Part shown: positions 1 to 56,940 of the stretch, piece after piece
Layout: each line of letters begins with the position of its first letter
How positions within the stretch are numbered: position 1 is the stretch's first letter
Assembly (NCBI GenBank): GCA_030524225.1
Contig: JAUNGV010000012.1
Span: 1-56,940 of the forward strand
Direction: 5' to 3'
Length of the DNA: 56,940 nt
From: Eubacteriales bacterium
GTDB lineage: Bacteria > Bacillota > Clostridia > Lachnospirales > Lachnospiraceae
Notes under the pieces: model-generated
Databases searched by the model: none
Told to the model about the DNA's origin: nothing
The model's input: the letters and a program-made list of their open reading frames with translations, nothing else
Position numbers and translations under genes: made by a program

Positions 1-1038
1 GATGTTTCCGGCAATGACGTCTCCGGGAACGATGTCTCCGGCAATCATGCGGCTGGCACAGAAGGCGGCGCATCTGCGGGAGAGCAGAGTGGAGACGGCG
101 GATCGGCGCAGAATCCTGAGGACGCCGGTGCGGCGGGTTCCGGCGGTTCCGGAGAAGAGGACGCGCAGCTGAGCGAGGAGGAAAAGGCCAAGCGGGAGAA
201 CGAGACGTACGTTCACGCGGACTCGATGCCGGAGGGTGTCAATAATGAGGTGGTCGGGGCCGTCGATTACGGCAATGCCGACCAGAGATTCCTCTCGCCG
301 GAGGGAACGGCGTATAATGAGGACACAGCGGGGCTCTTTGCCCAGAACGGCGATTACTACCGGTTCCGGAGCGTGGACGAGGTGTATTTCTCCGACGCCA
401 TTTTCATCGGGGATTCGCGGACGGTCGGTCTCTACGATTACGGCGGGCTGCAGGGCAAAACGACATTTCTGGCCAAGGAGTCAATTTCCGTTTACAATAT
501 GTATGAGCGGAAGCTGGATCTGTATGAGCCCGGGGCGCAGACGCAGAGCAAAACAGTGCTGGAAGCGCTGATGACGAAGCAGTACCGCAAGGTTTATCTG
601 TCGGTCGGCGTCAATGAGCTGGGGATTCCGGACACGAAAGAGTACTATCAGAAATACCGGGAGGCAGTGGCGGTGATCCGGCAGCTCCAGCCGGATGCGA
701 TCATCTATATCGAGGGCATCATGCATGTCACCGAGAAGAAGAGCAAGTCGGACAGCGTATTCAACAATACGAATATCGTGCAGAGAAACAATGCGATCGC
801 GACACTTGCCAACGGCCACGATATCTTTTATATTGATATGAATACGGCAGTGTGCGACGAGGATGGAAATCTGCGCTCGGATCTCACGGCGGACGGCGTG
901 CATCTGAAGGGTTCCGCATACGCGCTCTGGTATGACTTCCTCCTGCAGAATGCCATTGTGCGGGATGGCAACGACTATCTGGGCACGGGGCCGACAGAGG
1001 GCGGCGTGGATCTCTCGAGTCTGCAGACGGCGCAGTGA
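1..1038 (+). CDS. SGNH/GDSL-family hydrolase, 5' end outside window
   Basis: The frame is open from base 1 to the TGA at 1036-1038, so the N terminus lies upstream and 345 residues are visible. The first ~75 residues are Gly/Ser/Ala/Glu-rich and begin with three DVSGN pentapeptides coded by a 15-bp repeat (1-45); this looks like a flexible linker between an unseen N-terminal part (probably a membrane anchor) and the enzyme. The SGNH blocks are visible: nucleophile Ser in FIGDSRTVGLYDY (about 400-435), Asn in GVNELG (about 607-624), and Asp/His in DGVHLKG (about 892-912). The family covers esterases and O-acyl transfer partners acting on cell-surface polymers; the substrate cannot be read here. 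The first ATG at 226 is internal. Sure of the fold, unsure of the reaction. Confidence 0.85.
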   Translation, partial: DVSGNDVSGNDVSGNHAAGTEGGASAGEQSGDGGSAQNPEDAGAAGSGGSGEEDAQLSEEEKAKRENETYVHADSMPEGVNNEVVGAVDYGNADQRFLSPEGTAYNEDTAGLFAQNGDYYRFRSVDEVYFSDAIFIGDSRTVGLYDYGGLQGKTTFLAKESISVYNMYERKLDLYEPGAQTQSKTVLEALMTKQYRKVYLSVGVNELGIPDTKEYYQKYREAVAVIRQLQPDAIIYIEGIMHVTEKKSKSDSVFNNTNIVQRNNAIATLANGHDIFYIDMNTAVCDEDGNLRSDLTADGVHLKGSAYALWYDFLLQNAIVRDGNDYLGTGPTEGGVDLSSLQTAQ

Positions 1039-1183
1039 GAGACTGTGCGGATACAGGCGGTTTCTGCGGTGAGACGCCGCGCGGTCATGAGCGCAGTGAG
1101 ATATTGTGCAGACAGAGTGGCGGATCGCAGCGCGGCAGGAGTGACGAAAGCCGTGACGCGGAGCGTTCGGAAAGGAGGCGTCT

Positions 1184-1417
1184 ATGAGAGAGATGGAATT
1201 CAAGATGGAGCGTCCGAATCTGGTGGAAAAGGGCCAGCGGGTGACCGTCACGGAGGGCGTTCTGCCGAGCAATTACTATTACATCATTGATCCGGCGGTG
1301 GCGATGAGCGGGAATTATCCGTTCAGCCAGCGGCTTCTCGCAAGAGAGGGCGTGGTGGAGTCCATCGAGGAGAACGAGCGCGGCTTCTATGTGAAGGTGG
1401 CGTTTGAAGAAAAGTGA
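1184..1417 (+). CDS. conserved-looking small protein of unknown function (77 aa)
   Basis: A 77-residue acidic protein starting MREMEFKMERP, with no membrane segment or signal peptide. AAAGGAGG (1171-1178) lies 5 nt before the ATG, a good ribosome site. The sequence (LVEKGQRVTVTEGVLPSNYY, then a C-terminal GVVESIEENERGFYVKVAFE) looks like a small beta-rich domain. I do not recognise the family. It follows the SGNH hydrolase by 145 bp and precedes ridA; its stop codon lies inside the first arm of the intergenic hairpin pair at 1413-1479. Codon use matches its neighbours, which supports a real gene. Confidence 0.75.
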   Translation: MREMEFKMERPNLVEKGQRVTVTEGVLPSNYYYIIDPAVAMSGNYPFSQRLLAREGVVESIEENERGFYVKVAFEEK

Positions 1418-1520
1418 CCGAAAACCGCCTGAGGGCACTTTTCGCTCACTCGAACCGGCGAACATAGTTCGCCGGTTCGGGGAGTACAGATCAGAAACCG
1501 CAGAGAACGCGGCAAAGGAG
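1413..1520 (+). repeat. intergenic hairpin cassette, copy upstream of ridA
   Basis: Hairpin 1 is 1413-1424 / 1439-1450 (AGTGACCGAAAA with TTTTCGCTCACT, one mismatch) and includes the stop codon of the 77-aa gene. Hairpin 2 follows at once: 1451-1463 / 1467-1479, a perfect 13-bp stem CGAACCGGCGAAC with loop ATA, then G. A shortened module CAGATCAGAAACCGC (1487-1501) and a small CCGC/GCGG stem (1498-1512) lead into the ridA ribosome site AAAGGAGG. The same order of parts recurs at 3874, 26848, 32122 and 38739. Confidence 0.8.
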
Positions 1521-1526
1521 GTAACC

Positions 1527-1913
1527 ATGAGTAAGGAACTGGAAATTATTGCAACGAAAAAGGCGCCGGCGGCGATCGGGCCGTATTCTCAGGCGGTTGT
1601 GGCCGGAGATTTTGTTTATCTGTCGGGACAGATCCCGATCAATCCGGAGACGGGCGAGCTGGTGGAGGGCGACGTGAGCGCGCAGGCTGACCAGGTGTGC
1701 CGGAATATCGGAGAGGTGTTAAAAGAGGCGGGCTGCGGCTATGAGAATGTCGTCAAGACGACGTGCTTTCTCGCGGATCTGAAGGATTTTGCGGCGTTCA
1801 ACGAGGTGTACGGGCGTTACTTTACCGGCAAACCGGCGCGCAGCTGCGTGGCGGTGCGTGAGATTCCCAAGAGCGTACTCTGCGAGGTTGAGGTGATTGC
1901 GTACCGTGGGTAA
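1527..1913 (+). CDS. ridA: RidA family enamine/imine deaminase
   Basis: 128 residues, the usual RidA (YjgF/YER057c/UK114) length. Family marks are APAAIGPYSQAV near the N terminus, VYLSGQIP, the long QADQVCRNIGEVLKEAG helix, and the C-terminal block with Arg in ARSCVAVREIP followed by EVEVIA. RidA proteins are trimeric and hydrolyse reactive 2-aminoacrylate-type imines released by PLP enzymes. The ATG at 1527 sits 6 nt after AAAGGAGG, and upstream in-frame starts would add non-family sequence reading through the intergenic hairpins. The EamA gene begins 1-2 bases after the stop, so the two are probably translationally coupled. Confidence 0.93.
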   Translation: MSKELEIIATKKAPAAIGPYSQAVVAGDFVYLSGQIPINPETGELVEGDVSAQADQVCRNIGEVLKEAGCGYENVVKTTCFLADLKDFAAFNEVYGRYFTGKPARSCVAVREIPKSVLCEVEVIAYRG

Positions 1914-1914
1914 A

Positions 1915-2829
1915 ATGCCGATTAAGAATGCACTGTCCCTGTTTCTGTGCGCGTTTATCTGGGGGACGGCGTTCGTCGCCCAGAGCGTCGGAATGGATTA
2001 CATGGGGCCGCTCACCTTCAACGGCATCCGCTTTCTGATGGGAGCGCTGGTGCTGCTGCCGGTGGTGGCGGTGCGCAGAAATGCCGCCAAAAGGCGGATT
2101 GCGCGCGGAGATTCGCGTGTTCCGTCCTACAGCGTGAAGCGCACGATCGCCTCCGGGGCGGTGGTGGGAGCGGTGCTGTTCTCGGCATCGACGCTCCAGC
2201 AGCTCGCCCTGCAGACGGCGGATGTGGGGAAGGCGGGATTTATCACGGCGATGTATATCGTGATTGTGCCGGCTGCCGCTTTTTTTATGACAAGAAAATT
2301 CTTTCCGCGCGTCTGGCTCTGTGTGCTGATCGCGATTGCGGGACTTTATTTTCTGTGTGTCTCGAAAGAGGCGGCCACAGTCCTTACGGGAGCGGATATT
2401 CTGCTCCTGCTCTGTTCCTGCCTCTTTGCGGGGCATATCGTCTGCGTGGATAAGCTGGGCGCGGCGGTGGACGGAATCGAGCTCTCCTTTGTGCAGTTTG
2501 TGATGGCAGGACTGATCGGCACGATTCTGGCGCTCTTTCTGGAGCAACCGACCGGCGCAGAGCTGGCGGCGGGAATGGTGCCGCTTCTGTATGCGGGCGT
2601 GATGTCGAGCGGCGTCGCGTATACGCTGCAGATCGTGGGACAGAAGGGGGCGGATCCGACGATTGCCTCCCTGATTATGTCACTGGAATCCGTGATTTCG
2701 GTGCTGGCGGGATGGGCGCTTCTCGGGCAGACGCTTTCGGGACGGGAGCTGTTCGGCTGTGCCCTGATGTTTGCGGCGATCGTGATTGTTCAGCTTCCGG
2801 GAAAGGAGAAGAAGAGTGCGTTTTCCTGA
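1915..2829 (+). CDS. EamA/DMT superfamily transporter
   Basis: About 304 residues with ten hydrophobic segments in two repeats, as in the drug/metabolite transporter (EamA) family; WGTAFVAQSVG in the first helix and the GVAYTLQIVGQK segment of the second repeat are typical. Substrate unknown. ATG 1915 immediately follows the ridA stop (1911-1913). Alternative in-frame starts are GTG 1906, with GAGGTG about 10 nt upstream, and TTG 1897. The C-terminal codons overlap the next gene by 14 bp, which indicates coupling of the three genes ridA, this transporter and the TPR lipoprotein. Confidence 0.88.
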   Translation: MPIKNALSLFLCAFIWGTAFVAQSVGMDYMGPLTFNGIRFLMGALVLLPVVAVRRNAAKRRIARGDSRVPSYSVKRTIASGAVVGAVLFSASTLQQLALQTADVGKAGFITAMYIVIVPAAAFFMTRKFFPRVWLCVLIAIAGLYFLCVSKEAATVLTGADILLLLCSCLFAGHIVCVDKLGAAVDGIELSFVQFVMAGLIGTILALFLEQPTGAELAAGMVPLLYAGVMSSGVAYTLQIVGQKGADPTIASLIMSLESVISVLAGWALLGQTLSGRELFGCALMFAAIVIVQLPGKEKKSAFS

Positions 2830-3871
2830 AAAAAGAGTGCGGATCGCCGTATTGCTGGCGGCAGCGCTCTCTCTGACATCCGGCTGTGCGCTGCGCGGTT
2901 CCGGAGAGAATCTGAGCGCGGGAATGAGCGCTGTGCAGAACCGGGAGTATGATTCCGCTCTCGCCTCTTTTGACGCCGCGCTGGAGGCCGGGGAGGATGA
3001 AAAGAGCGCGCAGCGCGGGCGTGGGATCGCCCTGATGGGACAGGGAGATTACGAAGGGGCGGCGCAGGCATTCGAGGCAGCGCTGGCGTGCGGAAGCGGA
3101 ATTCCGGAGGATATCGATTACGACATCAACTACTATCTGGCGGCCTGTTTTATGAAGCTGGGACAGACGGGAGAGGCGAGAGCGGTCTATGACGCGATGA
3201 TCGCGCTGCGTCCGAACGACGCGCAGACGTATGAGCTGCGCGGGGCGGCGGAGCTGGAGCAGGGGGCGTTTGACGCCGCGGATGCGGATTTTCGCAGGGC
3301 GATTGAGATTGAACCCACCAATTATGACCGGATGATAGAGATTCTGGAGACGCTGCAGTCCCACGGCTATGAGGAGACGGGGCAGACGTATCTCTCAGAG
3401 GCTCTCGAGACATACGGGGAGGGAATGTCCAATTTTGATAAGGGGCGTCTCTCCTATTATCTGGAGGATTACGATACGGCGCGCACCTGTCTGGAAAAAG
3501 CGCGCTCCGATACGAACTATCAGGCGACGGTGCTGTTGGGGAAGACGTACGAGGCGCTCGGCGATTACAATTATGCGCTCAGCGTTTATCAGGCGTATCT
3601 GGCAAACGATACAACGCACCCGGAGATTTATAACCAGATGGGACTGTGCCAGATGGCGATGGGCAGTTACCAGGAGGCGCTGCTCTCTTTTGAGGAGGGC
3701 ATGAAGATTCAGGACAACGCCGTGCTGCAGAGCCTGTCTTTTAATGAGATTATCGCTTATGAGTATCTGGGCGAATTCAAAAAGGCGTCGGTTCTGATGG
3801 AAACGTATCTGGAGAATTATCCGGAGGACGAGACGGCGAAGCGCGAGGCGGTGTTTTTGGAGACTAGGTAA
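2816..3871 (+). CDS. TPR-repeat lipoprotein
   Basis: 351 residues from a GTG start at 2816, 8 nt after AAGGAG (2803-2808). The N terminus is a short Arg/Lys stretch, a hydrophobic segment and a lipobox LTSGC, so it is probably diacylated at Cys and anchored on the outer face of the membrane. The rest is a row of tetratricopeptide repeats, for example around ALASFDAALEAG, AAQAFEAALA, DFRRAIEIEPTNYDR, ALSVYQAYLAND and ALLSFEEGMKI, a solenoid for protein-protein contacts. No catalytic motif. Overlaps the EamA gene by 14 bp. The partner protein is unknown. Confidence 0.85.
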   Translation: MRFPEKRVRIAVLLAAALSLTSGCALRGSGENLSAGMSAVQNREYDSALASFDAALEAGEDEKSAQRGRGIALMGQGDYEGAAQAFEAALACGSGIPEDIDYDINYYLAACFMKLGQTGEARAVYDAMIALRPNDAQTYELRGAAELEQGAFDAADADFRRAIEIEPTNYDRMIEILETLQSHGYEETGQTYLSEALETYGEGMSNFDKGRLSYYLEDYDTARTCLEKARSDTNYQATVLLGKTYEALGDYNYALSVYQAYLANDTTHPEIYNQMGLCQMAMGSYQEALLSFEEGMKIQDNAVLQSLSFNEIIAYEYLGEFKKASVLMETYLENYPEDETAKREAVFLETR

Positions 3872-3873
3872 AA

Positions 3874-3981
3874 AGCGGGATGGAACATCCCGCTCGAAGC
3901 GCGGGGCGCTTCGGTGCAGATCAGAAACCGCCTGCGCGGATTTCTGACCGCAGAGCCGCGAAAACCGCGGCAGAGGAGGGG
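3874..3981 (+). repeat. intergenic hairpin cassette, fullest copy (upstream of pyrF)
   Basis: Four consecutive hairpins fill the TPR-pyrF spacer. Hairpin 1: 3874-3882 / 3886-3894 (AGCGGGATG, loop GAA), starting 3 nt after the stop codon. Hairpin 2: 3895-3902 / 3906-3913 (CGAAGCGC, loop GGG), then G. Link TGCAGA. Hairpin 3: 3921-3947, TCAGAAACCGC paired with GCGGATTTCTGA. Hairpin 4: 3955-3960 / 3966-3971, GCCGCG with CGCGGC, loop AAAAC. The ribosome site AGAGGAGG follows directly. Other copies show the same order with different but complementary arms. Confidence 0.85.
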
Positions 3982-3984
3982 ACG

Positions 3985-4932
3985 ATGATTCAGAAACTGA
4001 TTGACAGAATTCAGGAAACGGGAGCGCCGATTGTGGTGGGACTGGATCCCAATATGAAGTTTATTCCGGCGCATATTCAGAGAGAGGCCGAGAGGGCGCG
4101 CCGCGACAATATTTTTGGTGACGACGATCTGGAGACGGCGGCGGAAGCGGTGTGGCGCTTTAATAAGGAGATTATCGACGCTGTGTATGATCTGATTCCC
4201 GCGGTCAAGCCGCAGATCGCCATGTATGAGCAGTTCGGGATTCCGGGGCTGGTGGCGTACTGGAAGACGGTTCGTTACTGCCGGGAGAAGGGGCTGATTG
4301 TGATCGGCGACGTCAAGCGGGGCGATATTGGTTCGACGTCGGAGTCGTATGCGATTGCCCATCTGGGAAGAATCTCGGTGGGAGGTCATAAGGTGCGGGT
4401 GTTCGACGAGGACTTCGCGACGGTGAATCCGTATCTGGGATCGGACGGGGTCAAACCGTTCATCAATGTATGCAACGAGGAGGACAAGGGAATCTTCGTG
4501 CTGGTCAAGACCTCGAATCCGAGCAGCGGAGAATTCCAGGATGTGGAGACGAAGGACGGCCGCCCGGTCTACGAGCTGGTGGGAGAGAAGGTCAGGGAGT
4601 GGGGCGAGCTCTCGATGGACGGGACGTACAGCAATGTGGGCGCGGTAGTCGGCGCGACGTATCCGGAGCAGGGACGGATTCTGAGAAAGCTGATGCCCAA
4701 CACCTATATCCTGGTGCCGGGCTACGGCGCGCAGGGCGGTCAGGGCAAGGATCTCGTCGATTTCTTTAACGAGGACGGACTGGGCGCAATCGTCAATTCC
4801 TCACGGGGCATTATTGCGGCGTATCAGCAGGAGAAGTACGCGAAGTTCGGCGAGGAGCGGTTTGCGGAGGCGTCCCGCGCGGCGGTGCAGGATATGATCG
4901 AGGATATCGCGGGCGCGCTGGCGGCGAGATAG
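3985..4932 (+). CDS. pyrF: orotidine 5'-phosphate decarboxylase, type 2
   Basis: 315 residues, the length of the longer type-2 PyrF of clostridia and actinobacteria rather than the ~235-aa type 1. It decarboxylates OMP to UMP, the last step of de novo pyrimidine synthesis. VVGLDPN near the N terminus binds phosphate/ribose; DVKRGDIGSTSESYA holds the catalytic Lys-Asp-Lys-Asp style cluster; VPGYGAQGGQGKD and the final NSSRGII form the phosphate gripper. ATG 3985 lies 4-5 nt after AGAGGAGGGG. No other pyrimidine gene is nearby, so it is separated from a pyr operon here. The leader carries the four-hairpin cassette. Confidence 0.95.
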   Translation: MIQKLIDRIQETGAPIVVGLDPNMKFIPAHIQREAERARRDNIFGDDDLETAAEAVWRFNKEIIDAVYDLIPAVKPQIAMYEQFGIPGLVAYWKTVRYCREKGLIVIGDVKRGDIGSTSESYAIAHLGRISVGGHKVRVFDEDFATVNPYLGSDGVKPFINVCNEEDKGIFVLVKTSNPSSGEFQDVETKDGRPVYELVGEKVREWGELSMDGTYSNVGAVVGATYPEQGRILRKLMPNTYILVPGYGAQGGQGKDLVDFFNEDGLGAIVNSSRGIIAAYQQEKYAKFGEERFAEASRAAVQDMIEDIAGALAAR

Positions 4933-5071
4933 AGAAAGCGCGTCTGGAAGCAGAGACCGCGGAGCGGACTTGCCCCGGGAAAAATCCGGAGGAAAGCCGG
5001 AGGACGCGGCAGGGCGGACAACGGGCCTGAAAGGCCGCCGCGGCAGTGAGGCAGCAAAGAGAGGACATCGA

Positions 5072-6364
5072 ATGGAACACGTCAGAATACCGGAGATTTT
5101 AGTGCAGAGAGCGGAGGCGCTCGAAGCATTTTATGAAAAATACTGCCCGGCGGTTGCGCCGATGGCAAAGCAGTGTTTCCTGAACACCATCGAGACGACG
5201 GTGCTCTGGGAGAGAGGGGAGGAGGACGCCTTTGTGATCACGGGCGATATTCCGGCGATGTGGCTGCGCGATTCGGCGGCGCAGCTCCATACCTATCTCC
5301 CCTATGCGGCGCAGTCACAGGAGGTCAGGGAGATTATGGTCTCCGTGCTGCGCAGGCAGATTTCGCAGGTGCTCACCGATCCGTACGCGAACGCGTTTAA
5401 TGAGAGTGCGAATAACCGGGGATGGGACTGGGACAATGACATCACGGAGCACAATCCGTGGGTCTGGGAGCGCAAATATGAGGTGGACTCCCTCTGTGCG
5501 CCGATCCGGTTCGCATATTCCCTGTATCAGGCGACGAAGGACGAGGCGGTGCTGGATGCGCGTTTTCCGGAGATGGTGAGAACGGTGGTATCTCTCTGGA
5601 AAACAGAGCAGCGCCATGAAGAGCAGTCCCCCTACTCCTTTGTGAGAAGAAACTGCCGCGAGAGCGATACGCTTCCCTGCGAGGGCAAGGGCAATCCCGT
5701 TTCCTATACCGGAATGACATGGTCGGGCTTTCGTCCTTCGGATGACAGGTGTCTGTACGGGTACCTCGTGCCGTCGAATATGATGGCGGCGGTTTCCCTG
5801 GAGGAAGCGGCGGAGCTGCTCGAAGGGGTGTTCGGGGAGAAGGAGCTGGCCGGAGAGTGCCGCGCCCTGCAGAGAGAGATCACGGAAGGAATCGAGAAAT
5901 ACGGCGTCGTGGAGCACCCGGAATACGGGAAGATCTATGCGTATGAGACGGATGGAAAAGGCAGGCATCTGCTGATGGACGACGCGAATGTGCCGAGTCT
6001 TCTGTCCATGCCGTATCTGGGATACCGGGGTAAACTCGCGGTATACGAGAACACGCGCCGTTTCGTGCTCTCGAAGGAGAATCCCTATTTCTATGAGGGG
6101 AAAGCGGCCCGGGGCGTCGGGAGTCCGCACACGCCGCCGCAGTACATCTGGCCGATCGCCCTGTGTATGCAGGCCCTCACCTCACACGACGAACAGGAGA
6201 TCTGGGACTGCCTGCTGCGCCTCTCCGAGACGCATGCGGGGACGAATTTCATGCACGAAGGTTTTGACTGTGAGGATCCGTCGCAGTTCACGAGACCGTG
6301 GTTTGCGTGGGCGAATTCCCTTTTTGGAGAGCTGCTGGATAAAATTTGCACGGAGCGCAGCTAA
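5072..6364 (+). CDS. glycoside hydrolase family 125, exo-alpha-1,6-mannosidase
   Basis: 430 residues with the GH125 signature GDIPAMWLRDSAAQ (about residues 58-71), the NNRGWDWDND block, GMTWSGFRPSDD (probably the catalytic-acid region) and a C-terminal HEGFDCEDP...FAWANSLFGE block (probably the base region). Characterised GH125 enzymes release alpha-1,6-linked mannose from N-glycan or yeast-mannan type substrates. No signal peptide, so it is cytoplasmic and would act on imported oligosaccharides. ATG 5072 follows AGAGAGGACATCGA; starts further upstream would read through a GC-rich spacer unlike the family. It is convergent with the AraC regulator and shares a bidirectional terminator. Confidence 0.9.
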   Translation: MEHVRIPEILVQRAEALEAFYEKYCPAVAPMAKQCFLNTIETTVLWERGEEDAFVITGDIPAMWLRDSAAQLHTYLPYAAQSQEVREIMVSVLRRQISQVLTDPYANAFNESANNRGWDWDNDITEHNPWVWERKYEVDSLCAPIRFAYSLYQATKDEAVLDARFPEMVRTVVSLWKTEQRHEEQSPYSFVRRNCRESDTLPCEGKGNPVSYTGMTWSGFRPSDDRCLYGYLVPSNMMAAVSLEEAAELLEGVFGEKELAGECRALQREITEGIEKYGVVEHPEYGKIYAYETDGKGRHLLMDDANVPSLLSMPYLGYRGKLAVYENTRRFVLSKENPYFYEGKAARGVGSPHTPPQYIWPIALCMQALTSHDEQEIWDCLLRLSETHAGTNFMHEGFDCEDPSQFTRPWFAWANSLFGELLDKICTERS

Positions 6365-6399
6365 CGTCCGGGACCCTTGCAGAGTGTTTTCGAAGGAAC

Positions 6400-6430
6400 A
6401 AAGCCGCTGACTTTAGGTCAGCGGCTTTTA
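6400..6430. terminator. bidirectional intrinsic terminator
   Basis: Stem AAAGCCGCTGA (6400-6410) and TCAGCGGCTTT (6418-6428), loop 7 nt, A-run on one side and TTTT on the other. It lies between two convergent genes and overlaps the last codon of the AraC-type gene, so it can stop transcription from both sides. Confidence 0.9.
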
Positions 6431-7350
6431 TGATGGGCGGCGGAATCACTGGGCGGAACCGCTGCGGGGTTCTGCGGGGAAAGCGGGGGCTCTGCAGGCG
6501 GCATGCGGAAGGCGTTCTCCGCGCGCCACTGTCTGGGCGGGATGCCGTAGACGGTTTTGAAGGCACGGGAGAAGTGAAGCTGGTTCGGATAACCGACGGC
6601 GTTGCCGATATCCTGTATGCTCAGCTCCGTCAGCTTGAGGAGTTCCGCGGCTTTGCTCATGCGGTAGCTGATCAGGAATTCCTGCGGAGTCTTCCCGACG
6701 GCATCACGGAATATTTTGCCGAAATAGCTCCGGTTCAGGTTACAGAAGGCGGCGATGTCCTCGACGCCGATCTCGTTCTGGAAATTCTGCTCGATGAAGG
6801 AGGTGGCCTCCCGGATATAGAAATCCTGCAGACGGCCGGTGCGCAGACGTTTGCGGAAAGCACAGGAGCGCACCACCAGATCGAGAACGAGATAGAGATG
6901 GCCGATCAGATGAAACGGCGACTGATCGGAGTGGTTCGCGATATACAGCATTTCATTTTGCAATTCCATACTCAGATCCCGGGCGTTGGAGTGGTAGACG
7001 GGCTGATCATAGGTCAGCCCCGCCAGCTCCAGCGCCTCTTTTGCTTTCAGACCGTCAAATTCCACCCATGCGTACTCCCACGGGTGTTCCTCATCCGCGC
7101 AGTAGGTGTTGATCTGCTTCGGATAGATCAGAAATCCCTCTCCGCTCTTGATCTGATACGTATTGGTGAGCCCCCGGGAATCGGTGGACTGTAGCGTTCC
7201 GGTTCCGGAGATCACATAGTGAAACAGATAGTGATTGCGGGCGGACGGGCCGTAGGAGTGGAGCGGCTCGCACTGCTCCCAGCCGTACTGGTACAGCCCG
7301 AGATCGACAAACCGCTCATTCGGAAAAATGGAAAATAACAGATTGGACAT
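6418..7350 (-). CDS. AraC/XylS family transcriptional regulator
   Basis: 310 residues. The N-terminal part (about 1-170) has the cupin-like sensor pattern of sugar-responsive AraC proteins: HYVISGTGTLQ, GEGFLIYPKQINTY, WEYAWVEFDG. The C-terminal part (about 190-285) has two helix-turn-helices, EIGVEDIAAFCNLNRSYFGK and LSIQDIGNAVGYPNQLHFSR, ending FKTVYGIPPRQWR. A Pro/Ala/Ser tail follows. AAGGAGGG lies 5-6 nt before the ATG on the minus strand. It is divergent from the sugar-binding protein gene, the usual place for the operon activator. By neighbourhood the inducer should be an alpha-galactoside or related sugar; this is inference. Confidence 0.92.
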   Translation of the reverse strand: MSNLLFSIFPNERFVDLGLYQYGWEQCEPLHSYGPSARNHYLFHYVISGTGTLQSTDSRGLTNTYQIKSGEGFLIYPKQINTYCADEEHPWEYAWVEFDGLKAKEALELAGLTYDQPVYHSNARDLSMELQNEMLYIANHSDQSPFHLIGHLYLVLDLVVRSCAFRKRLRTGRLQDFYIREATSFIEQNFQNEIGVEDIAAFCNLNRSYFGKIFRDAVGKTPQEFLISYRMSKAAELLKLTELSIQDIGNAVGYPNQLHFSRAFKTVYGIPPRQWRAENAFRMPPAEPPLSPQNPAAVPPSDSAAHHKSR

Positions 7351-7468
7351 AGAACCCTCCTTCTGAAAGGGGCGGACAGCCCGGAACGGCCATGAAAATT
7401 TCGCAGACTCGTTTTCACTGGCTGGTGACGGGACATTCCGTTACTGCAAAATGGATGATTTCTTCCAA

Positions 7469-7529
7469 TATATACCAAAATGCGTCTACACATCAAGGAT
7501 AATGAAGAAAAGCGGCATTTTGATATATA
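7469..7529. promoter_or_regulatory. probable AraC-type operator, inverted repeat
   Basis: TATATACCAAAATGC (7469-7483) and GCATTTTGATATATA (7515-7529) are inverted copies matching at 14 of 15 positions, centres 46 bp apart. They lie in the 299-bp divergent promoter region between the AraC-type gene and the sugar ABC operon. Spaced half-sites of this kind suit a dimeric AraC regulator that can switch between looping and activating. I could not pick a convincing -35/-10 pair for either gene. Confidence 0.6.
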
Positions 7530-7649
7530 ACCGCTATCAGTAGTGCATTTACGCCCGTAATTTACAGTGATATTCTAAAATCACAAAAAACAGGGAAGCG
7601 GCAAAAAGATAAGTAAAGGCGTTTTCAGAGGGAAAGGACGGGAGGCAGG

Positions 7650-8948
7650 ATGGTGAGAAAGAAAGGAAAATGCAGAGCGGCGCTGGCGGCGGCTCTTCTG
7701 GGCGCAGTGATCTCTCTGGCGGGATGCGGTGCATCGGAGGGATCCGGCACGACGACGCTCTCCTTCCAGATCTGGGACAATGCGCAGAGAGCCGGCATGG
7801 AGGCGATGGCGCAGGCGTACATGGAGGAGAATCCGGACGTCAGGATCGAGGTGCAGGTGACGAGCTGGGACGAGTACTGGACGAAGCTGGATGCGGCGGC
7901 GGAGTCGAACCAGCTGCCGGACATTTTCTGGATGCACACGAATCAGATTCTCAAGTATGCGGACTACGGGATGCTGGCGGATCTCACGGATCTCTACGAC
8001 GAGGAGGATCCGGGATATTATGAGGAGCATTTCTCAGAGATTTCGCTGGACAACGCCAGAGGCTCGGACGGGCGGATCTACGGCGTGCCCAAGGACAAGG
8101 ATACGATCTGTCTCGTTTACAACAAGGAGATGTTCGATGCGGCAGGTGTGGACTATCCGGATGAGAGCTGGACATGGGACGATCTGACAGAGGCCTCTGC
8201 CGAGATTTACGGGCGCACGGGGAAATACGGCTATATGGCGTATGCGGACGATCAGCTGGGATACTGGAATTTCGTCTATCAGGCGGGCGGCTACATTCTG
8301 AACGAGGACAAGACGAAGGCCGGCTTTACGGACAGTGCGACCCGCATGGCGATGGAATTCTATATCGGGCTGCAGAAAGAGGACTGGTGCCCGGATCAGA
8401 ACTACTTCGCAGAGACGGCGCCGGGCACAGCATTCATCTCGGAGCAGGGCGCGATGTATCTGGAAGGAAACTGGAACCTGATGTCCATGATGGAAAATAA
8501 CGAGGACATGCAGGGAAAATGGGATGTGGCCGTGCTTCCCCAGTGTCCGGATCCGGAGAGAGGGGACGGACGCGCGACGATTTCCAACGGTCTGTGCTAC
8601 GCGACCGGAGCCAGAGGGAAGAAGCTGGAGGCGGCCAAAGACTTTCTCAAATTCCTCGGATCGGAGGAGGGACAGCGCATTCAGGGCGAGTCCGGCGCGG
8701 CGATTCCGGCCTACGAAGGTCTGGAGGGCACATGGGTGAGCGCTTTTGACAAATTTGAGAGCGCACCGGACGTGCAGAAGTGCGTCGATATGTTCGACTA
8801 CAGCGTGCAGAGCGTCAACAACGCCTCCCGTCCGAACTGGAAAACGCAGGTCAGCGATACCCTGTTGAAGATCTACAGCGGGGAGCTGACGCTGGATCAG
8901 GGGCTGGAACAGATGCAGGAGCTGGTGGACAGCGCAAAAGCACCGTAA
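7650..8948 (+). CDS. sugar ABC transporter substrate-binding lipoprotein (family 1)
   Basis: 432 residues. A Lys/Arg-rich N terminus, a hydrophobic stretch and lipobox SLAGC mark a lipoprotein on the outer membrane face. Family-1 solute-binding protein features follow: LSFQIWDN, VRIEVQVTSWDEYWTKLDAA, LPDIFWMHTNQ, YGVPKDKDTICLVYNKEMFD and the C-terminal KDFLKFLGSEEGQRI. It captures a sugar and hands it to the two permeases downstream. No ATPase gene is in the operon, so a shared MsmK/UgpC-type ATPase encoded elsewhere is expected. The GH36 gene at the end of the operon suggests raffinose, melibiose or similar as cargo. Confidence 0.92.
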   Translation: MVRKKGKCRAALAAALLGAVISLAGCGASEGSGTTTLSFQIWDNAQRAGMEAMAQAYMEENPDVRIEVQVTSWDEYWTKLDAAAESNQLPDIFWMHTNQILKYADYGMLADLTDLYDEEDPGYYEEHFSEISLDNARGSDGRIYGVPKDKDTICLVYNKEMFDAAGVDYPDESWTWDDLTEASAEIYGRTGKYGYMAYADDQLGYWNFVYQAGGYILNEDKTKAGFTDSATRMAMEFYIGLQKEDWCPDQNYFAETAPGTAFISEQGAMYLEGNWNLMSMMENNEDMQGKWDVAVLPQCPDPERGDGRATISNGLCYATGARGKKLEAAKDFLKFLGSEEGQRIQGESGAAIPAYEGLEGTWVSAFDKFESAPDVQKCVDMFDYSVQSVNNASRPNWKTQVSDTLLKIYSGELTLDQGLEQMQELVDSAKAP

Positions 8949-8955
8949 TCGCAGA

Positions 8956-8984
8956 GCCGCAGACTGATTGCGGCATGGAGGGAA
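8956..8984 (+). repeat. SD-proximal GCCGC hairpin, permease 1 leader
   Basis: GCAGAGCCGCA: stem GCCGCA (8956-8961) with TGCGGC (8969-8974), loop GACTGAT, followed by ATGGAGGG and the start at 8987. One of the recurring SD-proximal hairpins (also 3955, 10932, 24122, 26813, 26943, 45718). It separates the binding-protein gene from the permease gene. Confidence 0.7.
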
Positions 8985-8986
8985 AA

Positions 8987-9865
8987 ATGAAAAAAGGTTT
9001 TTGGACGGACGACGCCAAGTGGGGATATCTGCTGGTGGCTCCCACGGTGATCGGTCTGATTGTACTGAATGTGTATCCGTTTATACAGACGCTTGTTCTG
9101 AGTTTTTCCACGACGCATCCCTTCGGGATTTATGAGATCAGCGGCGTTGGCAATTATGAGCAGATGTTTTCGAGTCAGGAATTCTGGAAGGCGACGTGGA
9201 ATTCGATTTACTTCTGTATCCTGACAGTGCCTCTGGGCGTGTTCCTCGCACTGCTGACCGCGGTGCTGCTCAATGCCAAAATCAAGGGCAAAGGCGCGTT
9301 CCGGGCGATTTACTTCCTGCCGATGGTTGTGGCACCGGCGGCGATCGCAATGGTATGGAAGTGGATTTTCAATGCGGAGTACGGCATCATCAACCAGATT
9401 CTGGGAGCTCATGTGAACTGGCTGACGAACCCGGCGCTCGTTCTGCCGGCCTGCGCGGCGGTTGCGATCTGGAGCGCGGTGGGATACGACGCAATTCTGC
9501 TGCTGTCAGGACTGCAGAACATTTCCAAGAGCTATTATGAGGCGGCCAGCCTGGACGGGGCGACGAAGGTGCAGCAGTTCTTCAAAATCACATTGCCGAT
9601 GGTGAGTCCCACCCTGTTCGTGGTACTGGTCATGCGGCTGATGGCCTCCGTGAAGGTCTACGATCTGATCTACATGATGGTGGATCAGTCGAATCCGGCG
9701 CTGACGAGCGCGCAGTCGCTGATGTATCTGTTCTACCGTGAATCCTTCGTGGCAGGCAACCGGGGATATGCCTCCGCGATCGTAATCTGGACAGTGCTGC
9801 TGATCGGTGTGATCACGGCGTTCCAGTTCTGGGGACAGAAAAAGTGGGTTCACTATGAGGTATAA
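8987..9865 (+). CDS. sugar ABC transporter permease, MalF/UgpA type
   Basis: 292 residues, six predicted membrane helices. The cytoplasmic coupling loop has the binding-protein-dependent transport pattern EAASLDGATKVQQFFKITLP. Start ATG 8987 has GGAGGG 5 nt upstream. It should form a heterodimer with the permease at 10065 and import the sugar bound by the lipoprotein at 7650. Between the two permease genes lies an unusual 199-bp spacer with a terminator-like stem, so expression of the two subunits may not be equal unless there is readthrough. Confidence 0.93.
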   Translation: MKKGFWTDDAKWGYLLVAPTVIGLIVLNVYPFIQTLVLSFSTTHPFGIYEISGVGNYEQMFSSQEFWKATWNSIYFCILTVPLGVFLALLTAVLLNAKIKGKGAFRAIYFLPMVVAPAAIAMVWKWIFNAEYGIINQILGAHVNWLTNPALVLPACAAVAIWSAVGYDAILLLSGLQNISKSYYEAASLDGATKVQQFFKITLPMVSPTLFVVLVMRLMASVKVYDLIYMMVDQSNPALTSAQSLMYLFYRESFVAGNRGYASAIVIWTVLLIGVITAFQFWGQKKWVHYEV

Positions 9866-9866
9866 C

Positions 9867-9919
9867 GCAGAAACCGCCTGTGCGGATTTCTGCTCGCAGG
9901 ACCGCAAAGAGCTGCGGTC
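9867..9919 (+). repeat. intergenic hairpin modules 3 and 4 between permease genes
   Basis: GCAGAAACCGC (9867-9877) pairs with GCGGATTTCTGC (9882-9893), loop CTGT, beginning 2 nt after the permease stop. A second stem GACCGCA (9900-9906) / TGCGGTC (9913-9919) follows. These match hairpins 3 and 4 of the pyrF-leader cassette, with complementary base changes. Here the copy is not followed by a start codon but by a terminator-like stem. Confidence 0.75.
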
Positions 9920-9930
9920 GGGAGAAAAGA

Positions 9931-9962
9931 TTAAAAAATAAGCCCGATAGCTTATTTTTTAA
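9931..9962. terminator. terminator-like stem between the two permease genes
   Basis: TTAAAAAATAAGC (9931-9943) and GCTTATTTTTTAA (9950-9962) form a perfect 13-bp stem with loop CCGATA, with a T-run in the right arm. The position inside an operon is unexpected; it may lower expression of the second permease and the alpha-galactosidase, or act as a processing or RNA-stability site. Confidence 0.6.
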
Positions 9963-10043
9963 TCCGGAATTTGTGGAGGAGCGTCACAAATTTCGCTGAT
10001 GGCAGACGCAAATCTGAAATTTGCGGAGCCCGTCGCGGGGGGC

Positions 10044-10059
10044 GCTCCGGAATGGAGAT
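10044..10059 (+). promoter_or_regulatory. shared translation-start leader GCTCCGGAATGGAGAT
   Basis: GCTCCGGAATGGAGAT ends 5 nt before the permease ATG and supplies its ribosome site (GGAG). CGGAGC (10024-10029) pairs with GCTCCG (10044-10049), so the ribosome site is flanked by a stem. The identical 16-mer precedes the gene at 49688; near copies precede the starts at 15255 (minus, 15/16) and 18982 (14/16). Confidence 0.65.
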
Positions 10060-10064
10060 TAAGT

Positions 10065-10916
10065 ATGAAAAGAACAGGAAAAGGCGGCTCGCAGAGTCAG
10101 AGCCGCAGATGGAATACCGCTCTGGTTTATCTGGCGCTGGGAGTGGGCGCGGTGCTGATGATTTTTCCCTTTTTATGGATGTTCCTGACGAGCTTTAAGT
10201 CGCCGGGAGAGAGCGTACAGATCCCGCCGACGATCCTGCCGCAGCAGTGGCTGACGAGCAATTACAGTCAGGCGCTGGTTTCGCTTCCGTTTGTCAGACT
10301 CTATATCAACACGCTGCTGCTGATCGTATTCCGTGTGATCTGCGCGGTGGCCTTCTCCTCTGCGGCGGGGTTCGCATTTGCAAAGTGCCGTTTTAAGGGG
10401 AAAAACGTTCTCTTCTCCCTCGTGATTGTACAGATGATGCTGCCGACACAGATTTTCATCATTCCGCAGTATCAGATGCTGGCAAAAATGGGACTGACGA
10501 ACACGATCTTCGCGCTGGTGTTTCCGGGACTTGTCAGCGCGTTCGGAACCTTCTTCCTGCGGCAGGCGTATATGGGAATCCCTGACGAGCTGGGAGAGGC
10601 GGCCTATCTGGACGGCTGCAATAAGTGGCAGACATTTATCAAGGTGATGATGCCGCTGACGAAATCCTCGATGGCGGCTCTGACGGTATTTACCGCGGTC
10701 TTTGCTTACGGGGATCTGATGTGGCCGCTGATTGCGAATACGGATCTGAACATGATGACTCTTTCGGCCGGCCTCTCGACACTGCGCGGACAGTTCACGA
10801 CGAATTATCCGGTGCTGATGGCAGGTTCGGTTCTGGCGATGGTGCCGATGGTTATTCTGTATCTGGTGTTCCAGAGACAGTTTATCGAGGGTATCGCGCT
10901 GACCGGAGGGAAGTAG
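10065..10916 (+). CDS. sugar ABC transporter permease, MalG/UgpE type
   Basis: 283 residues, six predicted helices, with the MalG-type coupling loop EAAYLDGCNKWQTFIKVMMP and the typical C-terminal FQRQFIEGIALTGGK. ATG 10065 is 5 nt after GGAATGGAGAT; this leader (10044-10059) is identical over 16 bases to that of the penicillin-binding protein gene at 49688. A longer start at 9999 would translate the palindromic leader and is unlikely. It pairs with the permease at 8987. Confidence 0.93.
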   Translation: MKRTGKGGSQSQSRRWNTALVYLALGVGAVLMIFPFLWMFLTSFKSPGESVQIPPTILPQQWLTSNYSQALVSLPFVRLYINTLLLIVFRVICAVAFSSAAGFAFAKCRFKGKNVLFSLVIVQMMLPTQIFIIPQYQMLAKMGLTNTIFALVFPGLVSAFGTFFLRQAYMGIPDELGEAAYLDGCNKWQTFIKVMMPLTKSSMAALTVFTAVFAYGDLMWPLIANTDLNMMTLSAGLSTLRGQFTTNYPVLMAGSVLAMVPMVILYLVFQRQFIEGIALTGGK

Positions 10917-10931
10917 ATTGAAATTTGCAGA

Positions 10932-10952
10932 GCCGCGGGGCGGCGGAAAGGG
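10932..10952 (+). repeat. SD-proximal GCCGC hairpin, alpha-galactosidase leader
   Basis: GCAGAGCCGC then stem GCCGC (10932-10936) with GCGGC (10940-10944), loop GGG, followed at once by GGAAAGGG. Same position relative to the start codon as the other copies, with a much shorter loop. Confidence 0.65.
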
Positions 10953-10957
10953 TATGG

Positions 10958-13180
10958 ATGACTGACATGACAATTTGCTGCGACGAACAGAACGGACTTT
11001 TTACCCTTCACACCAAGTTCACGACGTATCAGATGAAGGCGGATCGACTCGGCTATCTGCTGCATCTCTACTACGGACCCCGGATGGAGGGATCGGCGGA
11101 GTATCTGATCACCTATGCGGACCGGGGATTCTCCGGCAATCCCTACGAGGCGGGCGGGGACAGAACGTATTCGCTGGACGCACTGCCTCAGGAATATCCG
11201 TTCCGGGGAGAGGGGGATTACCGGAGTACGGCGCTGATCGCGGAGAACGCGGACGGTTCTGTCAGCACGGATCTGCGCTATGCCGGATATCATATCCGCG
11301 AGGGCAAATATTCTCTGCCGGGTCTGCCGGCGATGTACGGACAGGCAGAGGAAGCCGAAACGCTGGAGATCGATCTGGAGGATACCGCGAGCGGTCTGCA
11401 GATCACTCTCCTCTACGGCGTGTTTCCGGAGCTGGATATTATCACGAGAGCCGTCCGGATCAAAAACGCCGGACAGCAGCCGATTGTTCTGCGCAAGGCG
11501 GGCAGCGCGTGTCTGGACTGTGTTCCGGGCGAGTACGATCTGATTACGTTCCACGGCAGACATGCGATGGAGAGAAACTGGCAGAGAATCGGGGTGGAGC
11601 ACGGCTCCTACAGTGTCGGCAGCCGGAGAGGAACCTCCAGCCACCAGTACAGTCCCTTTGTCATTCTGGCGCGGCACGGCGCGGATGAGGACGCGGGAGA
11701 GTGCTGGGGAATGTCCTTTGTCTACAGCGGGGAATTCCGGGCGGAGGCAGAGAAGGATCAGTACGGCCAGACCAGACTGCTGATGGGCATCCAGGATGAG
11801 GCGTTCGCCTATCCGCTTGCGCCCGGCGAGACGTTTACCGGGCCGGAGGTGATCCTCTCCTACAGCGCGGAGGGACTGGCGGCACTCTCTCACCGGTTCC
11901 ACAGGGCAATCCGTGAGAATCTGTGCCGTGAGCCGGAGAGGGAGACGCCCAGACCGGTTCTGATCAACAGCTGGGAGGCCGCATACTTTGATTTTACAGG
12001 GGAGACCATCTGTAATATCGCGGAGGAAGCGGCGCAGCTCGGCGTGGATATGGTGGTGATGGACGACGGATGGTTCGGCAACCGCAGCAGCGACAGCTCC
12101 GGACTGGGGGACTGGGTTGTCAATGAGAAGAAGCTGGGCTGCACGCTGGGGGAACTCTCGGAGAAAATTCATGAGTGCGGACTGGAATTCGGGCTCTGGG
12201 TGGAGCCGGAGATGGTATCCGAGGACAGCGATCTTTACCGGGAGCATCCTGACTGGGCATACCGGATTCCGGGCAGAAAGCCGGTGCGCAGCCGTTTCCA
12301 GCTGGTTCTGGATCTCTCCCGCAGGGAGGTGGTGGACTATCTCTTTGAGAGCCTGTGCCGGGTTCTTGACAGCGCGCAGATCGAGTACATCAAATGGGAT
12401 ATGAACCGCAGTATCACAGACGTTTATTCGGCGAACAGCGCACAGGGAGGCGGGACGGCAAATCCGGGCGCGGTGCTCTACCGCTATGTGCTGGGGCTGT
12501 ATGATCTGCTGGAGCGTCTGCGGACGAGATACCCGAAGCTCCTGATCGAGGGGTGCAGCGGAGGCGGCGGCCGGTTCGACGCCGGTATGCTCTACTACAC
12601 GCCGCTGATCTGGTGCAGTGATAATACGGATGCGATTGAGAGGATCCGTATTCAGCACGGGACGTCCTTCGGATTCCCGGTTTCGTCGGTGGGATCCCAC
12701 GTCTCGGCGGTTCCGAATCACCAGACGGGGCGGATCGTGCCGATGAAAACCCGCGGCGTCGTCGCGATGGCGGGGAATTTCGGCTATGAACTGAATCCGG
12801 CGGATATGACCCGGGAGGAAAAGGAGGAGGTTCGCCGGCAGATCCGGGAATTTAAGGAGCTGCGTCCTCTGATTCACGAAGGGCTGTATTACCGGCTCAC
12901 GAATCCGTTTGAGGAGAGAGAAGCGGCGGCGTGGAGTTTCGTCTCGGAGGATCGCAGGGAGGCCCTCGTCAGCGTCGTCACGCTCGAGACCCACGGCAAT
13001 CCGACGACCGCTTATATCCGGCTGAAGGGTCTGGAAAAAGAAGCGGTGTACCGCGACAGGGAAAGTGGAGCGTGCTATCCGGGCGCGGCGCTGATGACAG
13101 CGGGGATTCCGGTTCCGGCAATGTCCGGGGAGTATCAGGCGTGGCAGTTGCGGCTGGAGAAAGTGGAAAGCGGATCATAG
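10958..13180 (+). CDS. alpha-galactosidase, GH36 (RafA/AgaR type)
   Basis: 740 residues, full length for bacterial GH36. The N-terminal beta-sandwich runs to about 320; the TIM barrel holds DDGWFGNR, EPEMVSEDS, the nucleophile Asp481 in YIKWDMNR and the acid/base Asp555 in CSDNTD; a C-terminal beta domain follows. It hydrolyses alpha-1,6-galactosides (melibiose, raffinose, stachyose) and, lacking a signal peptide, acts in the cytoplasm on sugars brought in by the upstream ABC transporter. The start chosen is ATG 10958 (MTDMTICCDEQ) about 5 nt after GGAAAGGG; an upstream TTG at 10925 is less likely. Last gene of the operon. Confidence 0.95.
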   Translation: MTDMTICCDEQNGLFTLHTKFTTYQMKADRLGYLLHLYYGPRMEGSAEYLITYADRGFSGNPYEAGGDRTYSLDALPQEYPFRGEGDYRSTALIAENADGSVSTDLRYAGYHIREGKYSLPGLPAMYGQAEEAETLEIDLEDTASGLQITLLYGVFPELDIITRAVRIKNAGQQPIVLRKAGSACLDCVPGEYDLITFHGRHAMERNWQRIGVEHGSYSVGSRRGTSSHQYSPFVILARHGADEDAGECWGMSFVYSGEFRAEAEKDQYGQTRLLMGIQDEAFAYPLAPGETFTGPEVILSYSAEGLAALSHRFHRAIRENLCREPERETPRPVLINSWEAAYFDFTGETICNIAEEAAQLGVDMVVMDDGWFGNRSSDSSGLGDWVVNEKKLGCTLGELSEKIHECGLEFGLWVEPEMVSEDSDLYREHPDWAYRIPGRKPVRSRFQLVLDLSRREVVDYLFESLCRVLDSAQIEYIKWDMNRSITDVYSANSAQGGGTANPGAVLYRYVLGLYDLLERLRTRYPKLLIEGCSGGGGRFDAGMLYYTPLIWCSDNTDAIERIRIQHGTSFGFPVSSVGSHVSAVPNHQTGRIVPMKTRGVVAMAGNFGYELNPADMTREEKEEVRRQIREFKELRPLIHEGLYYRLTNPFEEREAAAWSFVSEDRREALVSVVTLETHGNPTTAYIRLKGLEKEAVYRDRESGACYPGAALMTAGIPVPAMSGEYQAWQLRLEKVESGS

Positions 13181-13196
13181 GGAGAAAATTACAGAG

Positions 13197-13226
13197 CAGA
13201 GGCTCCGCCGGATGGTGGAGCCTCTG
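13197..13226 (+). terminator. stem-loop after alpha-galactosidase
   Basis: CAGAGGCTCC (13197-13206) and GGAGCCTCTG (13217-13226), a perfect 10-bp stem 16 nt after the stop codon. There is no clean T-run (TATGGTTATAG follows), so termination is likely but imperfect. Confidence 0.55.
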
Positions 13227-13311
13227 TATGGTTATAGGCAGAAAGAAGCTTCTGTCGCAACGGACACGGCGGATGTGCGGGCGTGTTGTCTGACAGAGGA
13301 ATCTCCGGATT

Positions 13312-14268
13312 TTAGAGAGGAATTTCTGCGACAGAGGAATAGATCAGATCGGGCGTGACGTCGGAAACTGCGGCGTCCTCCAACGTGGCCTCCCCGCTCA
13401 GCACGAGGATGGTGCGCAGACCGCCGTTTCGACCGGCGGCAATATCGGTATAGAGACGGTCGCCTACCATGGCGATGGAGGAGCGCTCCGGCAGGGCCGG
13501 GGCGCTTTTGGCGTGCGCGGCGGCATTGCCTGCCGGAGCGTATGGAGTCCGGAGCACATCAGTATTGCCTGTCGGAGCGTGTGGAGTCCGGAGGGTGTCA
13601 GTATTGTCAGCCGCAGCGGAATCCTGTTCACGCAGCCGCTCGAGGAGGTAGTCCGTAATGTCCGTATTCGGCTTGCCGATTACGCGGTCGGGATAGCGGA
13701 ACGCAGAGGCGTGGATAAAGGCGTGAATCGCACCAGCATCCGGGACAAAGCCCGTCTCGGTCGGGCAGTTGTAGTCGGGATGTGTTGAGAGGTAAGGGAG
13801 TCCTGCGCGGACGAAATCGCAGACTTTACACAGTTTGGCATAGGTGAGCGTGGTGTCAAAGCCGACGACCACGACGTCCGGGTGCTCGTCCTCGAGGGGG
13901 ATTCCGGCCTCGTCAAATTCCTGCCGCAGCAGTTCGTTGCCGAGAAGAAAGACTTTTCGGCCGGGAAAATAGCGTTTTAAATACCAGATCGTCGCCTGTC
14001 CGGAGGTGATGATCTGCCGCTCTGTGACAGGCAGCCCCATGCGCGCGAGTTTCTCCACGTAGACGCCGGGATTTTTGGAGGAATTGTTGGTCAGAAAGAG
14101 ATAGCGGCGTCCGCTGGCCGCAATGCGGTCAAGAAAGTCGCGCGCGCCGTCGATCCAGCGCTCCCCGAGATAGACGGTGCCGTCCATGTCGAGGGCGAAG
14201 GTCCGGATCTGCGGCAGGAGCGAGAGGGGATCGGCGTTGACAGGGGGCAGAATGAGGGAAGCAGGCAT
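13312..14268 (-). CDS. HAD-IIA family phosphatase (NagD/PNPase-like) with repeat insertion
   Basis: 318 residues where relatives have about 265-275. HAD motifs: I DMDGTVYLG, II LTNNSSKNP, III GKPNTD, IV VGDRLYTDI, with a type-IIA cap between II and III. Family members dephosphorylate sugar phosphates, phosphoglycolate or nucleotides; the substrate cannot be told. Between motifs III and IV lies a ~45-residue Ala/Pro/Thr-rich insertion holding two copies of a 13-residue unit (TDTLRTPHAPTGN and TDVLRTPYAPAGN), coded by a 39-bp tandem repeat at 13525-13602 with the start of a third. The surrounding fold is intact, so the protein is probably still active. AAAGGAG lies 8 nt before the ATG. Downstream of and co-oriented with the LysR gene (87-bp gap). 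Confidence 0.88.
   Translation of the reverse strand: MPASLILPPVNADPLSLLPQIRTFALDMDGTVYLGERWIDGARDFLDRIAASGRRYLFLTNNSSKNPGVYVEKLARMGLPVTERQIITSGQATIWYLKRYFPGRKVFLLGNELLRQEFDEAGIPLEDEHPDVVVVGFDTTLTYAKLCKVCDFVRAGLPYLSTHPDYNCPTETGFVPDAGAIHAFIHASAFRYPDRVIGKPNTDITDYLLERLREQDSAAADNTDTLRTPHAPTGNTDVLRTPYAPAGNAAAHAKSAPALPERSSIAMVGDRLYTDIAAGRNGGLRTILVLSGEATLEDAAVSDVTPDLIYSSVAEIPL
13525..13610. repeat. 39-bp tandem repeat inside HAD gene
   Basis: Units at 13525-13563 and 13564-13602 differ at few positions, and an 8-bp start of a third follows at 13603. The period is a multiple of three, so copy-number change would keep the reading frame. Confidence 0.85.
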
Positions 14269-14355
14269 GTGTAACTCCTTTCGGGGGATGATGAAAAGCT
14301 GGCAGCCAGTGCGGACAGCAAAACAAAGTGGTCAGCGGCGTAAAGCGGTCAGGAG

Positions 14356-15255
14356 TCAGTTCGCCTCGTTATCCTGCAGTTTGCGGTGGCTGTGGCAGTA
14401 GTTGAGGAACTGCTGTGCCTGCGGCGGGAGGACCGCGCCGCGCCGGTACACGAGCGAGATGATAAACCGGGCGGGCGGATCGAGATCGATGAGCCTGACG
14501 CCGTTCAGATTGGCGCCGACCATGGAGAGAACGTTTTTGCGCAGAATGGCGATGCCGAGTCCCTGCCGGACGAAGGGAACGAGGGAGCTGCCGATATCGC
14601 CGGTAACGGAGATCATCGGATCGAAACCGGAGCGGCGGCAGAGTTCTTTGAACTGCATATCCGAATAGGAATTGGCCTTGAACGATACGAAATGTTCCCC
14701 GGCCAGATCTGAGAGACGGACGCTGCCGCGCTCGCAGAGCGGGTGGGACTCCGGCACCACGGCGACATGGTAGTCGGCGGCGAAGGGAAAGGATTCAAAT
14801 TCCCGGCCGGGATCTTCCAGATTAATCATGAAAGCGAAGAGACAGTCCTTTCTCCGCAGACGGTTTTTAATGGTCTCGTTGTCGTTGGGGCTGTCCAGTT
14901 CGTTGATGATCACACCGGGATTTTCTTTCAGGAAACCGGCGAGAATATCGCCGATATAGTAATTGGAGACGACGGGAATCGTGGCCTTTTCTCTGGAAGC
15001 GGAGACGCTCAGTTCTTTCAGACATTTTTGGCGCAGAGAGACAATCTCTCTGGCGTAGGGCAGAAAGAGACGGCCGTATCGGCTTATTTTCAGGCTGCGG
15101 GAGGTGCGGTCGAAGAGACTGCAGCCGAGTTCATCCTCCAGCGCCTTGATGTGGCGGGAAAGGGAGGACTCTGATACCGAGAGCTCCTCGGCGGCGTCGG
15201 AGAGATTTTTGAGTTCGGACAACACAAGAAATTCGTTGCAATAATCAATTTCCAC
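14356..15255 (-). CDS. LysR family transcriptional regulator
   Basis: 299 residues from GTG 15255. The N-terminal winged helix has the LysR form EIDYCNEFLVLSELKNLSDA and SSLSRHIKALEDELGCSLFD; residues ~95-295 form the periplasmic-binding-like effector domain (PVVSNYYIGDILAGFLKENP, VRQGLGIAILRKNVL). Effector and target are unknown. The GTG start places the HTH at the usual distance and has GGGGAT 6 nt upstream; a TTG at 15288 would add an atypical extension. The leader GCTCCGGAATGGGGAT (15262-15277, minus strand) matches that of the genes at 10065 and 49688. Possibly co-transcribed with the HAD gene. Confidence 0.9.
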   Translation of the reverse strand: MEIDYCNEFLVLSELKNLSDAAEELSVSESSLSRHIKALEDELGCSLFDRTSRSLKISRYGRLFLPYAREIVSLRQKCLKELSVSASREKATIPVVSNYYIGDILAGFLKENPGVIINELDSPNDNETIKNRLRRKDCLFAFMINLEDPGREFESFPFAADYHVAVVPESHPLCERGSVRLSDLAGEHFVSFKANSYSDMQFKELCRRSGFDPMISVTGDIGSSLVPFVRQGLGIAILRKNVLSMVGANLNGVRLIDLDPPARFIISLVYRRGAVLPPQAQQFLNYCHSHRKLQDNEAN

Positions 15256-15453
15256 GATATAATCCCCATTCCGGAGCACACAGCGCAATAGAACAGAGCA
15301 GCACAGGGCGCAGGCTGCGTCTGCCGCTATGCGGCGTCTCCTGTTATTCTATAAGAGTCAGACTATTTTTTGCTTGGTTCGCAGATACGACATTATACCA
15401 TATATTGCGGTGGAATTGTCAAAAAGAGAAGGCGGAATATACGGAAGATAAGG

Positions 15454-15482
15454 TTGACGGAAGGATTGGTATCTCATATACT
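15454..15482 (+). promoter_or_regulatory. sigma-A-type promoter of the toxin-antitoxin operon
   Basis: TTGACG (15454-15459), 17-bp spacer, TATACT (15477-15482). The predicted start near 15489 falls inside the left arm of the inverted repeat at 15484-15531, so a bound repressor would block initiation. Confidence 0.75.
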
Positions 15483-15483
15483 T

Positions 15484-15531
15484 GTATTGCAGTTTTACCA
15501 AAAATATAAATTTTTGACAAAAATGCAATAC
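15484..15531. promoter_or_regulatory. inverted-repeat operator upstream of AbiEi-like gene
   Basis: GTATTGCAGTTTT (15484-15496) and AAAAATGCAATAC (15519-15531) match as an inverted repeat at 12 of 13 positions, with an AAAAAT/ATTTTT stretch between. Negative autoregulation through inverted repeats near the promoter is known for AbiEi antitoxins of type IV systems; this site is a natural candidate. Confidence 0.65.
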
Positions 15532-15552
15532 TGACATAAGGATGTGATAGCA

Positions 15553-16302
15553 ATGCGAATGAATCAGATCGATGATTTATTAACACCGGGCCTGACATTT
15601 ACCAAGACAGATTTTTCGAATTGGATTAGGGAAGACAATCCTCAGTACAGCGAGCGTTCCATCTACTGGCTGCTTAATAAATTACAGGCGCAGAAAGAAA
15701 TTATCAAATTGGGAAGGAATCTGTTTCAGGTTGTCAGTGACTCTATCGTGAAAAGACCTTATAATTACAACGCTTCTATTGAAATGAAACAGATAGAACA
15801 ACAGATTCAGGAAGAATATCCGCGGATCAATTTTCAAACATGGGAATTTATTCAGATGAATGAATTTGTAAATCATCAAATTGCCCACAATGTTTTGTTT
15901 ATAGAAGTCGAAAGCATGTTGGAGGAGACTGTTTTTGAGCTTCTGAAAAAAAATTATCCCGGAGTATTGCTCTGCCCATCAGTTGATACTTTTCATCAAT
16001 ACAAAATTTCTGATAATACGATCGTCATATTAAGATTGATTTCACAGGCTCCTAAAGCTATGCAGAACAGTCACAGCGCATGTCTCGAAAAAATTCTGGT
16101 TGATCTTTTTTCCCGGAAATTAACGGGGCAATTGATCCAGCGGGCGGAATATCCGACTATTTTAGAAGATGCTTTTTCAAAATATTATATTGATGAGCGC
16201 AAAATGTTCCGGTATGCCAGGCGGCGGGATGTTGAACGGGAAATGCTCGATTTGATATACAAGGAAACATCGGTACAGTTGATCACCAAGGGAGTTTCAT
16301 GA
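15553..16302 (+). CDS. AbiEi-like antitoxin/repressor (DUF6577-like)
   Basis: 249 residues. The N-terminal ~60 form a probable winged helix (LTFTKTDFSNWIREDN, RSIYWLLNKLQAQKEIIKLG); the rest is a mixed alpha/beta domain like the AbiEi C-terminal region. It sits directly upstream of an AbiEii-type nucleotidyltransferase, the standard type IV order. By analogy it would repress the operon and counter the toxin's action. AAGGATG is 8-11 nt before ATG 15553; a GTG at 15544 is too near the ribosome site. Codon use and composition are clearly more AT-rich than the flanks, a sign of horizontal acquisition. Family call by context and fold impression; the sequence is divergent. Confidence 0.72.
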   Translation: MRMNQIDDLLTPGLTFTKTDFSNWIREDNPQYSERSIYWLLNKLQAQKEIIKLGRNLFQVVSDSIVKRPYNYNASIEMKQIEQQIQEEYPRINFQTWEFIQMNEFVNHQIAHNVLFIEVESMLEETVFELLKKNYPGVLLCPSVDTFHQYKISDNTIVILRLISQAPKAMQNSHSACLEKILVDLFSRKLTGQLIQRAEYPTILEDAFSKYYIDERKMFRYARRRDVEREMLDLIYKETSVQLITKGVS

Positions 16303-16356
16303 AGATAATATCAAGAGGATGAAATAGCGGAAAACACAGAAAGGGGAGAATCTAAG

Positions 16357-17412
16357 GTGTTGAAGAAAGAAAATTTTATTCTTGAGAACATACAGAGTCT
16401 TCAAAAAAAGCACAAAAAAGATCCTGCTCTTTTAGAACGGGTGGTCTATGCTTTTGGCCTTCTGGAATCTCTGCAACAGACAGAACTCCCTTTTATATTT
16501 AAAGGTGGAACCAGTTTAATGTTATTGTTGGAGCGGCCGATGCGGCTATCTACCGATATTGATATTATTGTTCCGCCCGGAACTGACATTGAATTTTACA
16601 TTCATAAAGCTGCAGAGATTTTTCCTTTTCATTCCTGTGAGGAACAAGTCCGAAAGGGAAAAAACAATATCGAGAAACGACATTTTAAATTTATGTATTT
16701 CTCTCCGTTACAGGAGAAAGAATTTTATATCCTGTTGGACGTCCTGTTTGCAGAAATTCCTTATGCAGAAGTAATTCAGAAAGAGATCTGCAATGAGCTG
16801 CTCCAGACGGAGGATCCGGCAGTCATTGTCAGGGTGCCCAGTCTGGAAAGCATTCTGGGTGATAAATTGACCGCATTTGCACCACATACAACCGGGATTC
16901 CCATAGGAAAAGGAAAGTCCATGGAGATTGTGAAACAGTTATTTGATGTTGCGGTCTTAATCGATGAACTTGTTGATCAGAGTGTTGTAGAGCGTAGTTA
17001 TGACAATACTGTGGCGGAGGAACTGGCATACAGAGGTCTGGAAATTACCCGTGCTGATGTTTTGAAGGATACCATCACAGCTTGTGTCAGTATTATTGGA
17101 CGGGGGACCATGGGAGCGGAAGACTATAAAGAATATATAAAGGGAATTCATTCAGTGGAAAGCCATGTTTTAATGGATAATTACAGTGGAGAATTTGCAG
17201 CGGAACAGGCATGCAAGGTAATGTATTTGGCGGCCTGTCTCCTGACCGACCGTATCTTCAAAAAGATTGAACATCCGGAAAAATATCTGGAGGCAAGCAT
17301 CAGCAAAAGCAGTTATAGGAAACTGTCTTATATGAAAAAACGAAATGCAGAAGCATTTGGTTATCTGGTAGAAGCAGTCCGGTTATTGGAACCTGCAGAA
17401 AAAGCAGTATAA
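16357..17412 (+). CDS. AbiEii-family nucleotidyltransferase toxin (type IV TA)
   Basis: 351 residues from GTG 16357, 8 nt after AAGGGGAG. The nucleotidyltransferase core is clear: FKGGTSLMLL then RLSTDIDIIV supply the GGxS and DxD metal/NTP motifs (about residues 49-70), and GDKLTAFAPHT (about 168-178) is the downstream Lys motif of AbiEii. Relatives transfer nucleotides to tRNA and stop growth, giving phage abortive infection. The C-terminal 150 residues are helical and longer than in many AbiEii proteins. It shares the AT-rich composition of the antitoxin gene and ends with a strong terminator, so the pair is a self-contained cassette. Confidence 0.87.
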   Translation: MLKKENFILENIQSLQKKHKKDPALLERVVYAFGLLESLQQTELPFIFKGGTSLMLLLERPMRLSTDIDIIVPPGTDIEFYIHKAAEIFPFHSCEEQVRKGKNNIEKRHFKFMYFSPLQEKEFYILLDVLFAEIPYAEVIQKEICNELLQTEDPAVIVRVPSLESILGDKLTAFAPHTTGIPIGKGKSMEIVKQLFDVAVLIDELVDQSVVERSYDNTVAEELAYRGLEITRADVLKDTITACVSIIGRGTMGAEDYKEYIKGIHSVESHVLMDNYSGEFAAEQACKVMYLAACLLTDRIFKKIEHPEKYLEASISKSSYRKLSYMKKRNAEAFGYLVEAVRLLEPAEKAV

Positions 17413-17430
17413 AAATTTGATAGTACTGAT

Positions 17431-17478
17431 ACACCCTCAAGCCCATGTAAATCGTGGGAGTGGGGGTGTTTTTTTTGT
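17431..17478 (+). terminator. terminator of the toxin-antitoxin operon
   Basis: ACACCC (17431-17436) pairs with GGGTGT (17464-17469) and CCCA (17442-17445) with TGGG (17455-17458), followed by a run of T to about 17476. It lies 18 nt after the toxin stop codon. Confidence 0.85.
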
Positions 17479-17590
17479 TGCCAATGCTCCCTTTTTTTGC
17501 AAGAGTTCCCGCACAAAGCGGGAGGATGACAGCATATTTCATGATAGAACAATTCGAATATATACAAAATGCACAAACACACAGCTGTTT

Positions 17591-17607
17591 CTTGCACAAA
17601 GTGCAAG
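17591..17607. promoter_or_regulatory. palindrome, possible operator of the lactonase gene
   Basis: CTTGCACAAAGTGCAAG is a 17-bp palindrome (7-bp arms, centre AAA) in the AT-rich leader 77 bp before the start at 17684. The cognate regulator is unknown and no clear -35/-10 pair was found. Confidence 0.4.
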
Positions 17608-17683
17608 TGTTTTGACGGAATCCGGTTTGCTGATTCAGTGGGCGGCCGATAAAATGACAGTGTACCAACGAAGGGGGCAGGGC

Positions 17684-18841
17684 ATGAACAGAGAACATTA
17701 TATGTATGTGAGCTCATGGAAGGAGCATGGCGGAACACCCGGTCTGAGCGTGTATCGCTTTGACGAGGAGACAGGGGAGATTGTATTTCTGAAACAGCTG
17801 GATCAGAAGGATTCCGTGAATTGCTCGTGCGTGGTCGCCGGTGTGAATCGGATGTACCTGTGCAACGAGGTGGTGCAGACGGGAAGAGAGGCTCCGTCAG
17901 GCGGGAGGATTTTCGTTTATGAGCTGAACCCGGCAAACGGGGATGCGAGACGGAGCGCGGCGGTCTTCACGGAATGTCCGAATCCCGCTTATGTGGAACT
18001 GGATCCGACCGGGCAATATCTCGTCGCGGCGCATCATTCGATCACCAAGAGGACGATCCGGCACCGCAGAGCGACTGATGGAATGATCGAGTCCGTGGTG
18101 GAGAACGCCGAGGCAGATGTACAGCTCTGGCATTTGAACGAAGAGGGGATCCCGGACTGTCTGCTGGATAATATCGACCACGCGGCGCAGCTCGGAGAAA
18201 CAGGAGAAGCGCACCCGCACTGCTGTGTGTTCTCCCCATCGGGAGAGCTGATTGCCGTGGCGGACAAAGGAACCGGGATGCTGCGGATGTATACGATCGA
18301 CAGGAAACGGCATCGGCTGCGTCTGTTGGATCAGGCGCTGACGGACAGAGAGGGAGCGCATCCGAGGTATGTGGTCTTCCATCCGGATAAACCGTTTCTG
18401 TTTGTCAATCACGAGGCATCCTGTGATGGAAAAATGTATGTGTCATCTTTCCGGTACGAAGCAAACGGCAGGCTGGTAAAGATTGCGACGGAAGATGCGC
18501 TGGAACCCGGGCATGCGGCAGATCCGGACAGACGGCTGGAACAGCAGGGATTTGCGATTACGCCGGATGGAAAGTATCTCTACACGCTTCTGAATGCAGT
18601 GGATCAGATCGGCGTACTGGCGGTGGATGGAGAGAACGGCTCGCTCAGACGGATCGCCAATGTGCCGGTGAAGGGAATCTGGCCGAGAGGGATGGGGATT
18701 TCTCCCAATGGAAAGTTTCTCATCACGACCTGTCTGGTCAGCGGAGAGATTATCCCGTGGCGGATCGGAGAGGACGGCCTTCTCACACAGGCCGGAGAGG
18801 GAGCGGTGCAGAAGGGGGCCTCGTATCTGTCTTTTTTCTGA
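17684..18841 (+). CDS. lactonase family protein (YbhE/Pgl-type seven-bladed propeller)
   Basis: 385 residues with repeated blade motifs such as PAYVELDPTGQYLVAAHH, PHCCVFSPSGELIAVADKG, PRYVVFHPDKPFLFVNHE, GFAITPDGKYLYTLLN and GMGISPNGKFLITTCLV, the pattern of the 6-phosphogluconolactonase/3-carboxymuconate cyclase-like propeller family. Family members hydrolyse lactones, classically 6-phosphogluconolactone; no other pentose-phosphate gene is near, so the true substrate is open. No signal peptide from ATG 17684, which follows AAGGGGGCAGGGC. Starts further upstream run through the terminator region of the TA islet and are not credible. Confidence 0.85.
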   Translation: MNREHYMYVSSWKEHGGTPGLSVYRFDEETGEIVFLKQLDQKDSVNCSCVVAGVNRMYLCNEVVQTGREAPSGGRIFVYELNPANGDARRSAAVFTECPNPAYVELDPTGQYLVAAHHSITKRTIRHRRATDGMIESVVENAEADVQLWHLNEEGIPDCLLDNIDHAAQLGETGEAHPHCCVFSPSGELIAVADKGTGMLRMYTIDRKRHRLRLLDQALTDREGAHPRYVVFHPDKPFLFVNHEASCDGKMYVSSFRYEANGRLVKIATEDALEPGHAADPDRRLEQQGFAITPDGKYLYTLLNAVDQIGVLAVDGENGSLRRIANVPVKGIWPRGMGISPNGKFLITTCLVSGEIIPWRIGEDGLLTQAGEGAVQKGASYLSFF

Positions 18842-18961
18842 CAGGGTGAAATATCAGATTAGCGATTTTATACAGGAGCGCCTTCCATCACAACGCAAAA
18901 TCAAAAATTTTGTGACAGGCAGATTCTAATCGGAATACTGTGTCTGCCCGCGGCGGGGGAC

Positions 18962-18977
18962 GCTTCGGAATGGAGAA
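18962..18977 (+). promoter_or_regulatory. translation-start leader, GCTTCGGAATGGAGAA variant
   Basis: Matches the leader at 10044 and 49668 at 14 of 16 positions and ends 4 nt before ATG 18982. GGCAGA / TCTGCC arms (18918-18923 / 18943-18948) form a stem just upstream. Confidence 0.5.
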
Positions 18978-18981
18978 TGAT

Positions 18982-20259
18982 ATGGAGAAGTATTGTGAAA
19001 TTCGCAGGACGTACAACAAGTTGGGAGAGCTTCCGGCTATTGTGCCGTGTATGCTGTATGAACCGCTGCATCCGGGGGATCGGAGCAGGATCGGCGTGGT
19101 GCTGATGCATTCGGACGATGATTACATCGAGTTCCTGCCGGCGATAGAGCTGGCAAAGCGCGGTTACCGTGTCGCAGCGGCGCATGTGAGCAAATCCTCG
19201 AATCCGTTGGATCGGAAGATGCAGGAGGTGGGGATGGTGGCTGATTTCCTGCGCAGCTGTCCGGGAGTGGACAAAGTCCTGCTGCTGGGGCACAGCGGAG
19301 GAGCGACGCTGATGAGTGCTTATCAGAGTGCGGCGGAAAATGGCAACGCGGTGTTCCAGAATCCTGAGAGAATCATCGCCCTTGACGACATTGGCGCTCT
19401 TACACCGGCAGACGGCGTAATGCTTCTCGATTCCAATTTCGGCAACGGGGTGATGAGTCTGGTCTCCCTTGATCCGGCGATTGTGGACGAGGAGACGGGG
19501 ATGAAGAGAGATCCGTCGCTCAACCTCTTTAATCCGGCAAACGGGTATCACGAAGAAGGATGTTCCTACAGTGGGGAATTTATTTCGCGATTCCTGAGAG
19601 CGCAGGCAGAGCGCATGAACCGGCTGATCGATTACTGTCAGGAGAGAGTGGAGATCATCAATCACAATGCGGGTCAGTTCATGGACGACGAACCACTGGT
19701 GATTCCGGGCGGGACGCAGTTCGCGCCGAACAACAAGCTGTTTCCGCAGATGACGGGATTCTTCTCCCGCACGAAAGAGGAGTGGAATCTGCTGCATCAG
19801 GACGGCAGTGTGACGAGAGAGATCGTGCCGTGCCGCAGGATTTTCCGGCCGGGCGCGGATTCGGCCGGGGAGTACGGCTTCGGCGCGCTGACCACAACAG
19901 TGAAAACGTTTTTAAAATCCTCTGCGGTACGGGTGAATCCGGATCTCTATGCCTACGATGCTTCGGAGCTGCATGGCATTGAGTGGGGATCGAGTTACTG
20001 TGTGACGGTTGGCAATGTCGAGGGAATTTCGGCGCCGATGCTGATGATGGGAATGACAGGCAGCTATGAGTACATCGCGGCGGAGCATATTTACCGCCAT
20101 GCCGGGAGGACGTCGGATAAGACTCTGGCGTTCGTGGAGGGAGCGGGACATAATTTCACACCGGCCACGGAGGCGGAGCGGTACCCGGGAGAATTCGGCG
20201 ATACGGCAAAGGTCTGCTTTGATTACGTGAGTCAGTGGATTGCGTCGCGATTTTTATAG
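18982..20259 (+). CDS. alpha/beta-hydrolase fold protein
   Basis: 425 residues. The nucleophile elbow LLLGHSGGATL (Ser near residue 102) and the late His in FVEGAGHNFTP mark an alpha/beta hydrolase; GVVLMHSDDDY near the N terminus provides the oxyanion-hole strand. A long middle insertion (about 130-330) forms the lid. No signal peptide, so an intracellular esterase, amidase or peptidase. It directly precedes a peptide ABC operon (209-bp gap with a palindrome), and a role in processing an imported compound is possible but unproven. ATG 18982 is chosen for its GGAG spacing; ATG 18970 and GTG 18940 are also in frame. Confidence 0.8.
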   Translation: MEKYCEIRRTYNKLGELPAIVPCMLYEPLHPGDRSRIGVVLMHSDDDYIEFLPAIELAKRGYRVAAAHVSKSSNPLDRKMQEVGMVADFLRSCPGVDKVLLLGHSGGATLMSAYQSAAENGNAVFQNPERIIALDDIGALTPADGVMLLDSNFGNGVMSLVSLDPAIVDEETGMKRDPSLNLFNPANGYHEEGCSYSGEFISRFLRAQAERMNRLIDYCQERVEIINHNAGQFMDDEPLVIPGGTQFAPNNKLFPQMTGFFSRTKEEWNLLHQDGSVTREIVPCRRIFRPGADSAGEYGFGALTTTVKTFLKSSAVRVNPDLYAYDASELHGIEWGSSYCVTVGNVEGISAPMLMMGMTGSYEYIAAEHIYRHAGRTSDKTLAFVEGAGHNFTPATEAERYPGEFGDTAKVCFDYVSQWIASRFL

Positions 20260-20265
20260 CGGAGG

Positions 20266-20353
20266 TTGATACACGTGTATCCGGCAGCAGATAGGAATGT
20301 GTGTACTGGAAAACATAAAGGCTGTTCATGTCCGGACCGGATACCCGTATCAA
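20266..20353. promoter_or_regulatory. pair of inverted TTGATAC...GTATCCGG sites
   Basis: TTGATACACGTGTATCCGG (20266-20284, holding the perfect 14-bp palindrome 20268-20281) and CCGGATACCCGTATCAA (20337-20353) are near-copies in opposite orientation. They occupy the spacer before the peptide-binding lipoprotein gene and could be a paired operator or a transcript-folding element. Confidence 0.45.
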
Positions 20354-20468
20354 AAGTGCGCAGGAGCAGCAGACAAAGCGCGCGGATAAAGTGAAGGCAA
20401 CAGGAAACAAGATGGGGAGCGTGTTACAGCGCGGTGTCGCAGACGGTATGCGGCAGAAGGAGGAAGGT

Positions 20469-22148
20469 ATGAAGTTACACAAGATCAGAAAAGGGTTGGG
20501 GCTGGTTCTGGCGGCCTCTCTGACAGCGGGACTGCTGAGCGCCTGCGGAGGCGGCACTTCGACAGGGACGGCGGACGCCACGGGGGCTGCGACCGCAGAG
20601 ACGGCAGCGCAGGAAGCGGCGACGCAGGCTCCGCCGGAGGCGGATACGAGCCGCAAGACGGCATCCGGCAGCGGGGAGAGATACGACAAAATCACTGTAG
20701 CGCTCTCGAGCGATCCGTCGGATCTGGGGCCGACAGGATACGGCGACACAGCGGCATTGTATACGATGCATAACTATTACGAAACACTGTTTGATTTCCG
20801 CGACGGTGAGTATGTACCGATTCTGGCCAAGAGCTATACCGAGGTCGACGCGACGCACTGGGAAGTGGAACTGTGGGACAATATCAAGGATTCCGAGGGT
20901 AACCCGATCACGGCGGACGATGTGGTGTTCTCTTACAATCTGCTGATTGATTCAGGAAAAGCGGCGAAGTTTAACAGTTTTGTCAGCATCGAGGCCAAAG
21001 ATGATTACACCCTGACTTTTACATGGAGCAAGGAGATTGATTCTGTCGGAGAACTGGAGTGGCCGCTCTGCCGCGTCAATATCGTCTCGCAGAAGGCGTA
21101 TGAGGATGGCGGCAACACGATGGCTTCCCAGCCGGTCGGCACCGGCCCCTATGTGGTGACAGAGTACACGCCGGGCGCAAAGATCGTGATGGAGGCGAAC
21201 GACAATTACTGGCAGAGCGACGAGAACCGTGACCCGGATCATCAGGCGAACGTGCAGACCGTGGAGTACGATATCATCTCCGAGGGCTCGCAGCATGTGA
21301 TCGCGCTGGGAACCGACACAGTGCAGTACTCCGAATATGTGCCGAACGAGAGTCTGGCGGATTTCCAGGAAGGCGGACAGTACGCTGATGGACACGCGGT
21401 ATTCTCTACACAGGGTTCCGGCCTGCAGTGCCTGTTCCCGGACTGCTCGGAGGGATTTCTCGCTGACGAGAATTTTCGCAAAGCGGTATTCTACGCGTTA
21501 AATAATGAAGCGATCGCGCAAGCGACAGGTACGCTTGAACCGGCAAAGGCGTTCGGCACCCCGTTCTTTGCTGATTACGATACGGCGTGGGAGAGCCAGG
21601 AAGGCAATTACATGGCGGTCTACGATGTGGAAAAAGCCAAGGAATATCTGGCGCAGACTGATTACAACGGAGAGAGTCTCGTGCTCCTGTGCCCTTCGAG
21701 TGACCTCTCCAAGACGATGGCGCAGATGGTGCAGACACTCCTGCTGCAGATCGGCATCAATGTGGAGATCAACGCGGAGGAGGGGAATCTGGTTGATACG
21801 GATATGAGAGATCCGGCAAACTTTGACCTTCTGATCAAGGATCTCGGCGGCGGTTCTCAGATCGGCGAGTTCAACCGCGCGATGAACTATGAGGAGTTCG
21901 GCACCGGCCTGAATCTGGCGGGACTGCACGACGAGGAGTTCCAGACTTTCTTCCTGAACTGCTCCACGGTAGACGGCCACACGACGGAGAATATGGCGCA
22001 GCTGCATCAGATGCTGCTCGACAACGGATATTACTATGCGATCGGTTCCCCGAGAATGACGGGCGTGTACAGCGACGCGTTTGCGACTCTTGTTTACAGA
22101 GAGCACGAATTCCTTCGTCCGGGCGCCTGCGACTACTATCTCGACTAA
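20469..22148 (+). CDS. peptide/oligopeptide ABC transporter substrate-binding lipoprotein (family 5)
   Basis: 559 residues. Signal peptide with lipobox LLSAC, then a ~50-residue Ala/Thr/Gly linker, then the family-5 (DppA/OppA) fold: ITVALSSDPSDLGPTG, LYTMHNYYETLFDF, TADDVVFSYNLLIDSGK, GTGPYVVTEY, FRKAVFYALNNEAI. It binds a peptide, nickel-chelate or similar ligand outside the cell; specificity cannot be read. Start ATG 20469 with AGGAGGAAGG upstream. First gene of a five-gene operon to 26088, separated from the first permease by a 12-bp stem that probably tunes expression. Confidence 0.92.
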   Translation: MKLHKIRKGLGLVLAASLTAGLLSACGGGTSTGTADATGAATAETAAQEAATQAPPEADTSRKTASGSGERYDKITVALSSDPSDLGPTGYGDTAALYTMHNYYETLFDFRDGEYVPILAKSYTEVDATHWEVELWDNIKDSEGNPITADDVVFSYNLLIDSGKAAKFNSFVSIEAKDDYTLTFTWSKEIDSVGELEWPLCRVNIVSQKAYEDGGNTMASQPVGTGPYVVTEYTPGAKIVMEANDNYWQSDENRDPDHQANVQTVEYDIISEGSQHVIALGTDTVQYSEYVPNESLADFQEGGQYADGHAVFSTQGSGLQCLFPDCSEGFLADENFRKAVFYALNNEAIAQATGTLEPAKAFGTPFFADYDTAWESQEGNYMAVYDVEKAKEYLAQTDYNGESLVLLCPSSDLSKTMAQMVQTLLLQIGINVEINAEEGNLVDTDMRDPANFDLLIKDLGGGSQIGEFNRAMNYEEFGTGLNLAGLHDEEFQTFFLNCSTVDGHTTENMAQLHQMLLDNGYYYAIGSPRMTGVYSDAFATLVYREHEFLRPGACDYYLD

Positions 22149-22166
22149 ATTTATGAAACGATGAGG

Positions 22167-22218
22167 GAAACACCGCGGACAGTCAGGCAGACATACCGCC
22201 TCTGTGCCGCGGTGTTTC
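22167..22218 (+). terminator. stem-loop after binding-protein gene (attenuator-like)
   Basis: GAAACACCGCGG (22167-22178) and CCGCGGTGTTTC (22207-22218), perfect 12-bp arms with a 28-nt loop, 19 nt after the stop. No T-run, so it more likely stabilises the upstream mRNA or partly terminates, the usual way to make more binding protein than permease. Confidence 0.5.
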
Positions 22219-22285
22219 TGCAACAGGAGAGGTGCCGCCGCCGCAGCGCGGCCGGTGCATTCTCTCTCAAAGGAAAGGTATTGCT

Positions 22286-23242
22286 ATGGCCAAATACATC
22301 ATCAACCGATTGTTATGGATGATAGTCATTATTTTTGGCGCGTCCTTTATCATCTTTACGATTCTGTATTTTACGCCGGGCGATCCGGCGGTGATTCTCG
22401 CCGGCGGCAGTGCCACGGCGGAGGATATTGAAAATATGCGCCACATACTGGGTCTGGACAAGTCGTATCTGGCGCAGCTGGGGGATTTCCTCTATCAGAC
22501 GTTCGTGCGCTTTGATTTCGGGGACTCATGGGTGTACGGCAAGCCGGTGCTGGATGAACTGGTGGTGCGTCTGCCCCGCACGATTATCATCGGTCTGGCG
22601 GCCATGGTACTGAATCTGACGCTGGGTCTGCTGATGGGCATTTTTGCGGCGACGCACGAGGGCAAATGGCAGGATTCCATGATTATGGGAATCGCGATGG
22701 TGTTCATCTCCTGTCCTGATTTCTGGGTGGCGCTGATGATGATTCTGTTGTTCTCGGCGAAGCTGAACATCCTGCCGGCGTACGGCGTCGGAGGCCCGCA
22801 GTACTATATTATGCCGATCATCTGCGCGGCGCTCGGTGGAATTGCCGTCAACGCGCGGCAGACGAGAGCTTCCATGCTCGGCGTATTCCGTGAAGATTAC
22901 ATCACAACGGCGAGAGCAAAGGGGCAGGCGGAGAACAAGGTGGTCTACCGTCATATGCTGCCGAATGCCCTGATGCCGATCATCACCTCGATCGGAAACG
23001 GATTTTCCAAGATTGTGGCCGGTGCGCCCGTGATCGAGAGCGTCTTTTCCATTCCGGGTGTTGGACTGTATCTGCTGACTTCCATCAATATGCGCGATTA
23101 TCCGGTGGTGAGGATCTGCGTGGTGTTCTTCGCTTTCTTCACGGCGCTGTCCATGCTGCTCGTCGATCTGGCTTATGCGTTTGTAGATCCCAGAATCAAG
23201 GCTCAGTATTCCGGAAACCGCAGAAAGGGGAAGAAATCATGA
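22286..23242 (+). CDS. ABC peptide transporter permease, DppB/OppB type
   Basis: 318 residues. N-terminal helix MAKYIINRLLWMIVIIFGAS and FTPGDPAVIL are hallmarks of OppB/DppB; the coupling loop is EDYITTARAKGQAENKVVYRH and the C terminus has YAFVDPRIK. Start ATG 22286 follows AAAGGAAAGG. Overlaps the next permease gene by 4 bases (ATGA), implying coupled synthesis of the heterodimer. Confidence 0.94.
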   Translation: MAKYIINRLLWMIVIIFGASFIIFTILYFTPGDPAVILAGGSATAEDIENMRHILGLDKSYLAQLGDFLYQTFVRFDFGDSWVYGKPVLDELVVRLPRTIIIGLAAMVLNLTLGLLMGIFAATHEGKWQDSMIMGIAMVFISCPDFWVALMMILLFSAKLNILPAYGVGGPQYYIMPIICAALGGIAVNARQTRASMLGVFREDYITTARAKGQAENKVVYRHMLPNALMPIITSIGNGFSKIVAGAPVIESVFSIPGVGLYLLTSINMRDYPVVRICVVFFAFFTALSMLLVDLAYAFVDPRIKAQYSGNRRKGKKS

Positions 23243-24114
23243 AGAGAAATACCATAACCTTACAGAATAAAAAGACGTCCCTTTTTACGGAATCCTGCCA
23301 GCGGATCTGGGCGAATCCCGGGGCGCGGGTCGGCGTGATTATTCTGGCTGTTATTGTGATTCTGTGCGTGTTCGCTCCGGTCTTTGCTCCGTACGGCGTC
23401 AATGATATGGATCTGGCCAATATGTACAAGGGACCCAGCAGGGAGCATATCTTCGGTACGGACGGTATGGGACGCGATCTGTTCAGCCGGATACTCTACG
23501 GCGGGCGCTACTCTCTGGCACTCGGTATCTGCGCGGCCTTTGTGGGCTCCGGTGTGGGCGCGGTGATCGGGAGCGTTGCCGGATACTTCGGCAAGAGGAC
23601 AGAGACGCTGATTATGCGCTTTATGGATATCTGGAGCTCCATTCCGGGTATGCTGCTCTGTATTCTGATTTCTGCGACACTGGGTTCCGGCTTTGTGAAC
23701 ACGGTCATCGCCCTGGCGGTGGGCAATGTTCCGACAGGTGTGCGTCTGATTCGGGGACAGATCCTCTCCGAGCGCTCCCGGGAATATCTGGAGGCGGCGG
23801 AGTCGATCAACTGTTCCAAACTCAGTATTATGTTCCGTCACCTGTTTCCGAACGTCATCTCTCCGGTCATTGTCGATGCGACGATGGGAATCGGCATGAA
23901 TATCACGATGGCGGCCTCTCTTTCCTTTATCGGGCTGGGCGTGCAGCCGCCGACACCGGAATGGGGCGCGATGCTGGCGGATGCCCGCGCGCATATTCTG
24001 ACGTATCCGTATCTGATTATGTTTCCGGGTATCGTCATTGCCCTGACGGTTCTTGCGATCAATCTGATCGGAGACGGCCTGCGGGATGCGATGGATCCGA
24101 AGCTCAGAAAGTAG
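23239..24114 (+). CDS. ABC peptide transporter permease, DppC/OppC type
   Basis: 291 residues. GTDGMGRDLFSRILYGGRYSLALG is the DppC/OppC signature after the first helix; EYLEAAESINCSKLSIMFRH is the coupling loop; LSFIGLGVQPPTPEWGAML lies near the C terminus. Starts at the ATGA overlap with the preceding permease gene. Confidence 0.94.
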   Translation: MKRNTITLQNKKTSLFTESCQRIWANPGARVGVIILAVIVILCVFAPVFAPYGVNDMDLANMYKGPSREHIFGTDGMGRDLFSRILYGGRYSLALGICAAFVGSGVGAVIGSVAGYFGKRTETLIMRFMDIWSSIPGMLLCILISATLGSGFVNTVIALAVGNVPTGVRLIRGQILSERSREYLEAAESINCSKLSIMFRHLFPNVISPVIVDATMGIGMNITMAASLSFIGLGVQPPTPEWGAMLADARAHILTYPYLIMFPGIVIALTVLAINLIGDGLRDAMDPKLRK

Positions 24115-24121
24115 GAGGGAT

Positions 24122-24146
24122 CGCAGGAAAGCTGCGGCGAGGAGGT
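24122..24146 (+). repeat. SD-proximal hairpin, DppD leader
   Basis: CGCAG (24122-24126) and CTGCG (24132-24136), loop GAAAG, followed by GCGAGGAGG and ATG 24151. A compact member of the SD-proximal hairpin series; overlapping GCAGC/GCTGC pairings make the exact stem uncertain. Confidence 0.5.
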
Positions 24147-24150
24147 AAGA

Positions 24151-25122
24151 ATGTCAAAAGCAACAAACAGCTATTTACAGGTCGAAGATCTGGAAGTGAT
24201 CTATACGTCCGGAAAGAAAACGGTACAGGCGGTCAATAAGGTTTCCTTTTCCATGAAAAAGGGAGAGACGCTGGCGCTCGTCGGAGAGACCGGCGCCGGC
24301 AAGACGACAATAGCAAAATCGATTCTGCGGATTCTGCCGGATCCTCCGGCGAAGATGCTCGGCGGCAAGGTCTGGCTGGACGGGCAGGAGCTGACGGGAC
24401 TCTCGGAGGCCGAGATGCGGGACATCCGCGGCGGCAAGATCGCCATGATTTTCCAGGATCCGATGACGGCGCTCAATCCGCTGCAGACCGTCGGAGAGCA
24501 GATCGTGGAAGGGCTTCTCCTTCACAACGACATGACGAAGGAGGAGGCACAGAAGCGGGCGCAGGAGATGCTGGAGCTTGTCGGAATTCCGGGGGCAAGA
24601 GCACAGGAGTACCCGTTTGAATTCTCCGGCGGCATGAAGCAGCGCGTTGTGATCGCGATGGCGCTGGCATGTAATCCGACGCTCCTTCTGGCCGATGAGC
24701 CGACGACAGCCCTTGACGTGACGATTCAGGCGCAGGTGCTCGATCTGATCCGGGATCTGCGGAAGAAGTACAACACGTCGATGATCCTGATTACGCATGA
24801 TCTGGGCGTGGTGGCGCAGACGAGCGATTATGTGGCGGTTGTGTACGCCGGGCAGATCATCGAATACGCGGACAAAAGAGAACTGTTCCAAAATCCCCGC
24901 CATCCGTACACGCATGGTCTGTTCGGATCGCTGCCGAGCATGACGAAGGGGCAGAGGAGGCTGACGCCGATTCTGGGATTCCCGCCGGATCCGACAAATC
25001 TGCCGAAGGGATGCGCGTTTGCGCCGCGCTGCCCGAAGGCGACGGAGGCCTGCAGGCAGGGTGAAATTGAGAATGCAGAGGTCGCGCCGGGGCATTACTG
25101 CCGGTGCATACATCTGAACTAG
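24151..25122 (+). CDS. peptide ABC transporter ATP-binding protein, DppD/OppD type
   Basis: 323 residues. Walker [11 protein letters not shown]-loop [13 protein letters not shown], signature [15 protein letters not shown], Walker [14 protein letters not shown]-loop ILITHDLGV, and the oligopeptide-transporter C-terminal extension with [15 protein letters not shown]...CRC, a Cys-rich segment typical of DppD/OppD. Works as a heterodimer with the ATPase at 25138 to power the permeases. Confidence 0.95.
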
Positions 25123-25137
25123 AAGGGGGACGCTGCT

Positions 25138-26088
25138 ATGGCACTGTTGGAAGTACAGGATCTGAAAAAATATTTTAAGGTTCCCGCAGGCATAAACCAT
25201 GCGGTGGACGGTGTTTCCTTCGCGATTGAGAAGGGGGAGACGCTGGGCGTTGTGGGAGAGTCCGGCTGTGGCAAGAGTACGCTCGGGCGCACGATCATCC
25301 GCCTGCAGGAAGCGACAGAGGGGACGATCCGGCTGGACGGAGAGGATATTACCCATGTGAGCGGCAAAAAGCTCAGGGACGTCAGAGAGAAAATGCAGAT
25401 CGTGTTTCAGGATCCGTATTCGAGCCTGAATCCGCGCCTGCGCATCGAATCGACAATCATGGAGCCGCTGAAGAATTCCGGGCGTTTTAAGGGCAAGGGA
25501 GAGCTGCAGGATGAGGCGAACCGTCTGATGGAACTGGTCGGTATCGACGAGCGGCTGCGGCAGGCATATCCTCATGAACTGGACGGCGGCCGCAGGCAGA
25601 GAGTGGGAATCGCGCGTGCGCTGGCATTAAATCCGAAGTTCATTGTCTGCGATGAGCCGGTCTCCGCACTGGACGTCTCAATTCAGGCACAGGTGCTGAA
25701 CCTGCTTATGGATCTGCAGGAAAAGACGGACATAGCGTATATGTTCGTCACACATGACCTCTCGGTGGTGCGTCATATTTCCAATCACATCTGCGTGATG
25801 TATCTGGGGCAGATGGTGGAGAAGGCGCCGACGGAGGAACTGTTCGAGCGGACGATGCACCCGTATACGAGAGCACTTCTCTCGGCAATTCCCTCGACGG
25901 ATATCGACCGTCCGATGGAGCGTGTACAGTTGAAGGGTGAGATCACCTCGCCGATCAATCCTGCGCCGGGCTGCCGTTTTGCAGCGAGATGTCCGTATGC
26001 GACACAGGCGTGCCGGGAGCCGCAGCAGCTGCGGGAAGTGACGTCGGGCCATTTCGTTTCCTGCTGCAGAGCGCAGGAACTGGGATAA
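25138..26088 (+). CDS. peptide ABC transporter ATP-binding protein, DppF/OppF type
   Basis: 316 residues. Walker [11 protein letters not shown]-loop [14 protein letters not shown], Walker [14 protein letters not shown]-loop FVTHDLSVV, and C-terminal [15 protein letters not shown]. The signature reads LDGGRRQR rather than LSGGQRQR, so the Ser that normally contacts ATP gamma-phosphate is Asp. The rest of the site is intact; I recall the same form in other clostridial DppF proteins, so it is probably a lineage variant. Starts 15 bp after the DppD stop with AAGGGGG upstream. Closes the operon begun at 20469. Confidence 0.94.
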
Positions 26089-26100
26089 TGCCCCGCGAGT

Positions 26101-26160
26101 GCTTCGGGATTGAGAATCAGAGTCTGCAGGGAGTTCTGATCGCGGCGCGCAGATAAGGAG
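26101..26160 (+). repeat. partial hairpin cassette upstream of the 201-aa gene
   Basis: GCTTCGGGATTGAGAATCAG (26101-26120) is the hairpin-2 tail and link seen at 3908 and 26893. ATCAGA (26116-26121) pairs with TCTGAT (26135-26140). CGCGGCGCGCAGATAAGGAGG then gives the ribosome site. The left arm of hairpin 2 is lost. Confidence 0.55.
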
Positions 26161-26166
26161 GAAATC

Positions 26167-26772
26167 ATGACTTTGCGGGAGAGAGTGGAGGAGAGAAGGC
26201 GTCTGGGAAGCGCGGAGGCAGGAGCATTTCGCGGGAGCAGAGCCTACCGGAATTTTTTTGAGGGATATGAGGAGGTGGCGGTGCCACGCGGGAACGGACG
26301 CGGCGTCCGGATTGAGAGGATTTACCGCGGATCGTACTATGTGCAGGAGGGATCCGATCATGTCTGGCTGCGTCGAAAAGTGCTCTGTCTGCTGCTGTAT
26401 CTGGCCTCTTTTCTGTGCTTTGCCGCAGCGGCGTGGCCGTCCTATGCGGGAAATACCGCCGCATACACTGTGCTGGCGCAGGCGGTTGCGGCTCTGCTGT
26501 ATCTCTGGCTCTTTACCGTGGTGTGTTCTTACATCGTCTCCGGAAGAAGAATGACGGTGTCCAAGTACAAACGGGCTGTTCTGCCGATGACAAACGCAGC
26601 GGCGGCGGTGTCATTCGTTCTCCTGCTCACGGCGGCGATGCAGGTGGTTTACTGTGTGATAAACCGCGGCGGCGCTTATGCGTGGACGGGCGCGGCGGCG
26701 TATCTGGCAGCGGCAGGATTCGCCGCACTTCTGTACCGGCAGGAAAAGAACTGCAGGTACCGAACAGAGTAA
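26167..26772 (+). CDS. predicted membrane protein of unknown function (201 aa)
   Basis: Residues 1-65 are soluble and charged (VEERRRLGSAEAGAF, YEEVAVPRGNGRGVRIERIY); residues ~68-190 form four hydrophobic helices with short Arg/Lys loops (VSGRRMTVSKYKRAV). I do not recognise the family. AAGGAGG is 6-7 nt before ATG 26167. It follows the peptide ABC operon by 78 bp and is followed by a duplicated leader module. Composition matches the neighbours. Confidence 0.7.
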   Translation: MTLRERVEERRRLGSAEAGAFRGSRAYRNFFEGYEEVAVPRGNGRGVRIERIYRGSYYVQEGSDHVWLRRKVLCLLLYLASFLCFAAAAWPSYAGNTAAYTVLAQAVAALLYLWLFTVVCSYIVSGRRMTVSKYKRAVLPMTNAAAAVSFVLLLTAAMQVVYCVINRGGAYAWTGAAAYLAAAGFAALLYRQEKNCRYRTE

Positions 26773-26779
26773 ACTATAG

Positions 26780-26839
26780 CAGAAATCGCCTGCGCGAATT
26801 TCTGATCGCAGCGCCGCGGATAAACTGCGGCGAGGGAGG
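26780..26839 (+). repeat. duplicated leader module, upstream copy without a gene
   Basis: Hairpin 3 (26780-26804, CAGAAATCGC with GCGAATTTCTG) and hairpin 4 (26813-26819 / 26825-26831, GCCGCGG with CTGCGGC, one G-T pair) plus GAGGGAGG. Nearly identical, over about 60 bp, to 26908-26968. It ends in a good ribosome site but no credible start follows, so it looks like a duplicate of the real leader 128 bp downstream. Confidence 0.85.
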
Positions 26840-26847
26840 CTACGCGC

Positions 26848-26969
26848 GTCAGAAATGCCTGATGGCCTTTCTGACACACGCGAAACGCAGGCGTTTCGGG
26901 ATTGCAGATCAGAAATCGCCTGCGCGAATTTCTGATCGCAGCGCCGCAGATAAACTGCGGCGAGAGAGG
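26848..26969 (+). repeat. intergenic hairpin cassette, copy upstream of the 188-aa gene
   Basis: Hairpin 1 26848-26875 (GTCAGAAATGCC / GGCCTTTCTGAC), hairpin 2 26881-26888 / 26891-26898 (CGAAACGC / GCGTTTCG, then GG), link ATTGCAGA, hairpin 3 26909-26935 (TCAGAAATCGC / GCGAATTTCTGA), hairpin 4 26943-26961 (GCCGCAG / CTGCGGC), ribosome site GAGAGAGG, ATG 26977. Relative to the pyrF copy, hairpin 3 has the compensating change CCGC/GCGG to TCGC/GCGA. Confidence 0.85.
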
Positions 26970-26976
26970 TTAACGT

Positions 26977-27543
26977 ATGGAAAAGAAGACGATGGAGGTG
27001 CAGAAGGCGTCTCTCACAGGGCTGGATCTGCGTATGGCGGTTTCTGTCCTGCTGTGCGTGCTGAGCGCGACGATACTGAATCATCTGGGACTGAAATTCC
27101 CGGTGGGAGAGATGCGTCTGGAGATCATTCAGAAGATGACGGCAGCGATCTGCTGTATGCTCTGCTGTCAGGAATCGGTGTTCGTCAGCAGACGGGCGGG
27201 CAGCAACCGCCTGATCATCACAGCAGTCGGCGGATTGGTGGGAATCGCAGTGATTCTGCTCGATGAGATGATTGGAAATGAATGGGTTCTGTGCGCGATG
27301 ATTGGGCTGGGAATCGCGGCGACGCTCTATTTCTGTAAACTCTGTAAAGTGCCGTACATCAATGCCCGCATTGGAGGCGTGACGTTTATTCTGGTGACGT
27401 GCACATTAAGCGGCAACGCGCGTATCTACTACGCGGTGTTCCGTTTTGTTTCGACGTTTTACGGCGTGCTGGTCGTCATGCTGGTGACGTGGATTTTTCA
27501 GAAATGTGGATGGATGGGAGAAAAGACCGGGACAACCGGTTGA
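26977..27543 (+). CDS. small membrane protein, FUSC/ArAE_1-like
   Basis: 188 residues with about five hydrophobic segments. The run LRMAVSVLLCVLSATILNHL, then QKMTAAICCMLCCQESVFVS and NRLIITAVGGLVGIAVIL resembles the N-terminal membrane half of the aromatic-acid-exporter/FUSC family; the cytoplasmic C-terminal domain of full-length members is missing. Function unknown; export of small organic acids is a guess from the family. It ends 14 bp before deoC and is probably co-transcribed with it. The leader carries the full hairpin cassette. Confidence 0.65.
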   Translation: MEKKTMEVQKASLTGLDLRMAVSVLLCVLSATILNHLGLKFPVGEMRLEIIQKMTAAICCMLCCQESVFVSRRAGSNRLIITAVGGLVGIAVILLDEMIGNEWVLCAMIGLGIAATLYFCKLCKVPYINARIGGVTFILVTCTLSGNARIYYAVFRFVSTFYGVLVVMLVTWIFQKCGWMGEKTGTTG

Positions 27544-27557
27544 TAAAGGAGGCTGTG

Positions 27558-28250
27558 ATGAACAGTGCTGAAATAACGAAAGAACAGCTGGCCGGTATGC
27601 TGGATCACACAAACCTGAAGGCGTTCGCGTCCCGGCAGGATTTTGAAACTCTATGCGGGGAGGCGGCGCAGATTCATGCGGCTATGGTGGCGGTCAATCC
27701 TGCGCCTGTGGCCCTGTGTCGGGAACTGCTGCGCGGAAGCGGTGTGCGGGTCGGAGCGGCGATTTCGTTTCCGCTGGGACAGAATACGATTGCGCAGAAG
27801 GCTGCGGAGGCACGGCAGGCCATTGCGGACGGAGCGCAGGAAATTGATTATGTGATCCAGATTGGGAGACTCAAGGATGGAGACGACGCCTATATCCGGG
27901 AAGAAATGGAGGAGATGGTCCGGGTATGCCGGGAGGGCAGCGCGATCTGCAAGGTGATTTTTGAGAACTGTTATCTGACGAAGGAAGAGATTCAGAGAGC
28001 GACAGCGATTGCCGGAGAGGTCAGACCGGACTTTATTAAGACGAGTACGGGATTCGGGACATCAGGTGCGAAAGCGGAGGATGTGCGTCTGATGAAGGAA
28101 ACCGTGGGAAACGCAGTCAAGGTAAAGGCGGCTGGTGGTATCCGGGACTGGAAAACCTGTGCGGCGATGATCGATGCTGGGGCGGAAAGGATCGGGACGA
28201 GCAGTTCTTTGAAAATCCTGCGGGAATTTAAGGAAGAGAGATATATTTAA
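27558..28250 (+). CDS. deoC: deoxyribose-phosphate aldolase
   Basis: 230 residues, the standard DeoC length. LDHTNLKAFA opens the TIM barrel; EIDYVIQIGRLKDG holds the Asp of the proton relay; CKVIFENCYLT holds the second relay residue; VKVKAAGGIRD carries the Schiff-base Lys; IGTSSSLKIL closes the phosphate site. It cleaves 2-deoxyribose 5-phosphate to acetaldehyde and glyceraldehyde 3-phosphate in deoxynucleoside catabolism. AAAGGAG is 7-8 nt before ATG 27558. No other deo gene is adjacent. Confidence 0.95.
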   Translation: MNSAEITKEQLAGMLDHTNLKAFASRQDFETLCGEAAQIHAAMVAVNPAPVALCRELLRGSGVRVGAAISFPLGQNTIAQKAAEARQAIADGAQEIDYVIQIGRLKDGDDAYIREEMEEMVRVCREGSAICKVIFENCYLTKEEIQRATAIAGEVRPDFIKTSTGFGTSGAKAEDVRLMKETVGNAVKVKAAGGIRDWKTCAAMIDAGAERIGTSSSLKILREFKEERYI

Positions 28251-28337
28251 GACAGGGTACAGATGAACTCCAGCGGGACGGCAGAGAGATAATCCAGAGA
28301 CGCGGGAGAAGCGGCGGTGTTTTTATCGCCCGAATCT

Positions 28338-28345
28338 GTTACAAT
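28338..28345 (+). promoter_or_regulatory. extended -10 element right before addB
   Basis: TGTTACAAT (28337-28345) is an extended -10 box with only a weak -35 match near 28317. Transcription would start about 28351-28353, at the addB ATG itself, and there is no ribosome site before that ATG. This suggests a leaderless addB mRNA. Confidence 0.4.
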
Positions 28346-28352
28346 ATCCAGT

Positions 28353-31300
28353 ATGGGATATCGATTTGTGTTCGGCGCTTCGGGCGCCGGGAAGAGTTAT
28401 TTTTTATACAGGGAAATCATAGAGCAGGCGGAAAAATCGCTTCTGAAACCGGTTCACTTCTTCTATGTGGTGCCGGATCAGTACTCTATGCAGGTGCAGA
28501 AGGAGCTGGTGGCGGCTCACCCGTCGCATGGGATCATGAACATCGATGTGCTGAGCTTCGGCCGGCTGGCGCACCGGATTTTTGAGGAGATCGGCATGCA
28601 GGAGCGGCCGGTCTTAAATGATATGGGCAAAACGCTTGTGCTGCGCCGGATCGCGGGGACAATCAGGAAATCGCTCCCGGTGATCGGAGGGAATCTGCAC
28701 AAGAGCGGTTATATCGCCGAGGTCAAGTCTGCCCTGTCCGAGTTCATGCAGTACGGCGTGGGACTGCGGGAACTGGACGGGCTGATTGAATACGCGGCGG
28801 GACAGGGGGCGCTGCAGGCACGGCTGCGCGATCTGCGCACGCTCTATGAGGCATTTCTGGACTATGAGCGGGAGCGGTTCGTGACATCGGAGGAGACGCT
28901 GGATCTGCTGGCATTGGCCGTTCCGCAGTCCGGACTGCTGCGGGACAGTGTGATTGTAGTCGATGGATTCACCGGATTTACACCGGTGCAGAACCGTGTG
29001 CTGTGCGCACTGATGCAGAGGGCGGCGCAGGTGAGCGTGAGTCTGACGATTTCACAGGATGGAGGGCTTCCCGTCCGGCAGGTGATGGAAACAGGCGACG
29101 CCGGGGCGCAGGAGAGCCTCTTCTACGCGGCCAGAAAGACAGTGCGGGATCTGTCGAGGCTGGCGCAGGAGGCGGGCGTGATTCATGAGCGGGATCTGTA
29201 CCTGAGCGGCGGAGAAGCGCAGCGGAGCGGCGGCGGAGCTGCGGGCGTGGCGGAGGTGGAGCGCTCGGGCGGAAGTTCGGATGCGGCTGTGGCGGAGCGT
29301 CCGGGTAGAAATTCGGGCGCGGGTGCGGAGGAGCGTTTGGGCGGAAGTTCGGAGACCACTGTGACGGAGCAGTTCGGCAGAACCACGGTTGCGTGTCCGG
29401 TGAGGTTCCGGGAGAATCCGGAGCTGGCGCATCTGGAGGCGCACTTGTTCCGGTATCCGCTGCGGCCGTACCGAGAAGAGCACGGCGCGCAGGACGCGGC
29501 CTTTGCACCGCGGAACGGTGTTTACGGGGGAGAGAACAGAGAGAGCGGCGCGGATTTAGAGGAGAGCGCCATCCGTATCTATGAGGCGTCCGATCCGGAG
29601 GAAGAGGCGCGTCAGATGTGTATCCTGATTCGCCGTCTTGTGGAGGAGGAAGGATACTGCTATCGGGATTTTGCGGCGGTGGCAGGGGATCTGGAGAGCT
29701 ATGCGGACGCGCTCCTTAAGATGAGCGCGCGCTATGAGATTCCGGTTTATATTGACAGAAAGAGCGGCGTATCGAGCAATCCTCTGACGGAGGCGATCAG
29801 GAGCGCGCTTGAGATTGTGCTGATGGATTTTTCCTACGAGTCAGTCTTTCATTACCTGCGCAGCGGTCTCTCGGATCTGACGCAGGAGGAGACGGATGCG
29901 CTGGAGAATTACTGCTTGGCACATGGAATTCGCGGCGCAAAGCGATGGGACAGGGTATTTGAAACGGAGGTGGAAGAGGCGCGCGTCCGCTTCCTGAGCG
30001 AGATTGCTCCTCTTCGGATTGCTGTGTCGGCCAAGGTGACGGTCGGAGAGAGGGTGCGGGCGCTCTACGCTTTTCTGCTGGGCGTGCAGGCGCAGAGCAA
30101 GACGGAGGAGAGCGCGTCGCAGTTCGCGCGGGAGGGCGATCCGGTGCGGGAGCGGGCATACCGGCAGCTGTACCGCAAGGTGATGGAACTGCTCGATCAG
30201 ATTTATGAGCTGTTGTCCGAAGAGCGTATGAACGCCCGGGATTTCATGGAGCTGATGGAAACGGGATTCGGGGAAATCCGGGTGGGGACGCTGCCCCAGA
30301 AAGCGGACAGACTCGTGGCGGGCGATATGGAGAGAACGCGCCTGATGCAGGTGAAGGTGCTCTTTGTGCTTGGCGTCAACGATGGAAATATTCCGAAGAG
30401 TGCGTCGGGGGGCGGGCTGCTCTCGGATCTCGACAGGGAGTTTCTGGCCGGTTCCGGGACGGAGCTGGCGCCGACGCCGCGGCAGCAGATGTATACCCAG
30501 CGCCTTGCCCTCTATCTGAATATGACGAAGCCCACGGAACGTCTCTTTCTCTCCTATGCGAGGGTATCGGCGGATGGCAGAACGCAGCGTCCCTCCTATC
30601 TGATTCCGATGATCCGAAGGATGTTTCCGCAGACGCAGATCGAGGTGCCGGAGAGAGAGCCGGCGGCTTCCCGGCTGCGGTCGCTTCGGGACAGTCTGCC
30701 GTTTCTGGCGGACTCCCTCCGGCAGTTTGCGGACGGATATTATGACGGGGACGAGGCACAGCGCCGCCTGTTCCTGACGGTTTACGGACTCGGCGCGGTC
30801 CTTCCGGGCGGGGAGAGCGGAGCGGGCGGAAGCGTGGCGGGAGAGATGGAGCGGAGGCTGTCTGTGCTGACAGAGGCCGCTTTCCGCAGATACCGTCCGC
30901 AGACGCTTCGCCCGCAGACCGCGGAGAAGCTTTACGGCCGCTACCTGCGGGGCAGCGTGAGCCGGCTGGAAACCTGCGCGCAGTGCTACTGCCGTCAGTT
31001 CCTGCAGTACGGGATGCGCCTGCGGGAGCGTCCGGAATACCGGTTCGTGCCGACGGACGCGGGGAATGTTCTGCACGAGAGTGTCGATAAGTTTGCGGGT
31101 AAGCTCCGGGAGAGAGGACTGACCTGGGCGAACTTCACGAGAGAACAGGGGCGGCAGCTGGCGGAGGAGGTCGTTGAGGAGAGCACGGCGGCCTACGCCG
31201 ATCTGCTTCTCTATGCGACGGCGCGCAGTACGGCGGCGGTGGAGAGAATCAAGCGCGTGCTGGCGCGCAGTGTGGAGACGCTGCAGTACCAGCTCTCCAG

Positions 31301-32132
31301 AGGACTGTTTGTGCCGGGGGCGTATGAGCTGGCGTTCGGGACGAGGGAGGCACCGCTGGGAGAGATTGTTCTGCCGCTTTCGCTGCGGGACGGGACAGAG
31401 AAGTCGGCGCTCTATCTGAACGGTCGGATTGACAGGATCGATCTGTGCGAGACGCAGGACAGCGTTTATGTGAAGATTCTTGATTATAAATCAGGGTACC
31501 GGGATCTCGTACCGGAGCGAATCCGTCAGGGGCTGCAGCTGCAGCTGATGGTTTATATGGCGGCGGCTCTGGAGATGGAGCACGCGCTTCACCCGGAGAA
31601 AAAGGCGGTGCCTGCCGCCATGCTCTACTATCGTTTTGACGATCCGCTGACCGAGGAGACCGCACCGCCGGAGGGCGGGCGGACAGAACAGGTGAATCAG
31701 GCGGAGCCGGACAATCAGGCAGTGCCGGAAAAGCGGCAGGCGGGTCAGACAGCACCGGAGGAGGAGCAGGATGAGGCGCAGCGGGCGGCACAGCGTAGGC
31801 TGCTGCGCCCGCGCGGACTGGTCAATGCGGACGAGGCGGTGCTCGAACTTCTCGACCGTGGACACACGAATACCTCCGATGTCATTCCTGTGGGATGGAA
31901 AAAGGACGGCTCGCTCACCTCATCCTCCAAGGCGATCAGCGAGGAAGAATACAGGGAACTGGAGGAGGCGGCCAGAGAGGCGATGTGCCGGCTGGGAGAG
32001 GAGATCCTGCGCGGCAATGTGACGGCCTCTCCCAGCATTGTGGATGGAAGAAGCGCCTGCCTCTACTGTCCGTACCGGGATGTGTGCGGATTCGACAAAA
32101 AGACGCCGGGATATACAAAACGCACTTTGTAG
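28353..32132 (+). CDS. addB: ATP-dependent helicase/nuclease subunit B (AddB)
   Basis: 1259 residues, about 100 more than usual. MGYRFVFGASGAGKS at the very N terminus is the AddB Walker A and fixes the start at 28353. The C-terminal nuclease has ILDYKSGYRD (about 1043-1052), and the iron-sulphur staple has Cys near residue 873 (ETCAQC) and CLYCPYRDVC at about 1236-1245. With AddA it resects double-strand breaks to a Chi-like site for RecA. A 36-bp tandem repeat (about residues 290-345) inserts Gly/Ser/Glu/Arg-rich sequence, and a second Gln/Glu/Pro-rich insertion lies near 1110-1150. No ribosome site precedes the ATG. addA follows after 163 bp rich in palindromes. Confidence 0.95.
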   Translation: MGYRFVFGASGAGKSYFLYREIIEQAEKSLLKPVHFFYVVPDQYSMQVQKELVAAHPSHGIMNIDVLSFGRLAHRIFEEIGMQERPVLNDMGKTLVLRRIAGTIRKSLPVIGGNLHKSGYIAEVKSALSEFMQYGVGLRELDGLIEYAAGQGALQARLRDLRTLYEAFLDYERERFVTSEETLDLLALAVPQSGLLRDSVIVVDGFTGFTPVQNRVLCALMQRAAQVSVSLTISQDGGLPVRQVMETGDAGAQESLFYAARKTVRDLSRLAQEAGVIHERDLYLSGGEAQRSGGGAAGVAEVERSGGSSDAAVAERPGRNSGAGAEERLGGSSETTVTEQFGRTTVACPVRFRENPELAHLEAHLFRYPLRPYREEHGAQDAAFAPRNGVYGGENRESGADLEESAIRIYEASDPEEEARQMCILIRRLVEEEGYCYRDFAAVAGDLESYADALLKMSARYEIPVYIDRKSGVSSNPLTEAIRSALEIVLMDFSYESVFHYLRSGLSDLTQEETDALENYCLAHGIRGAKRWDRVFETEVEEARVRFLSEIAPLRIAVSAKVTVGERVRALYAFLLGVQAQSKTEESASQFAREGDPVRERAYRQLYRKVMELLDQIYELLSEERMNARDFMELMETGFGEIRVGTLPQKADRLVAGDMERTRLMQVKVLFVLGVNDGNIPKSASGGGLLSDLDREFLAGSGTELAPTPRQQMYTQRLALYLNMTKPTERLFLSYARVSADGRTQRPSYLIPMIRRMFPQTQIEVPEREPAASRLRSLRDSLPFLADSLRQFADGYYDGDEAQRRLFLTVYGLGAVLPGGESGAGGSVAGEMERRLSVLTEAAFRRYRPQTLRPQTAEKLYGRYLRGSVSRLETCAQCYCRQFLQYGMRLRERPEYRFVPTDAGNVLHESVDKFAGKLRERGLTWANFTREQGRQLAEEVVEESTAAYADLLLYATARSTAAVERIKRVLARSVETLQYQLSRGLFVPGAYELAFGTREAPLGEIVLPLSLRDGTEKSALYLNGRIDRIDLCETQDSVYVKILDYKSGYRDLVPERIRQGLQLQLMVYMAAALEMEHALHPEKKAVPAAMLYYRFDDPLTEETAPPEGGRTEQVNQAEPDNQAVPEKRQAGQTAPEEEQDEAQRAAQRRLLRPRGLVNADEAVLELLDRGHTNTSDVIPVGWKKDGSLTSSSKAISEEEYRELEEAAREAMCRLGEEILRGNVTASPSIVDGRSACLYCPYRDVCGFDKKTPGYTKRTL
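29233..29388 (+). repeat. 36-bp in-frame tandem repeat in addB
   Basis: Marker positions GGAGCTGCGG (29235), GGAAGTTCGG (29271), AGAAATTCGG (29307), GGAAGTTCGG (29343) and AGAACCACGG (29379) are spaced exactly 36 bp, four to five diverged units of 12 codons. Confidence 0.85.
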
Positions 32133-32170
32133 AAAGCACAAAGTGCATTCGAGGCGGCAAAGCCGCCTCG
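32122..32170 (+). repeat. intergenic hairpin pair, addB-addA spacer
   Basis: Hairpin 1 GCACTTTGT (32122-32130) / ACAAAGTGC (32138-32146) includes the addB stop codon. Hairpin 2 CGAGGCGGC (32150-32158) / GCCGCCTCG (32162-32170), loop AAA, then G. Further down, AAAGTGC half-sites recur at about 32218 and 32273, with GGCG/CGCC between, as if the pair had been partly duplicated. Confidence 0.8.
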
Positions 32171-32295
32171 GGGAAGCGGATGCGGAGAACTGTGGACAGC
32201 GAATTTTGTGAAGAACGCAAAGTGCGCTGGGAAGGCGGAACGCCTGTAAACAGTGCACTTCGTAAAGAGCACAAAGTGCATTGAGAAAGGGAAGT

Positions 32296-35200
32296 ATGGG
32301 AATTCGGTTTACGCAGAAGCAGCAGAAGGTGCTGGAGGCGCGGGGGCATAACGTGCTTGTCTCCGCAGCGGCGGGGAGCGGCAAGACGGCGGTGCTCGTC
32401 GAGAGGATCGTGCGTCTGATCACGGAACCCGGAGAAGGGGGAGTGCCTGCCGATATTGACAGGCTGCTTGTTGTGACGTTTACGAGAGCGGCGGCGGCGC
32501 AGATGCGGGAGCGGATTGCGGCGGCGATCGGAAAGCGGCTGCTGGACGATCCCGGGAACGCGCACCTGCAGCGGCAGGAGACGCTGCTGCACCGCGCCCA
32601 GATCACGACGATTGACAGTTTCTGTACGTTTCTGCTGCGCAACCATTTCGGGGACATCGGTCTCGATCCTTCGTTCCGGCAGGCGGACGAGATGGAGGCG
32701 GGACTGCTGCAGAAGGACATTCTGGGGGCGGTGATCGAGGAGGCGTATGCGGAGAATACGCCGGAGTTTGCGGCATGCACCGGGTATTTCTGTCCGGGGT
32801 TGGGAGACGGGCGGCTGGAGGAGCTGATTCTCGATCTGTACCGCAGGGCGATGAGTCATCCGTGGCCGGAGGCGTGGCTGCGCGAACGCGCGGGGGATTA
32901 CAGGATTGCGGACAAGGATGCGCTCTGCGAGGCGCAGTGGAGACAGGAGACGCTGCTGCGGCTGGCTGAGAGACTGGGGGAGATGGAGGGGCAGTATGCG
33001 GCGCTGATCGCCCTCGCTGAGAGTGCGGGCGGGCCGTATCCGTACGCGGAGTTTCTGGCGGCAGAGCGGGCGGCGCTGTTTGGAAACACAGAAATCGGGA
33101 AAACCGGGCTGTGGGGGGATCCGGCTGCGGAGCGTGCGGATCACGGAAGAACCGGCGGATCCGGGAGCAGGGAAGATGAGGAGGCGTGCGGGAGCGGCAG
33201 TGCACAGCGGAAGATGAGCGCCGCGCAGACCCGCGCTCTCTCCCATCGCCTGCAGGAGATTCTCGGACGGGCGGAGGCGATGAAGAACCTGCCGCGCGTC
33301 GATGCGCGCAAATATCCGGATGTGGAGCCCGCGCGCAAGGCGGCGGTGCAGAGCGCGAGAAACGCGATCAAAAAGGAACTGAAGCAGCTGCGGGAATCGG
33401 TGTTCGGGGAAGCGGAGGAGCGCACGCTGGCGAAAATGGAGGCGGCCTGCGGCCCTTTGCAGGAACTGCTGCGTCTGACCGGGCGTTTTATGGAAGCGTT
33501 CGGGGAGGCGAAGCGGGAGAAGAACATCATTGATTTTGACGATCTGGAGCATTTTGCGCTGCAGATCCTGTGCGAATATAAGGAGGACGGGAGTGTCGCG
33601 GCGCGCAGGACGGCGCTCGCCTACCGGTCGTATTTCCATGAAATTCTGATCGACGAGTATCAGGACAGCAACGACGTGCAGGAACTGCTGCTCTCCATGA
33701 TCTCCGGCGAACAGATGGGGCGCTTCAACCGCTTTATGGTGGGAGACGTCAAGCAGAGCATTTACAAATTCCGGCTCGCGAGACCGGAGATTTTCATGGA
33801 AAAATTCGACGCCTACCGTCCGGACGACAGACAGACGGAACGGATTGATCTGGATCAGAACTTCCGCAGCCGAAAAGAGGTGCTCGGGAGTGTCAACGCC
33901 GTCTCGGAGAAGGTGATGCGCCGGGAAGTGGGGGGAGTCGGCTATGACGACAGCGTCTCTCTCAAGCCGGGCGCAGTCTATCCGGAGCCGGGAGATGTCT
34001 CGGAGGTTTCGGGACAGGCGGATAGCGGACAGATTCAGATGGACGGCGATCAGACGCAGGAAGCGGCGGAGACGGAGAATCCCTACTGCTCGGAACTGCT
34101 TATCGTTGACGAGACGCAGGAGGAGGGGGGATCAGGAGATGGGACAGGAACGGATTCCGCGGGAGAGGGCGGCGGGACAGACGCAGCCGGAACAGAGCGG
34201 GAGATGTCCGAGCAGGACGACGGGGATCCTGACTCTCTCTCCTTCGCGGCGCTGACGGCGCGCAAAAAGGAGGCGCTTGCCATTGCGCACCGGATCCGGG
34301 ATCTCGTGGGCGTGCTGCCAGTGACGGATGAGGAGAGCGGGGAGCAGCGTCCGGCGCAGTTCCGGGACGTTGTGGTCCTGCTGCGCTCCAATGCGGGCTG
34401 GGATGAGGAGTTCCGGAGCGTATTTGAAGAAGAAGGAATTCCATCTTATGTGAACACGCGGACCGGATATTTCGCGGCGCAGGAGATTCGGGAGATGCTC
34501 CAGCTGCTGCGCGTGCTCGACAATCCGAGGCAGGATATTCCTCTTTACGGCGCGATGCGCAGCTATTTCGGACAGTTCACAGAGGAGGAACTGGCCTGTG
34601 TGCGCGCGCAGGAGAGAGACGGCCTGCTGTACGATGCGGTGAGACGGTGCGCCGGGCGGCCGGAGGAGGAGCTGTCTCAGAAATGCGACGGGTTTCTCTC
34701 TTTTGTGGAGAGATGGCGCGGGAGGCAGCGGTTCCTCTCGGTGGCGGAGCTGCTGGCGGAACTTCTGGAGGAGACGGGATTCGAGGCGTATGCGGCGGCG
34801 CTGCCGGGCGGCGCGGGACGGCAGGCGAATCTGAAGATGCTCTGCGCGCAGGCCGCCTCTTTTACAAAGACGTCCTATACGGGGCTGTTCCAGTTCCTGC
34901 GCTACATCGACCAGATGAAGCGCTATGAAATTGACTACGGAGAGGCAAATACCCTCGATGAAAAAGCGGACGTTGTGCGGATCATGAGCATTCACAAGAG
35001 CAAAGGGCTTGAATTTCCGGTCTGCTTTGTGGCGGGGCTGTCCAAGCGTTTTAACAGGCAGGACGCCTCCGGTGATATGATTATCGACAACGACTGGGGC
35101 GTCGGACTCTCCTATATTGATCCGAAGAGGCGTGTTCGTTCTTCGACGATGAGAAAGGACGCGATTGCGGACAAGATTCGCAGGGATAGCCTCGGAGAGG

Positions 35201-36462
35201 AGCTGCGGGTTCTCTATGTCGCGATGACGAGAGCCAGGGAGAAGCTGATTCTGTCCGCATACGTCAAAGAATATGAGAAAAAGACGGAAGCGGCGGCGGT
35301 CAAAATACTGGGAATGAAAAAGGGAGAGCGCCATCTTCCTGTCTCGGTAATTGAAGGATCGGGCAGCTTTCTGGATCTCGTGGTGGCCGCGCAGGAGGCG
35401 CGCCGCGCGGCGGGGGAGACGGTTCCGTTTCAGGTGAGACGTGTGCGGGCGTCTGAGCTCTCGCTCCGGGAACTGGAAGAGCAGATGACGCTGGGAGCGC
35501 GCAGGGAACTGCTGCGGAGCGTACAGCGGGATGCGTCGCAGGGGATTTTTCAGGATCCTGCTCTGGCGCGGACGATTGCCGGACGCTTCGCCTTCCGCTA
35601 TCCGCAGGAGGGACTGGAGGCGCTTTATACCAAAACGACAGTTTCTGAACTGAAAAGGGCGGCGCGCGGCGCGGAATACGGCAGGGGTATGACGGGAGAC
35701 GGTTCTGCAGAGGCGGAGGAGGAAGAGAGCGCGGCGCTGTTTGCGCAGGAAGAGATCGTGCCGTACATTCCGCGTTTTGCCATGAGCGCGTCAGATGCGG
35801 GCGGGCTTTTGGATTTGGAAGCGGCCTCCGGTCTGGAAATGAATGTTCCGGTATCCGGCGTGGAGGCGGCAGGGGAGGGCCGGGCCGTGGAGGCGGCGGA
35901 CGTGTCTCGGACTGGGGCAGTGGAGGTTCCGGATCCGTCTGCGCCTCTGCGCGGGGCGGCTCGCGGCACGGCGATCCACCGGTTTATGGAGCTGTTTGAT
36001 TACGCGCGGTTTGAAAATCCGGCATCGGTGACGGCCGGGGAGCTGAATCACTATACGCAGGAGATGCTGGAGGCGGGGAAGCTCCTGCCGCAGGAGCGGG
36101 AAGTGCTGCTTCCGTTCCTGCGCTCGCCGCTGGCGGACAGAATGGCCCGCGCAGCCCGGAGAGGGGAATTGTACCGGGAACAGCCTTTTGTCATGGGCAT
36201 TGCGGCGAACCGGCTGAATCCGGAGTTTCCGGAGAAGGAGCAGGTGCTGATACAGGGTATCATCGACGTCTTTTTCATAGAAGAGGGGAACATCATTGTG
36301 GCGGATTACAAGACGGACCGGGTGCGTCGGGCGCAGGATCTGACGGAACGATACCGCGTGCAGCTCGATTACTACGCCGAGGCGCTGGGGCAGATGCTGC
36401 ACCGGGAGGTCTCCGAACGCATCATTTACTCCTTTGCGCTGGGACAGGAGATTTATCTTTAG
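32296..36462 (+). CDS. addA: ATP-dependent helicase/nuclease subunit A (AddA)
   Basis: 1388 residues against a usual ~1200-1250. UvrD-like helicase motifs in order: Walker A SAAAGSGKTAV (about 23-33), Walker B LIDEYQDSND (about 450), LDQNFRSRKEVL, VRIMSIHKSKGLEFPV, VAMTRAREKL; the C-terminal RecB-type nuclease has IIVADYKTDRV (about 1337). It unwinds and cuts DNA together with AddB in recombinational repair. Extra length comes from hydrophilic Gly/Asp/Glu/Thr-rich stretches at about 33110-33220, 33970-34240 and 35830-35945. Start ATG 32296 follows AAAGGGAAG; an upstream TTG at 32281 is less likely. Confidence 0.95.
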   Translation: MGIRFTQKQQKVLEARGHNVLVSAAAGSGKTAVLVERIVRLITEPGEGGVPADIDRLLVVTFTRAAAAQMRERIAAAIGKRLLDDPGNAHLQRQETLLHRAQITTIDSFCTFLLRNHFGDIGLDPSFRQADEMEAGLLQKDILGAVIEEAYAENTPEFAACTGYFCPGLGDGRLEELILDLYRRAMSHPWPEAWLRERAGDYRIADKDALCEAQWRQETLLRLAERLGEMEGQYAALIALAESAGGPYPYAEFLAAERAALFGNTEIGKTGLWGDPAAERADHGRTGGSGSREDEEACGSGSAQRKMSAAQTRALSHRLQEILGRAEAMKNLPRVDARKYPDVEPARKAAVQSARNAIKKELKQLRESVFGEAEERTLAKMEAACGPLQELLRLTGRFMEAFGEAKREKNIIDFDDLEHFALQILCEYKEDGSVAARRTALAYRSYFHEILIDEYQDSNDVQELLLSMISGEQMGRFNRFMVGDVKQSIYKFRLARPEIFMEKFDAYRPDDRQTERIDLDQNFRSRKEVLGSVNAVSEKVMRREVGGVGYDDSVSLKPGAVYPEPGDVSEVSGQADSGQIQMDGDQTQEAAETENPYCSELLIVDETQEEGGSGDGTGTDSAGEGGGTDAAGTEREMSEQDDGDPDSLSFAALTARKKEALAIAHRIRDLVGVLPVTDEESGEQRPAQFRDVVVLLRSNAGWDEEFRSVFEEEGIPSYVNTRTGYFAAQEIREMLQLLRVLDNPRQDIPLYGAMRSYFGQFTEEELACVRAQERDGLLYDAVRRCAGRPEEELSQKCDGFLSFVERWRGRQRFLSVAELLAELLEETGFEAYAAALPGGAGRQANLKMLCAQAASFTKTSYTGLFQFLRYIDQMKRYEIDYGEANTLDEKADVVRIMSIHKSKGLEFPVCFVAGLSKRFNRQDASGDMIIDNDWGVGLSYIDPKRRVRSSTMRKDAIADKIRRDSLGEELRVLYVAMTRAREKLILSAYVKEYEKKTEAAAVKILGMKKGERHLPVSVIEGSGSFLDLVVAAQEARRAAGETVPFQVRRVRASELSLRELEEQMTLGARRELLRSVQRDASQGIFQDPALARTIAGRFAFRYPQEGLEALYTKTTVSELKRAARGAEYGRGMTGDGSAEAEEEESAALFAQEEIVPYIPRFAMSASDAGGLLDLEAASGLEMNVPVSGVEAAGEGRAVEAADVSRTGAVEVPDPSAPLRGAARGTAIHRFMELFDYARFENPASVTAGELNHYTQEMLEAGKLLPQEREVLLPFLRSPLADRMARAARRGELYREQPFVMGIAANRLNPEFPEKEQVLIQGIIDVFFIEEGNIIVADYKTDRVRRAQDLTERYRVQLDYYAEALGQMLHREVSERIIYSFALGQEIYL

Positions 36463-36772
36463 AAGAAACCGTCAGGAGAATGGGCGGAAGGGATTTTTTT
36501 GCTTGATTTTGATTTGGGGAATGAGAGAGATCTGTGATATACTGGACGTCGTAGCGCGGAGCGGAGGTGTGGACGCCGGGGTTCGGCGGAGAGGCAGACC
36601 GTCCGGGAAGAGGAAGCGGCGATGCGGACGCCGGGGTTCGGCGGAGAGGCAGACCGTCCGGGAAGAGAAAACGGAGGTGCGGACGCCGGGGTTCGGCAGG
36701 AAATGTACGGCGCCGGACGGGGAGATTTCCAACCGGTCCGCGGGACAAAGAGAACAGGAGGCGGGGATTTAG
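36463..36772 (+). promoter_or_regulatory. 310-bp spacer with extended -10 and repeat array
   Basis: After addA there is a T-run (36494-36500) without a clear stem. TGATATACT (36535-36543) is an extended -10 with no good -35; it could drive the next gene from about 36550. The 55-bp tandem repeat described separately occupies 36561-36705, and AGGAGGCGGGG before 36773 is the ribosome site. No credible gene is present. Confidence 0.5.
36561..36705 (+). repeat. 55-bp tandem repeat (non-coding minisatellite)
   Basis: GGACGCCGGGGTTCGG begins at 36571, 36626 and 36681, exactly 55 bp apart. The first two units are nearly identical over the whole period and the third is cut short after GGTTCGGC. It lies between a probable promoter and the start of the CmpB-like gene, so copy number would change the leader length. 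Confidence 0.9.
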
Positions 36773-37888
36773 ATGATTGCAGGACTTTCATTTTATCAGA
36801 TTGCGTGGTATTTCGTGCTCTATTCCTTTGTGGGATGGTGCGTGGAAGTGGTGTTTTGTACTGTGACAGAGGGCAAGGTCGTGAACAGAGGATTCCTGAA
36901 CGGCCCGGTCTGCCCGATTTATGGATTCGGCATGGTGGCCGTTCTGATGATTCTGCAGAATGTGCCGGTACACAAAGCGGGGGATCTGAGCGTTTTTGTG
37001 CTCTTTCTCGGGAGTATGCTGCTGGCGACGGCGGTGGAGCTGGTCGGGGGATGGCTGATGCTTCGGCTCTTCCATGCGAGATGGTGGGATTACCGGAACA
37101 AGCCGTTTAATATCGGCGGTTTTGTCTGCCTGCAGTTCAGTATTCTCTGGGGAATCGGCGGCGTCATCGTCGTGCGGATGGTGCATCCGCTTCTCTCGCA
37201 GATCTCGGCGGAGCGGATTCCGAGCCGGATTGGCTGGCCGGTTCTTGCGGTGCTGTATGCGGTTTATCTCGCGGATACCATCGTGACGGTGCTGACGGTG
37301 CGCGGCCTGAACAAGGATCTGGAAGAGCTGGACCGCGTGAGCGCTTCGATCAGGAAGGTCAGCGATTCTCTGAGCGAAGGTCTCGGCACGAGGGCAATCT
37401 ATACGGACAGAAAGATCACGGAAGGAAGGATACAGGCGTCTCTGGCCAGAGCGGAAGCGCGCGATGCGGTGCATAGTGCGCAGGAGACGACGCGGGCGCG
37501 TTTCACAGAGATGCAGGAATCTGCGGCCAATGTGCGTGAGGCGGCGGCAGACGCATTTGATAACGCATCGGATGCGGCGGGCAGTCTGCTGAGCAGTGCG
37601 AGAAGCGCGGCGGCGGACGCCTTCGACAGCGCATCGGACGCGGCGGGCGATCTGCTGAGCAGCGCGAGGAGCGCGGCGGCGGACGCCTTCGACAACGCAT
37701 CGGACGCGGCGGACGATACCCGTGCCCAGCTGGAAAAGAGAGCAGAGGCGCTGCGTGACGATATTCTGAAGAAAACATGGTGCGGAAGACGTCTGCTCCG
37801 GGCATTCCCGGATATGCAGCATCGCGATTATAAGGAAATTGTCGAAGAACTGCAGAAGTGTATGTGTGAGGAGAAAGACGATCAATAG
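36773..37888 (+). CDS. CmpB-like (COG4905) membrane protein with repeat tail
   Basis: 371 residues. The N-terminal ~190 have about five to six membrane helices with the conserved VGWCVEVVFCTVTEGKVVNR, FLNGPVCPIYGFGM and WWDYRNKPFNIGGFVCLQFS blocks of the putative ABC-transporter-type CmpB family, whose role is not established. The cytoplasmic tail is Ala-rich helical/coiled coil containing three 22-residue repeats (AAADAFDNASDAAG then LLSSARS) coded by a 66-bp tandem repeat. The tail ends with a basic, Cys-containing segment. ATG 36773 follows AGGAGGCGGGGATTTAG. Confidence 0.8.
   Translation: MIAGLSFYQIAWYFVLYSFVGWCVEVVFCTVTEGKVVNRGFLNGPVCPIYGFGMVAVLMILQNVPVHKAGDLSVFVLFLGSMLLATAVELVGGWLMLRLFHARWWDYRNKPFNIGGFVCLQFSILWGIGGVIVVRMVHPLLSQISAERIPSRIGWPVLAVLYAVYLADTIVTVLTVRGLNKDLEELDRVSASIRKVSDSLSEGLGTRAIYTDRKITEGRIQASLARAEARDAVHSAQETTRARFTEMQESAANVREAAADAFDNASDAAGSLLSSARSAAADAFDSASDAAGDLLSSARSAAADAFDNASDAADDTRAQLEKRAEALRDDILKKTWCGRRLLRAFPDMQHRDYKEIVEELQKCMCEEKDDQ
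37541..37718 (+). repeat. 66-bp in-frame tandem repeat in CmpB-like gene
   Basis: Units start at 37541, 37607 and 37673, 66 bp apart; the third is cut at about 46 bp. The second and third are the most alike, pointing to recent duplication. Confidence 0.9.
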
Positions 37889-37954
37889 CCGGACATCCGG
37901 GCGGTTCGAACGGAGAAACCGCGCAGCGGGAGAACGGATACGGAAAGGAAACCT

Positions 37955-38737
37955 ATGCCGATTGAGATTTTACAGGGAGTTCTGATCCCTTTTGCGGGGA
38001 CGGCGCTGGGCGCGTCCTGCGTATTCTTTATGAAAAAAGAAATCCATCCGGCTGTGCAGCGGGCGCTGACGGGATTTGCGGCGGGCGTCATGGTGGCAGC
38101 CTCGATATGGAGTCTTCTGATTCCGGCGATGGATCAGGCGGGGGCTATGGGAAAACTGGCGTTTATTCCGGCGGTTGTTGGATTTCTGGCCGGTATGGCC
38201 TTTCTGCTGGTGCTCGACAGTGTGATCCCGCATCTGCACCTGAACAGCGAAGAGGCGGAGGGGCCAAAGAGTCATCTGAAAAAAACGACGATGCTGGTTC
38301 TGGCGGTGACACTGCACAATATTCCGGAGGGAATGGCGGTCGGCGTGGTTTACGCCGGATGGGCGGCGGGAAGCGCGCAGATTTCCCTGACGGGAGCGTT
38401 GGCTCTGGCGCTCGGTATCGCGATTCAGAACTTCCCGGAGGGGGCGATTATCTCCATGCCGCTGCGCTCGAACGGAGCGGGTAAGTCTAAGGCGTTTCTC
38501 TACGGTGTGCTCTCGGGTATTGTGGAGCCGGTTGGAGCGCTGCTGACGATTCTGGCGGCGGGGTTCGTGATTCCGATTCTGCCGTATCTGCTCAGCTTCG
38601 CGGCAGGCGCCATGCTCTATGTCGTGGTGGAGGAGCTGATTCCGGAGATGTCGCAGGGAGAACACTCCAATATCGGAACGATTGCATTTGCGGTGGGTTT
38701 CTGTCTGATGATGACGCTGGATGTGGCGCTCGGGTAA
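37955..38737 (+). CDS. ZIP family metal transporter
   Basis: 260 residues, eight predicted helices. The metal-binding helix pair reads LHNIPEGMAVG (TM4) and IQNFPEGAIISM (TM5), the ZIP hallmark; SVIPHLHLNSEEAE is a His/acid loop. It probably imports zinc or a related divalent ion. AAAGGAAA lies just before ATG 37955. The short leader holds small stems (CCGGA/TCCGG, CCGC/GCGG). It is 66 bp after the CmpB-like gene and followed by a hairpin pair. A zinc/cadmium efflux operon lies 7 kb downstream, but no shared operator was seen. Confidence 0.92.
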   Translation: MPIEILQGVLIPFAGTALGASCVFFMKKEIHPAVQRALTGFAAGVMVAASIWSLLIPAMDQAGAMGKLAFIPAVVGFLAGMAFLLVLDSVIPHLHLNSEEAEGPKSHLKKTTMLVLAVTLHNIPEGMAVGVVYAGWAAGSAQISLTGALALALGIAIQNFPEGAIISMPLRSNGAGKSKAFLYGVLSGIVEPVGALLTILAAGFVIPILPYLLSFAAGAMLYVVVEELIPEMSQGEHSNIGTIAFAVGFCLMMTLDVALG

Positions 38738-38738
38738 C

Positions 38739-38870
38739 AACAGACTTTGCGTTCCGCAAAGTCTGTTCGAAGCAGCGGAGCTGCTTCGGCGTATAAGGAA
38801 CAGCTGTTTCAAAAGCGGCAAAGTCTGTACGAAGCAGATATGCAAAAGCAGCAAAGTCTGTACAAAGCAG
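38739..38870 (+). repeat. intergenic hairpin pair with AAAGTCTGT repeats
   Basis: Hairpin 1 AACAGACTTTGCG (38739-38751) / CGCAAAGTCTGTT (38755-38767), 2 nt after the ZIP stop. Hairpin 2 CGAAGCAGC (38768-38776) / GCTGCTTCG (38780-38788), then G. Two further GCAAAGTCTGTAC-AAGCAG copies follow at about 38818 and 38853. Same architecture as 1413, 3874, 26848 and 32122. Confidence 0.8.
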
Positions 38871-38902
38871 TGGGATAAAATCAGGGAAAGGGTAGCGGTG
38901 TA

Positions 38903-40564
38903 ATGGGAGGAACGGACGGCGGGAGGCAGATCAGAGAACAGGAGACGGAACGGCAGAGCTGGCAGGAGCGCCTTCCCGCTGATTTTTGTGCGCGGATGCG
39001 TCGGATGCTGGGGGAGGCGGAGTACGGGGAATTCCTCGCCTCGTATGAGACGCCGCGCGCGCAGGCGCTCCGCTGCAATCCGCTGAAGATGGAGCCCGGT
39101 GTATTTGCGGAGCGGATGCCGTGGAGGATGGAACCGGTGCCGTGGGAGGAGACGGGCTTTTACTATGGCGGCGGGAATGAGGAGGAGACTGAGGGCGAGT
39201 GGAAAGACTCCCGTCCGCGTCCCGGGAAGCATCCTTATCATGAGGCAGGTCTCTACTATATTCAGGAGCCGAGCGCCATGGCGGTGGCGGCCCTCTCCGG
39301 CGCACAGCCGGGGGAGAGGGTGCTCGATCTGTGTGCGGCGCCGGGGGGCAAGACGACGCAGATTGCCGGCAGAATGCGGGGCGAGGGACTGCTGATCGCC
39401 AATGAAATCCATCCGGCAAGAGCCAGAATTCTCTCCCAGAACGTGGAGCGCATGGGAATCCGGAACGCGATTGTGACAAACGAGTCCCCGGAGAAGCTGG
39501 CGGCGCGTTTTCCGGTGTTTTTCGACAGGATTCTGGTGGATGCGCCCTGCTCCGGAGAGGGGATGTTCCGCAAAGAGGAGCAGGCACTTCTGCACTGGAG
39601 CGAGGAGAACGTGGCGCTCTGCGCCCGGCGGCAGCAGGAGATTCTGGAGGCGGCGGACCGGATGCTCTGCGACGGAGGCACGCTCGTCTATTCGACGTGT
39701 ACTTTCGCGCCGGAGGAGAATGAGGGGAGCGTGTGGCGCTTTCTTCTGCGCCATCCGGAGTATACGATTCAGGAAGCGGAGGGCGCGGGACAGAGGAACT
39801 TTGCACAGGGAAATCCCGGGTGGCTGACGAAAGAGGAACGAAGCGATGCCGGAGAAGTCGCGGGAGAGCGGCCGGACGGCGGAGGCACGCCGAGGCACGC
39901 CGCGGGAGTGAAGCCGGACGCCGGAGAGGTACAGCCGGGCAGCTCCCGGAGTCTGTCGGAGCAGAGCGCCGCGCAGCCGCACCATCCGGACGAGCTGGCC
40001 CGCACGGTGCGGCTGTGGCCTCACTGCGTGCGGGGCGAGGGGCATTTCATCGCGGTGCTTCACAAGGCCGGGACGGCGGGAAGAAAGCTGTGCGCGGATC
40101 AGCTGCCGCGGCCGGACCGGGCGGCGCTGTCTCTGTGGGAGGAATTCTGCGGACAGACGCTTTGCGGGAGCGCGCAGGAGAGGCTGGCGCGGTCGGGAAT
40201 CCCGATTCTGTTCGGGGAGGAGCTGTACCTGATGCCGGAAGCGGTTTCGCTGGATAAGCTGCGGGTGCTGCGTCCGGGACTTCACCTCGGAACGATCCGC
40301 AGAAAGCGGTTCGAACCATCGCATGCGCTGGCTCTGGCGCTGCGGGAGGAAGATGCTGTCAGGGTTCACGCTTTTTCGGCATGCGGACCGGAACCGGATC
40401 CGGGCAGCGGGGCAGTGCGCTTTTTAAAAGGAGAGACGATCACCTGTGATCCGCAGGGCAGAGGCTGGACGCTCGTACTGGCAGACGGTTATCCGCTGGG
40501 ATGGGGCAAGGCAAATTCGGGCATCCTGAAAAATCACTACCCAAAGGGACTGCGGTGGCAGTGA
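38903..40564 (+). CDS. RsmF-type 16S rRNA (cytosine-C5) methyltransferase
   Basis: 553 residues. SAM-binding VLDLCAAPGGKTTQIA (about 140-155), motif IV DAPCSGEGMFRK (Cys near 215) and motif VI VYSTCTFAPEENE with the catalytic Cys near 266 define the NSUN/RsmF group. A C-terminal RsmF_B/PUA-like region ends LGWGKANSGILKNHYPKGLRW. A hydrophilic ~60-residue insertion (about 313-372, Gly/Ala/Glu/Ser-rich, with PDAGE/SDAGE echoes) separates the methylase core from RLWPHCVRGEGHFIAVL. The start ATG 38903 has AAAGGG about 10 nt upstream; the core begins near residue 24. Confidence 0.9.
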   Translation: MGGTDGGRQIREQETERQSWQERLPADFCARMRRMLGEAEYGEFLASYETPRAQALRCNPLKMEPGVFAERMPWRMEPVPWEETGFYYGGGNEEETEGEWKDSRPRPGKHPYHEAGLYYIQEPSAMAVAALSGAQPGERVLDLCAAPGGKTTQIAGRMRGEGLLIANEIHPARARILSQNVERMGIRNAIVTNESPEKLAARFPVFFDRILVDAPCSGEGMFRKEEQALLHWSEENVALCARRQQEILEAADRMLCDGGTLVYSTCTFAPEENEGSVWRFLLRHPEYTIQEAEGAGQRNFAQGNPGWLTKEERSDAGEVAGERPDGGGTPRHAAGVKPDAGEVQPGSSRSLSEQSAAQPHHPDELARTVRLWPHCVRGEGHFIAVLHKAGTAGRKLCADQLPRPDRAALSLWEEFCGQTLCGSAQERLARSGIPILFGEELYLMPEAVSLDKLRVLRPGLHLGTIRRKRFEPSHALALALREEDAVRVHAFSACGPEPDPGSGAVRFLKGETITCDPQGRGWTLVLADGYPLGWGKANSGILKNHYPKGLRWQ

Positions 40565-40646
40565 GATCCGGTCCGGCAAAAGTAACGGTAAGGAAAACGG
40601 GGACGCGACCTAAGAAGGCGCGCTCCGGTGAGAATGGGGGTTAAAA

Positions 40647-42002
40647 ATGGCGGCACAGATATTGGCAGTAGGAATTTTTATCATCATGTTCGTCCTGATT
40701 ATTCTGGACAAGTTTGAGAGACATGTCGTGGCGCTGGCATGCGGCGGAGCGACATGCCTGCTGGTGTTTGGCGCGGCAATGCGCAGTTTTACGGCGTTCT
40801 GGGAGACGCTCAGTCTGCAGAATATTTTCACGCTGGAGTTCTGGTACGAAGCGGGGACGGCGACCGAGAGCACCAACGGCATCAACTGGGCCACCATCCT
40901 CTTTATTGCGGGGATGATGGTGATGGTGGAAGGGATGGCACGGTGCGGCTTTTTCCGCTGGCTGTGCATGACGATCGCGCGGGCGGTCCGATACCGGATT
41001 TCCCTGATTTTCCTCACGTTTATGCTGATGTCCTTCGTGCTCGCCATGTTCATCGACAGCATCACGGTGATTCTGTTCCTGGTGGCGGTGACGGTGGAGC
41101 TGGCCCAGCTTCTGAAATTCAATCCGATTTCCATGATTCTGGCGGAGGTGTTCTGCGCCAATCTGGGTGGCTCCGCGACGATGTGCGGGGATCCGCCGAA
41201 CATTATTATTGGTACTTCACTGGGACTTTCGTTTGCTGATTTTGTGACGAATACCGGCGTGATGGCGCTGATTTCACTGGTGGTTGTGGTCGCGTATTTC
41301 TATTTCAGTTTCCGGAAGGAGCTGGTGGCGGACGAGGGACATGTCGTGGATACGGCGGCGCTTCCCACGCCCCAGTCCGCGATTACTGACAAAAGAGGAT
41401 TCCTGATCAGCTGCGTGATTTTCCTCTGCGCGGTCGTGATGCTCATCACGCACTCCCAGACCGGACTGACGGTGGCGTTTATCGGCGTATTTATTGCGGT
41501 GATTACGCTGCTCACGTCGGGACACAGTGTGCTCAAAATCCTGCGCAGAATTGATTACAAGACACTTCTCTTTTTCATCGGACTGTTCGTGGTGGTGGGC
41601 GGTCTCGAGCAGACGAGGATTCTGGAAATGGTGGCGGGCCTGATCGGAACAGTCAGCAACGGCAATGTGATGGTGATGGTGGCGATCATTATCTGGGGAT
41701 CGGCGATTGCCAGTGCGGTGGTGGACAATATTCCTTTTGCGGCGACGATGATTCCCGTGATCCGGAGCCTGTCCGCGGCGACGGGGGCAGATCTGTCGGT
41801 GCTGGCGTGGACGCTGGCGATGGGGACGGATATCGGCGGCAACGCGACGCCGATCGGCGCGTCCGCAAACGTTGTGGGCACCTCGGTCTCCGCCAAGGCG
41901 GGCCATCCGATCAGCTGGAAGCGGTACTGCACGGCGGCGGTGCCTGCGACGGTGCTGGTCATTCTGATTTCCATGATTTTTATTTTTGTGAGATACCTGT
42001 AA
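40647..42002 (+). CDS. ion transporter superfamily permease, ArsB/NhaD-like
   Basis: 451 residues, about eleven to twelve helices. NLGGSATMCGDPPNIIIG and, in the inverted second half, NIPFAATMIPVI and MGTDIGGNATPIGASANVV are the paired signature loops of the ArsB/NhaD ion-transporter superfamily. It may move sodium/protons, arsenite or dicarboxylates; no ars gene is adjacent, so arsenite is not favoured. GAATGGGGG upstream of ATG 40647 is a fair ribosome site. A MITE-like palindrome begins 7 bp after the stop codon. Confidence 0.85.
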   Translation: MAAQILAVGIFIIMFVLIILDKFERHVVALACGGATCLLVFGAAMRSFTAFWETLSLQNIFTLEFWYEAGTATESTNGINWATILFIAGMMVMVEGMARCGFFRWLCMTIARAVRYRISLIFLTFMLMSFVLAMFIDSITVILFLVAVTVELAQLLKFNPISMILAEVFCANLGGSATMCGDPPNIIIGTSLGLSFADFVTNTGVMALISLVVVVAYFYFSFRKELVADEGHVVDTAALPTPQSAITDKRGFLISCVIFLCAVVMLITHSQTGLTVAFIGVFIAVITLLTSGHSVLKILRRIDYKTLLFFIGLFVVVGGLEQTRILEMVAGLIGTVSNGNVMVMVAIIIWGSAIASAVVDNIPFAATMIPVIRSLSAATGADLSVLAWTLAMGTDIGGNATPIGASANVVGTSVSAKAGHPISWKRYCTAAVPATVLVILISMIFIFVRYL

Positions 42003-42008
42003 GTAGTA

Positions 42009-42154
42009 GTTCAGCCAACCGGAAGAAAGGGGAGCAAATCGTGCCTGCGCGAATGGGTGCCGCCTGTTTCCGGGAGCGCTGGTTCATGAGCAAAGGCAGC
42101 CGCGAAGCGGCGGAGAGCGCAGCAGCGCGACTTTGCGAATGGCGCGGGCGGAGC
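42009..42154 (+). mobile_element. MITE-like palindromic element, copy A
   Basis: Starts with GTTCAGCC (42009-42016) and ends with a decayed GGCGGAGC (42147-42154). It shares with the copy at 49248-49399 (opposite strand) the blocks AAATCGTGC, ATGAGCAAAGGCAGCCGCGA, AGCGGCGGA and CGAATGGCGC. No coding capacity. It fills the spacer before the cysteine desulfurase gene. Confidence 0.75.
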
Positions 42155-42192
42155 GGCGGGAGTGAGGACTGGAAGGCGGTGCGGAGGCGGCG

Positions 42193-43461
42193 ATGGAAAA
42201 ACAGTTTATTTATCTGGATCATGCGGCGACGACGGCGCTGCGGCCGCAGGCGCTGGAGGCGATGCTTCCGTTTTTGAGAGAGAGCTACGGGAATGCCAGC
42301 GCGATTTATTCTCTGGGCTCGCAGGCCAAGATTGCGCTGGAGGACGCCAGAGCAGTTCTGGCCAAGAGTATCGGCGCGGAGCCGTCGGAGATTTTCTTCA
42401 CCTCCGGGGGGACGGAGAGCGACAACTGGGCGCTGATCGCGGCGGCGGAGGCGCAGCGGGAGAAGGGGCGTCATATTGTGACGAGTGCTGTCGAGCACCA
42501 CGCGGTGCTGCGGACCTGTGAATATCTGCGCGGCCGTGGCTTTGAGATCACGCTTCTTCCGGTGGATCGGGAGGGGAGGGTTGACCCGGCGCGGGCGGAG
42601 GCGGCGCTGCGGCCCGATACGATTCTGCTGTCGGTGATGGCGGCCAACAACGAGGTGGGAACGGTGCAGCCGGTGGCGGAGCTCGCGGAGGCGGCGCGGC
42701 GGCACGGCGTTCTCTTCCACACGGATGCGGTGCAGGCCTATGGCAAAACAGATCTCTCCGTCAGAGAGATCCCGGTGGATCTGCTCTCTGCGAGCGCCCA
42801 CAAGATCGGCGGGCCGAAGGGGATCGGTTTTCTTTATGTGCGCAGAGGACTCCGACTCGGCGCGTACCAGCGCGGTGGAATGCAGGAGAGAGGCAGGCGC
42901 GCCGGCACGGAGAATGTGGCGGGCGCAGTGGGATTTGCGGCGGCGGTCACGGAAGCGTTTGCCCTCCGGGTTGCGGAGGAAGAGCGGGAAGCGGCACTGC
43001 AGCGGTATTTTGTACAGCGGATGCGGGAGCGGATTCCGGATGCGGTTCTCAATGGAGTACCGGTCGATCCTGTGGACGCAGAGCCTGACGGTGAGATGGC
43101 TGCGGACGGTGCGGTGTTTGCCGGAAGGGAGCATGGGGATGGAGCGCCGGGGACTGCACTTCGGGAGGAACCTGTGAGACGGCTGCGCCAGAATCTCAAT
43201 TTCTCGATTCCCGGCGTGGACGCGGAGGCGGCCCTGATTATGCTCGATATGCGTGGGATCTGCGCCTCGGGCGGGAGTGCCTGTACGACGGGGGCGATCG
43301 AACCCTCTCATGTGCTGACAGCGATGGGACTGACGGCGAGCGAGGCAAGGGGAGCGCTGCGCTTTACGCTGGGAGAGGAGAATACGAGGGAACAGATCGA
43401 GGAGACGGTGTGCGCGCTCGCACAGATCGCGGAGCAGCTGCGCAGGACAGGCGGACACTGA
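42193..43461 (+). CDS. cysteine desulfurase (NifS/IscS family)
   Basis: 422 residues, about 35-40 more than relatives. FIYLDHAATTALRP opens the PLP fold; AVEHHAVL carries the ring-stacking His; HTDAVQAYGK the PLP Asp; SASAHKIGGPKGIGF the Schiff-base Lys (about 203); SGGSACTTGAIEPSHVL the catalytic Cys (about 363). It takes sulfur from cysteine for iron-sulphur cluster or tRNA thiolation work. A hydrophilic insertion (about 292-328, Asp/Gly/Ala-rich) precedes the C-terminal small domain. No IscU or ThiI gene follows. The start 42193 lies behind AAGGCGGTGCGGAGGCGGCG, a loose ribosome site. Confidence 0.92.
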   Translation: MEKQFIYLDHAATTALRPQALEAMLPFLRESYGNASAIYSLGSQAKIALEDARAVLAKSIGAEPSEIFFTSGGTESDNWALIAAAEAQREKGRHIVTSAVEHHAVLRTCEYLRGRGFEITLLPVDREGRVDPARAEAALRPDTILLSVMAANNEVGTVQPVAELAEAARRHGVLFHTDAVQAYGKTDLSVREIPVDLLSASAHKIGGPKGIGFLYVRRGLRLGAYQRGGMQERGRRAGTENVAGAVGFAAAVTEAFALRVAEEEREAALQRYFVQRMRERIPDAVLNGVPVDPVDAEPDGEMAADGAVFAGREHGDGAPGTALREEPVRRLRQNLNFSIPGVDAEAALIMLDMRGICASGGSACTTGAIEPSHVLTAMGLTASEARGALRFTLGEENTREQIEETVCALAQIAEQLRRTGGH

Positions 43462-43513
43462 GAGCGTGCGGACAAAGTGTGTATACAATTTGAAAATTAT
43501 ATACACAATAGAA

Positions 43514-43541
43514 TTGACACACCGTAAAAATTTGTTATAAT
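43514..43541 (+). promoter_or_regulatory. promoter of the phosphofructokinase gene
   Basis: TTGACA (43514-43519), 16-bp spacer, TATAAT (43536-43541) with an upstream TG (extended -10). Predicted start near 43548, giving a leader of about 135 nt before the ATG at 43683. Confidence 0.85.
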
Positions 43542-43575
43542 TTTTTATAGGTTCTGAATTTTTTAAAAATACAGC

Positions 43576-43656
43576 AGGGCCGGCAAAATGAGCATTCATG
43601 GCGTCCTTGGCACATCGGTAACCGCGCGGCGCTTACCGGCGTGCCTTTTCTTTTTT
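43576..43656 (+). promoter_or_regulatory. structured leader with intrinsic terminator before phosphofructokinase gene
   Basis: GGCAC-CGGTAA (43609-43621) pairs with TTACCG-GTGCC (43633-43645), followed by TTTTCTTTTTT: a full intrinsic terminator about 100 nt into the transcript and 27 nt before the start codon. Upstream, GCC and GGC with ATGA (43588-43591) / TCAT (43596-43599) form a small stem. This is the layout of a transcription attenuator or of a short stable RNA. It matches no riboswitch consensus that I know. Confidence 0.65.
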
Positions 43657-43682
43657 ATCAGGCCGCGCAGAAAGAGGAAGGT

Positions 43683-44933
43683 ATGAAGGGAAATATCGTT
43701 GTCGGACAATCGGGGGGACCTACGGCGGTGATCAATGCTTCCGTGGCGGGGGTGTACAGGCGGGCGAAGAGGCTCGGGGTGAAGAAGGTCTACGGGATGA
43801 TCCACGGGATCGAGGGTTTCCTGCAGGGCAGACTCTGCGATCTGGATGAGTATCTGGGGGAGGCTGTGCGGGTGGAACTGCTGAAGCGGACGCCCTCCGC
43901 AGTGCTCGGAACCTGCCGGTATAAGCTGCCGGAGGCAGAGGGGCACGAGGAGATCTATGAGAAGATCTTCGCGGTGATGGAGGAGTACGGGATCGAGTGC
44001 CTTTTCTATGCGGGCGGGAACGACTCGATGGATACGGTCAAGCAGCTCTCCAACTACGCGAGAGAGCACGGCAGAGAGCAGCGCTTTATCGGGATTCCCA
44101 AGACGGTCGACAACGATCTTCCGATAACGGATCACTGTCCGGGCTACGGTTCGGCGGCGAAATATATCGCGGCGACGATCAAGGAAATCGTGCGCGACAA
44201 CGAGTCGTACGGTCTGGGCAAACCCCATGTGAACATTGTGGAGACGATGGGGCGCAATACCGGCTGGCTCGCCGCATCGGCGGCGCTGGCCAAGGGAGAG
44301 GACTGCAGCGGCGTGGACGCAATCTACCTGCCGGAAACCGTTTTTGATCCGGAGGACTTTATGGGGAAAATCGAAGATCTGGCGACGAAAAAGAAGTCCA
44401 TTGTCGTCACGATCTCGGAAGGACTGTCTATGGCGGACGGACGTTTTGCCTGCGAGCTGGGGAACGCGGGCAGCGGCGTGGACGCGTTCGGGCACAGGAG
44501 ACTGGCAGGCGCGGCGATTACGCTGGCGCAGATGGTGGAGGACCGCACCGGATTAAAGACGCGGGGCATCGAGTTCTCCGTTCTGCAGCGGGCGGCGTCC
44601 CATATCGTCTCCCTGACGGATGTGACAGAATCGTACCAGTGCGGCGTCGATGCGGTCAACGCGGCGCAGGAGGGAAGAACGGGGGTTATGGTCACGCTGG
44701 TGCGAAGCGGCAACCATCCGTACCGGTGCGGAACCAGTATCCATGATATTCATGCGGTCGCCAATGAAGTGCGCTTTGTCCCGAAGGAGTGGATCGGCGA
44801 GGACGGCTGCAGTATGAAAGAGGAGTTTATCGAGTACGCGCGTCCGCTGATTGTGGGAGAGCTGCAGCCGATCTATGTGGACGGCCTGCCGCATCATCTT
44901 GTCATTCGGGAGCTCATGGAGAAGCACGCGTAG
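43683..44933 (+). CDS. 6-phosphofructokinase, pyrophosphate type
   Basis: 416 residues. GQSGGPTAVINAS is the phosphate loop; AGGNDSMDT has Asp114 where ATP enzymes have Gly, and IPKTVDNDLP has Lys140 where they have Gly; these two residues mark PPi-dependent PFKs. ETMGRNTGWLAA and YLPE complete the sugar-phosphate site. It interconverts fructose 6-phosphate and the 1,6-bisphosphate using pyrophosphate. AGAGGAAGG lies just before ATG 43683. Expression is probably controlled through the terminator in its leader. The stop codon is followed directly by a MITE-derived hairpin. Confidence 0.93.
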   Translation: MKGNIVVGQSGGPTAVINASVAGVYRRAKRLGVKKVYGMIHGIEGFLQGRLCDLDEYLGEAVRVELLKRTPSAVLGTCRYKLPEAEGHEEIYEKIFAVMEEYGIECLFYAGGNDSMDTVKQLSNYAREHGREQRFIGIPKTVDNDLPITDHCPGYGSAAKYIAATIKEIVRDNESYGLGKPHVNIVETMGRNTGWLAASAALAKGEDCSGVDAIYLPETVFDPEDFMGKIEDLATKKKSIVVTISEGLSMADGRFACELGNAGSGVDAFGHRRLAGAAITLAQMVEDRTGLKTRGIEFSVLQRAASHIVSLTDVTESYQCGVDAVNAAQEGRTGVMVTLVRSGNHPYRCGTSIHDIHAVANEVRFVPKEWIGEDGCSMKEEFIEYARPLIVGELQPIYVDGLPHHLVIRELMEKHA

Positions 44934-44934
44934 T

Positions 44935-44989
44935 ACAGGGTAAATTCGTGCGGGCACGATTTTGCCCTGTTGATTCCGTCTGGCTGAAC
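44935..44989 (-). mobile_element. MITE-like palindromic element, truncated copy C
   Basis: Read on the minus strand it begins CGTTCAGCC and continues to ACAGGGCAAAATCGTGC and its partner arm. CAGGGTAAATTCGTGC (44936-44951) and GCACGATTTTGCCCTG (44954-44969) form a 15-of-16 stem immediately after the phosphofructokinase stop, so it may now act as that gene's transcript end. The rest of the element is missing. Confidence 0.7.
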
Positions 44990-45006
44990 GGTTATTCAAA
45001 ATCTGT

Positions 45007-45047
45007 CCCCCGGCAAAAGATTAGCTTGACAAGCCTTTTGCCGGGGG
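45007..45047. promoter_or_regulatory. 13-bp inverted repeat enclosing the -35 box
   Basis: CCCCCGGCAAAAG (45007-45019) and CTTTTGCCGGGGG (45035-45047), perfect, 15-bp loop containing TTGACA (45026-45031). It could be an operator for another repressor or the terminator stem of the upstream transcript. Confidence 0.6.
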
Positions 45048-45054
45048 ATATATT
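45026..45054 (+). promoter_or_regulatory. promoter of the metal-resistance operon
   Basis: TTGACA (45026-45031), 17-bp spacer, TATATT (45049-45054). The start would be near 45061, at the left edge of the ArsR/SmtB operator. Confidence 0.85.
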
Positions 45055-45060
45055 ATAGAC

Positions 45061-45088
45061 AAACATATGAACAAATGCTCATATGTTT
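45061..45088. promoter_or_regulatory. ArsR/SmtB-type operator
   Basis: AAACATATGA (45061-45070) and TCATATGTTT (45079-45088), a perfect 10-bp inverted repeat with an 8-bp centre; it fits the ATATGAACA...TGTTCATAT form of zinc/cadmium SmtB-CadC-type sites. It overlaps the predicted transcription start, so the metal-free regulator would block the promoter. Confidence 0.8.
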
Positions 45089-45214
45089 CAAATGAGGGCA
45101 GGACAGCACATCCTCGACGGGAGAAAGAGTGGAAAAGCGTCGGGGAGCAGTCCGTTGGAACCGGACAGACCGCATCGACAGGGGAATGGCAATGCGGAGA
45201 AAGGAGAGCGGCGT

Positions 45215-45589
45215 ATGGCGCATGGGGAAGTGGAAGCAAGAGAAGCGGAGTGCTGCGATACCTACGAGGTGCATCCCGACAAAGTGCGGGCGGTGAGCGC
45301 GCAGATGCCGGAGGAAAATGAGCTGAGTGATCTCGCTGATCTGTTCAAGGTCTTTGGCGATACGACGCGGATCCGGATTCTGTTCGTCCTGTTCGAGGCG
45401 GAGGTGTGTGTGTGTGATCTCGCACAGACGCTGCAGATGACGCAGTCGGCGATTTCCCACCAGCTGCGGGTATTAAAACAGTCCAAGCTGGTCAAGAGCC
45501 GGCGGGACGGCAAGCAGGTCCTTTATTCTCTGGCGGACGCGCATGTGGCGACGATCATCGCGCAGGGCAGAGAGCATATAGAGGAGTGA
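45215..45589 (+). CDS. ArsR/SmtB family metal sensor (CadC/SmtB-like)
   Basis: 124 residues. The winged helix contains FKVFGDTTRIRILFVLFE and MTQSAISHQLRVLKQSKLVK. Two metal-site patterns are visible: an alpha3N-type set with Cys13-Cys14 near the N terminus and Cys65-x-Cys67 (EVCVCDLA), and a complete alpha5 set Asp108-x-His110...His121-x2-Glu124 at the C terminus. By family rules it represses the operon and releases DNA on Cd/Pb (alpha3N) or Zn (alpha5). ATG 45215 follows AAAGGAG; upstream starts lie in the leader. It precedes the HMA protein and the P-type ATPase. Confidence 0.93.
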   Translation: MAHGEVEAREAECCDTYEVHPDKVRAVSAQMPEENELSDLADLFKVFGDTTRIRILFVLFEAEVCVCDLAQTLQMTQSAISHQLRVLKQSKLVKSRRDGKQVLYSLADAHVATIIAQGREHIEE

Positions 45590-45717
45590 GAGTCTCTTTC
45601 AAATGTCAGATGAATGTCAGACGGCGTTTGTGTGAGACCGGAAAACGGTGCCGGGGCGCTCCCGGCTCAATCAGGAAGGCGGAGCGGAGACCGTGTGGAC
45701 GGATTCCCGTTCGCAGA

Positions 45718-45742
45718 GCCGCGGGCAAAGCGGCGGAAAGGA
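45718..45742 (+). repeat. SD-proximal GCCGC hairpin, HMA gene leader
   Basis: GCAGAGCCGC then stem GCCGC (45718-45722) with GCGGC (45730-45734), loop GGGCAAA, followed at once by GGAAAGGA and ATG 45751. Member of the recurring SD-proximal hairpin series. Confidence 0.65.
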
Positions 45743-45750
45743 TGGTAACG

Positions 45751-45969
45751 ATGAAGAAGAAATTCAAACTGGAAGATCTGGACTGTGCGGACTGCGCGGC
45801 AAAAATGGAGGAAGCCATCAAGAAAATTGACGGCGTGAGCGATGCGTCGGTGAATTTCATCATGCAGAAAATGACGGTGGAGGCGGACGACGCCCGGTTT
45901 GACGCTATCATGGACGAGGTCGTCAAAGTCTGCGCCAAGGTGGAGCCGGACTGCCGGATTCTGCGCTGA
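45751..45969 (+). CDS. free-standing heavy-metal-associated (HMA) domain protein
   Basis: 72 residues with a ferredoxin-like HMA fold. The metal motif is DLDCADC (Cys12 and Cys15) in place of GMxCxxC; the acidic residue before the first Cys is typical of Zn/Cd/Pb domains rather than copper chaperones. The ATPase downstream lacks its own N-terminal HMA domain, so this protein likely supplies it in trans, as a chaperone or docking partner. ATG 45751; ATG 45742 is also in frame. Confidence 0.88.
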   Translation: MKKKFKLEDLDCADCAAKMEEAIKKIDGVSDASVNFIMQKMTVEADDARFDAIMDEVVKVCAKVEPDCRILR

Positions 45970-46029
45970 GAGCGACGAACAGGTTATATTAAAAAGTAAG
46001 GAATAAGTACAGCAAAGAGGAACACTGTC

Positions 46030-47982
46030 ATGACGAAGAAGCAAAAACAATCTCTGATACGAATTATAGCGGCGTTTGTCCTGTTTTTGATCCTGCTGGT
46101 TCTGGATCACACCGGCGCGCTGTCGGGTATCACAAACCGGTGGATTCTGATGATTCCGTATCTTGTGCCGTATCTGATTGTCGGTTGGGACGTGCTGCGC
46201 AAGGCATTTCTGAATATCAGACACGGACAGGTCTTTGACGAGAACTTCCTGATGATGATCGCGACATTCGGGGCGTTCGGTGTACAGGAGTATCTGGAGG
46301 CGGTCGCCGTCATGCTGTTCTATCAGGTGGGAGAGCTCTTCCAGAGCTACGCGGTGGGCAAATCGCGCCAGTCCATTACGGCGATGATGGAGATCGCGCC
46401 GGAGTACGCGAATCTGGAGAAAGACGGGACAGTAGAACAGGTGGATCCCGACGACGTGGAGATCGGAGAGACCATCGTGATCCGGCCCGGAGAGAGAATT
46501 CCGCTGGACGGCGTCGTGACAGAGGGCGAGTCCTTTATCGACACGGCGGCGCTGACTGGGGAATCCGTGCCTCGCAAGGCCGGAGTGGGAGACGCGCTGA
46601 TCAGCGGATGCGTCAATGGAAACGGCGTACTGAAAATGCGCACGACGAAGCTGTATGAGGATTCGACAGTCGCCAAGATTCTGGAACTGGTGGAAAACGC
46701 CAGCAGTAAAAAGGCGAAGATGGAGAACTTCATCACCCGCTTTGCCAAGTATTACACACCGATCGTGACGATTGGGGCGGTGATTCTGGCCATTGTGCCT
46801 CCCCTTATCCTGATGTTCGGGTATGGCGCGGGGGCGGACGTGTGGGCGGACTGGATTCAGAGAGCCTGCACCTTCCTCGTCATTTCCTGCCCGTGCGCGC
46901 TGGTGATTTCCGTGCCGCTGGGCTTCTTCGGAGGAATCGGAGCGGCGTCGAAGATCGGCGTGCTCGTCAAGGGCAGTAATTATCTGGAAGCAATGGCGGA
47001 GATGACGACGATCGTCTTTGACAAGACAGGGACGCTGACCAAGGGAGAGTTCCGGGTGAGTCAGGTGATTCCCTCCTCCTATCTGGAAGAGCATGCGGGC
47101 GAGTGGAGAAGAATCGGCACCGCGGATCAGGCGCAGAGCGGCGAAGCACAGGCGATCCTGCTGGAGCTGGCGGCCTATGGAGAGGCGTTTTCGACGCACC
47201 CGATTGCAGAGTCCATCCGCGAGGCATATGGTCAGCCGGTCCGCGAAGCGTTGGTGAGCGATGCGGGGGAGACGGCGGGACACGGAGTGAGCGTAACTGT
47301 GGACGGCAGAAAACTCCTGCTCGGCAATGCCAAGCTGATGGAGCAGTCGCAGATCGCCTTTGAGCCGTGCAGGAGCGCAGGAACCGTGGTCTATGCGGCG
47401 GCTGACGGCGTATTCCTCGGCTGTCTCGTGATCTCTGATACGGTCAAAGAGGGAGCGGCGCAGGCAGTGCGCGATATGAAAGCGGTCGGCGTCCGCAGGA
47501 CGGTTATGCTGACCGGAGACCGCAGGGAGACAGCGGCTGCGGTGGCCTCCGAGATTGGTCTGGACGAGTATCATGCGGAACTGCTGCCGGCAGACAAGGT
47601 GGCACAGGTGGAGAAGCTGCTGACGCAGAAAGGCGCCAAGGACAAACTGGCCTTCGTCGGCGACGGCATCAACGACGCTCCGGTACTGACGAGAGCGGAT
47701 ATCGGGATTGCGATGGGAAGTCTTGGCTCGGACGCGGCCATTGAGGCGGCTGACATCGTTCTGATGGACGACGACGTGCGCAAGATTGCCGGTATTGTCC
47801 GGATTTCGAGAAAGACGCTGCGGATTGTCAAGCAGAACATTGTTTTTGCACTCGGCGTCAAGATCCTCGTGCTGCTGCTGGGCGCGCTGGGCATCGCATC
47901 GATGTGGGCGGCGGTGTTCGCCGATGTCGGCGTGGCGGTGATTGCGATTCTGAACGCCATGCGTGCACTGAAGGAGAGATAA
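46030..47982 (+). CDS. cadA: Zn/Cd/Pb-transporting P1B-type ATPase
   Basis: 650 residues without an N-terminal HMA domain. Membrane helices and GEXXP-type loop LTGESVPRK, ion motif SCPCALVISVPLGFFGGIG (about 286-304), phosphorylation site DKTGTLTKGEF (Asp near 331), hinge GDGINDAPVLTRADIG (about 544). SCPCALV with a final-helix Asp (FADVGVAVIA) fits the Zn2+/Cd2+/Pb2+ subgroup. It exports these ions under control of the ArsR/SmtB protein upstream. ATG 46030 with AAGAGGAA upstream. Symbol given by family similarity; zntA would serve equally. Confidence 0.93.
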   Translation: MTKKQKQSLIRIIAAFVLFLILLVLDHTGALSGITNRWILMIPYLVPYLIVGWDVLRKAFLNIRHGQVFDENFLMMIATFGAFGVQEYLEAVAVMLFYQVGELFQSYAVGKSRQSITAMMEIAPEYANLEKDGTVEQVDPDDVEIGETIVIRPGERIPLDGVVTEGESFIDTAALTGESVPRKAGVGDALISGCVNGNGVLKMRTTKLYEDSTVAKILELVENASSKKAKMENFITRFAKYYTPIVTIGAVILAIVPPLILMFGYGAGADVWADWIQRACTFLVISCPCALVISVPLGFFGGIGAASKIGVLVKGSNYLEAMAEMTTIVFDKTGTLTKGEFRVSQVIPSSYLEEHAGEWRRIGTADQAQSGEAQAILLELAAYGEAFSTHPIAESIREAYGQPVREALVSDAGETAGHGVSVTVDGRKLLLGNAKLMEQSQIAFEPCRSAGTVVYAAADGVFLGCLVISDTVKEGAAQAVRDMKAVGVRRTVMLTGDRRETAAAVASEIGLDEYHAELLPADKVAQVEKLLTQKGAKDKLAFVGDGINDAPVLTRADIGIAMGSLGSDAAIEAADIVLMDDDVRKIAGIVRISRKTLRIVKQNIVFALGVKILVLLLGALGIASMWAAVFADVGVAVIAILNAMRALKER

Positions 47983-48040
47983 GATAAACGGGAGAAAACA
48001 GGCCAACGGGAGGCGGATGAGACGAAGTGAAAAATTTATC

Positions 48041-48069
48041 TTGCTTTTCGTGGAAAGAGCCGGTATAAT
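48041..48069 (+). promoter_or_regulatory. promoter of tRNA-Pro
   Basis: TTGCTT (48041-48046), 17-bp spacer, TATAAT (48064-48069). Predicted start about 48076. The tRNA leader contains CGCCGCGAAC (48079-48088) / GTTCGCGGCG (48097-48106), a perfect 10-bp stem likely to matter for 5' processing. Confidence 0.85.
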
Positions 48070-48119
48070 ATCATTTGTCGCCGCGAACTGTATGCGGTTC
48101 GCGGCGCGTTCAAGAAGTT

Positions 48120-48193
48120 CGGGGTGTAGCGCAGCTGGCTAGCGCACCACGTTAGGGACGTGGGGGTCGCGTGTTCGAATCACGTCACTCCGA
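48120..48193 (+). tRNA. tRNA-Pro (anticodon AGG)
   Basis: Acceptor CGGGGTG / CACTCCG (one G-T pair), D stem GCGC/GCGC, anticodon stem CCACG/CGTGG with loop TTAGGGA, so positions 34-36 read AGG; T stem GCGTG/CACGT around TTCGAAT; discriminator A at 48193. The C1-G72 pair and A73 are proline identity marks. CCA is not encoded. An A at the wobble position is rare in bacteria outside tRNA-Arg(ACG). Confidence 0.93.
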
Positions 48194-48197
48194 TAAA

Positions 48198-48243
48198 AGG
48201 AGTTGTGAAAAATGAGAAATCATTTTTTCACAGCTCTTTTTTT
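48198..48243 (+). terminator. terminator after tRNA-Pro
   Basis: AGTTGTGAAAAATGA and TCATTTTTTCACAGCT form a long stem around loop GAAA, followed by a run of T to 48243. Confidence 0.9.
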
Positions 48244-48351
48244 GATCGCGCGTCCTGCGACGGACTGCCGCTGTATACAGCGGCGTCAGCAGGTATCCGC
48301 CACAGGACACATATGATTTTCGGCAGTAGACGCTGCCGCACAGAAGCGCCT

Positions 48352-48990
48352 TTACTCTTGCAGCCCGAAATATCCCTCCCGGAGCACGGAGAACGTAACG
48401 CCCCCGTTTGTCTGCGCGGTCAGATCCCTGCGAAGCAGGGCTTCTGTCTCCGGGCGAAGGGTGACGGTAAAGCGGACGCGGTCGGTATATTCCTGCTCTC
48501 CGGTCTCGAGGCCGTTCTGCCGCAGATAATAGAGAACGCGGTCGGTGTGGGAATAGTCAAAGGTCATCTGCACGACGTGGCAGAGGCACATCGTCACGAT
48601 ACGGGCGTTGGCGAGAGCGTCTGCCGCCGCTTTGGAGTAGGCGCGCACGAGACCGCCCGTTCCCAGAAGTGTTCCGCCGAAGTAGCGGGTCACGACAACG
48701 ATTGCGTTGGTGCAGCCGCTTCCCCGCAGGCAGTCGAGAATCGGTTTTCCCGCCGTGCCGGAGGGCTCGCCGTCGTCGCTGGAGCGTTCCTCGCGCATGC
48801 CGACGCCCAGAATCCGCGCCGAGCAGTGGTGACGCGCGTCGTAGTGCTGCTTGCGGATCCGGGCCAGCTCTGCGTCCGCCGCTTCGGCGGAGTCGGCGAA
48901 CAGCGCTTCTGCGAGAAAGCGCGACTTTTTCTCCTCGTATTCCCCGTAGCCTGTCTGTGCAATGGTGCGGTATTCCTGTTCCTGTGCCAT
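48352..48990 (-). CDS. YigZ/IMPACT family protein
   Basis: 212 residues. YEEKKSRFLAEALF, HHCSARILGVG, SSDDGEPSGTAGKPIL and VVVTRYFGGTLLGTGGLVRAYS are the conserved UPF0029/IMPACT N-terminal blocks; the C-terminal ~65 residues form the DUF1949 ferredoxin-like half. Members are linked to translation control; biochemical function is not settled. The start is the ATG at 48990 (MAQEQEYRT), with GAGGAG 6 nt upstream on the minus strand; an earlier start would add a Glu/Ser/Thr repeat (SEAKSETESENETE) from the promoter region. It converges on the tRNA transcript. Confidence 0.9.
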   Translation of the reverse strand: MAQEQEYRTIAQTGYGEYEEKKSRFLAEALFADSAEAADAELARIRKQHYDARHHCSARILGVGMREERSSDDGEPSGTAGKPILDCLRGSGCTNAIVVVTRYFGGTLLGTGGLVRAYSKAAADALANARIVTMCLCHVVQMTFDYSHTDRVLYYLRQNGLETGEQEYTDRVRFTVTLRPETEALLRRDLTAQTNGGVTFSVLREGYFGLQE

Positions 48991-49247
48991 TTTGCTCCTC
49001 ATTTCTGTTTCGTTTTCTGATTCCGTTTCCGATTTGGCCTCTGATACGGTTACCAACTTGATTTCTGACGCTGTTCCGGTCTGGCTTTCGTTCCGGCACG
49101 ATCGCTGGATTGCGCTGGTAGAACAGCGCCCGGTGGTGTATTGCCGGGCTGTGGTATCTGCCCTATTTTAACATGCTTCGCAGGAGCTTCACAGAGGATA
49201 AGTGCAATTCAGCCCGCGCCATGCCGTGTTCTCCGTGCTTTACAGCC

Positions 49248-49399
49248 GTTCAGCCTGCGCCATTCGAGGGGCCGCGCTGTCGCGCTTTCCGCCGCTTCGC
49301 GGCTGCCTTTGCTCATGATCTGGCGCTCCCTCAGTCGGGAGCAACAGGTCAAAATTCGTGCGAGCACGATTTTGCCCTGTCCCTCCCGGCTGGCTGAAC
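49248..49399 (-). mobile_element. MITE-like palindromic element, most complete copy B
   Basis: 152 bp bounded by perfect 8-bp inverted ends GTTCAGCC (49248-49255) and GGCTGAAC (49392-49399). Internally CAAAATTCGTGC / GCACGATTTTG form a long stem (about 49349-49376), and GCCGC/GCGGC another (about 49290-49302). No target-site duplication is visible. A second TTCAGCCCGCGCCAT lies just outside at 49207, suggesting a nested or decayed end. Confidence 0.8.
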
Positions 49400-49454
49400 T
49401 GTTTGTGTTTTATTTAAGAAACCATGAAAATACTTTCTTTCACAGGGGGAGTTT

Positions 49455-49462
49455 GTTATAAT
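49455..49462 (+). promoter_or_regulatory. extended -10 of the penicillin-binding protein gene
   Basis: TGTTATAAT (TG at 49454-49455, TATAAT 49457-49462). The -35 region (TTTCTT near 49434) is weak, as often with extended -10 promoters. The leader to 49688 would be about 220 nt. Confidence 0.55.
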
Positions 49463-49576
49463 TCTTTTTTAGTTCTTACATTTCGGCGGGAAAGAATCGG
49501 GGAGTAGTCAGCTCCGATACGAAGGAGTCATGCAGCAGACAGGCGAGGCCGCTTATCTGCCGCATCGGGATTTGTG

Positions 49577-49683
49577 CCGGAGCGTCACAGGTCCCGGCCT
49601 GAAACCAGAGAGTTCGCTGTCGATGTCAGAGGCAACCAGAGATTTGCACTGACCCGTCGTGAGAAACGCTCCGGAATGGAGAT
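49577..49683 (+). promoter_or_regulatory. long-range stem and shared leader before the penicillin-binding protein gene
   Basis: CCGGAGCGT (49577-49585) and ACGCTCCGG (49666-49674) are perfect 9-bp complements 80 nt apart; the right arm runs into GCTCCGGAATGGAGAT (49668-49683), identical to the leader at 10044, which carries the ribosome site. Folding could place the ribosome site at the base of the stem. Confidence 0.55.
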
Positions 49684-49687
49684 CAGA

Positions 49688-52507
49688 ATGAATTACGGCA
49701 AAAAAGGAGTGGAGAAGCGGCGAAAGCGAATGGCGTCAAGGAAACAGAAACGTCTCCACAAGCTTTCTCTCAGCATTCTCCATATTGTGCTGCTGGCAGC
49801 TGCGGGGCTGATGATTGCGGGGCTTTTCCTCGGCATCGGCGCGTTTAAGGGGATTATTGACACAGCGCCGGACATCAGCAATATTGACGTGACGCCGACG
49901 GGCTTCTCCACATTCGTTTACGATATCGAAGGGAATGAAACGGCCAAGCTCGTCTCGACGGACAGCAACCGGATTCCGGTCACGAGCGATATGGTGCCGG
50001 AGGATCTGAAAAATGCTTTTGTCGCGATTGAGGACGAGCGCTTTTACGATCATCACGGCATCGACATCCAGGGTATTCTGCGCGCGGCCTTCCGCGGTAT
50101 TACGACGGGGGATTTTTCCGAAGGCGCAAGCACGATCACACAGCAGCTCCTGAAAAACAATGTATTTACCGGATGGACGAACGAGACGTTTCTGGAGAGC
50201 GTCCGGCGAAAGATCCAGGAGCAGTACCTGGCGGTCGAACTGGAAAAACGTATGAGCAAGGATGATATCCTGCTCAATTATCTGAATACGATCAATCTGG
50301 GCCACAACACCCTCGGCGTACAGGCGGCCTCACTGCGTTATTTCGGCAAGTCGGTCAGCGATCTGACGCTGTCGGAGTGCGCCGTCATTGCGGCGATTAC
50401 CCAGAATCCGACGAAGTATGATCCGATTATGAACCCGGAGGACAATGCCAGACGCCGGCAGGTCGTGCTCGATTATATGCTGCGGCTGGAGATGATCAAT
50501 CAGGAGGAGTACGACGAGGCGCTTGCGGATGATGTCTATTCGAGAATCCAGATCGTGGACAACGAGACGGAGGACGAGGAGGTGACGTCGTATTTCGTCG
50601 ACGCGCTGACAGAGCAGGTGCTGGATGATCTGATGGAGGCCGGTTATACGGAGACGCAGGCCTACACCCTGCTCTACAGCGGCGGTCTTTCCATTTATTC
50701 GACCCAGGATCCGGAGATTCAGGCGATCGCGGATGAGGTGTGCTCCGATCCGGACAGCTATCCGGAGGGCACGAAGTACTACCTCAATTACCGTCTGACG
50801 ACGAAGGATGCAAACGGGGAAGTGACTAACTACAGTACGGAGATGCTGGAGAGCTATTTCAAAGAGTCCAACGCGGCGTTCAGTCTCGATTTTGACTCCG
50901 AGGAGGAGGCGAATGCGGCGGTTGAGGCGTACAAAGAGGCGGTGATGGAGGATGGCGACGAGATCGTGGCGGAGTCCGTATCGCTGACGCCGCAGCCCCA
51001 GATCTCCCTGACGATTGAGGACCAGAGCACCGGACATGTGGTCGCCATGGTGGGCGGCCGCGGAACCAAGACCGCGAACCGCACGTTAAACCGTTCGACG
51101 GACACGGTGCGCCAGCCGGGATCCACGTTCAAGGTGCTGGCTGTCTACGCGCCCGCGCTGGATGCGGCAGGGCTGACGCTGGCGACGGTGCAGGACGACG
51201 CGCCGTATACCTACCCGAACGGAACGCCGGTGCGCAACTGGTACGGGGAGAGTTACCGGGGGCTTTCGAGCCTGCGCGTCGGTATCCAGAACTCGATGAA
51301 TATTGTGGCGGTCAAGACGCTGGTGCAGATCACGCCGCAGCTGGGCTATGATTATCTGCAGAATTTCGGCTTTACGACCCTCGTGGACAACGAGGTGATC
51401 AACGGGCAGACCTATTCGGACGTGCAGCCGACCCTTGCGCTGGGCGGCATCACGAAGGGCGTCACGAATATGGAGATGAACGCGGCTTACGCGACGATCG
51501 CAAACGGCGGTATGTATATAGAGCCCAAACTCTACACGAAGGTGGTGGATCACGACGGCAATGTGATTCTGGACAACACGGAGGGCGAGTCGCACCGCGT
51601 GCTCAAGGAGACGACGGCGTGGCTTCTGACCTCGGCGATGGAGGACGTGGTCACGAAGGGTACCGGCACATCCGTTAACTTCGGAACGACGGCGATCGCG
51701 GGTAAGACCGGTACAACCGATGATTACAACGACGTGTGGTTTTCCGGCTACACGGATTACTACACGGCGACGGCATGGGCGGGCTTTGACGATAATACCA
51801 AGCTCTCGAGCTCTCAGGAGAAGGCGCTGGCGCGTTCGATCTGGCGCGCGGTGATGGAGCGGATTCATGAGGATCTGCCGTATGCCGACTTCGAGAGACC
51901 TTCGGGAATCGTGACGGCGACGGTCTGCTCGAAATCGGGCAAGCTCCCTGTGGCGGGGCTGTGCGACGCGTATCTGACGACAGAATATTTCGCGCAGGAG
52001 ACGGTGCCGACGGAGCAGTGCGACGTCCATTATCAGGGACTGATCTGCGAGTACAGCGGACTTCCGGCCAGCGACGAGTGCCCGTTCAAGGTAGAGGGCG
52101 TCGTGGAACTGGAGAGCGGACAGTACGGTCAGAAGTGCCCGCACGACGCGGAATTCTTCGCGCAGGCGGACGCGCAGACGCAGCTGGCGCAGCAGCAGGC
52201 GGAGCTGGAGGTCAGACGGGCCACGGCGAACGCCGCGGCGAGTCTGGAGCAGACGACGGCGGCGCTGCAGGCGGCGACAGAGGCGCTGGCGAGCGCACAG
52301 GCGACGCTGACGGCGGCGCAGCAGGGCGGCGATCAGGCGGCGATTACCTCCGCGCAGTCGGCTGTCAATACGGCGCTGGCCAATTACAGCGCGGCGCTGG
52401 CGGCGCAGCAGCAGGCCCAGGCAGCGAGCGCGGCGGGTTCTGGTTCGGGTACCTCAGGCACAGCGACAGGGACGGGCGGAACATCCGGGACGACAACCGG
52501 GCAGTGA
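49688..52507 (+). CDS. class A penicillin-binding protein (PBP1A-type)
   Basis: 939 residues. A basic cytoplasmic head and one membrane helix (about 25-50) precede the GT51 glycosyltransferase with EDERFYDHHGID (about 115), GASTITQQLLKN and NYLNTINLG, then the transpeptidase with PGSTFK (Ser near 479), SMN (about 537) and KTGTTDDYND (about 674). It polymerises and cross-links peptidoglycan outside the cell. After the catalytic domain comes a Cys-containing segment (CSKSGKLPVAGLC, ICEYSGLPASDEC) and a ~110-residue Ala/Gln coiled coil ending in a Gly/Ser/Thr tail. ATG 49688 follows TGGAGAT; ATG 49676 is also in frame. The leader is about 220 nt. Confidence 0.94.
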   Translation: MNYGKKGVEKRRKRMASRKQKRLHKLSLSILHIVLLAAAGLMIAGLFLGIGAFKGIIDTAPDISNIDVTPTGFSTFVYDIEGNETAKLVSTDSNRIPVTSDMVPEDLKNAFVAIEDERFYDHHGIDIQGILRAAFRGITTGDFSEGASTITQQLLKNNVFTGWTNETFLESVRRKIQEQYLAVELEKRMSKDDILLNYLNTINLGHNTLGVQAASLRYFGKSVSDLTLSECAVIAAITQNPTKYDPIMNPEDNARRRQVVLDYMLRLEMINQEEYDEALADDVYSRIQIVDNETEDEEVTSYFVDALTEQVLDDLMEAGYTETQAYTLLYSGGLSIYSTQDPEIQAIADEVCSDPDSYPEGTKYYLNYRLTTKDANGEVTNYSTEMLESYFKESNAAFSLDFDSEEEANAAVEAYKEAVMEDGDEIVAESVSLTPQPQISLTIEDQSTGHVVAMVGGRGTKTANRTLNRSTDTVRQPGSTFKVLAVYAPALDAAGLTLATVQDDAPYTYPNGTPVRNWYGESYRGLSSLRVGIQNSMNIVAVKTLVQITPQLGYDYLQNFGFTTLVDNEVINGQTYSDVQPTLALGGITKGVTNMEMNAAYATIANGGMYIEPKLYTKVVDHDGNVILDNTEGESHRVLKETTAWLLTSAMEDVVTKGTGTSVNFGTTAIAGKTGTTDDYNDVWFSGYTDYYTATAWAGFDDNTKLSSSQEKALARSIWRAVMERIHEDLPYADFERPSGIVTATVCSKSGKLPVAGLCDAYLTTEYFAQETVPTEQCDVHYQGLICEYSGLPASDECPFKVEGVVELESGQYGQKCPHDAEFFAQADAQTQLAQQQAELEVRRATANAAASLEQTTAALQAATEALASAQATLTAAQQGGDQAAITSAQSAVNTALANYSAALAAQQQAQAASAAGSGSGTSGTATGTGGTSGTTTGQ

Positions 52508-52619
52508 GACGGCATAAAAAAGACGGCGCAGCGCTGCCGGCATATGCTGGCAGAAGCGCGGCGGTAAACGGCGGGAACTCATGAAGTACAGCGCCGGGAA
52601 GAAAAAGGAGGAATGAGAT

Positions 52620-53387
52620 ATGTGGCAGAGAGTGGAACTCAAGAGCCGGGCGAAGCAGACGGTGGGGCGCACCTACTGGAGAAGCGTGCTTGCGGCGCTG
52701 ATCCTGATGATCTGCACCGGAGGACTCAGTGTGGTGAATAGTGCGTCGAACGCTTATTCTTCAGTGAATGCGCAGGGGGATGACGTGTATTATAATTTTG
52801 GCGGCATGCTGAACGGGCGTGCTTCGTCGCTGCAGGATGCGCGAATTACGTTGCTGGTGCTGGGGACTCTGGTCGTGGCGATGTCTGTGGCGAGTCTGGC
52901 CGGCATCGCGGTCAGGGTGTTCCTGCTCGCGCCGCTGGAGGTGGGCTGTCAGAGCTTCTTCATCCGCAACAGGATGACGGACGCCAGAATCGGTGAAATC
53001 GGACAGGTGTTTAGAGGCAATTACCTGAATGTGGTCAAGACGCAGTTTCTGCGTTCGCTGTTCACCTTTCTGTGGACACTGCTGCTGGTTATTCCGGGCA
53101 TCGTCAAGGGGTATGAGTACCGGATGATTCCGTATATTCTGGCAGAGAATCCGAACATGGATTACCGGGAGGCGTTCCGCCTGTCCCGGGAGATGATGGA
53201 CGGGGAGAAGTGGAACGCGTTTGTGCTGGATCTCTCTTTCCTGGGATGGAATATTCTCTCGGCGCTGACCTGCAACATTCTGGGAATCTTTTATGTGGAT
53301 CCCTACAAGGCGAACACGGATGCGGAGCTGTACGCGGTGCTCAAGGATAAGCTCTTCGGTGGTGCTGCGCGCCCGTGGGAGTCGTAA
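52620..53387 (+). CDS. DUF975 family membrane protein
   Basis: 255 residues, about five helices. KSRAKQTVGRTYWRSVLAAL at the N terminus, the PLEVGCQSFFIRNR motif, IPGIVKGYEYRMIPYILAEN and YREAFRLSREMMDGEKWNAF are the conserved DUF975 blocks. Function unknown. ATG 52620 follows AAAAGGAGG. It lies 112 bp after the penicillin-binding protein gene on the same strand. Confidence 0.9.
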   Translation: MWQRVELKSRAKQTVGRTYWRSVLAALILMICTGGLSVVNSASNAYSSVNAQGDDVYYNFGGMLNGRASSLQDARITLLVLGTLVVAMSVASLAGIAVRVFLLAPLEVGCQSFFIRNRMTDARIGEIGQVFRGNYLNVVKTQFLRSLFTFLWTLLLVIPGIVKGYEYRMIPYILAENPNMDYREAFRLSREMMDGEKWNAFVLDLSFLGWNILSALTCNILGIFYVDPYKANTDAELYAVLKDKLFGGAARPWES

Positions 53388-53416
53388 AAAACCACAGCGC
53401 AACATGCCGGAATAAG

Positions 53417-53472
53417 GATATGTTCGGAGATATATTGTGTGATGTGTTCTGCGATATGTTCTGAGATATGCC
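53417..53472 (+). repeat. 12-bp tandem repeat in spacer
   Basis: GATATGTTCGGA, GATATATTGTGT, GATGTGTTCTGC, GATATGTTCTGA, GATATGCC: four and a half units of period 12 between the DUF975 gene and its terminator. Confidence 0.75.
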
Positions 53473-53488
53473 CCGGAGCGTGTGTCAG

Positions 53489-53508
53489 GCGGGCACAGCC
53501 CGCTTTTA
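53489..53508 (+). terminator. intrinsic terminator after DUF975 gene
   Basis: GCGGGC (53489-53494), loop ACA, GCCCGC (53498-53503), TTTTAT. A second stem with TTTTAT, GCGCTC (53546-53551) / GAGCGC (53557-53562), lies in the leader of the next gene. Confidence 0.75.
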
Positions 53509-53592
53509 TACAAAATTCTAAAATGAGGGGACTGCGGATGAAAGTGCGCTCTGATGGAGCGCGCTTTTATCTGCGGTTACAGGGAGGAAGAG

Positions 53593-54972
53593 ATGGAACA
53601 GAGAGAATCACTGAGCGGCAGAATCGGGTTTATTCTGCTGAGCGCGGGATGTGCGATCGGAATCGGAAACGTGTGGCGGTTTCCCTATGTGGTGGGAAAT
53701 AACGGGGGCGGCATTTTCGTCCTGTTTTACCTGCTGTTTCTGTGTATCGTCGGGATTCCGGTGCTGACAATGGAGTTTGCGATCGGTCGTGCGAGCCGTC
53801 AGAGCATTGTGCGGGCCTACGGCGTGCTGGAGAAGCCGGGACAGAAATGGCATATTCACGGTTACCTCGGCATGTTCGGCAACTATATGCTGATGTTCTA
53901 TTACACGAGCGTGGCGGGCTGGATGCTCTGCTATTTTTTCAAATATGCGCTCGGGACGATTGAGGCGGGCAAAGAGACGGCGGCGGACACAGCGGTGTAC
54001 GGGGATGTCTTCAATGCGCTTCTGGGCAATCCGGTGGAGGCGACGCTGTGGGTGCTGGCGATCGTGGCGATCGGATTTCTGATCTGCAGTCTCGGGCTGC
54101 AGAAGGGCGTGGAGCGCATCACGAAGTGGATGATGGCGGCGCTCCTGATTCTCATCATCGTACTCGCGGTGCACAGCCTGACGCTGCCGAACGCGGTGGA
54201 GGGACTGAAATTCTACCTGCTGCCCAATCCCGAGACCGTGAAGGAGGCAGGCGTATTCCACGTTATGGTGCAGGCGCTGAACCAGAGCTTCTTCACCCTG
54301 AGTCTGGGCATCGGCGCGATGCTGATCTTCGGCAGTTATCTGAACCGGAAGAACACGCTGCTCGGACAGAGCATTCATATCTGTGTGCTTGATACGTTCG
54401 TGGCGGTGATGGCGGGACTTATTATTTTCCCGGCGTGCAGCAGCTTCGGCGTCGATGTGAACTCGGGACCGAGCCTCATTTTCATCACGCTGCCGAACGT
54501 CTTTGGCAGTATGGGAGGCGGCCGGATCTGGGGCGCGCTCTTCTTCCTGTTCATGACGTTTGCGGCGCTGAGCACGGTGATCGCGGTGTTTGAGAATATT
54601 CTGGCCTGCTGTATGGACCGCTTCCATATGACCCGGAAAAAGGCGTGTCTGGTCAACTTCGTGATTGTGGCCCTCGGCAGCCTTCCGTGCGTGTTCGGCT
54701 ACAATCTGCTCTCGGGATGGCAGCCTCTGGGCGCGGGCTCGGCGGTTCTCGATCTCGAGGACTTTATCGTGAGCAATATTCTGCTGCCCTTCGGCAGCCT
54801 GATTATTCTGCTGTTCTGCGTGACGAAGCGCTACGGATGGGGCTTCTCGAATTACCTGAAAGAGGCGAACACGGGAGAGGGTGTGAAGGTGCCGGCGTGG
54901 ATCCGTCCGTACTGCACCTATATTCTGCCGGTGGTGCTCTTCGTGATTCTGGTACTGGGACTGATCTCGTAG
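53593..54972 (+). CDS. neurotransmitter:sodium symporter (NSS/SNF) family transporter
   Basis: 459 residues, about eleven to twelve helices. LSAGCAIGIGNVWRFPYVVG NNGGG is the helix-1 Na+/substrate signature; ITLPNVFGSMGGGRIWGALFF and FMTFAALSTVIAVFENI match helices 7-8 of LeuT-like proteins. It probably takes up an amino acid or similar amine with sodium; the substrate cannot be read. ATG 53593 follows AGGGAGGAAG. The leader contains a terminator-like stem at 53546-53570 ahead of the ribosome site, which could attenuate expression. Confidence 0.93.
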   Translation: MEQRESLSGRIGFILLSAGCAIGIGNVWRFPYVVGNNGGGIFVLFYLLFLCIVGIPVLTMEFAIGRASRQSIVRAYGVLEKPGQKWHIHGYLGMFGNYMLMFYYTSVAGWMLCYFFKYALGTIEAGKETAADTAVYGDVFNALLGNPVEATLWVLAIVAIGFLICSLGLQKGVERITKWMMAALLILIIVLAVHSLTLPNAVEGLKFYLLPNPETVKEAGVFHVMVQALNQSFFTLSLGIGAMLIFGSYLNRKNTLLGQSIHICVLDTFVAVMAGLIIFPACSSFGVDVNSGPSLIFITLPNVFGSMGGGRIWGALFFLFMTFAALSTVIAVFENILACCMDRFHMTRKKACLVNFVIVALGSLPCVFGYNLLSGWQPLGAGSAVLDLEDFIVSNILLPFGSLIILLFCVTKRYGWGFSNYLKEANTGEGVKVPAWIRPYCTYILPVVLFVILVLGLIS

Positions 54973-55118
54973 CAGAGGAGTCGCAGGATCCGCCTGCCTG
55001 TGCAGGAGACGGAATGCGGAGAGAACGGCTGTCCGCTGCGGGCAGGAATGACAGGACAGGTATGCCGGGGCCCCGGGTGGGTTCCGGCTTGTTTTGAAAA
55101 GAGGAAGGGGGAGAGCGG

Positions 55119-56129
55119 ATGAGAGAGAGCGGAGAAAATAAGAAGAACAGAGACAGAAAGGACGGCGAGAAACTGCAAAAGCAGGAGAGCGCGGCGCAGC
55201 GCAGGGAGAAAAAGGCGCAGAAGAAAGAGGACCGGCGCAGAGCGCACAAGGAATTCTGGGCGGCGTTCGGATTGGAAAGACGTCAGAACAGAACGACGTT
55301 CCTTGTGTTCTCTGTTCTTCGGGTATTTGTGATTTTCACCATGGTGCGGCAGTTCATGATCCAGAATTACGAGGGCTTTTTCCTGTGTATTCTGACGCTT
55401 CTGCTGTTCGGACTCCCGACTTATCTGCAGGTGAGATTCCGGGTGGAAGTGCCGCAGACGCTGGAAATTATCGTGATGATTTTCATTTTTGCGGCGGAGA
55501 TTCTGGGAGAGGTCAGTAATTTCTACACGATTTTTCCGTTCTGGGACACGATTCTGCACACGATCAACGGGTTTCTTGCGGCGGCGGTCGGTTTCTCCCT
55601 CGTGTTGATTCTGAACCGGAACGAGAAGGTGATGTTCTCGCTCTCACCGCTATATCTGGCGATCGTGGCGTTCTGTTTCTCGATGACGATCGGCGTGATC
55701 TGGGAATTTTTCGAGTGCTCGATGGATCTTCTCTTCGGACTGGATATGCAGAAGGATACGGTGGTACACTCGATCTCCAGTATTCTGATCAATGAGAGCG
55801 GGGCACAGCGCCCTGTGACGATTTCCAATATCACGAGCACCGTGGTAAACGGACAGGAACTGCCGATCGAGGGATATCTTGATATCGGACTTCTCGACAC
55901 GATGGAGGATCTCTTCGTCAATTTCGTCGGCGCGCTGGTTTTCTCGGTGATCGGCTACTTTGCTCTTCGCGGCGGCGACCGGGAAGGGGATATTGCGAAC
56001 CGGTTTATGCTGCGGCGCAAAAAGCCGGAGCATGATTATCTGAAACGGATTCAGGACGGGGACAAATCGCTGTTTGCCCCGCAGAGAGAGGAGTCTGCGG
56101 AGCGGCCCGCGGAGGCGCCGACGGAGTAG
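55119..56129 (+). CDS. DUF2238-like integral membrane protein
   Basis: 336 residues. Residues 1-55 are very basic and charged (KNRDRKDGEKLQKQES, QRREKKAQKKEDRRRA). Then about seven helices, with FPFWDTILHTINGFLAAAVG and GVIWEFFECSMDLLFG, the Asp/His and Glu pattern of the YjdF/DUF2238 family. The C-terminal tail is again hydrophilic. Function not established. ATG 55119 follows GGAAGGGGGAGAGCGG. Confidence 0.75.
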   Translation: MRESGENKKNRDRKDGEKLQKQESAAQRREKKAQKKEDRRRAHKEFWAAFGLERRQNRTTFLVFSVLRVFVIFTMVRQFMIQNYEGFFLCILTLLLFGLPTYLQVRFRVEVPQTLEIIVMIFIFAAEILGEVSNFYTIFPFWDTILHTINGFLAAAVGFSLVLILNRNEKVMFSLSPLYLAIVAFCFSMTIGVIWEFFECSMDLLFGLDMQKDTVVHSISSILINESGAQRPVTISNITSTVVNGQELPIEGYLDIGLLDTMEDLFVNFVGALVFSVIGYFALRGGDREGDIANRFMLRRKKPEHDYLKRIQDGDKSLFAPQREESAERPAEAPTE

Positions 56130-56154
56130 GAGACGCAGGACTGTTATTTTTGAC

Positions 56155-56183
56155 TTGCAAAGACTGCGCGCAGAGGCTACAAT
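56155..56183 (+). promoter_or_regulatory. promoter of the 117-aa gene
   Basis: TTGCAA (56155-56160), 17-bp spacer, TACAAT (56178-56183); start about 56190, 19 nt before the ATG. Confidence 0.75.
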
Positions 56184-56208
56184 GGATGATTGAAAGGAAA
56201 GAAGAATT

Positions 56209-56562
56209 ATGTCATCCATATTGAAGGAAGATCAGTATTTTAATAATGAGGCGGATTTCTGCCGGACGGAGAGCGCGGCGGCCAAGGCGCAGCTGGAGAG
56301 GGTTTTTCTTGAGAACCGTATTTCCTATTTTGTGAAATTCGAGGAGAAGGGGTTTCTGGAGCGGATTTTTGGCGGCAAGGAGAAGAACAGCTATACCGTG
56401 CGGATCAATAACCGGGACATTGCGCTGGCGACGAAGCTGGTGAGGAATATCAGCGGCGTGGAGATTATCGGCAGGGAGCCGGAGCCGGACTGGTCTCCGA
56501 AGGCCAAGCTGCTTCGTATGCAGGAACAGGAGATGGAACAGGACGACTACGAGGAACTGTAG
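56209..56562 (+). CDS. small acidic protein of unknown function (117 aa)
   Basis: 117 residues, soluble, with ILKEDQYFNNEADFCRTE, NRISYFVKFEEKGF, SYTVRINNRDIALATKLVRN and an acidic C terminus. The middle suggests a small alpha/beta domain; I do not recognise the family. AAAGGAAAGAAGAATT precedes ATG 56209, and it has its own promoter, so it is a single-gene unit. Codon use fits the genome. Confidence 0.78.
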   Translation: MSSILKEDQYFNNEADFCRTESAAAKAQLERVFLENRISYFVKFEEKGFLERIFGGKEKNSYTVRINNRDIALATKLVRNISGVEIIGREPEPDWSPKAKLLRMQEQEMEQDDYEEL

Positions 56563-56709
56563 CAGACAGTGCGGCAATTGTGCCCGCAGAAACCGTGATG
56601 CGCGCGTCAGACGGCGCGGCGTTCCTGAAAGCGCAGTGCGGACAGCGGCTACCCTGTTACAGGAATTGTATTGATAGAAAAATGATAGGAACATAACAGG
56701 ACAAAAGAG

Positions 56710-56750
56710 GGATCGGCGGATGAAGAGGGCTTCGTCTGCCGGTCCTTTTT
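56710..56750 (+). terminator. strong intrinsic terminator
   Basis: GGATCGGCGGATGAAG (56710-56725) pairs with CTTCGTCTGCCGGTCC (56730-56745) with small mismatches, loop AGGG, followed by TTTTT. It ends the transcript of the 117-aa gene or a short RNA begun near 56680. Confidence 0.85.
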
Positions 56751-56792
56751 GGACAGTCCCGCGGAGTATGCGGCAGAGAGGATCATTTGGTG

Positions 56793-56940
56793 ATGGAAGA
56801 GAGAAGGCAAAGAGGAGCGCAGGAGAGGAGAAAGGCGCAGGCGGGCGAAGGGAATATGCGCGTGAGAGGCGAAAACACGCAGGCAAGAGGTGGCAGTGCG
56901 CGTGTGAGAGGTGAAAACACGCAGGCAAGAGGCTGCAGTG
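56793..56940 (+). CDS. start of a repeat-containing Arg-rich protein (truncated by window end)
   Basis: From ATG 56793 (MEERRQRGAQERRKAQ) the frame stays open to the last base, 49 codons. It contains two copies of a 14-residue unit, RVRGENTQARG then GSA/CS, coded by a 42-bp tandem repeat (about 56859-56900 and 56901-56940). The ribosome site is modest (GAGAGG about 11 nt upstream). The period is a multiple of three and the other forward frame closes within the repeat, which favours this frame. Function unknown; it may be non-coding repeat DNA. Confidence 0.4.
   Translation, partial: MEERRQRGAQERRKAQAGEGNMRVRGENTQARGGSARVRGENTQARGCS

Follow-up and report, generated by a model that had tools for sequence, protein, structure and literature searches.

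The spacer ahead of a pyrF-like gene (start codon at 3985) in the window, by which the whole 56,940-nt stretch of DNA analysed is meant, carries a string of four hairpins followed by a Shine-Dalgarno (SD) sequence, all on the forward strand, as are the other window features of this kind given below. The first hairpin, H1 (AGCGGGATG..CATCCCGCT; 3874-3894), begins 2 nt past the upstream stop codon and is followed by H2 (CGAAGCGC..GCGCTTCG; 3895-3913), both being evident from the sequence and in a scan for perfect hairpins. The remainder, a module of H3, H4 and SD at 3913-3979, was matched with 75.3 bits by the covariance model R1, and within it H3 (3919-3949), H4 (3955-3971) and the SD (3973-3979) were read from the sequence. 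A full cassette has the order H1-H2-H3-H4, SD and start codon. In copies of the window's genome a short linker, GATTGCA or similar, lies between H2 and H3, an example of H3 being GATCAGAAACCGCCTGCGCGGATTTCTGATC; H4 has the form GCCGCAG..CTGCGGC, and the SD is AGGAGG-like, with the start codon often a few nucleotides further on.

The first-pass annotation had described five such sites as a cassette of two hairpins in a single shared layout, anchored on the upstream stop codon, with three copies continuing into CAGATCAGAAA and further hairpins. All five were found where they had been placed, and a modular hairpin cassette does recur beside unrelated genes, but its extent had been drawn too short, as H3, H4 and the SD also belong to it. 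The CAGATCAGAAA module is H3, and it indeed follows H2 at the sites at 1413, 3874 and 26848, although not at 32122 and 38739, which have neither H3 nor H4. At the first of these sites, H1 (1414-1449, from sequence and fold) holds the stop codon of the gene within its 5' arm, H2 (CGAACCGGCGAAC..GTTCGCCGGTTCG; 1451-1479) was both read from the sequence and recovered by the perfect-hairpin scan, and a deletion has fused H3 and H4 into a remnant at 1486-1521 that ends in the SD AAGGAGG, ahead of the next start codon at 1527. The site at 26848 is part of a tandem, in which H3, H4 and SD of a first cassette (26771-26839; family A, matched by R1) are directly followed by an H1 with a TGAT loop (26848-26875), H2 (CGAAACG..CGTTTCG; 26881-26898, read from the sequence) and a second H3, H4 and SD (26901-26969; R1), with the start codon at 26977. 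The stop codon as anchor therefore holds only in part, since H1 at 26848 follows the SD of the preceding cassette and the constant neighbours across the genome are the downstream SD and start codon. The other two sites consist of H1 and H2 (32122-32170 and 38739-38788). A perfect H1 was found 0-4 nt ahead of H2 at 3874, 32122 and 38739 and an imperfect one at 1413, the H2 of site 26848 being below the length limit of the perfect-hairpin scan. H1-like arms recur at 32201-32228 and 32255-32282, and H1/H2 arm pieces at 38810-38837 and 38843-38870; these repeats (32201-32282 and 38810-38870) lie downstream in the same spacers and have a sequence specific to each locus.

Beyond the five sites, the window holds copies at 8937-8982, 9859-9926, 26771-26839 and 45676-45742, matched by R1, and at 9962-10058 and 49563-49682, belonging to a second sequence family, here called family B. 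The copy at 8937-8982 is a decayed family A element of which only H4 and the SD are left, with the next start 4 nt on. That at 9859-9926 comprises H3, H4 and an SD-like end, and directly after it stands a family B cassette (9929-10058, the motif match itself spanning 9962-10058) made up of H1 with a CGAT loop, H2, H3 and a CGCTCCGGAATGGAG end, before a gene start at 10065. A diverged H3, H4 and SD of family A lies at 45676-45742 (R1, E = 5.1e-9), and the motif scan for family B returned a degenerate copy at 49563-49682 that keeps H2 and the 3' end. The layout is thus not a single one, as at least two sequence families share it and two of the five original sites lack H3 and H4. The window also contains repeats of other kinds, namely a 52-nt pair (44942-44993 and 49352-49403, 87% identical) around an ACAGGG..CCCTGT-type hairpin that was seen at the first copy, and a spacer with three tandem 55-nt units (36560-36724), the third being 62% like the first.

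In family B the parts are arranged as in family A but in other letters, with H1 built around GATTGAAAAATAAGC-YGAT-.., H2 GAGATTTGTGCCGGAGCGTCACAAATCTC, H3 GACGCAAATTGGATATTTGCGTC and the end CGCTCCGGAATGGAG. Within 741 kb its motif was found at 26 non-coding places; a CGCTCCGGAATGGAG-like end is present at 24 of them, and the same 24 are followed by a sense gene. One of these (L206:17723-17829) mixes A and B parts and also appears in the family A list. In a fuzzy scan for family B only sense copies with a GAT loop were read, matches on the reverse strand arising because H1 is nearly palindromic, and the ends of the family as read (AGATTGAAAAA.. and ..CCGGAATGGAGA) have no evident inverted repeat. 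Arrays combine both families, the spacer ahead of rplI, for instance, carrying an A-type H3-H4 piece, a B cassette and a full A cassette. Another repeat type of the same genome, with very long hairpins in CCGGAGCAAAGCGAAGG / CCGGAGCGAAGCGAAGG units, was noted on contig C100 (73089-73250 and 75006-75335).

To set these hairpins against chance, 352 co-directional spacers (68 kb) from ten contigs (741 kb) were compared with 20 dinucleotide shuffles. Perfect hairpins of at least 8 bp numbered 148 in the spacers against 9.1 ± 2.4 in the shuffles; coding DNA amounting to 69.9 kb yielded 12. Hairpins beginning with CGAA or CGAG made up 12 of the 148, compared with a shuffled mean of 0.15 and a maximum of 1; in the same scan, eight of these 12 had a perfect hairpin 0-4 nt upstream, one had it at 46 nt and three had none. 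The search was then extended to the genome from which the window comes (G000), an assembly of 2.9 Mb in 127 contigs that is 80.9% complete. With the 3860-3990 stretch as the query, 44 matches were obtained at E ≤ 0.001. The covariance-model scan proposed in the first-pass annotation was performed with R1, a model of H3-H4-SD of family A built from 38 copies that count among its own matches, and returned many more copies, with 131 matches at E ≤ 1 and 101 at E ≤ 0.001 with stricter filters. It was therefore confirmed that the cassette is real, not due to chance, and larger than first noted. Three outcomes had been named that would tell against it, namely a lack of further copies, a loss of covariation and an equal yield of stems from shuffled spacers, and none of them was seen.

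The genomic context was tallied for the 95 strongest of the 131 R1 matches, leaving aside the 36 weaker ones, with gene starts taken from a simple codon-score caller, so that single starts may be off. The next gene was in sense for 89 of the 95 copies, beginning 0-15 nt from the element end in 64, 16-60 nt away in 6 and 61-330 nt away in 18, of which 14 were seen by eye to run into a further cassette; in one copy the gene start was called 29 nt inside the element. Of the rest, three lay within a called sense open reading frame, two had an antisense gene next and one was without a gene call. The upstream gene was co-directional for 87 copies, divergent for six and uncalled for two. For REP/BIME, ERIC and Correia elements it has been proposed that hairpins in operon spacers protect the mRNA end upstream of them or act as processing sites, and a role of this kind would account for the 87 co-directional upstream genes, for the many spacers in which hairpins start near the stop codon and for the stability of the folds. 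We nevertheless regard this explanation as improbable, given that the upstream gene is divergent in 6 of the 95 copies and that in weak, old copies, inspected by eye, it is chiefly H4 and the SD that remain while H1 and H2 are lost, which is the opposite of what protection of an upstream end would leave. Retention of H4 and SD instead fits an element that took over the ribosome-binding site of the gene and whose other parts then decayed.

Covariation of the hairpin arms, which had been put forward for hairpins 1 and 2, was borne out by permutation tests. For H1, copies were chosen blind to pairing by a YGAT loop at a fixed distance, which gave 16 of the 95 and 14 after near-duplicates were dropped. 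The 5' outer arms of these 14 are on average only 33% identical, yet pairing within copies reached -12.1 kcal/mol against -4.4 across copies, and none of 5000 permutations was as good, even with two copies that form no hairpin retained in the test. The inner arms of H2 covary likewise (0/5000 permutations; 16 copies picked by CGAA and TTCG at fixed distances). H3 was tested on 30 hand-chosen elements from 12 genomes, the window's own included: 98.5% of cells were paired, both sides had changed at 7 of 11 pairs, and the covariation score was 0.360, compared with at most 0.075 in slid controls, and was reached in 0/500 shuffles. Covariation in H1, H2 and H3 is thus real. It had also been offered as an argument for selected RNA structure over DNA copying alone. 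The arm tally by itself cannot tell RNA from DNA structure, and it is on the basis of strand, position and the pairing of H2 with H4 that a structure in RNA is favoured.

This last pairing was examined in 21 hand-chosen elements, about one per genome, by measuring the longest complementary run between the H2 loop and H4. The mean run was 6.52 nt within elements and 4.94 nt across them, a difference reached in none of 20000 permutations, and again in none (0/20000) when the set was thinned to 15. In an 18-element version the longest run lay on the SD side of H4 in 14 and elsewhere in H4 in four (G018, G011, G015 and the family B example). Relatives, as well as many of the family B copies, have an H2 loop complementary to the SD-side strand of H4, with both sides varying between species, the loop/strand types being GGAGCGT/ACGCTCC, GAAGCGT/ACGCTTC, CGAAGCGC/GCGCTTCG, TGCCGCAG/CTGCGGCA, TGCCGAGC/GCTCGGCA and GTGCCGC/GCGGCAC. 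Within family A the pairing received no support, 17 copies giving a mean run of 4.29 nt against 4.09 nt for shuffled loops, with 97 of 500 shuffles as high. In family B, CTCC of the SD-side H4 strand is able to pair with GGAG of the SD, and two states may therefore be possible.

Of 17 family B copies, 16 also have an SD-like motif ahead of H1, and over all 37 elements the count is 26 (background 23.7%), with only 10 of 20 rows in relatives, these SD and start codon counts including one mis-extracted row inside a gene (G221, CCG); often this SD is the end of another cassette in a tandem. The foot of H1 bears a start codon in many relatives and in 14 of these 17 copies of family B, the first base never being C among 33 NTG, of which the TG itself was demanded by the search pattern. 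With an SD ahead of H1 and a start codon at its foot, ribosomes may enter the leader. These features, together with similar N-termini from the H1 start such as LKNKLDSLFF and VKNIVDTIFF, would suit small open reading frames for leader peptides, the hairpins being an incidental product of their codons. When read from the H1 start, however, the frames end anywhere between codon 19 and a point past codon 60; they contain internal stops and are shifted between copies, and on account of these erratic ends a conserved coding peptide was rejected; nor can one be kept in family A, as the H1 arms differ at two thirds of positions. Leader peptides are accordingly a very improbable explanation of the hairpins, with no peptide being conserved. 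In some copies (the rplI spacer, a family B copy at C47:56717 and, in another genome, locus L365, the last judged by eye), the frame from the H1 start continues in frame into the downstream gene, which could give an N-terminal extension of the downstream protein.

Among 24 other genomes of the genus, R1 found matches in 14, with 1 to 54 in each, and none in 10; it also matched a single genome from a different family within the order. Many elements in relatives are four-hairpin cassettes with the same layout in other letters. With a cross-species model, R2, matches were obtained in at least six of 246 genomes drawn from the order, the window's own included, a lower bound because 15 candidates were scored per genome. 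Of eight loci from the other R2-matching genomes, three (L363, L364 and L366) were left aside because the extracted stretch was misplaced. The remaining five, from four of those five genomes, are cassettes ending in SD and start codon, namely L365 and L370 (both G031), L371 (G182), L369 (G221) and L367 (G183; lacking H1), and the layout extends to another genus of the family and to two genera of another family.

Differences between species are clearest ahead of individual genes. The rplI spacer of the window's genome is 351 nt long with three cassettes, while in 19 relatives it measures -4 to 104 nt, with H1-H3 in none. A pattern count over 29 relatives gave no cassette-like piece at rplI in 24 and a piece in five, namely an end resembling that of family B in G003, G013 and G049 and H3 in G047 and G054, against a background in shuffled spacers of 2/2005 for the B end and 0/2005 for H3. 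In the first three of these genomes (loci L142, L147 and L141, respectively) a lone CGCTCCGGAATG..AGG stands directly before rplI, as if just the SD part of an old cassette remained. In the nearest relatives, G019 and G020, the upstream gene stops 1 nt before rplI and has an SD-like stretch within its end, and the same gene end precedes the rplI cassettes here. For adk, among 27 relatives, G047 was found to have an H3, G042 an end resembling that of family A and G055 a weak one of B type; R1 run over 80 named adk loci (1.23 Mb) gave three weak matches (best E 0.054), which were judged to be chance. For pyrF, among 29 relatives, a family A-like end lies 5 nt before the start in G056, by a loose pattern that 37 of 2005 shuffled spacers also match, as do five further spacers of pyrF at sites at least 39 nt from the start, and an H3-SD-like piece was seen by eye in G047. 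Cassettes therefore come and go, and the same genes may bear one in several species. The rplI, adk and pyrF pieces fit repeated gain as well as an old presence in common that was followed by loss, and do not separate the two.

The layout had been thought to lack a described family, in agreement with which a scan of the window against Rfam 15 gave no family at gathering score. At seven further loci, with a permissive E, none was over threshold at the cassette, SRP RNA and Clostridiales-1 being over threshold elsewhere; the latter family (RF01699) gave two adjacent matches in the window's genome (L226:9660-9962, contig C47), one over threshold at 69.2 bits and one below it at 30.6. TD-2 RNA (RF03162) matched one family B copy on its reverse strand with 45.8 bits, less than the gathering score of 48.7, and was absent from a larger scan. 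Genome-wide it gave three sub-threshold matches, and it also matched in Lactococcus lactis; we treat it as a resemblance between hairpin strings. No cassette match was found in phages or plasmids (one query each), none for two H3 patterns in viral contigs and none for the exact H3 string in genome contigs. A search of mainly open-licence literature, judged by titles and the starts of abstracts, found no description of such a cassette, which is weak evidence of novelty.

These distributions bear on whether the cassette is a selfish, short interspersed repeat of the MITE or REP kind, with hairpins that act as single-stranded DNA in mobilisation and with a sense orientation and closeness to start codons that reflect nothing but selection against harmful insertions. 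High copy number, tandems, presence differing between species and graded decay are as such an element would have them, DNA-level recognition could also yield hairpin covariation, and MRSC-65-2, a published repeat with one covarying stem, is seen in this way (PMC11109978). Such an element should, however, be tolerated on both strands in spacers upstream of the SD, and an antisense gene is next in only 2 of the 95 copies; the SD stands at the element's very end, and the pairing of loop to H4 covaries. Moreover, neither a Y1 transposase (PF01797) nor a reverse transcriptase (PF00078) was matched in the genome's assembly, profiles that were positive in 5 and 3 of 14 control genomes, respectively, although with an assembly 80.9% complete the absence of these enzymes is unproven. 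A purely selfish DNA element is thus, in our estimation, unlikely.

Given its position, its strand, the SD at its 3' end, the covariation in H1-H3, its differing presence between species and the cross-species potential for H2-H4 pairing, the cassette is best explained, with a modest degree of confidence, as a dispersed structured mRNA leader that replaces the gene's ribosome-binding site and probably modulates translation. The structural claim, that of a dispersed, RNA-structured leader cassette with its own SD, is strong, and the role in translation is one that we infer. Copies would insert just upstream of start codons, with mainly those in sense that bring an SD surviving. A full copy sits between an older SD, ahead of H1, and the downstream start codon, and would supply the SD now used. 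The SD-side strand of H4 would have two possible partners, its own hairpin and the H2 loop, and the choice between them would set translation of the next gene, and ribosomes loaded on the older SD might read into H1 and H2 and shift the balance, as in translational attenuation. A more far-reaching version, which we put forward tentatively and consider doubtful, is that of a mobile translational switch, in which a selfish element lands between SD and start codon and takes over with its own SD. Unrelated genes, rplI and adk among them, would then be under shared H2-H4 control with translation of the leader from the old SD as input, and different species would run covarying versions.

Short interspersed repeats of bacteria are usually viewed as passive hairpins, and here one class is the likely ribosome-binding region of about a hundred or more genes, its structure being held by compensatory change while the letters turn over. 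If translation is modulated, this would show a repeat rewiring the expression of a genome post-transcriptionally, and if the cassette is mobile, its way of finding start codons becomes a testable question. The copies themselves form a ready collection of natural variants on which H2-H4 pairing and the exposure of the SD could be tested.

Overall, the cassette seems to be a dispersed element of a kind not described before, with a possible role in the control of translation, and several known systems share part of its character. BOX, RUP and SPRITE of Streptococcus pneumoniae are likewise hairpin-forming, intergenic and multi-copy and can alter the expression of neighbours, BOX being modular and thought mobile, but they are described as over-represented between convergent genes (PMC3049150), whereas the cassettes lie in sense, by the start codon, with an SD at the end. 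In contrast to MITEs in general, including BOX, RUP and Correia elements, which are marked by a target duplication and by terminal inverted repeats in common with an IS element and have no fixed orientation to their neighbours, the cassettes are in sense in 89 of 95 cases and antisense in 2. REP elements, which have a GTAG head, are single short palindromes of alternating orientation, unlike the four hairpins found here on one strand relative to the genes. REP/BIME sequences with RAYTs resemble the cassettes in having more than 100 intergenic palindromic copies, but are reported to alternate in orientation within BIMEs and to go with tyrosine transposases (PMC2817692), while the cassettes have four hairpins and a loop pairing, with no Y1_Tnp match in this assembly. 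The TAACTGA repeats of Beggiatoaceae also lie forward, a few nucleotides upstream of the starts of unrelated genes, with a proposed translational role, but are described as heptamer arrays with an SD in few spacers (PMC4679880), the cassettes being hairpin strings. MRSC-65-2 shares a multi-copy covarying stem, although it is a single long stem and a mobile candidate, with no SD-linked position described in the part of the source available (PMC11109978). TD-2 RNA (RF03162) has three hairpins and partial letter similarity to a family B copy, differing in that its match is sub-threshold and on the opposite strand. Translational attenuators of the erm type have a leader start codon, competing hairpins and control of the SD, a layout like that of the cassettes, but they are single-gene regulators and not dispersed repeats. 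As for structured leaders as a class, the alternative pairing on the SD side is not distinguished within family A, where 97 of 500 shuffles reached the same level, but stands out across species (0/20000; 14 of 18 runs SD-side), and helix covariation is present in H1, H2 and H3.
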